This document shows, piece after piece, positions 1-25,088 of a stretch of DNA of 25,088 nt. The DNA is taken from the IMG/VR virus record IMGVR_UViG_3300037587_000099, positions 1 through 25,088 of that record; one strand, given 5' to 3'. A program made the translations under genes and the position numbers. The DNA is from a virus. The first letter of the stretch is position 1; each line of letters begins with the position of its first letter. The notes below the pieces were generated by a model. The model did not search any database. It had not been told where the DNA came from and saw nothing but the letters and a program-made list of their open reading frames with translations.

Positions 1-99
1 AGATTTGATATGTGTTCTGGTTGGATCGAAGTCAATCTATTATGGAATGGCGAGGTGATAAGCACATCAACATTAGAAAATGACAGTTCGGAAGATTAA
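1..99 (+). CDS. C-terminal end of an unknown phage protein (5' truncated by window)
   Basis: Frame 1 is open from the first base and ends at TAA (97-99), giving the last 32 residues of a protein whose start lies outside the window. The visible tail is acidic (ends ENDSSED) and has no recognisable motif. It is on the same strand as, and 30 bases upstream of, the next gene, so it is probably the preceding member of the plus-strand cassette. No function can be assigned from so short a fragment. That this is a real coding end rests only on frame continuity, strand and a sensible spacing to the next ribosome binding site. Confidence 0.5.
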   Translation, partial: RFDMCSGWIEVNLLWNGEVISTSTLENDSSED

Positions 100-129
100 A
101 TTTAATTAACGTAATAATGGAGAAAAAGC

Positions 130-396
130 ATGACAACAACAACTGAGAAGTATATCCAAAAAGCAGTACAGGAAGCGAAGAAAGAGCTATCAGGCACTAG
201 CATTACTAACTGTAATATCAATATGACTGTTGATAATGTTAATGCTATTGAGTCGCTAGCAAGCGCCATTGAAGTTCAGGCAGAGGCTAACGCAAAGACA
301 GCTGAAGCGATTGCTACCCTAGCTAGTCGAATTGTCGCAACTGATGCGTGTGTTATCAGGATAACTAACGACAGACTTGAAAGTGAGTTTGATTAA
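130..396 (+). CDS. Small helical protein of unknown function (88 aa)
   Basis: ATG at 130 is preceded by GGAG at 119-122. The protein has a charged N-terminal helix (residues 5-20), a short Asn/Thr/Cys-rich strand-like section (21-36), and a long Ala/Glu-rich amphipathic helix (about 37-70) that looks able to form a coiled coil. No signal peptide or membrane segment is seen, so it is not an obvious holin. Residues 49-68 resemble the C-terminal helix of the lipoprotein encoded at 1569-1877 (shared pattern Q-A-acidic-x-N-x-K-x-A-E-A-I). The two proteins might therefore interact or share an oligomerisation element; this is inference. I do not recognise a family. Confidence 0.75.
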   Translation: MTTTTEKYIQKAVQEAKKELSGTSITNCNINMTVDNVNAIESLASAIEVQAEANAKTAEAIATLASRIVATDACVIRITNDRLESEFD

Positions 397-404
397 CTTT
401 TAAA

Positions 405-418
405 GCGCCTTCGGGCGC
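405..418 (+). promoter_or_regulatory. Intergenic GC hairpin with UUCG tetraloop
   Basis: GCGCC (405-409), loop TTCG (410-413), GGCGC (414-418): a perfect 5-bp stem closed by C-UUCG-G, an exceptionally stable tetraloop in RNA. It lies just after the stop of the 88-aa gene and 2 bases before the AAGGAG ribosome binding site of the next gene. No T-run follows, so it is not a standard intrinsic terminator. More likely roles are protecting a 3' end, marking a processing site or insulating translation of neighbouring genes. A second copy with the same stem lies at 740-753. Confidence 0.7.
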
Positions 419-432
419 ACAAGGAGAATGAT

Positions 433-738
433 ATGAGTTTTATAATTACTGCCGATGTCGAAGCTGGTAAATACAAGATTCTAGCAGACGCAAAACATAT
501 CAATCAGGTTCAAATATACGCCACTGATTTTAAAGGCTGGCTGATAAACATAACAGGACACGCAGAAAAGCCATTCATTCACCGTGTTAGATTCGTTGGC
601 TGCACGATTGTTGCTGAAGATTTAAGCGCGTTTTATGAATGTTATTTTGATGATGATTGCGAAATGATCATCAAAAATATTCCCGTAGTTAATGGCTGCG
701 AATCCACTGGTAAGAACAGAGCAATTAAACAACCTTAA
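433..738 (+). CDS. Unknown small phage protein (101 aa)
   Basis: ATG at 433 has an excellent AAGGAG site at 421-426 with a 6-base spacer. The protein is rich in predicted beta strands, with short hydrophobic repeats in the middle (VQIYATDFKGWLINI, RVRFVGCTIVA) and an acidic Tyr/Cys patch (YECYFDDDCE, about residues 68-77). Cys residues fall near 56, 69, 75 and 89, but their spacing is not a clear metal site. There is no signal peptide or transmembrane segment. The gene lies between two intergenic hairpins in the small-gene part of the endolysin cassette. No family is recognised. Confidence 0.75.
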   Translation: MSFIITADVEAGKYKILADAKHINQVQIYATDFKGWLINITGHAEKPFIHRVRFVGCTIVAEDLSAFYECYFDDDCEMIIKNIPVVNGCESTGKNRAIKQP

Positions 739-739
739 C

Positions 740-753
740 GCGCCTATGGGCGC
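740..753 (+). promoter_or_regulatory. Intergenic GC hairpin, second copy of the 405-418 element
   Basis: GCGCC (740-744), loop TATG (745-748), GGCGC (749-753): the same 5-bp stem as at 405-418 with a different tetraloop. It sits immediately after the stop of the 101-aa gene and just before the AAAGGAA site that serves the GTG start at 766. The stem is conserved exactly while the loop changes, which suggests that the structure rather than the sequence is selected. As with the first copy, no T-run follows. Confidence 0.7.
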
Positions 754-765
754 AAAGGAATTGAT

Positions 766-1098
766 GTGATTAAATTTAGAAAAGGTCAGATAATCCCCCG
801 ATGGCTTGGAGTTACAACTGTCGATAGAAAAGCTCAATATCATTTAAAGTTTGGCTGCAATGCTAGTTATGAAGGAGGTGTTTTGTTCATGGAGTCTGAC
901 GGGAGCGCCGTTATTGTTCCTTATCAAGTAACAAGAAGGATGAACAACGGCACAAGAAAAAAAGTACCAGTTAATTTTAATGGCTTTAATGTTGACTCCT
1001 CTCGGGTGTTTAGCTCAACAGCAATACAAATTAACGGGCCAGATTTTGGTAAAATTTCAATACCAGAAATCAAAACTGAAGGGGTTTATAACTTATGA
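766..1098 (+). CDS. Unknown small beta-rich phage protein (110 aa, GTG start)
   Basis: The start is GTG at 766, supported by AAAGGAA at 754-760 with a 5-base spacer; an overlapping ATG at 764 is in another frame. The product begins MIKFRKGQIIPRWLG and continues as alternating strands and turns with a basic segment (TRRMNNGTRKKVP, about residues 56-68). There are no signal peptide, membrane segments or catalytic motifs that I can recognise. Its stop overlaps the endolysin start by 4 bases (ATGA), so the two are translationally coupled. Membership in the lysis cassette is inferred from this coupling only. Confidence 0.75.
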   Translation: MIKFRKGQIIPRWLGVTTVDRKAQYHLKFGCNASYEGGVLFMESDGSAVIVPYQVTRRMNNGTRKKVPVNFNGFNVDSSRVFSSTAIQINGPDFGKISIPEIKTEGVYNL

Positions 1099-1568
1099 AC
1101 AAAGAGCAATTAGTTAACTTGGTTATCATACCAACGTTAAAAGAGATACCGAAAGGGCTAACGGATGAAGCTGTAATGGCGATAACAATGATTATCGCTC
1201 ACGAGTCACGCCGTGGTAATTTCTTAAAGCAGATGGGCAACGGGCCTGCACTGGGTTTGATCAACATGGAGCCGCCAACATATAAATCAACATGGAAATT
1301 TGGCGATTCCATTTGGGATAATGCGTTTATGATGGGCATTGTCACAGAGAAGGATTTTAAGAAGAAGCGACCGCCATTAGTCGGACGTTTAATTTATGAT
1401 TTGCGTTTTAATGTGTTTATGTGTCGTCAGCGGCTGTTTATGAAACCTGAAAAATTCCCAAAAACTCCATATCAGATGTCAGCTTATCTCAAGAAGTTTT
1501 GGAATAGCGTACACGGTGCCGCTGATTCCAATAGTTATTTAAATGATTTCAATATGTGGGTGAAATAA
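1095..1568 (+). CDS. Lytic transglycosylase-like endolysin
   Basis: This 157-aa protein looks like a small phage muralytic enzyme of the lysozyme/SLT-like fold. A helix ends in IIAHESRRG with Glu37 placed as the catalytic acid. It is followed by a Gly-rich turn and GPALGLINMEP (50-60), which matches the GxxGLxQ-type segment of transglycosylases in many phage proteins. A C-terminal helix with YLKKFWNS (about 131-138) then resembles the closing helix of that fold. The expected reaction is cleavage of the MurNAc-GlcNAc bond in peptidoglycan. There is no N-terminal signal or signal-anchor helix, so release would need a holin, and none is visible beside it. It is coupled to the upstream gene (ATGA overlap) and followed directly by a lipoprotein gene. 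Virion-associated use is an alternative. Confidence 0.7.
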   Translation: MNKEQLVNLVIIPTLKEIPKGLTDEAVMAITMIIAHESRRGNFLKQMGNGPALGLINMEPPTYKSTWKFGDSIWDNAFMMGIVTEKDFKKKRPPLVGRLIYDLRFNVFMCRQRLFMKPEKFPKTPYQMSAYLKKFWNSVHGAADSNSYLNDFNMWVK

Positions 1569-1877
1569 ATGAAAAAATTAATCGTATCAACATTAGCTGT
1601 GTTAATTCTGTCGGGCTGTACTAATCGTGCCGGTCAGACAGAGTATGATATAGCGCCATTCGAAAAGTCGGATGGCACTACTATTTGCTGCAAAATCCAT
1701 GTGTTTAACTCTAAGGATTACGACCGGCTGAAGTTTATATATAATAAAGGCTCAGATGGTTCTTTAGTAATTGAGCTAGACGAAACCGGCGTTAGCTCGT
1801 CAAATCCCGCCGAAATCCAGGCCGATGGCAATAGTAAAATTGCTGAAGCGATCACGTCTGTTGTTGATAAATTATAA
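1569..1877 (+). CDS. Phage lipoprotein, possible lysis or outer-membrane accessory protein
   Basis: The ATG directly follows the TAA of the endolysin gene, with GGTGA a few bases upstream. The N-terminus is a textbook lipoprotein signal: MKK, a hydrophobic stretch, then lipobox L14-S15-G16-C17, so Cys17 should be lipidated and the mature 86-aa protein anchored in the outer or inner membrane. The mature part holds a Cys-Cys pair (40-41), beta-type segments and a C-terminal amphipathic helix (83-102) resembling that of the 88-aa protein at 130-396. Its place next to an endolysin fits an outer-membrane spanin (Rz1-like). However, it is not Pro-rich and no inner-membrane Rz partner is seen. A superinfection-exclusion lipoprotein is an equally open reading. 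Confidence 0.75.
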   Translation: MKKLIVSTLAVLILSGCTNRAGQTEYDIAPFEKSDGTTICCKIHVFNSKDYDRLKFIYNKGSDGSLVIELDETGVSSSNPAEIQADGNSKIAEAITSVVDKL

Positions 1878-1882
1878 TATGT

Positions 1883-1908
1883 ATCTCCGTTACTGATGTA
1901 GCGGAGAT
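1883..1908. terminator. Convergence-point hairpin, probable bidirectional terminator
   Basis: An 11-bp stem (1883-1893 pairing with 1898-1908, one G-T wobble at 1890/1901) encloses a 4-base loop TGAT. It starts 5 bases after the stop of the last plus-strand gene and lies 47 bases beyond the last minus-strand stop, exactly between converging operons. Neither side has a good T-run: plus-strand downstream is TAGAATGC, and minus-strand downstream is ACATATTATAATTTA, which is AT-rich. Intrinsic termination is therefore inferred from position and stem strength only. Confidence 0.55.
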
Positions 1909-1954
1909 TAGAATGCGGCTACTGTGGAGTGGCGGCTTTACCTCTACCCTTTAA

Positions 1955-4345
1955 TTAAATACTAGCAAGTATAAGCGAGTGTATTTGACTCATTCTAACC
2001 CCTAGCCTGCTTATTAGCTCGGCACCTTCCGGGTAGTTCCCCTCAAGATCCGGATTAACTACTTTACCGTCAATCTCATACCACTCATCACGACAAAATA
2101 AAGCGTAATCGTTTGCATCAAGGCCCACGCTAGCGAATGCCTCATCTACGTCTTGCGCTATGATGCCAAAATGAATTCTAGCACCTTCGCCTTTTAACTC
2201 TACGCTATCTATCCATTTAAACTTACAAAGCAAAGATTTTAACTTTAAGCCAACAGCCTTTTCCTTTTCTGACACTGTAAGTATTTCTGTTTTTAGTGTT
2301 CGGTCTGATGTGTTTATTGTGGCGTTAACAGCGAATATTTCTGACAGTCTAAATGTCGCATTACCAAGCGTTAAATCATTATCAACCGCAGGTCTAGATG
2401 CATTAGGGTCTATAATCCAGATATCCGCAGCCTCAGACGTTACACCATCACTTTGCGGGTCTGATAGCCCAAAAACTACCGATGGTTCTCTAACCGAACC
2501 AGATATAAAGTTATTCATCAGTCTAACATATGCCGATCTATCAGGTATATGTGTAAAAAATTCAGCGTTTGCACATTCCATTCCCGCAGCAATTACATCA
2601 GGGCCGCTGGCTGGTAACACTTCCTTATTATAACTTAATGTAGATGGTGATATTGTATCGCTAAACCTATAACTTATCTCGTTCAGCGTTGTTGGTGCTG
2701 CGCGATTTTGCCAGTTTGTTCTTGTTGTTCCATTAGATCTTGAGGTTATCCTCAACCCCGTAGAGGACTCTAGGCTATTCGTAAACTCAAGAGATGCCGG
2801 TGGAGCTGTTATTATTAACTCAACAGAAGATTCCGGCCCAGTTACTAATAATAATGCCTTGGCATTTGTGTCATCTTGACCGAAAGGTGTTAATCCGCCG
2901 ATATAAAAATAATCGTTGTGTATGGTTGCATTTAAAACACCGACTCCGTTATCAACAATCAATGCAGCGCTGCCGTTCACATTGCCAATTAATGTTCTAG
3001 ATATTGATATATCAGACGTTGTTAACTGAGTTCCATCAAATGCAGTATATCGTATACCCTCTAAGTGTGACGATCTAAAATCAGCCTGTACACCCCTGAT
3101 TAAATCAAATCCAATCACGCTCGTTTCTGCATCGCATAAATCAAAAACAGACGTTGCGGTATCAGCTATTGAAAAAGCAACCCATCTGCTACCAACCGAT
3201 AACCGGGACGCGTAAACCTGCGAAACGGCATTTGAAAAATCAAAAACTGGCTTAGCATTTACAGCAAAGCTCATTCCGGACTTATTACTACCTGCCGCTA
3301 CTGTTAAGTCTGCGACTCTATCAAATGTTATAGATGTTCCCGCAACGACTGTTACAGTTAGTATTCCACCATCAAATGCGTGAGAGAGAGCCTTTTGTCC
3401 TACAATTATTCCAGTTGCATCAACGACAGTAACCGTAGCGTTACCCTGCGTTATATTTGCGTTTGTGCTAAAGAACGAACCAGACGCTACAGTTTCTCTG
3501 TAATACAATCTTTCGTATGACGAAAAGAAGCACCATCTGGTGATTAGTATTTGATCAACGTCAAAGCATTCGAAATCGCTTATAAGGCTACCGGATAGCA
3601 TCTTGTAAACATCAAAGCATTTGCCAGCATCAAATATTTTTCCGCCGTATATTTTTGTTTGCGTGTGTACCTGGGTAAAAGCATCCTCTGGCGCTGAAAA
3701 ATTTGAAAGTATTTCGGCCCCATTGTGGAACCCACTTTGAAACAAAGTCGTCGCCGCCGCGCCGAAAAGTTTAGCTCCGTTAACATTAATATCTTGACCG
3801 TTAGCAAAGAACAAAGTGGAGTCGAATTTGTATGATTTTAGGTGAGTAAATATTACGTTTTTATTTGTGTTTAATGCTGCTTGTATTATTGCAGTAACAT
3901 CGGTAGTTGCATCGCCTGGAGTGTCGCCGTACTTATCAACCAACTCCACATCATCAGATCTCAAAACAAACGCTAAAGCTAGCGTGTTATGTCCGACAAT
4001 ACCAAATCCGTTTACTGTCACTGTGAGCGACGATACTATATCACCAGTTGCGCCGCCGCCATTGCCTGTGCTGCGCTCTTTTAGGTTTACAGTATCACCA
4101 CCAACCAGCCCGGGATCTGCAATAGCATCGGCGAGTGTGTCGAAGTTTTTGACTGCTGATGCAAGTTCGTTTGCAAAGTTACCATTAGGTAATAATAATC
4201 CGCTCCCGCTATCAGTTGTTAATATCGAAAACCGCTTGCCATTTATTAACCTGGCAATGGTATTGGCCTTTAAATTCTGAAGCTGTAACTCTGTTGTGTC
4301 TTTATAGGTTTGACCCATATTTCCAGACGGTCTTGATAATGCCAT
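1955..4345 (-). CDS. Tail spike with beta-helix body and C-terminal S74 intramolecular chaperone
   Basis: This 796-aa protein is the last gene of the structural operon. ATG at 4345 is preceded by TAAGGA, 9 bases after the upstream spike's stop. Residues 139-149 (YGDTPGDATTD) resemble the degenerate start of a pectate-lyase-3 type right-handed beta-helix, and a long strand-and-turn body follows. Residues 680-796 are a peptidase S74 chaperone of endosialidase type. Ser680 and Lys685 have the S-x4-K spacing of the autocleavage dyad (SDRTLK), and HFGIIAQDVDEAF (726-738) is the family's hallmark segment. In known members the domain trimerises the spike and then cuts itself off before the Ser. The mature spike would thus be residues 1-679. 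Receptor glycan and any lyase activity are unknown. Confidence 0.85.
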   Translation of the reverse strand: MALSRPSGNMGQTYKDTTELQLQNLKANTIARLINGKRFSILTTDSGSGLLLPNGNFANELASAVKNFDTLADAIADPGLVGGDTVNLKERSTGNGGGATGDIVSSLTVTVNGFGIVGHNTLALAFVLRSDDVELVDKYGDTPGDATTDVTAIIQAALNTNKNVIFTHLKSYKFDSTLFFANGQDINVNGAKLFGAAATTLFQSGFHNGAEILSNFSAPEDAFTQVHTQTKIYGGKIFDAGKCFDVYKMLSGSLISDFECFDVDQILITRWCFFSSYERLYYRETVASGSFFSTNANITQGNATVTVVDATGIIVGQKALSHAFDGGILTVTVVAGTSITFDRVADLTVAAGSNKSGMSFAVNAKPVFDFSNAVSQVYASRLSVGSRWVAFSIADTATSVFDLCDAETSVIGFDLIRGVQADFRSSHLEGIRYTAFDGTQLTTSDISISRTLIGNVNGSAALIVDNGVGVLNATIHNDYFYIGGLTPFGQDDTNAKALLLVTGPESSVELIITAPPASLEFTNSLESSTGLRITSRSNGTTRTNWQNRAAPTTLNEISYRFSDTISPSTLSYNKEVLPASGPDVIAAGMECANAEFFTHIPDRSAYVRLMNNFISGSVREPSVVFGLSDPQSDGVTSEAADIWIIDPNASRPAVDNDLTLGNATFRLSEIFAVNATINTSDRTLKTEILTVSEKEKAVGLKLKSLLCKFKWIDSVELKGEGARIHFGIIAQDVDEAFASVGLDANDYALFCRDEWYEIDGKVVNPDLEGNYPEGAELISRLGVRMSQIHSLILASI

Positions 4346-4354
4346 TATGATTCC

Positions 4355-6982
4355 TTAAACTGTTATGTTATCTGTGTTGACTCGTCTGCCTGATGTGGCT
4401 CCAACGTCTTGAGTTATCGTGTCTAGTAAATTATTTGTATACATCATTTTACCAGCCCCACTGTAGATATTCTTAATTGTGATAGAGCCATTGCTGTATG
4501 TGCTATGAGAGAAATCCATAAAAATCTCATTAGTTCCTGATGCGTTTGGCATATCAATTATCATCCCGCTAGCGCCGTCAATCTCTACATTCCTTATTTC
4601 AGCTTTGGCTTTTCCTGTTAGCATTCTATTTGAATATATTCCAGTGCTAACTATGTTGGTATGCTCGCCGCCATCAATAATAAAGTAACTATTATTAACT
4701 CCGTCTAAATGTCTAACACCAAACGAATTAGTATCGGTACCCACTAATTTAATTGAAGCGTCAACGCCAAGCTCAATACCTGCTGTCGTGCCGGTTATTG
4801 ATCCGCCCGTCATATTAACCGCACCGGCATTTATTAGGCTGCTGTTTATCTTGCGTAGGTGTGTGTTTTCTAAGTAAAGCGTTCTGCCAGTGAAGTTAGC
4901 ATCGGTTAACGCCTGTCCTGAATTAAATACTAATGATGAGTTTTTAATCACATTCTCGCGCAATGATAGTGTTGTCCTACCTAATGCGGTTGTTGTGCTT
5001 AAGAGGCTAAATCCAGACAGGGTAGTACCATCATCATCAACAGTTAAGCCGTCTGCCTGAAAACCTTGAGAATTGGCAAGCACACGTTTAAATCTGGAGT
5101 TATAAACCGACAGGTCAATCACATTTCTAGCAGCGGTTAAGTTGGTTCCGTTGCCATTTATAATTGTTATCCGCTTGCAGGACTCACCAAACGACGCCCC
5201 GCTATTTCCGATTGAATGCCAGCCGTGGCAATTAGTATAACTAATATCGTGTTCGTAAGATCCATGATTAGTGTATGCGCCATCAGCCGTGTTGGTATCA
5301 CCACAGTTGGTAACATTGCAATAAACTGATTTGGTGTGATCAATGATGTGTCGCGCTTCATACCCTGATAGTTTGTGAGTGTCACATCTTAGGCTGTACG
5401 ACCATTGAGTATGATAACCCTGGCCTCCACCTGTCGCTTGGGGCCTTTCAACCCTACCGTTGGATGATGTACAGTCAGTATTGTACTGTGCGAAAACTAT
5501 GGGGTTTCTGAATTTAACGCCGGTTATGCCTGATGTGTGGCAGTTGTAAGCAAATGCTATACTGACGGCTGATGCGTAATCTGACGTGTCACCTGATGTC
5601 GGAGACTTGTCTGTAATTGTAAAGTTGCGAATGTTTATGTCATGAACCGGTACAACATTCATATAAGTAATACTTAGTCCGGAGGGTATGGTCCAGCCGC
5701 TACGATAATCAATTGCTACCTCGTTTGTTCCTGTCACCCCTATGAATTTTGGCATTAGAGAAAACGCTGGTAGGGTTGGGCTAGAGGATGTACTTCCGGC
5801 AAAGACAAACATATAAGTGTCATCTTTACCCGTAAAATTACTATCTAAACCAACTGGGTATGAATTTTCTTCAAACTCGTCAATATCAGAAAGTAACACA
5901 TGGGTATCAATAGTTGTTCCTAAAACCCCTAGCGCACTAAATACTCCCCAATCTCGCCCCTCATACGTTATGACCCCTGCTGTGCCATTCCAGCTAAAAT
6001 TACACCCTTGCCCGTCAAAGTTTAGATTGTTAGGCATTCCCACCTGGTCAGTTATTAAATAAGTGGATGTTGGATTTCCCAATATGAATGTGCCGAAATT
6101 CCATGCCGCCCTAACCCTGATTGTGTCATCATTTACGTCATCACCAAACGCGCCGAATTGCTCAAATGACATTACGGTTTCTTTTTGTAATTTAGCCTGT
6201 AGCGATGATCCTGTTAAAGTTAGCGTTCCATCCGTCATATCGCCAGCGCCTGTTAATGCCTCCACTACTTGCCAGTTGCATAAAACAGGTGTGTTAAATA
6301 AATATGTTATAACTTTATCGCCTACAACAAGATCGGGGCTTAAGATCATTTGTGAAACGCTAGTAAATTCAATTACACCGTCTATTGATATTGACGTTAC
6401 CGGCGCTAAAAGTCCATATTGAACTTCGACATCTTCACCACCTAAAAATGCCTCAGACACGGTAATGGTTCCGGTACCTGATGAATACGTGTAAGCGCCT
6501 TTACTCTGCTCCTGAAGTGCGCCATCAATAATTAAATTTAGGCTTCTCGGTGCGTCTGGAACGCTTATTGATGTTTGGGCTGCCGTCACGACTACAGGTA
6601 ACTTTTTAATATCTAAATCAAAGTCTTCTGCTGATAATACAATTTTTAAAAAGGTTATTGCTGTGATATTTATTACAAAGTCGCCCACAAAAGAAACTTG
6701 ATATACTATCTTTGAGTTGGAATCAACTACTAACTGACCTTTCGTTATATCATTCTCTGCGTTAAAGTCTTTTGCTCTGTCCCATGTTCCAGCCGCTGCA
6801 ATATAAATACCGTTTTCTGCTTTGTCATTTTGTGATTTAACCAAAACGCGATCACAAGCAACAAGCTGAACACCCGAAATAAGCGGCAAGCCCTGAAGTG
6901 CAATATTTAGCGTAGTGGCAACAACTACCGGCGCTTTCATGCCTTCTTTTAATGTAACGCCCAGTCGTGTTCTTTGAACCAT
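4355..6982 (-). CDS. Tail spike/fibre with adaptor N-terminus and pectate-lyase-like beta-helix
   Basis: The 875-aa product starts at ATG 6982 behind AGGA, 8 bases after the stop of the 2104-aa gene. The N-terminal part (about 40-115) contains DRVLVKSQNDKAENGIYI and GTWDRAKDF, a module frequent at the start of phage fibres and spikes and presumed to attach them to the tail. A small beta domain (about 128-190) follows. FGAFGDDVNDDT (276-287) is then the classic opening of the pectate-lyase-3 beta-helix family, followed by some 550 residues of repetitive strand/turn sequence with many Asn and His. No S74 domain is present at its C-terminus. It probably binds or cleaves host capsule or O-antigen. 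Being first of two spikes, it may be the one fixed to the tail; this is inference. Confidence 0.8.
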   Translation of the reverse strand: MVQRTRLGVTLKEGMKAPVVVATTLNIALQGLPLISGVQLVACDRVLVKSQNDKAENGIYIAAAGTWDRAKDFNAENDITKGQLVVDSNSKIVYQVSFVGDFVINITAITFLKIVLSAEDFDLDIKKLPVVVTAAQTSISVPDAPRSLNLIIDGALQEQSKGAYTYSSGTGTITVSEAFLGGEDVEVQYGLLAPVTSISIDGVIEFTSVSQMILSPDLVVGDKVITYLFNTPVLCNWQVVEALTGAGDMTDGTLTLTGSSLQAKLQKETVMSFEQFGAFGDDVNDDTIRVRAAWNFGTFILGNPTSTYLITDQVGMPNNLNFDGQGCNFSWNGTAGVITYEGRDWGVFSALGVLGTTIDTHVLLSDIDEFEENSYPVGLDSNFTGKDDTYMFVFAGSTSSSPTLPAFSLMPKFIGVTGTNEVAIDYRSGWTIPSGLSITYMNVVPVHDINIRNFTITDKSPTSGDTSDYASAVSIAFAYNCHTSGITGVKFRNPIVFAQYNTDCTSSNGRVERPQATGGGQGYHTQWSYSLRCDTHKLSGYEARHIIDHTKSVYCNVTNCGDTNTADGAYTNHGSYEHDISYTNCHGWHSIGNSGASFGESCKRITIINGNGTNLTAARNVIDLSVYNSRFKRVLANSQGFQADGLTVDDDGTTLSGFSLLSTTTALGRTTLSLRENVIKNSSLVFNSGQALTDANFTGRTLYLENTHLRKINSSLINAGAVNMTGGSITGTTAGIELGVDASIKLVGTDTNSFGVRHLDGVNNSYFIIDGGEHTNIVSTGIYSNRMLTGKAKAEIRNVEIDGASGMIIDMPNASGTNEIFMDFSHSTYSNGSITIKNIYSGAGKMMYTNNLLDTITQDVGATSGRRVNTDNITV

Positions 6983-6990
6983 AATAATTC

Positions 6991-9900
6991 CTATTTGTTT
7001 CTATCCGGGCCCTCAGTGACCGCTTGATAAATTTTCTTAAGTGGTGAGCCTGTTTCTTTGCCCTGCGTGTTGCTGTCGATAAAGTCCATGATCCGGGTTA
7101 CATTGCCAACGCCAGGAACAGGAACGACTGTGGTAACAAGCTTGATTATATCACTTGTTCCCTTTAATGTCGTTTGCTTACCTTCAGCCAGGGAAACCAA
7201 TTCATTTATAAACCGAGATGGCACTTCTTGACCGCCGCCGACAATCGTCTTAGGAGCAAACCCACTGAATGAACCGGCTATCTCTCTGACAAACGGAAGT
7301 GTTCCAGCCATGAAGTAAACATACCGCTTAACTAACCACTCAGTGAATGCTTCATCGCTGTCATCGTCTGGATAATCCATAATAATCACAGCCGATAAAA
7401 CAGCCGTTATAATTGGTGTGGCAAATAAAGCTTTGAAACTGTCCATGTCGAATTTCTGCAAACCACTGGTAGACTTGTAAATTCGCTGGTAGTAAGCATT
7501 AAACCAGCTACCGAATAAGGTAAATATACGCATCCACTCGGTTTGATTTTTACTGAACCATGCGCCTAAGTGTAAGTCACTACCTGATCCAACAGACTCG
7601 GCCACGGCACTGTCAGCCTCGCTAGCTGCGCGTTTGTCATCGCCATGAAGCTCAAACCTTGCTTCGTATTTTGCCAGCCAAGTTGGGTAAGCTAAAGTCG
7701 CGTCAACCATGGTCTGAAACATAAAACCCTTACGCCCTAATTTATCCCAGGCATGATGGAAGGATCCTTTAATTTCAATGCTTCTTAAAAAGTCGCTGGC
7801 TTCTTTGTTTACTAACGATGCTCTGTCTCTCATAAACTCTGACCGGTCATCAACAAAATTAATCAGATCTTGCCTTTCGTTTGAGATAAATCGTTGGGCC
7901 GCGCCAACAAAAGGAACCACTCCAACTTCCTCAACTACCGGCGCAATCGCTGATACCTGCTGAACCACGTTACGAATACTGAAAGCAAGATGTTTATAGA
8001 CAGCCGCCTTTCTGAGTAACTTGGCAATGCCAGCTAATGCCTGATCGCTTTCGCGCTGCTGTCTATTCGCCACTGTGCTTTCAATGTTGCCCACAAACGC
8101 CTTGTAGAAGCCCTCACCGTGATAAGTCTCAATTGCTGCCACGATATCAGGATGGTTAATAATACTCTGTATCTTGCGCCCTACTTCAGCAAAGGCTATA
8201 AAATGAGTGTTCTCTTCTAAAGCTTGGCTAATATTTGTGGTGTACAGCTTAACCGGCTTACCGCCGCCCCCAACTCTTGCATGTAACGAACCGGCTTTAG
8301 TTGGTACCACTGAGGTTAAATCTGTTTTCCTCGCCTCTTCTAATTTCTCTGTTTTGGTAGACGAATAGATTAACCGCATGTGCCCGCCGGTCATCTCAAT
8401 GCCGTTAATAGCAAATGGTGTAGGGTCAAGTTTGGTTGGTGAGACTCCGTACATATTGACGGATGCTTTACTTAGTTCCGGCCATTGCGTTTCATTGACC
8501 TTCCACACTGAGTTAACCGTTCTGATTTGGTCGTTAGTTAAGTCGGCAAGAATTCGGCTCACATCGCCATCAGTTAAACCGTAACCATCTCGTATGGCAT
8601 CACGGCTTGACTCGGTTCCCCAGTAGACGGCCATCATAAAGCGAGACTCTGTGTTAACGTCTAAAGTCAGACCGCTATCAAGTACATAGGTTTTATCATC
8701 AGTCCTCACCAATCCTATGCGATGAATATCACCTAACTCGGTTTCGAATATTTCATATAACTCACGGCCTAATCTGATTTTCTCGCTGTTGGCAGCTTCG
8801 ATCACCCGGTAGATCTCTTTGTCAGCCAAGCCCTCTTCTTTCTGCTCCTTGAAATTACCATCGAGTTTTCTGATTAAGTTTCTAAGCGATGGGATTTTAT
8901 TAACTAAAGTGCTGAATTTAATCTTGGCCTCAAGTCCTTTTTGCGGAATCCCCCTGGTGCCTTTAACTTTGTTGCCACCGTTTTTAATAATCGAATCTTT
9001 GATTGACTCAACTAAAGCCGCTTGCTCTGCTTTGCCTAAGTCAGACATTACCCCGCCAACATAACGAAGGTGGCGCAACATCTCATGTAACCCTTGCAGG
9101 TCTTGAGCGGTTAAATCATTAAAAGTCGGAACCACCAGGTTAGGCAATGCACCGTCTTGCTTGGCTTGAAGTGCTTTAATCAGGTTGATGTCGAGCAATT
9201 CAATGGCGACATATTGATTTGGATCATTAATCTGCGTGTTGTACCAGTCAACAATCTGACCTAAAGCTAACGCCCGGTCTGTATTCACTCTCATATCATA
9301 CAAATTAGCCAGGGTTTTCATGTTGTGAACGTACTCAGGGTTAACCTGTTTGGTGTTGTATTCTCGTGTTTGGGTAGACTTGATATACTTACGCTGCTTG
9401 ACCATTCGCTCTTTAGTGTCAACGGCCTCACGGTACATATAGTGGTTAGCTAATTGCTGAACCTTGGCAATGTATTGGCTTTCCTTATCTGTGGCTGTCA
9501 CGGCTTGCTGAGCCGCTTTAATCTCTGCCCTGTAATACTTGTTAGGCTTTATTTCCTTAAAGTTCATTGAGCCGATTAAAGTCTTAGCTTCAGCTTTTAA
9601 ATAGGCCCGGTTAATTTTGTTGGCTCGCTCTGGTTTGAGCGCTTTGATTTCGTCCAGAAGTAACTGTGCTTGCGCATCATTATGGATCGCTTCACGCGCT
9701 TCATCCTCAATCGAGCCGTCATTTAAAATGTCTCCATACTTTTCAACCATACGAGCTTCAGCCGCATCATTGGCCGCTTTCTTTAATGGTTCAACACTGA
9801 CCATCTCATTAATCATAGCTTCAACGTTGGAATATCCATGCATCTCGGAATACTCTTGTGGATCAACGCCACCCTTCTTTAATTTGCCGATTAACCGCCC

Positions 9901-12900
9901 TGGCATCTTGGTGAAGCCCATTATCTCTTTAACGGCATCATAGTCCATCGGGAACTCTTTGGTGTCGTTTAAAATGCTGTACACAGGCTCTTGAGATAAC
10001 CGCTCTGTCTCCTCGTCAATTAACGGTTGCTTTTCCTCGTTCCACTCAGCAGTTTTGCGCCGGGTTAACTCTTTCATCAACTTAGTGTCGAGCGTTTCAG
10101 TGGCGCGATTCTTGGCTTTTAACTGCCTTGCCTGATATGCCTCCCACTCTGCATCGCTCATTCCTGACTGTTCTTTAGATTTAAAGAATTGGTCATAAGC
10201 AGGGTTAGCTGTTGCTAGTTCAATCTCAGCTTCAGTGGCTAACATGCGATCAAACACTTCGGTTATCTCAGGGGTTAACTCGGCACGTTGTAACCTTGGA
10301 TCGGTCAATGATTGATAGATACGGGTTAGCCAGCGCTTAAATGCTGCAAAAGCATCTCTAAGGGCTAACGATGGCGCTTTACCTTCGCGCAAGTAAACCT
10401 CGAATGCTTCAGCAAATTTTTCGTGTTGCTCCCGTCCAATATTAGGGAAGCTATCTACACCTAAGAAATTAAGAATTGCTTGCTGGTCATCGCCAAAATA
10501 TTTAACACCAAACTCGTTAGATAGCTTTGCTTCCATATCCAAAAACAAATGCGCCGACTCGTGAAGGAATGACGATAGGTCGCTTGCTTGGTGAAGTTTG
10601 ATTATAGATTCTTCGGGTAATAACTGGATTGTGGCGCGAGTTTTTGTGTCAGCTTCTTGCTTTAATGTTACCGGCTCGCGGTACATTGACTCGCTAATTT
10701 CAAAGTCTTTGTTTTTGCCCTTGTTTTCCACGAAACCAAATCGCTTGTAAAATCCAATAAGTCGTTTCTTGTTGCCACCAAAATCAGCGGATGGCGTTAA
10801 TGATATAGTCTTACCGGTAGAGTCAGCGTATTGATTTAACTGGTTCATAACCGCTGTGCCAACGCCTGTATCTCGCTGGTCATCCGGTACGATTATTTTA
10901 TCTAGCGTTATCTTGTCGCCCTTTTCATTAACGGTTATCTTAACACCTTGGGCTTTTGCGGATTGCTTTATTGAGTCAAGTGTTGCGCCAGCCTGAGCCA
11001 ATAACACCGCGCTTTCTTTGAGGTCGGGATCGAAGGCTGCGTTTACTGAGCGGATTTTGGATGGGTCGAAAGTTAATGCTATTTCTAAGTCTTTAACGGT
11101 ATAAACAATCCCATCCTTACCGCTATCGCTGGCGTGTCTAGCTTCGTTGCCTAAAACATCATCCAGATCCAGCACCTCAAAAACTTCATCTGATGATAAA
11201 CTATCTACCCAATCATTAAACGGCTGATCTTGGTAAGATTCAAACGAGTCATAAACCTCTTTTAAATGTTGATCACCATCTATTATTTCATAATTATTTT
11301 TATCTAAATAAAGAGGTATTACATCGCCCCCGGTACCAGTAAACGATTCAGCATCCTCTTTGAGATTTATTGTGTATATGGCTGGTTGTCCTTGCGTACC
11401 ATAGTTTTCACCAAACCTAGTCAAATCAAACTCTTTAATATCAAGAGCTGTTTCGCTTCCATGATACATTACTTTATCAGTATCAAAACCCATATCTTTA
11501 GCGCGACTAATTCGCGCATCGGTTGACATATCCAAGCCTTTAGAAATCGCTTGATCACGTTCTTGTTGCTCTAAAACATCACCGCCAACTTGTTCAGCAG
11601 CGGGACCAACAATAGATAGCCCCATCATTTCGTAGATTTCTTTAGGCGACTTACCGGTTTGTTCAGCTTTAACCGTGACGTATGCGGGAATGATCGCCGC
11701 GCTATAACGTGCGGTTGCCTCGCTTTGTCTGCCAGTGGCGACTATCTGATCTTTAACTTCTTCGTAAATGGTTTCTGATTCGGTTTTTAATTCCTGGTTC
11801 TTTTCGGCACGCTCAAGCAATGACTTGATGGTTAAATCTTCGTCCTTTTCTATTTGTGCCGGGGTTAATGTTTCGTCGCTCATCTTCATATGAGGACGCA
11901 AGGTTGACATTAAATCTTCGTTGGGCGCGATGTCGGCGGCGAATTGCTCCATATCAATAGCAACATCAGTTCCTAAACCAGTGATTTGATTGGTGATATA
12001 AGGCGGTAATTCAACGCCTGAATTAACAACTTCAATTAACGGGTCACTGGAAATCAACACTTGCTTGTCAGTATCAAGACCCTTCAGAAACATTCTAAAC
12101 CGATCTTCTTTGCGGCCCCTGGTCAAGCTTGATTGTGCGAAAGCAGCAATAGTGTCAATGGTGTTTTGCTCACCAGCAGACATTAAAGCAGTTTCTACAT
12201 TACGCTGTGCGCGACTTGCTAAAGCTTCGACTGTTGCAGTGGTACCACGAATGATACCGCCCATGCCGCCACCAGCAACTAAACCGGCTAATTGGCGATC
12301 AGCCATTTCAGTAAGCGACAGGTCTTTTTTGGTGCCAACGGTTTCACCTAAATATTCAATGCCCTCTTGGATGAATTCAGTGCCAGCCTCGACAGCCGCC
12401 GCGCCGCCCGTTGCTTTAAGCGCTGTTTTTAAATCGGTTACGCCACCTTTGCCTAATACGACTTTACCGGCCACTCTTTCAATTAGAGACACTGCGACAG
12501 CAGGAACCAATGAAGTAACCAGATCTAAACTGGTAACGTCTTTACGCTCATCGTTCTTTGCGCGTTCTTCTGCTATTTCCTCGGTTCGAGATGAAACGTA
12601 AGCGGGTAAGGTATAAACCGCCGCTAACATATCAGGCAAAGATTGAACGCCTTGCTCTACAATATAACCAGCTAAGGTCTTAGGGTTCATATCGCCTTTG
12701 AATCTCTCCCAGGTAAAGCTCGGTTGATAACCAAAGCCGTCACCCTCTGAAATAGCCTTGCCGATACCTTGAAGTAAATTAGGTGAGTCACTTGGAATGT
12801 CCCATGACCAGCTAACGCCATCATCACCAATGATAATACCGGGGTTTGGAACGCCCTTACTATCCAGGTAATCTTCGAAGTTTTTACCAATGGTGCCGGT

Positions 12901-13305
12901 GAATTCAATTAAGTTACCGGTTAAAGTGTTGACCCGGCTTAATGCGCCCCGGCCAATGTTAGAAAAGAACCCTATTTCTGAATCTCGTACAGCCCCTTCA
13001 ATGCCTTTTAAGTTATCGATGTCATCAATTGATACTCTGCTATTCCTGTCATCAGTTAAGTACTTAGATAGCTTAGGATAGCCCGTTGTATCGATTAAAT
13101 CAGTTCGCTCTCTGCGCTTAATCTCAGGCAGGTTGTTTTCCACGGTATCGGTTGGTAGATTGCGAGACTCAGCAAGCGTTATAATCTCAGCTTGTTGATC
13201 AGGGTTCATGAAAGAGGCGCGATTAATGTTAGGACGTGCGTTATCTGCTGGGCCTAATTGCTCATCAAGTAGCGCATCAATGTTAATCTCTTTGTTTTTT
13301 GGCAT
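6991..13305 (-). CDS. Giant polyvalent internal virion protein with ART, GNAT and zincin domains
   Basis: This is the largest gene in the window (2104 aa), starting 23 bases inside the preceding gene's end. Visible regions: Gly/Ala-rich hydrophobic patches (about 262-285, 341-363), candidates for membrane insertion. ADP-ribosyltransferase-like domain of the ART-PolyVal type (about 600-760): GFDTDKVMYHGS, AIYT, GDVIPLYL, then FDPSKIRSVNAAFDPD. GNAT-like acetyltransferase (about 785-877): RDTGVG acetyl-CoA loop (811-816) and RLIGFYKRFGFVE. Zincin (about 903-1000): HESAH (His915, Glu916, His919) with Glu966 or Glu969 as possible third ligand. A long charged helical region follows, then an LPD38-like C-terminus (about 1890-1945, FTLFGSWFNAYY) and hydrophobic segments 1957-1978 and 1995-2017. 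It occupies the place of T7 gp16, so it is likely packed in the head and ejected. Its activities are inferred from motifs. Confidence 0.85.
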   Translation of the reverse strand: MPKNKEINIDALLDEQLGPADNARPNINRASFMNPDQQAEIITLAESRNLPTDTVENNLPEIKRRERTDLIDTTGYPKLSKYLTDDRNSRVSIDDIDNLKGIEGAVRDSEIGFFSNIGRGALSRVNTLTGNLIEFTGTIGKNFEDYLDSKGVPNPGIIIGDDGVSWSWDIPSDSPNLLQGIGKAISEGDGFGYQPSFTWERFKGDMNPKTLAGYIVEQGVQSLPDMLAAVYTLPAYVSSRTEEIAEERAKNDERKDVTSLDLVTSLVPAVAVSLIERVAGKVVLGKGGVTDLKTALKATGGAAAVEAGTEFIQEGIEYLGETVGTKKDLSLTEMADRQLAGLVAGGGMGGIIRGTTATVEALASRAQRNVETALMSAGEQNTIDTIAAFAQSSLTRGRKEDRFRMFLKGLDTDKQVLISSDPLIEVVNSGVELPPYITNQITGLGTDVAIDMEQFAADIAPNEDLMSTLRPHMKMSDETLTPAQIEKDEDLTIKSLLERAEKNQELKTESETIYEEVKDQIVATGRQSEATARYSAAIIPAYVTVKAEQTGKSPKEIYEMMGLSIVGPAAEQVGGDVLEQQERDQAISKGLDMSTDARISRAKDMGFDTDKVMYHGSETALDIKEFDLTRFGENYGTQGQPAIYTINLKEDAESFTGTGGDVIPLYLDKNNYEIIDGDQHLKEVYDSFESYQDQPFNDWVDSLSSDEVFEVLDLDDVLGNEARHASDSGKDGIVYTVKDLEIALTFDPSKIRSVNAAFDPDLKESAVLLAQAGATLDSIKQSAKAQGVKITVNEKGDKITLDKIIVPDDQRDTGVGTAVMNQLNQYADSTGKTISLTPSADFGGNKKRLIGFYKRFGFVENKGKNKDFEISESMYREPVTLKQEADTKTRATIQLLPEESIIKLHQASDLSSFLHESAHLFLDMEAKLSNEFGVKYFGDDQQAILNFLGVDSFPNIGREQHEKFAEAFEVYLREGKAPSLALRDAFAAFKRWLTRIYQSLTDPRLQRAELTPEITEVFDRMLATEAEIELATANPAYDQFFKSKEQSGMSDAEWEAYQARQLKAKNRATETLDTKLMKELTRRKTAEWNEEKQPLIDEETERLSQEPVYSILNDTKEFPMDYDAVKEIMGFTKMPGRLIGKLKKGGVDPQEYSEMHGYSNVEAMINEMVSVEPLKKAANDAAEARMVEKYGDILNDGSIEDEAREAIHNDAQAQLLLDEIKALKPERANKINRAYLKAEAKTLIGSMNFKEIKPNKYYRAEIKAAQQAVTATDKESQYIAKVQQLANHYMYREAVDTKERMVKQRKYIKSTQTREYNTKQVNPEYVHNMKTLANLYDMRVNTDRALALGQIVDWYNTQINDPNQYVAIELLDINLIKALQAKQDGALPNLVVPTFNDLTAQDLQGLHEMLRHLRYVGGVMSDLGKAEQAALVESIKDSIIKNGGNKVKGTRGIPQKGLEAKIKFSTLVNKIPSLRNLIRKLDGNFKEQKEEGLADKEIYRVIEAANSEKIRLGRELYEIFETELGDIHRIGLVRTDDKTYVLDSGLTLDVNTESRFMMAVYWGTESSRDAIRDGYGLTDGDVSRILADLTNDQIRTVNSVWKVNETQWPELSKASVNMYGVSPTKLDPTPFAINGIEMTGGHMRLIYSSTKTEKLEEARKTDLTSVVPTKAGSLHARVGGGGKPVKLYTTNISQALEENTHFIAFAEVGRKIQSIINHPDIVAAIETYHGEGFYKAFVGNIESTVANRQQRESDQALAGIAKLLRKAAVYKHLAFSIRNVVQQVSAIAPVVEEVGVVPFVGAAQRFISNERQDLINFVDDRSEFMRDRASLVNKEASDFLRSIEIKGSFHHAWDKLGRKGFMFQTMVDATLAYPTWLAKYEARFELHGDDKRAASEADSAVAESVGSGSDLHLGAWFSKNQTEWMRIFTLFGSWFNAYYQRIYKSTSGLQKFDMDSFKALFATPIITAVLSAVIIMDYPDDDSDEAFTEWLVKRYVYFMAGTLPFVREIAGSFSGFAPKTIVGGGQEVPSRFINELVSLAEGKQTTLKGTSDIIKLVTTVVPVPGVGNVTRIMDFIDSNTQGKETGSPLKKIYQAVTEGPDRNK

Positions 13306-14854
13306 TCTGGTAAGTCTCTAAGAATAATTCTGGTGAAGGATCTACACCCCTATTAAAGTACGCATCAACAATCGCTCTGAACAATTCAGGATCATCATCT
13401 TCAATCGTGCCTATAACTTGCTGCTTCTCGTCATCTGTCATTTGGAACAACGGCTTGGTGCCGCCCCACCACCAGCTAGTATCAAATTGCAATAATAACC
13501 GGTCCATTTGTTTATCGACTTGATCATCTGGCGGTAACTTGCCTTGGTTTTCAAATTGGTAGTTCATGTACCAATCATCCATATCGCCTGATAGTTTTGA
13601 TTTAGCTGTTTTGTCTACTATCTGCGCGTTCTGAAGTTTAGCGTTCATGCGCTGTTGGGTGGATAGCATTGACTTAATCTCAACCGGCATCTCTCCCTTC
13701 TGGCTTATTTTTGACCACTGGTTAAATGATGTTTCATTTAACTTGTCGGTGTTGGCCATGAAGAATTCGCGCAACTCACGATACTTTCCGGACTGCTCTA
13801 ATCCGTGAAGTGTATCAATTGTGTCTCTGTCGCTTACTGAGCGAGACTTACCAACTGATGAAGCCTGAGCGTTGAATAAGCTATTTTGCTGCTGTGGCGT
13901 TAATACAGCGAGCTTGTCGGCGGGAATGTCATCAACAGTAATATCACCCTGCCGAATAGGAAGGAAGAACTCTTCAAACACTTCTGAGCGCTCTTCGGTT
14001 TCGATTTCCTGTTGCTTGCCGTACATGTAATCAAACCTGCGCTCTACTTCTTTACGTAATCGCTCGTCCTTAATATTGCCTGACTTTTCCATGGCCTCGC
14101 TACGGTCCATATCTGCCAGTAAGTACTCATCGACAGTATCAACAGCCTTTTGTGCAAAGCTTGCCTCTTCTGCCTGCCGGGTAAGTAATGCGCGAGTATC
14201 ACTAGGTAAATCATTAGCCCATGGCTGCTTTAATGCTTCAACCCGGTCTTTAGGTGCCATCATCTTTAATCGACCGGTAGCCGCATCGGTTTTCCATTGC
14301 TGCTTGATTTTACCGGCCTGCTCGTTAGAGTAATAACCCATCGATACAGCAGAGTCTAACCTGGCGTTGACTGTTTGCCTTGCGGTAGTCACATCTTCAG
14401 GCGAGCCGGTTAAGGTCATTTCTCGCAAGCTGTTAAGGCTATCGTTTACACTATTGCGCTCGAAGTCTTTTTCCTTGCCAAAAGCCACATCTTTCATGCG
14501 CTCTTTGCCCTGCTCTATGCGTAATCTGTTTCTTTGCAAAAACTCAGCTCTGACTCGTGGGTTAGTTATACTCATAGATACTTTGGCGAGACCTTTGTCC
14601 ACGTTGGACGTGTAGCGCTCGCCAATAGTTTTATAGTCTTCATCTTGATCATAAGCGTTATCCTGTTTGTTTTTAAGGATAAGGAAGTCTGATTCTGCTT
14701 TGGATGATTCATAGCGATCGCGCTCGTCAACCATGCCCCGTAGCGCCTGAGCTAACTCAGTTGGGGCAAAATTACGAGTATCAATAGAGGTTACTTGACG
14801 CTGGCCGCTGGCGATTGTTCTTGATATGCTTGCCGCGCTAGGTATCTTAGCCAC
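13283..14854 (-). CDS. Internal virion protein, T7 gp15-position (523 aa)
   Basis: A long, highly charged, almost wholly helical protein with no signal or membrane segment, lying between a gp14-like gene and the giant polyvalent gene: the place of the ejection-core protein gp15 in T7-like and related podoviruses. Helical repeat-like stretches include YYSNEQAGKIKQQW (about 174-187), and a Trp cluster DTSWWWGG lies near the C-terminus. The start is GTG at 14854, 6 bases after an AGGGGG site; a TTG one codon upstream (14857) is also possible. The first codons overlap the preceding gene's stop by 8 bases and its last codons overlap the next gene by 23, so all three are coupled. A role in a core or tunnel is inferred from context. 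Confidence 0.75.
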   Translation of the reverse strand: MAKIPSAASISRTIASGQRQVTSIDTRNFAPTELAQALRGMVDERDRYESSKAESDFLILKNKQDNAYDQDEDYKTIGERYTSNVDKGLAKVSMSITNPRVRAEFLQRNRLRIEQGKERMKDVAFGKEKDFERNSVNDSLNSLREMTLTGSPEDVTTARQTVNARLDSAVSMGYYSNEQAGKIKQQWKTDAATGRLKMMAPKDRVEALKQPWANDLPSDTRALLTRQAEEASFAQKAVDTVDEYLLADMDRSEAMEKSGNIKDERLRKEVERRFDYMYGKQQEIETEERSEVFEEFFLPIRQGDITVDDIPADKLAVLTPQQQNSLFNAQASSVGKSRSVSDRDTIDTLHGLEQSGKYRELREFFMANTDKLNETSFNQWSKISQKGEMPVEIKSMLSTQQRMNAKLQNAQIVDKTAKSKLSGDMDDWYMNYQFENQGKLPPDDQVDKQMDRLLLQFDTSWWWGGTKPLFQMTDDEKQQVIGTIEDDDPELFRAIVDAYFNRGVDPSPELFLETYQNAKKQRD

Positions 14855-15293
14855 CAAAAACCCCCTCTTGAGCGCCGGTTAGTATTGTACTTAGGGCTTT
14901 GCGCTGGCCTTTTTTCTTGGCCATTTTACCTTCAATTCTTACGCTCTTAGCTGCCAGATCCATTCCTTTCGCTTGCTCTTCAGCCTCGAATAATGCAGTC
15001 AAAGCGTTGTAATCTGTAGCCTGTTTTAGCCCTGCTAATTGCTCAATAGAGCCAGCATCAAAAGCGCCACCGCCCGCCGCCATCTGAGCGATAGCGTCTG
15101 ACTCAAGTACCCGGCCCTTGCGAAGTCCTTCCTGTGTTTGTCTTGTGCCTGATGCGCGTTTAGCTTTGGCGTTTCGTTCTATTTGTTGAGCCTTGAACTT
15201 AGCGGCTTTATCGGCACCGCCACCACCAACTAAGTTTGACACTGAGCTGAATAGTGTAGAGCCAAGCCCTAGCGGATCTTTTATGGAATCCAT
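14847..15293 (-). CDS. T7 gp14-like internal virion core protein
   Basis: The 148-aa product has a Gly-rich N-terminal hydrophobic stretch (about 8-27, GLGSTLFSSVSNLVGGGG), then Ala/Lys/Arg/Gln-rich helices with an AGGGAF turn near the middle and a Lys-rich tail. This texture (short apolar N-terminus followed by a long Ala-rich coiled region) is typical of the gp14 family, whose T7 member leaves the virion during infection and forms a pore in the outer membrane. The start ATG 15293 overlaps the upstream gene by 13 bases, with GGAA upstream. The neighbouring order gp13-like, this gene, 523-aa and 2104-aa supports the assignment better than the sequence alone. Confidence 0.7.
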   Translation of the reverse strand: MDSIKDPLGLGSTLFSSVSNLVGGGGADKAAKFKAQQIERNAKAKRASGTRQTQEGLRKGRVLESDAIAQMAAGGGAFDAGSIEQLAGLKQATDYNALTALFEAEEQAKGMDLAAKSVRIEGKMAKKKGQRKALSTILTGAQEGVFGG

Positions 15294-15628
15294 ACATATT
15301 TCCTATCATTCATTAGCTCAAACCCTATTCGTTCAAGTACTTTAGTTGAATTATACTCTTTTTCGCTAGCGATTGCATAAACCGGCATGTCGTAGTTTTT
15401 AAGAATATCCTTAAACGTGTTGATGACTTCAATTATTGTTTTAGGATGCTTTCTTAATTCGTCTTCCATTCTACTAAAAGCCTGTAGCGGCCTAGTGTGA
15501 AGAACACCGGCAATGCCTATAACTTTACCGTCTAATTCAACAGCGTAGCCCCTAACAGTCTTACCCATGCTATTAAATTCGCCTAAGTCAGATTTTTTAA
15601 GAGGTCGTATTTTAGGAGTCTCTGACAT
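15281..15628 (-). CDS. GNAT-fold virion-associated protein, T7 gp13-like
   Basis: This 115-aa protein opens with IRPLKKSDLGEF, the usual first strand and helix of GNAT acetyltransferases. It continues with TVRGYAVELDGKVIGIAGVL, the central strands beta2-beta4, then VYAIASEKEYNSTKVLERIGF, the closing strand/helix with the common xxxLexiGF ending. The classical Q/RxxGxG/A acetyl-CoA loop is not clear and the protein is short, so catalysis is doubtful. T7 gp13, a virion assembly protein at the same relative position, has the same kind of reduced GNAT fold. Its start (ATG 15628) overlaps the nozzle gene by 17 bases. A structural or assembly role is more likely than enzymatic acetylation. Confidence 0.75.
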   Translation of the reverse strand: MSETPKIRPLKKSDLGEFNSMGKTVRGYAVELDGKVIGIAGVLHTRPLQAFSRMEDELRKHPKTIIEVINTFKDILKNYDMPVYAIASEKEYNSTKVLERIGFELMNDRKYVWIP

Positions 15629-18218
15629 TGAACACCATCGCTAATATCGTGACAGGGCCGGTTGCTCTCATCGCTACCCTGCTATCAGTATCATGGGTGC
15701 CGTTAAATTCAAACGGCGTATTGTCGTACTGATTAAGATCGTCATCTTCTTCATATTTAGGTAGTGGATCTAACAAATCAAACGATGGCCCATAAGTAAA
15801 CACGTTAGGATGCAAGTCTTTAGCTATTAAACCCAGTTCAATTATTCTGGATCTATTTGTTAATCTTGATGCCTTACCAGTTGATCCGCTTGGTATGTAT
15901 TGGCCAAGTTTGTTAGAGAGGTAATCTGCTACGTAGGGCAAACCAACCACCACATTGGTATAAGATGTTGTCACGGTAATACTGCCGCCAGATACTACGA
16001 ACTTTCCTCTATCGAAACCATCAGCCCAAACACCAACGGTGCTACCCTCTAAGTGAGACAGGCCGGTTATTGTTATTCCTGGTGACGTGTAAGCTTTGAA
16101 AGCATCAAAGTGTTTATCGACATAATCCGATAATCTAGCAAGCTTTTCAAAATACCTGGTACCACTACGGTTAACGACAAAGTGAATTACATCCTCTTTT
16201 AGTCCTGGCGTTATAACCACGTCTTCGACTAAGCCATCTTTAATAGTTAACCTGCTCCACGCTGAAACCTCTTCAGCCGGGTCGAATAGGTAAACCCTGA
16301 CCGTTCCATCATCAAGCACAATAATTATTCTCGTTTCTGGCTGTCTTGATACGGCTATTCTTTTAATGCCCTCAATGCAAATATTCTGATGCAGGGTCAT
16401 CAGGTCACGGCCCTTATGATTATCAGAGCCTAGCGCGTATTCTAACTCCATTATCTTCACGCCTGAACGCTGAACATAATAAAGCAAGTCATCTATTCTA
16501 ATTGCATCTATTGGTGCCGAGCCTTGAGATGATCCAGATTTAAGGTTGATATTGTTTTGGGTCAATATTTCACCGAAAGAAGATGATCTAACGCTTATCT
16601 CGTCGGTAGTAATGCCCATGATGAGCCTGGTTGACTCGCCTAACCATTGAACCGTATCAATTGGGCCAAATCCGATAGTTCTAAATATTGACTTTGAATC
16701 GCCCTCAATGTCTCTATCAAACGACTGAAAAGAATCAGACACTGAACCCCATAAGTTTGATTTGCCAGCGTGCCATAACCTGCCCTCGTATAATTTTGTT
16801 GATGTTGGGTACCCCTCAACATCTGACCATTGCCCTTCAAACCAGTTGTTAGTAGCTAATGTTGATCCGAAAGCCTTTAAGATAGAAGCTGCTACCGATG
16901 TTGATGAAATAAATCCGGTTACTCTACAAATACCCTCAATCGAACCACCAGGGAAGTCTAATGTTAAGACGATTGTGCCGGCAACATAGTCACCAGTTTT
17001 GACGTGGAGCCTATAAAAAAGTATAGAATTATCTAGTTCGTCATCAAAGGTCTTTGACTGGTCAATGGTGTAATCTTCGACATCAACCCATGTGGCATCA
17101 TCAGTAGATCTCTGAAGGGTAACTGTTGACCCGGTTCCTGTTAGGCTGGTTACTGTTAGTGTAAATTGTCTTGATTCTGCAACCCCTGTAACACGTATTG
17201 AGTTGGTGCCGGTGTCTTGTGCTGTAACGGTCGCCGTAACTAATTGACCAGCAGATCCAAGCTTAAATAGCCCGCCCACATGGGCTAGCTTGAAGTAAGC
17301 CGATGATGCGGTAATTGTGGTGTCACCGCTTATCGCGCTCGAAGCTAGCGTTATTTCTGATATGTTAATGCTTCCAAATGGTCCATCATTAGTGAAGTAA
17401 TCAACCACAGACCACGACTTGATCCCGCGCCTTTCAACCTTAAATTGCTGACCTGAGTCAAAAGCAATAAAAATAACATCAGCAGATTGTGTGTACCTAA
17501 TGGTTGATAGCTCAGTGATGCCTACGCGAGTGTTTAAGATGACCTCGCCAGCAGCCTCAATATCAACAGAATCAACTCTTACTGTATATTCTACAGAGCT
17601 TGATAGCGTGATCGTAAAGTTGGACGCAGGAGAAAATACCAAAGAATGCGTTCCTGGCCCCAAAACCCCTGAGAATATTTCATCGCTGCTAACGCCACTG
17701 GTTCCTATCTTAACCGTGACATTACCTTGGAAAATATCAATCGATAGTCCATGCTCTAATCCAACATCAGGCCCGGCTAACGTTACGGTTTGAAATAATA
17801 CTGCGCTAGTTGTGCCACTTCCCTTTAGTGCCGCATAACTGCCAAACTCCCATGCGGTTGAACTACCGGCTCCTGAATTGTCAGTCCATCCTGATAGATC
17901 GGTAGTAAAGTTAGGGTTAGTTATTGTGCTGCCAACGGCTGTTCTTGCTAGGATTTCGTCATCTATCCATATACGTAATTGATCGTTTGTAAATTGCAGG
18001 ATAGCTATGTCATCAATGGCTGAAACAAACTCAACCATGTAAGCTTCACCAACAACAGTGCCAAGGCTTTCAGACCCAGGTCGATACTGCATTGGCCCTA
18101 ATCTTAGAGGCAGGAAGTTAAGCATTGTCTCGCATGAATTGTTAATTTTGGTAACGTCATCCCTGGACAGCGCCAATGGATCAACTTCACCGCGATTGAA
18201 CTTATTATATATGGCCAT
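15612..18218 (-). CDS. Tail tubular protein B-like nozzle protein with inserted carbohydrate-binding-like module
   Basis: This 868-aa protein starts FNRGEVDPLALSRDD and continues NFLPLRLGPMQYRPG, the signature N-terminus of a large family of podovirus tail proteins acting like T7 gp12, which forms the tail nozzle below the connector ring. Residues 98-222 (ITNPNFTTDLSGWTDN to DSVDIEA) form a beta-sandwich with the look of a carbohydrate-binding module, placed between two normal parts of the fold (LRIWIDDEILAR and LSTIRYTQSADVIF). A further beta domain covers about 290-430. WFEGQWSDVEGYPTSTKLYEGRLWHAG (as the parts WFEGQWSDVEG and YEGRLWHAG) is another family hallmark. The ATG directly follows the TAA of the gp11-like gene. 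The confidence is high for the role and moderate for the insert's binding function. Confidence 0.8.
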   Translation of the reverse strand: MAIYNKFNRGEVDPLALSRDDVTKINNSCETMLNFLPLRLGPMQYRPGSESLGTVVGEAYMVEFVSAIDDIAILQFTNDQLRIWIDDEILARTAVGSTITNPNFTTDLSGWTDNSGAGSSTAWEFGSYAALKGSGTTSAVLFQTVTLAGPDVGLEHGLSIDIFQGNVTVKIGTSGVSSDEIFSGVLGPGTHSLVFSPASNFTITLSSSVEYTVRVDSVDIEAAGEVILNTRVGITELSTIRYTQSADVIFIAFDSGQQFKVERRGIKSWSVVDYFTNDGPFGSINISEITLASSAISGDTTITASSAYFKLAHVGGLFKLGSAGQLVTATVTAQDTGTNSIRVTGVAESRQFTLTVTSLTGTGSTVTLQRSTDDATWVDVEDYTIDQSKTFDDELDNSILFYRLHVKTGDYVAGTIVLTLDFPGGSIEGICRVTGFISSTSVAASILKAFGSTLATNNWFEGQWSDVEGYPTSTKLYEGRLWHAGKSNLWGSVSDSFQSFDRDIEGDSKSIFRTIGFGPIDTVQWLGESTRLIMGITTDEISVRSSSFGEILTQNNINLKSGSSQGSAPIDAIRIDDLLYYVQRSGVKIMELEYALGSDNHKGRDLMTLHQNICIEGIKRIAVSRQPETRIIIVLDDGTVRVYLFDPAEEVSAWSRLTIKDGLVEDVVITPGLKEDVIHFVVNRSGTRYFEKLARLSDYVDKHFDAFKAYTSPGITITGLSHLEGSTVGVWADGFDRGKFVVSGGSITVTTSYTNVVVGLPYVADYLSNKLGQYIPSGSTGKASRLTNRSRIIELGLIAKDLHPNVFTYGPSFDLLDPLPKYEEDDDLNQYDNTPFEFNGTHDTDSRVAMRATGPVTILAMVFNVRDS

Positions 18219-19397
18219 TTATGGTCTCCGGCGCTGTGATCGTCCGGTGTTTCTTGCTCTGACCCACGAGCCTTCTGCGATTAATCTAGGCGGTGACTGC
18301 ATGGCATCGATGGATTTAGCTGCGCTTTCGCGCTTTTCAAACTCGGCCTCGACTCTGTTGGCTGACTCAGGGGCTAACACCATGTAAGCGTCCTTTGCCA
18401 TTCGAGCAGCGATTAAGCGTCTGAATGACGGGGACCAATTATCAGGCCCAATTAAGAAGCTACTTGAAACATACTGAATATAAATAACGTCAAAATCAGT
18501 AAATAATATACCGTCTTCATCCAAGTATGTTTTTAGTGGCCTTTGGAAGAACTCATCGTGAAATACACCCTCTAACCGGTGTAGATCATCTGGTAATTTG
18601 TGGCCCCTATCCCATCCCCATTCTGGCTCAAGAGCCGGGTCAAAGTTTGATAGGATAGACTTAAGCGCCCAATGCCAACCGATATCTTCTAGCGTTGCCT
18701 CGACTAGATCAGCATCAATGGAGGTATCTAATACTGATCTCCGATGGGAATCATCGTTATTGTCGGTTATCTTCTCAAGCCCCATCAGTTGAAGCGCATC
18801 GTTATAAATGTTTAACAGCTTTAATGAGAGCGTTGACGTTGACGCTTTGCTTCGCTGCCTTGGCTCTTTGGTGCTTTCAATATTTAAAGCAGCTTCAATA
18901 CGCTCTGAAAACTTTTCATTGAGTGTTTCGTATTCAGCAGGAACTAATCTTGTTGATATTTCCCTAGCAAGATAGGTTGACACAACAAGGGCAAAGGCTG
19001 GCGACCACTTGGTGTAGACCTCTGCGTTATCAGATGATGTGTAGCGAACAAACACGGTATCGTATTCACACGCAATCGTTCTGTCTTCATTGATGTACCG
19101 TGTGATAGGTTGATCTAAGCGCGAATCACTATAAACGTCGACCGTAGCGATCCAGTCACTAGGCAAGGTAAATACATTATCTAAATCGTGATTAACACTA
19201 GGAACCGAATTGGTTAGCTTTATAGTTTTGCGGGAAAATACGGGCTTAACAATCTCAAGGCAATAGTTGATTGCGTCGAAATCGAATGATGAATCAAGTA
19301 AGCGCCGTGGCTCTCGATTCTCCGTAAGGCTTGTTAATGTGCGCTCACCCACTAGGATTAACGCATTGTTATAAACCTTTAGCTTATCAAGAGCCAT
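18219..19397 (-). CDS. Tail tubular protein A-like connector, internally duplicated
   Basis: The 392-aa product is built of two copies of a gp11-like domain. Copy 1 is about residues 3-178 and copy 2 about 190-370. Matching blocks are LKVYNNALILVG (6-17) with LNIYNDALQLMG (195-206); PITRYINEDR (97-106) with PLKTYLDEDG (287-296); EYDTVFVRYTSS (111-122) with DFDVIYIQYVSS (301-312); and KWSPAFALV (130-138) with NWSPSFRRL (320-328). A basic linker (180-189) and a basic, Arg-rich C-terminus are unique. T7 gp11 is a single domain of roughly half this length and forms a 12-fold ring below the portal, so a six-copy ring of the duplicated form is conceivable; this is inference. RBS is AGAGG before ATG 19397, 9 bases after the upstream stop. 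Confidence 0.8.
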   Translation of the reverse strand: MALDKLKVYNNALILVGERTLTSLTENREPRRLLDSSFDFDAINYCLEIVKPVFSRKTIKLTNSVPSVNHDLDNVFTLPSDWIATVDVYSDSRLDQPITRYINEDRTIACEYDTVFVRYTSSDNAEVYTKWSPAFALVVSTYLAREISTRLVPAEYETLNEKFSERIEAALNIESTKEPRQRSKASTSTLSLKLLNIYNDALQLMGLEKITDNNDDSHRRSVLDTSIDADLVEATLEDIGWHWALKSILSNFDPALEPEWGWDRGHKLPDDLHRLEGVFHDEFFQRPLKTYLDEDGILFTDFDVIYIQYVSSSFLIGPDNWSPSFRRLIAARMAKDAYMVLAPESANRVEAEFEKRESAAKSIDAMQSPPRLIAEGSWVRARNTGRSQRRRP

Positions 19398-19406
19398 GCT
19401 TACCTC

Positions 19407-19847
19407 TTATCGGCTTAAAGCCGCAATGTGATCTTCTAATTCGCGGTAAGCATCAGACTTTTTAGGAATGCCCTCTTTGATACACTCGCCTGTTTCATTA
19501 TTCATGAGGCACCATTTTTTTGGTCCTCTTAGCTTCACTTCGTACTTAGACGTGGGAACTTCAATGTCTTCGTTACCAGCCAAATCAGCGCCGGACGTGA
19601 TCTTTAACCTCGCATCGGTGCCTTGCGAAAAGGTAACAATTAAATAAGCAACAAAACTATGATCTTCTGCAACCGCCCTTACTTCATCAAACATTTTTAA
19701 TCGAGGGGCAATATTCACCCATAAAGCAGGGTTTTCTAAATCGCCTTGAGTTACGCCAGCGGGTAAGAGGCAGTCAAATCGGGAATATCTGTGTTCGGCG
19801 GTTTGGAACTCTTTTCCTTTTATAGCCGGTAATATTTTGTCAGTCAT
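19407..19847 (-). CDS. Unknown virion-type protein between decoration and connector genes (146 aa)
   Basis: ATG at 19847 follows TTGGAG. The protein has no signal or membrane segment. It contains HRYSRFDCLLPAGVTQGDLENPALWVNIAPRLKMFDEV (as blocks HRYSRFDCLLPAG and NPALWVNIAPRLKMFDEV), then a strand region (FVAYLIVTF) and a C-terminal helix (SDAYRELEDHIAAL). Proteins with a comparable N-terminal pattern occur between capsid and tail genes in other podoviruses, but I know of no assigned function. A head-completion or adaptor role is possible from its position just upstream of the tail connector. It is separated from the capsid/decoration group by a hairpin at 19893-19916. Confidence 0.75.
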   Translation of the reverse strand: MTDKILPAIKGKEFQTAEHRYSRFDCLLPAGVTQGDLENPALWVNIAPRLKMFDEVRAVAEDHSFVAYLIVTFSQGTDARLKITSGADLAGNEDIEVPTSKYEVKLRGPKKWCLMNNETGECIKEGIPKKSDAYRELEDHIAALSR

Positions 19848-19892
19848 GGTGTTTCTCCAAAAAGGGCCATCATCCAGATAGCCAAGGTAAAC

Positions 19893-19916
19893 GGGGCTAG
19901 CGAAACCACTAACCCC
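19893..19916 (-). terminator. Hairpin after the capsid-decoration gene group
   Basis: Read on the minus strand: GGGGTTAG, an 8-base loop TGGTTTCG, then CTAGCCCC: an 8-bp stem with one G-T wobble (plus-strand arms 19893-19900 and 19909-19916). It lies 13 bases after the stop of the shorter decoration gene, in the longest gap (82 bases) between the capsid and tail genes. No T-run follows (GTTTACC), so it may only attenuate transcription or mark an RNA end rather than terminate fully. It would set capsid-group expression above that of the tail genes. Confidence 0.45.
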
Positions 19917-19929
19917 TGACCGAAAAGGT

Positions 19930-20208
19930 CTAACTATTGGTTACATCAATTGCCGTACCATCACCCAAATCAGCACCGGTAGAGGCCACTGTTAATACTG
20001 GGTAAATATGTGCGACTGTCGCACCAGCACTATCATGCTGGATCATTGTGTCCCCTACTTTCATGCCCAAATCGAGAGCGTCGGTGATGTAATTCGCTGC
20101 TCTTACGGTAGTTGCAACATCTGCACTATCGTAAGACCATACACCGCCAGCAACATCACCTACTCGTTGAGTAATCAAAACAGGAGGGTTGGAAGTCGAA
20201 TAAGCCAT
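19930..20208 (-). CDS. Putative head decoration/structural protein, short paralogue (92 aa)
   Basis: ATG 20208 has a strong GGAGAACAGGA site. The protein begins MAYSTSNPPVLITQRVG and continues WSYDSADVATTV, NYITDALDLGMKVGD and HDSAGATVAHIYPVL. This N-terminal domain clearly parallels residues 1-75 of the 185-aa protein next to it (MAYST, QRVG, G-x-W-x-Y-x-S-x-D, DLGxKVGD, DS at matching places), so one arose by duplication. Small beta-rich proteins of this type immediately after the capsid gene are usually capsid cement or decoration proteins. The paralogue lacks the extra C-terminal domain of its neighbour. The virion role is inferred. Confidence 0.75.
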   Translation of the reverse strand: MAYSTSNPPVLITQRVGDVAGGVWSYDSADVATTVRAANYITDALDLGMKVGDTMIQHDSAGATVAHIYPVLTVASTGADLGDGTAIDVTNS

Positions 20209-20219
20209 TCCTGTTCTCC

Positions 20220-20777
20220 TTAGCTTAAGGCCACTGTGCCAACGTTCTCAACAATAGTACCGTCACCAGCAGAGTCAAACCACACCACTAACGCTTCATC
20301 AGGTGCGTTTAATGTAGCGACATTATTAGTGCCGTTAAACGTTCCTACTGTGAGTGTTAATGTATGGGCAGCAGTGCCTGATGCAGAGGTGTCTTTAACT
20401 ACAAATAACCCCTGGTGATCCAATGATGTTGAAATTGTTGCCGCAATAATTACGGTTGCGTGATTAAGCTCGATGGAAGAAACACCTGGAGTGACAGCAC
20501 CTGAAGCTAATAGCTCTTGAGATGTTGCGGTGGCCAGTGTTGCAGCGCCATCGGTTGTAACTACGCTCACAATCAATGTGTTAATTTTGACATTAGTGCT
20601 ATCAATATGATGCACAATATCGCCTACCTTCGCTCCTAGATCAAACCCATCACTTACGTAATCAGCAGCCGTTACAGCTACCTTATCGTCTGTAGATGAG
20701 TAGATCCAGATAGCACCGCCGCTAGCGCCTACACGCTGCGCGACCAATGCTAATGGGGTTGCCGTTGAATAAGCCAT
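20220..20777 (-). CDS. Putative head decoration/structural protein, long paralogue (185 aa)
   Basis: It lies 11 bases downstream of the capsid stop, with AAGGAGAT before ATG 20777. Residues 1-75 form the same domain as the 92-aa neighbour. Residues about 100-185 form a second domain (IELNHATVIIAATIST, LTLTVGTFNGTNN, ALVVWFDSAGDGTIVENVGTVAL) that is Val/Thr/Gly-rich and beta-type, like many virion surface proteins. No catalytic residues, signal or membrane segments are seen. Expected location is the outer face of the capsid, where it would stabilise capsomers. It could instead be a minor capsid or head-fibre protein. The strong ribosome binding site and the position directly after the capsid gene fit a high-copy virion component. 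Confidence 0.75.
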   Translation of the reverse strand: MAYSTATPLALVAQRVGASGGAIWIYSSTDDKVAVTAADYVSDGFDLGAKVGDIVHHIDSTNVKINTLIVSVVTTDGAATLATATSQELLASGAVTPGVSSIELNHATVIIAATISTSLDHQGLFVVKDTSASGTAAHTLTLTVGTFNGTNNVATLNAPDEALVVWFDSAGDGTIVENVGTVALS

Positions 20778-20788
20778 GGGTTATCTCC

Positions 20789-21619
20789 TTAGCTTAAGGC
20801 AGATTCAAGGTGTGGCATTTTAATGACACCTGAATTCTGCAACAGTTTAGATCCCATGTAGGTAGAACAACGCGCCCACGACTTATCATTCTTATCGTCG
20901 TAGCCTACATACGTTTGCACTCGCTCCATGTCGCAAGCGTGACCAATGGCATTTCTGCTATACATAAAGCAAACCGCGAGGTCAGTACCTACACCTGGTA
21001 AGTCAGCATCGACAATCCAGTTAACGCCATACCAGTTAAAGGCATAAGACTTATCAACGCCCTCAAATGGCTTGCTTGAGATGAAGTCAGCAGAAGTAAA
21101 CTGATTTAATCCCATTAACCGACCATAGAATGCTGGTGTGATCAGCGCGAAAACCGGTGCATCTTTAGTTGCAAATGCGTTACCAAGTTTGGTTTTTGCC
21201 AACGTAACAAGATCCAGAGTTGCAACAGCAGCCGCGCCCCATGTGTTAGTCGCATTGCCCAGCGCATCATGAATGTCATTATCAATCTGGCGATTAATAA
21301 CAGCCATACAGGTATGCTGCATGATTTTACGACCATCGCCTTGTGAAGCGAAGATGTTAAAGTTGGTCCGTTCAGGGACATCGTGCCACTCTTTTAAAGT
21401 GACGGTGAATTGATTTAGGTTATCCGGACGTGTTGGAATATCACCATTTACGCCGCGAGTAACCGCAGTGGCACCACCAGAATCAGCAACTAAAAAGACC
21501 GCTTCATTACTACGGACTTCAGTTTCTACTACTACAGTGTGACGAACAAGAGTTTGACGCTTCTCGAAACCTGCAATAAATTCTTGACGGTACATGCGTT
21601 GAAACGCTGTATCAGCCAT
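20789..21619 (-). CDS. Major capsid protein
   Basis: This 276-aa protein contains the pattern of a podovirus coat family with the HK97 fold: FEKRQTLVRHTVV near the start, NEAVFLVADSGG and VTRGVNGDIPTRPDNLNQ (E-loop region), then WHDVPERTNFNIFASQGDGR, MAVINRQIDNDI (spine helix) and a C-terminal strand region with FNWYGVNWIVD and GVIKMPHL. It assembles into the icosahedral shell around the scaffold. ATG 21619 is preceded by AAGGA. It is the only structural gene with a substantial upstream gap (202 bases), which contains a hairpin and a sigma70-like promoter, consistent with its need for high expression. At 276 residues it is short for this family, but the sequence looks intact. Confidence 0.85.
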   Translation of the reverse strand: MADTAFQRMYRQEFIAGFEKRQTLVRHTVVVETEVRSNEAVFLVADSGGATAVTRGVNGDIPTRPDNLNQFTVTLKEWHDVPERTNFNIFASQGDGRKIMQHTCMAVINRQIDNDIHDALGNATNTWGAAAVATLDLVTLAKTKLGNAFATKDAPVFALITPAFYGRLMGLNQFTSADFISSKPFEGVDKSYAFNWYGVNWIVDADLPGVGTDLAVCFMYSRNAIGHACDMERVQTYVGYDDKNDKSWARCSTYMGSKLLQNSGVIKMPHLESALS

Positions 21620-21749
21620 GAGTTTTCCTTAATAGAAAGTTTATATTTACCGTTGGTTCGAGTTGGCCTTGAAATACTTTAGCGAGTTAACCGTGGGATT
21701 CGGGGTCGCTCCGTATTTGTGTGGGGTCTATGTTACGGTTGTCTTGTGT

Positions 21750-21778
21750 ATTTTAATGCTTTTGCATATTAATAGCAA
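21750..21778 (-). promoter_or_regulatory. Candidate sigma70 promoter for the major capsid gene
   Basis: Read on the minus strand: -35 TTGCTA (21778-21773), exactly 17 bases, -10 TAAAAT (21755-21750). Matches to consensus are 4 of 6 and 5 of 6. A transcript would start near 21743 and have a leader of about 120 bases before the capsid ATG at 21619. The spacer contains a small inverted repeat, ATGC-AAAA-GCAT. Just upstream (21783-21822) lies a hairpin. The window region is AT-rich, so chance matches are possible. Confidence 0.4.
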
Positions 21779-21782
21779 CTTT

Positions 21783-21822
21783 GCATCGGTTAACGCCCTA
21801 TTTCAAAGGCGCTTAACGATGC
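21783..21822 (-). terminator. Long imperfect hairpin after the pre-capsid genes
   Basis: The two ends GCATCG/CGATGC pair (6 bp), TTAA pairs with TTAA after a one-base bulge, and CGCCTT pairs with AGGGCG after another bulge, enclosing a small A/T loop. It begins at the stop codon of the 80-aa gene and ends 4 bases before the -35 box of the candidate capsid promoter. No T-run follows, so full intrinsic termination is uncertain; RNA processing or 3'-end stabilisation is an alternative. The inner CGCC...GGCG core recalls the hairpins at 405-418 and 740-753. Confidence 0.5.
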
Positions 21823-22064
21823 TAAGTAATGCCCCTCAGTTTTAGTTGCATGGTTGCTTTTCGTCTTGATTGATAAACTTTAGCCTGCTTTGCCTGGATT
21901 AAGTTATTCATCCACTTGCGATGTGCGTACCGCATATGCTCACCCTCATCGAGTATGATAGTGAACTTATCTGACACGATAGTAATGGGAAGAACAAATC
22001 CCACATTATCAATGTCATTAATACAGGCAGCGTAAACGGTATGACCCACCTTAACTTCCTTCAT
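21822..22064 (-). CDS. Unknown small protein upstream of the capsid gene (80 aa)
   Basis: ATG 22064 overlaps the end of the 124-aa gene by 14 bases, with GGGTGAT upstream. The N-terminal half (VKVGHTVYAACINDIDNVGFVLPITIV) looks like a small beta barrel, and the C-terminal half (HMRYAHRKWMNNLIQAKQAKVYQSRR) is a basic helix. It could bind nucleic acid or an acidic virion protein, but no family is recognised. The stop is at the foot of a hairpin that separates it from the capsid gene. Confidence 0.65.
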   Translation of the reverse strand: MKEVKVGHTVYAACINDIDNVGFVLPITIVSDKFTIILDEGEHMRYAHRKWMNNLIQAKQAKVYQSRRKATMQLKLRGIT

Positions 22065-22425
22065 AAATCACCCAGTTCTTAGCGTTAACCATAGAAAAAG
22101 GAAACTCTTTCAATAGTTCACGCCCACGGATAGGGCTAGTGCTGTAAAATTTGCCCTTTTCGAATGACAATACAGAGTCTTTAAGCCCTGTCTGATGAAC
22201 CTGGTTGCCGTTACCTTCCATCTCATTAAGAGCATAGGCGAATGAGCCTTTGATTGCCGGAGTAACCGGGTCAACAGGCTCGGGAGAGATACCAATATAC
22301 TTAGGTTCGTGCTCATCATTCAAGATGGCAAGAGCCAGGATTAAGCCATTGGCCATCTCGGGCTCATGCTCTCGATGCTCGGCTATCTCTTTCTCGATAG
22401 CCTTTACTTCAGCTTTAGTGGCCAT
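22051..22425 (-). CDS. Unknown protein between scaffold and capsid genes (124 aa)
   Basis: The junction with the preceding gene is TAATG (1-base overlap), with GGAGG 7 bases upstream, a strong coupled start. The protein begins with a charged helix (VKAIEKEIAEHREHEPEMANGLILAL), then a Pro-rich turn (ISPEPVDPVTPAIKG) and a C-terminal mixed region (KEFPFSMVNAKNWVIYEG). There are no signal or membrane segments and no catalytic motif. Its place in the head-assembly block suggests a minor head or assembly role, but nothing in the sequence proves it. Confidence 0.7.
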   Translation of the reverse strand: MATKAEVKAIEKEIAEHREHEPEMANGLILALAILNDEHEPKYIGISPEPVDPVTPAIKGSFAYALNEMEGNGNQVHQTGLKDSVLSFEKGKFYSTSPIRGRELLKEFPFSMVNAKNWVIYEGS

Positions 22426-22595
22426 TAGTAACCTCCGCTCATGATGGTTGTTAGCTTTTGCGGCTTCTTACGCGCCGGGTTTCGGTAACTAGCCTTCCGT
22501 GTGTTGGTCTTCATCGTTGATCGACCACCTGTATTGCTGGTCTTCTTGAACTTCTGCTTACTTGGTTGATTGCCGTAATCGGATTTATGTGCCAT
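22425..22595 (-). CDS. Very basic small protein (56 aa)
   Basis: The chosen start is ATG 22595, two bases after the scaffold stop and behind GAGG with an 8-base spacer. A longer form from a GTG at 22670 would lie inside the scaffold's end without a good ribosome site. The product MAHKSDYGNQPSKQKFKKTSN... is about one-third Lys/Arg plus many Ser/Thr/Asn/Gly, has no hydrophobic core until the last residues (LTTIMSGGY) and is probably unstructured alone. Such proteins may neutralise DNA or contact the scaffold. It could also be a DNA-bound virion peptide. Unknown family. Confidence 0.6.
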   Translation of the reverse strand: MAHKSDYGNQPSKQKFKKTSNTGGRSTMKTNTRKASYRNPARKKPQKLTTIMSGGY

Positions 22596-22597
22596 GT

Positions 22598-23557
22598 TTA
22601 TTGCCTCATATTGTCTTGTGCTGTGATTAGATCTAGATAACGCTGTTGTGCTTTGGAATCTTTGTGCCACTCATCTGTACCCATCCTGGCTTCTAGTTTG
22701 GTAATTTCGCTGTCGATAGCCTCAGTCGGATTAGCTGAGTTAGGTACCACGGTACCAGCCGGGTTAACTTTTCTTGCGACATCAGCGAAAAACTGAGCCA
22801 CTTCAGGAGAATTAAACATTGCCCGACCATCTGCCATTCGAGCGTTCATAAAATCATCACGAATTGACTCTGGTAGCTGCTGAGTTAACCCCTGGATCAT
22901 ATTAATGTTGGTTTGGTAGTCTGCGCCCCATTGCTCGTTTAACATAGTGCGGGTATTTTGAGTGTCTAACCCGTCTTGCTGTACAATTTGCTGTTCTTCT
23001 GCTGCTCGAGCGGTGAGCATGGCATTGGTTAATTGACCCATCTGATCGCTGGGAATGTTTAGATCATGCGCAACCTTAAATACTTCATCCATAATTCGTG
23101 AGTCAGTATCACCAAGAACCAGACCTTCTTCCAACGCATCTCCGTACCCTTCAGCCGAATCAGGAATACCATTGGTTTCACGGTACTCTGCTATTTGCTC
23201 ATCGGTTGGGTTCTCGCCTAACCCGACAGGCTTAACACCTTCACGGATTTTGTCTTGCGCTTCAAAATAGTTTTTAGTGAATGACTGCATATCTGTGACC
23301 CGGCCAAGTTGCGCCAGTCTTTTGGTGGCATCATCACCTTCGAGGCCCAGTGAATCAACTAACTCGTTACGCCAGGTTTCAGGTATTGACTTATAAAACG
23401 GATCTGACGGTGCGGGATCAGCCGATGGAGCCGGTGCTGGGTCGCTCATTATCGTAGGCGCTGGGCTTGCCGGATCAGCTACTGGAGCTGGATCGCCGCC
23501 ACCACCATCTGGATCTGGCGAGCGGAATACTTGGGTAATTCTATTAAAGTTAAACAT
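22598..23557 (-). CDS. Capsid scaffold-like protein
   Basis: The 319-aa form begins at ATG 23557 (MFNFNRITQVFRSPDPD), overlapping the previous gene's stop by 8 bases, with GAGG 9 bases upstream; a TTG 10 codons earlier is less likely. The protein has a low-complexity Pro/Ala/Asp/Gly region (about 14-52), then acidic, Gln-rich helices with DPFYKSIPETWR at about 52-63. It ends in a charged helix (EITKLEARMGTDEWHKDSKAQQRYLDLITAQDN as the parts EITKLEARMG and QQRYLDLITAQ). This composition, its length and its position between portal and capsid are typical of phage scaffolds, which template shell assembly and leave before packaging. A prohead protease role is not supported: no catalytic motif is seen. 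Confidence 0.75.
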   Translation of the reverse strand: MFNFNRITQVFRSPDPDGGGGDPAPVADPASPAPTIMSDPAPAPSADPAPSDPFYKSIPETWRNELVDSLGLEGDDATKRLAQLGRVTDMQSFTKNYFEAQDKIREGVKPVGLGENPTDEQIAEYRETNGIPDSAEGYGDALEEGLVLGDTDSRIMDEVFKVAHDLNIPSDQMGQLTNAMLTARAAEEQQIVQQDGLDTQNTRTMLNEQWGADYQTNINMIQGLTQQLPESIRDDFMNARMADGRAMFNSPEVAQFFADVARKVNPAGTVVPNSANPTEAIDSEITKLEARMGTDEWHKDSKAQQRYLDLITAQDNMRQ

Positions 23558-23831
23558 TATTTTCGGCCTCGGTATCGTATTTGCCAACTGGCTGTTTTAG
23601 TATTCTAAGTATGTTTTGACCGACAAACGCGCGTCCATTTATAAATGCTGTTTCGTCAAAACTATTCGGTATGTAAAGCAAATCGTGCGCTCTACTAAGT
23701 GAATCTACAATGTATTTAAGCGCTAGCTTTTGCTGGTATTCTGATGCGGTCCCGGCGCTCAGGTTTTTAAGTGCTTCATGCTCGTGCTTGTGCGGTTGCC
23801 TAACGTCCAGGCATATATTGTCAGGTTTCAT
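23550..23831 (-). CDS. Small protein resembling the Bbp19-like phage family (93 aa)
   Basis: ATG 23831 follows GGGTGATAA and overlaps the 76-aa gene by 11 bases. The protein is helical. The segment SFDETAFINGRAFVGQNILRIL (about 57-78; blocks TAFINGRAFVGQ and NILRIL) resembles the TAFxxGxRxVGLxLL pattern of short phage proteins of the Bbp19-like type, found next to scaffold or portal genes. An early HKHEHE stretch (14-19) might bind metal. The function of that family is not known to me beyond its place in head-assembly modules. Family identity is a tentative reading. Confidence 0.6.
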   Translation of the reverse strand: MKPDNICLDVRQPHKHEHEALKNLSAGTASEYQQKLALKYIVDSLSRAHDLLYIPNSFDETAFINGRAFVGQNILRILKQPVGKYDTEAENNV

Positions 23832-24051
23832 TTATCACCCAGTCATAAGCCGTCATATCAAAGGTGTCAGGTGTCCAGGGTACGGTAATTAACTGGCCAT
23901 CATACATAAACGATTTGTAGAAATAACCACCGGTTAAGTCTGATTTATCATCGGGTAGTCTAAACCCAATGTGAGTATGTGGATAGTCGCACTCTCGACT
24001 TGCTGTGTGGCCAAACTTGATCACATCGTCTATGGCTGGTCCAAATCTCAT
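23821..24051 (-). CDS. Unknown small protein (76 aa)
   Basis: It starts at ATG 24051 sharing one base with the preceding stop (TAATG) behind GGGG. The sequence MRFGPAIDDVIKFGHTASRECDYPHTHIGFRLPDDK... is mixed, with His/Cys/Asp residues (H15, C20, H24, H26) and aromatic Tyr/Trp toward the end (PWTPDTFDMTAYDWVI). No known motif or membrane segment is seen. Tight coupling on both sides indicates that it is a genuine member of the portal-scaffold interval. No function can be given. Confidence 0.65.
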   Translation of the reverse strand: MRFGPAIDDVIKFGHTASRECDYPHTHIGFRLPDDKSDLTGGYFYKSFMYDGQLITVPWTPDTFDMTAYDWVINET

Positions 24052-24248
24052 TACTTTACCCCTTGCTTGTGATCTTCATATCCATCAGTGGAATTATCAT
24101 CAACAAGGTCGTTAACGAATCTAATTTTATGACCACAATGTTGATGTAAGAAATTGCAGGTTTCTTTATCGTCATATAAATAATCCGACTGACCGCACCA
24201 GTATGTAACTTTACACTCATCGCAAACTAAACTATATGTAGTACTCAT
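24051..24248 (-). CDS. Putative zinc-ribbon-like small protein (65 aa)
   Basis: The start overlaps the portal stop as ATGA. The sequence opens STTYSLVCDECKVTYWCGQS with Cys9-x2-Cys12 (and Cys18). Its middle has NFLHQHCGHKIRFVND, where His37, Cys38 and His40 could provide the second pair of ligands. This two-cluster pattern with a GHxxRFVND ending occurs in short phage proteins in head modules. Zinc binding is likely but not proven. It might bind DNA or a portal partner, or act as a chaperone. The acidic C-terminal tail (DDNSTDGYEDH) is probably flexible. Confidence 0.65.
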   Translation of the reverse strand: MSTTYSLVCDECKVTYWCGQSDYLYDDKETCNFLHQHCGHKIRFVNDLVDDNSTDGYEDHKQGVK

Positions 24249-25088
24249 TGCTGCACCTCGCCTTGCGCTGCCATTTGTGCCGCTTGCATCATTGCTCGTT
24301 GTTCTCTTTGCTGCGCCACTTGCTCGGGGTCATTCAGCCACTGTGCTGGTGCGCCCATGCCGGTAATGGCATCACGTAATGCAACATCAAAGTTAACGTT
24401 ATCGGTAACGCCCTCGTCTATTACAGCGGCTTCAGCAAGCATACGACTAACCTGGTTAAACTTATTGGCTTTCTTCTCTTCTTCAGACTCTGACAGTGGT
24501 GAAGTGAATTTGAACTTAACATCACGACCGCTCAATGATTCTGGTATGTCGTAAGGCGAACCCAATAAGCCGCCCTGCATGGCAATCTCAAATGCTATTT
24601 CGCATAATTGGCCATTGTATTCTGATTCAATGGGCGCAAATAACGGGAGGTTTTCACGCCTAAACTGCTTCATTCGCTCGCTTACTTCATAAGCCGTCAT
24701 CTCTCTCGTGATATCAGGAAGGGATAGTTTATTAAGATAAAAAGCGCTTGATAATACTTTTTTAATGTCGTTACGCATCTCTAAACCAATAGGGAATCCA
24801 CCCCGGTCTTGTGCGATAGGGCGCAGTGATGCGCCTTTCTTCTCATCGTATTCATCATCAACCCAGGTGATACCATCAGGTGCCAGGTCAACATCAGATC
24901 GGATAACCTTTTGAGTGGCTATCATTGGAGGTCTTGCGTAGCGCTCACCAGCTTCTAATAGCGTGTGAGTCATCGCCTGTAACGCTCTCGCATCAGGCAA
25001 TCCGACTACCGTGGCAGGGGAATAAGCATAGGCACCACCGGCAATAGTTTGAAAGCGAGGGATGACATAATATTTGTTATTAATACCC
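24245..25088 (-). CDS. Portal (head-to-tail connector) protein, C-terminal 280 residues
   Basis: The frame is open to the edge of the window, so the N-terminal part is missing; a TTG at 25000 is internal, not the start. Upstream of it the frame reads NNKYYVIPRFQTIAGGAYAYSPATVVGLPDARAL across the edge: YxxSPAxxxLPDxRxL is the hallmark of the T7 gp8-type portal family (head-to-tail connecting protein). Later blocks are ERYARPPMIA, DNGITW-like APDGITWVDDE, then AFYLNKLSL, EVSERMKQFRREN and PLFAPIESEYN. The C-terminus is Gln/Ala-rich (MMQAAQMAAQG). The protein forms the dodecameric ring through which DNA is packaged and to which the gp11-like connector attaches. It is followed by an ATGA overlap with the zinc-ribbon gene. 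Confidence 0.85.
   Translation of the reverse strand, partial: GINNKYYVIPRFQTIAGGAYAYSPATVVGLPDARALQAMTHTLLEAGERYARPPMIATQKVIRSDVDLAPDGITWVDDEYDEKKGASLRPIAQDRGGFPIGLEMRNDIKKVLSSAFYLNKLSLPDITREMTAYEVSERMKQFRRENLPLFAPIESEYNGQLCEIAFEIAMQGGLLGSPYDIPESLSGRDVKFKFTSPLSESEEEKKANKFNQVSRMLAEAAVIDEGVTDNVNFDVALRDAITGMGAPAQWLNDPEQVAQQREQRAMMQAAQMAAQGEVQQ

Follow-up and report, generated by a model that had tools for sequence, protein, structure and literature searches.

Polyvalent proteins have been proposed largely on the basis of their architecture. In the searched text of Iyer et al. (2017, PMC5512222), the polyvalent GNAT family usually neighbours an ART, pairs of ART and GNAT as well as metallopeptidases are already known in polyvalent proteins, and mosaicism is given for Helicobacter jhp1044. 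The window analysed here, a stretch of 25,088 nucleotides from IMG/VR virus record IMGVR_UViG_3300037587_000099, includes a single intact open reading frame of 2104 aa (6991..13305, minus strand, as are all features below). Its product resembles the proteins described in that text both in being a large multi-enzyme phage protein encoded in the virion gene block and in its domains, namely LPD22, an ART-PolyVal domain with a GNAT beside it, and a zincin-like MPTase. It differs in the fixed slot that separates its N-module from its zincin-core, in the empty slots of its relatives and in a border tag, none of which was found in the text searched; a search of a literature library for the cargo slot or the border tag also found no paper. 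With unrelated enzyme domains (ART-PolyVal, GNAT and HExxH) in one frame, the protein belongs to the known polyvalent class, and the slot, its occurrence without cargo and the border tag usefully extend what is known of this class. The earlier note had placed three motif sets in this frame without giving its strand, and they are indeed there (YHGS at residue 614 and FDPSKIRS at 746 for the ART, RDTGVG at 811 and FYKRFGF at 852 for the GNAT, HESAH at 915 for the zincin).

The gene order in the window is T7-like, running from portal, capsid, tail and internal virion proteins through the 2104-aa gene to the tail fibres, and the gene thus lies among virion genes. The gp14 place is taken by an internal virion protein gene (14847..15293; phrog_418, E 6e-18) and the gp15 place by an adjoining ejection-core gene (13283..14857; phrog_10475, E 4e-14), while residues 313–2042 of the giant protein match phrog_9880 (E 9e-201). 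This place, between the other internal virion proteins and the fibres, is the one known from T7 gp16 and the PhiM1 ejectosome, and supports the earlier assignment to the gp16 place of the ejection core. A transglycosylase or lysozyme domain was not found in the window protein, which has a zincin and cargo enzymes instead. The giant protein is probably injected with the phage DNA.

We give a probability of roughly 0.7 to the reading that this T7-like podophage gene specifies an ejection protein of the gp16 place, that the protein consists of a chassis with a slot for cargo, and that it acts by delivery and modification. The chassis would consist of an N-module (LPD22 and residues 110–575), the zincin and a long helical core, and the slot between N-module and zincin would accept swapped enzymes, here an ART and a compact GNAT. 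The core would assemble in the virion and exit with the DNA, and the slot enzymes would reach the cytoplasm and ADP-ribosylate and acetylate host proteins at the onset of infection. The zincin would be a peptidase of the chassis and may cut the chain at border tags of the form hydrophobic-x-Gln (Phi-x-Q). In this scenario the packaging of the protein, its delivery with the DNA, its catalysis, host targets and cleavage are what we infer.

The chassis begins with an LPD22 domain (residues 29–108, 12982..13221; Pfam PF18834, E 6.4e-14, above the cut-off), which was overlooked in the earlier note and is present in the N-terminal parts of 36 of 46 relatives. The remainder of the N-module (residues about 110–575, 11581..12978) is 87% identical to that of the relative L002 and 74% identical to that of L087, and residues 370–560 were modelled at a pLDDT of about 90. 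The C-terminal core (residues 1011–2104, 6994..10275), 92% identical in L002, was predicted as almost entirely helix (pLDDT 77.5). For a stretch of it (about residues 1470–1759, 8029..8898) a PhiM1 ejectosome chain, 8vb2_A, ranked first among 487 chains, a weak match (Z 6.6, 206 residues aligned, 4.0 Å) whose score falls short of what a helical match needs to be trusted. A Foldseek search of the PDB with the core returned nothing at E ≤ 0.001, and its profile gave zero matches to solved structures among PDB sequences; in a search of a viral library the matches were mostly other large phage proteins. An LPD38-like hydrophobic tail had also been suggested, and this was rejected as Pfam PF18857 was absent even at E ≤ 10, a model that scored 1e-41 or better in the L025 and L043 proteins of other phages.

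Both of the enzymes in the slot that had been recognised by motif were borne out. The ART (residues 611–755, 11041..11475) matched Pfam ART-PolyVal (PF18760) with E 4.7e-9 when residues 590–785 were scanned alone, its 37.6 bits exceeding the cut-off of 31.2. The active-site residues H615, Y644 and D731 lie in the expected motifs on strands 1, 2 and 5, a strand placement that leans on a low-confidence model (pLDDT about 60). It would act as does T4 Alt, an ART that is carried in the head and injected according to the searched text of PMC5512222, although Alt is of the R-S-E clade and the window ART shows the H-Y-D residues typical of ART-PolyVal.

The compact GNAT (residues 778–877, 10675..10974) is a real domain, supported by Pfam, fold and relatives, and its acetyltransferase activity is predicted from motif and model. 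Pfam Acetyltransf_7 matched at E 3e-4, under its cut-off, and identity to 21 other phage GNATs was 47–64%. The acetyl-CoA motif R-x-x-G-x-G is present as R811-x-x-G814-x-G816, with D in QRDTGVG at a position where many relatives have G. GNATs matched the predicted fold with Z values of 8–11, among them RimI (9.2) and, as the top match, the anti-CRISPR AcrVA5 (Z 10.9, 92 of 96 residues, 2.7 Å), which is likewise compact at about 100 aa. However, AcrVA5 is only 18% identical and by sequence (E 0.088) falls behind about 20 other chains; the GNAT was therefore rejected as an AcrVA5-type anti-CRISPR, and the resemblance is not evidence for such a function. GNAT matches also swamped the fold searches for the ART and the zincin.

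The zincin-like domain (residues 890–1010, 10276..10638) is a likely assignment from its sequence. HESAH is followed by a downstream HExxAxxFE helix, the metal-ligand residues H915, E916, H919, E962 and E969 are invariant across 22 relatives, and the structural model places the helices at 541–563 and 589–605 in its own numbering. The motif and the second, Glu-bearing helix agree with the earlier call, but a Pfam scan of the region gave no match. The profile matched lethal factor weakly (E 0.11). In one structure comparison the list was filled with GNATs, and in another neprilysin appeared at Z 4.0. HExxH was found in 171 of 171 core proteins, a count that includes loci retrieved via the HExxH pattern, and in 21 of 21 in the subset collected without it. 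In every relative examined the zincin accompanies the conserved C-terminal core, and it does so in proteins with no cargo (those of Vibrio phage MZH0603 and of L126, L130, L213, L119 and L115).

The contents of the slot behave differently. Outside the slot, the DNA of L002 is 84–85% identical to that of the window, but within it a PBECR5 nuclease stands in place of the GNAT and a different ART in place of the ART body. Here the DNA could not be aligned by blastn save for one island of 85 nt (10986..11070, 90.6% identity), which lies between the two swapped stretches and encodes the last ART strand and a border tag. Four cultured Vibrio phages (1.185.O, PS25B.1, 1.021 and MZH0603) share the chassis at 66–97% identity and have other cargo or none; their slots hold a GNAT with a further domain, this further domain by itself, a short insert or, in MZH0603, nothing. 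As the zincin persists without cargo, and the ART and GNAT are exchanged or missing even between close relatives, the zincin is part of the chassis and the ART and GNAT are exchangeable cargo.

These observations bear on the proposal in the earlier note that ART, GNAT and zincin form a joint three-enzyme set, delivered by the virion against the host. One and the same gp16-place protein does hold all three motif sets, and Iyer et al. (2017) allow some MPTases as effectors in the text searched (PMC5512222). Against this, the zincin matches the core in its conservation and stays where cargo is missing, and the ART and GNAT are exchanged without it, which makes a joint set unlikely. What stands of that proposal is that the protein is polyvalent, contains an ART and a GNAT and occupies a place in the ejection core; the single anti-host system does not.

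Across 117 proteins the slot ranges from 10 to 2344 aa (median 311), and six slots are essentially empty at 28 aa or less. Those of other relatives contain ART, GNAT, PBECR3/5, MuF_C, GGDEF, HATPase or Zeta toxin domains, and in some phages the two halves are separate genes, split at the slot. A length range of over 200-fold, together with an empty slot tolerated in the cultured MZH0603, would suit a purely structural role, with ART and GNAT as inert filling or aids to folding that are kept for packing or for size and leave the host unaffected. We regard this as very improbable given that the ART and GNAT keep their active-site residues, that no part is better conserved than the GNAT between proteins that otherwise differ, and that most of the identifiable slot contents are conflict-system enzymes. 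The domains, the slot, its swaps and empty states, and the border tags are the observed part of the chassis-and-slot explanation.

Three border tags occur in the window protein. The first, VLEQ at the end of the N-module (residues 577–580, 11566..11577), is at the edge of a segment with pLDDT below 50, the second, LLAQ at the ART end (residues 768–771, 10993..11004), is within such a segment, and the third, TLKQ (residues 880–883, 10657..10668), marks the zincin border. At the zincin border Phi-x-Q was present in 143 of 147 proteins, compared with about 72 by chance, and in all 21 of the subset found without the HExxH pattern. It was also found at the N-module end in 96 of 133 relatives (controls: mean 56, maximum 72), at the ends of all 22 core-family ARTs and at 23 of 25 GNAT ends, but after none of 13 free-standing GNATs, and empty slots retain the tag once. 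A DNA recombination site was rejected, as 93 L-x-Q tags use 68 different 9-mers, with leucine codons close to background; this variation points to selection at the protein level. A second border tag, R-F/Y-S, was sought in other polyvalent proteins and gave single examples with no overall enrichment.

The tags are inferred to be flexible joints and are perhaps zincin cleavage sites. Autoprocessing, which is compatible with the chassis-and-slot reading and adds one step to it, would have the zincin cut a polyprotein at its tags and release the N-module, cargo domains and core, either before packaging or after entry. The enrichment at every type of border and its lack after solo GNATs, the position of tags in or beside flexible segments, the single tag of empty slots and the halves encoded separately in some phages are all consistent with this. 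However, Phi-x-Q is a loose motif and is met within folded regions too. Bacterial domain linkers are frequently rich in Gln, and for this reason the tag may reflect linker composition, a simpler account, rather than a recognition site. In the searched text of PMC5512222 there is a precedent on each side, P1 DdrB being cleaved and MPTase-bearing and the N4 vRNAP, with its MPTase, being packaged uncut. We consider autoprocessing a tentative addition to the chassis-and-slot reading, and the tag provides a concrete prediction on the role of the metallopeptidase. A somewhat more doubtful extension is that the gp16-type ejection proteins of a large group of podophages are general self-cutting injection vehicles, in which the zincin would cleave Phi-x-Q at module borders, any tag-bounded enzyme could be loaded, delivered and released, and phages would exchange such payloads like cassettes.

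Near-identical chassis with different or no payload are a natural experiment that separates the delivery machine from the effector, a split that can be tested in the cultured Vibrio phages. The same zincin-core is found in Bbp10 of phage BPP-1, for which virion mass spectrometry named capsid bands only in the searched text of PMC3863775. These relatives are annotated as hypothetical or coil-containing proteins.

The 2104-aa protein is read from a single frame without internal stops (13305 to 6991, minus strand) in a 25,088-base virus record that is likely a fragment, and every motif quoted in the earlier note was found in it. Upstream in transcription order lie genes for a head-tail connector (phrog_332) and a major head protein (phrog_3437), followed by tail proteins (phrog_394 and phrog_376), internal virion proteins (phrog_308, weak, and phrog_418) and the protein in the gp15 place; the 2104-aa gene comes after this, and two tail fibre genes follow. 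As this is the T7 gene order, the gp16 place proposed earlier is correct. The small internal virion protein (15281–15628, minus strand; phrog_308, E 8e-4) also matched the acyltransferase-type model Gly_acyl_tr_C weakly (E 0.03) and carries a GNAT-like C-terminal motif; it is a second acetyltransferase-like protein of the ejection core.

The ART-like and GNAT-like assignments were both borne out. Residues 590–785, scanned as a segment, scored above the curated cut-off for ART-PolyVal (E 4.7e-9), and H615, Y644 and D731 stand at the positions given for that ART family by Iyer et al. The GNAT scored under the Pfam cut-off; it is 47–64% identical to many phage GNATs, and its predicted fold matched AcrVA5 (Z 10.9), RimI (Z 9.2–9.3) and other GNATs (Z 8–9), with no preference for AcrVA5 over other GNATs by sequence. 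The zincin matched no Pfam model, but H915, E916, H919, E962 and E969 are unchanged across 22 relatives, and in the predicted model a hairpin of two strands accompanies the HExxH and Glu helices. A profile search matched it weakly to lethal factor (E 0.11), and Iyer et al. tie polyvalent-protein peptidases to a superfamily that includes lethal factor (PMC5512222). The LPD38-like tail suggested in the earlier note was not recovered in Pfam scans, which did place LPD22 at the N terminus. The C-terminal core is predicted to be nearly all helix, and a Foldseek search with it returned no solved relative. The top match with a second aligner was a chain of the PhiM1 ejectosome (206 residues, 4.0 Å), which agrees with the gp16 gene place, at a Z of 6.6 that is under the trust level for helical matches.

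The contents of the slot between the N-module and the zincin are exchanged between close relatives. The protein of locus L002 (IMGVR_UViG_3300028610_000064) is 92% identical to the window protein across the zincin and core and 87% across the N-module, and the DNA on either side of the slot is 85.2% and 83.8% identical. Within the slot, DNA similarity is undetectable over two stretches (386 nt, the ART body, versus 509 nt in L002; 326 nt, the GNAT, versus 1385 nt). Between them lies an 85-nt island (90.6% identity) coding for the LLAQ tag and the final strand of the ART. The L002 slot holds the predicted nuclease PBECR5 (E 5e-17) and a different ART-PolyVal, which scores E 6e-6, under the curated cut-off. 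In L087 (N-module 74%, core 63% identity) PBECR5 is again present, alongside a third ART. DNA similarity to L002 stops shortly past the 2104-aa gene (window 6714–6990) and the tail fibre genes are unlike (875 and 800 aa); these relatives thus differ in their receptor-binding proteins as well as in payload.

Other slots hold a GGDEF-like domain (SGDEFYV; L089, 9947–16189), which as a nucleotide-signalling payload would be unusual for a phage, or a GHKL/Hsp90-type ATPase region (L084, 4379–12811), where the ejection protein is split and its C-terminal half starts with this region; the GGDEF and HATPase matches were assigned to these two loci from reading their sequences. The L084 protein has a second HExxH, HEIAH, at residue 577. 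The cultured Vibrio phages 1.185.O, PS25B.1, 1.021.A and MZH0603 have the gene order and chassis of the window. The slot of 1.185.O contains a GNAT (62% identical to the window GNAT) and another domain, that of PS25B.1 lacks exactly the GNAT, that of 1.021.A has a short unrelated insert, and in MZH0603 the N-module joins the zincin with nothing between. Where a single frame holds both modules (117 proteins), slot length ranged from 10 to 2344 aa (median 311), and six slots were essentially empty (28 aa or less). The two modules were in separate frames at seven loci (L085 is at a contig edge and L206 may be).

The zincin is part of the chassis, not of the cargo. HExxH was present in 171/171 core ORFs, two of the scans behind this set having used the HExxH pattern, and in all 21 non-redundant proteins from pattern-free scans. 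Empty-slot proteins retain the zincin, so cargo release cannot be its sole task. In L044 (9893–15742) an ART-like sequence (RLYHGGEPGDATGPLYFSTQQSYAQG) lies within the zincin, with the HExxH helix on one side and the Glu helix on the other, a second insertion place.

A hydrophobic-x-Gln tag recurs at module borders. At the cargo-zincin border it fell inside a 42-residue stretch in 143 of 147 non-redundant proteins; 500 random draws from these proteins gave a mean of 72 and a maximum of 95. Compared with Gln elsewhere, the tag Gln more often has Leu, Phe or Tyr at -2 and Phe at -1. The tag was present at the N-module end in 96/133 (control 56, maximum 72). It followed all 22 ARTs (background 0.52) and, within 25 residues, 23 of 25 internal GNATs of the window's family (background 0.33), but none of 13 GNATs ending a protein, whose tails are short. 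The window tags (VLEQ 577, LLAQ 768, TLKQ 880) all fall within, or border on, low-confidence segments (pLDDT <50; 11% of modelled residues). The tag codons are not conserved. Gln-rich linker composition is a simpler account of the tag. As the pattern is loose, was picked after inspecting the sequences and also occurs within folded parts, only its enrichment at borders is meaningful.

The window protein belongs with the polyvalent proteins. Iyer et al. (PMC5512222) already describe these, the pairing of ART with GNAT, a possible autoprotease role for MPTases, and mosaicism, the last in Helicobacter jhp1044; in the limited literature searched we did not find a slot that can be empty among near-identical phages, a zincin assigned to the chassis or the hydrophobic-x-Gln tag. 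The demonstrated part of our model is confined to architecture, swaps, empty slots and tags; delivery, activity, targets and cleavage are inferred. The likely order is that the helical part would assemble in the virion core, the protein would leave with the DNA, the ART and GNAT would act on proteins of the host at an early stage, in the manner of T4 Alt, and the zincin would cleave the polypeptide, either before or after entry and possibly at the tags.

Related parts were also seen elsewhere. The slot of L092 (1–6675), on a contig binned as Muricauda yet phage-like in appearance, has, upstream of the chassis zincin, a further motif of metallopeptidase type (HEIQH). N-module residues 112–337 recur (34% identity) in Vibrio phage 41E34.2 (L255, 5001–5741). 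The protein concerned carries a methyltransferase annotation and is found in phages that have packaged-DNA-stabilisation genes; another podophage type therefore shares part of the N-module. The same highly conserved GNAT, with the signature ENKGKNKDF, is free-standing (125–137 aa) in other phages (L042, L046, L047, L048, L051, L053, L058–L060 and L064).
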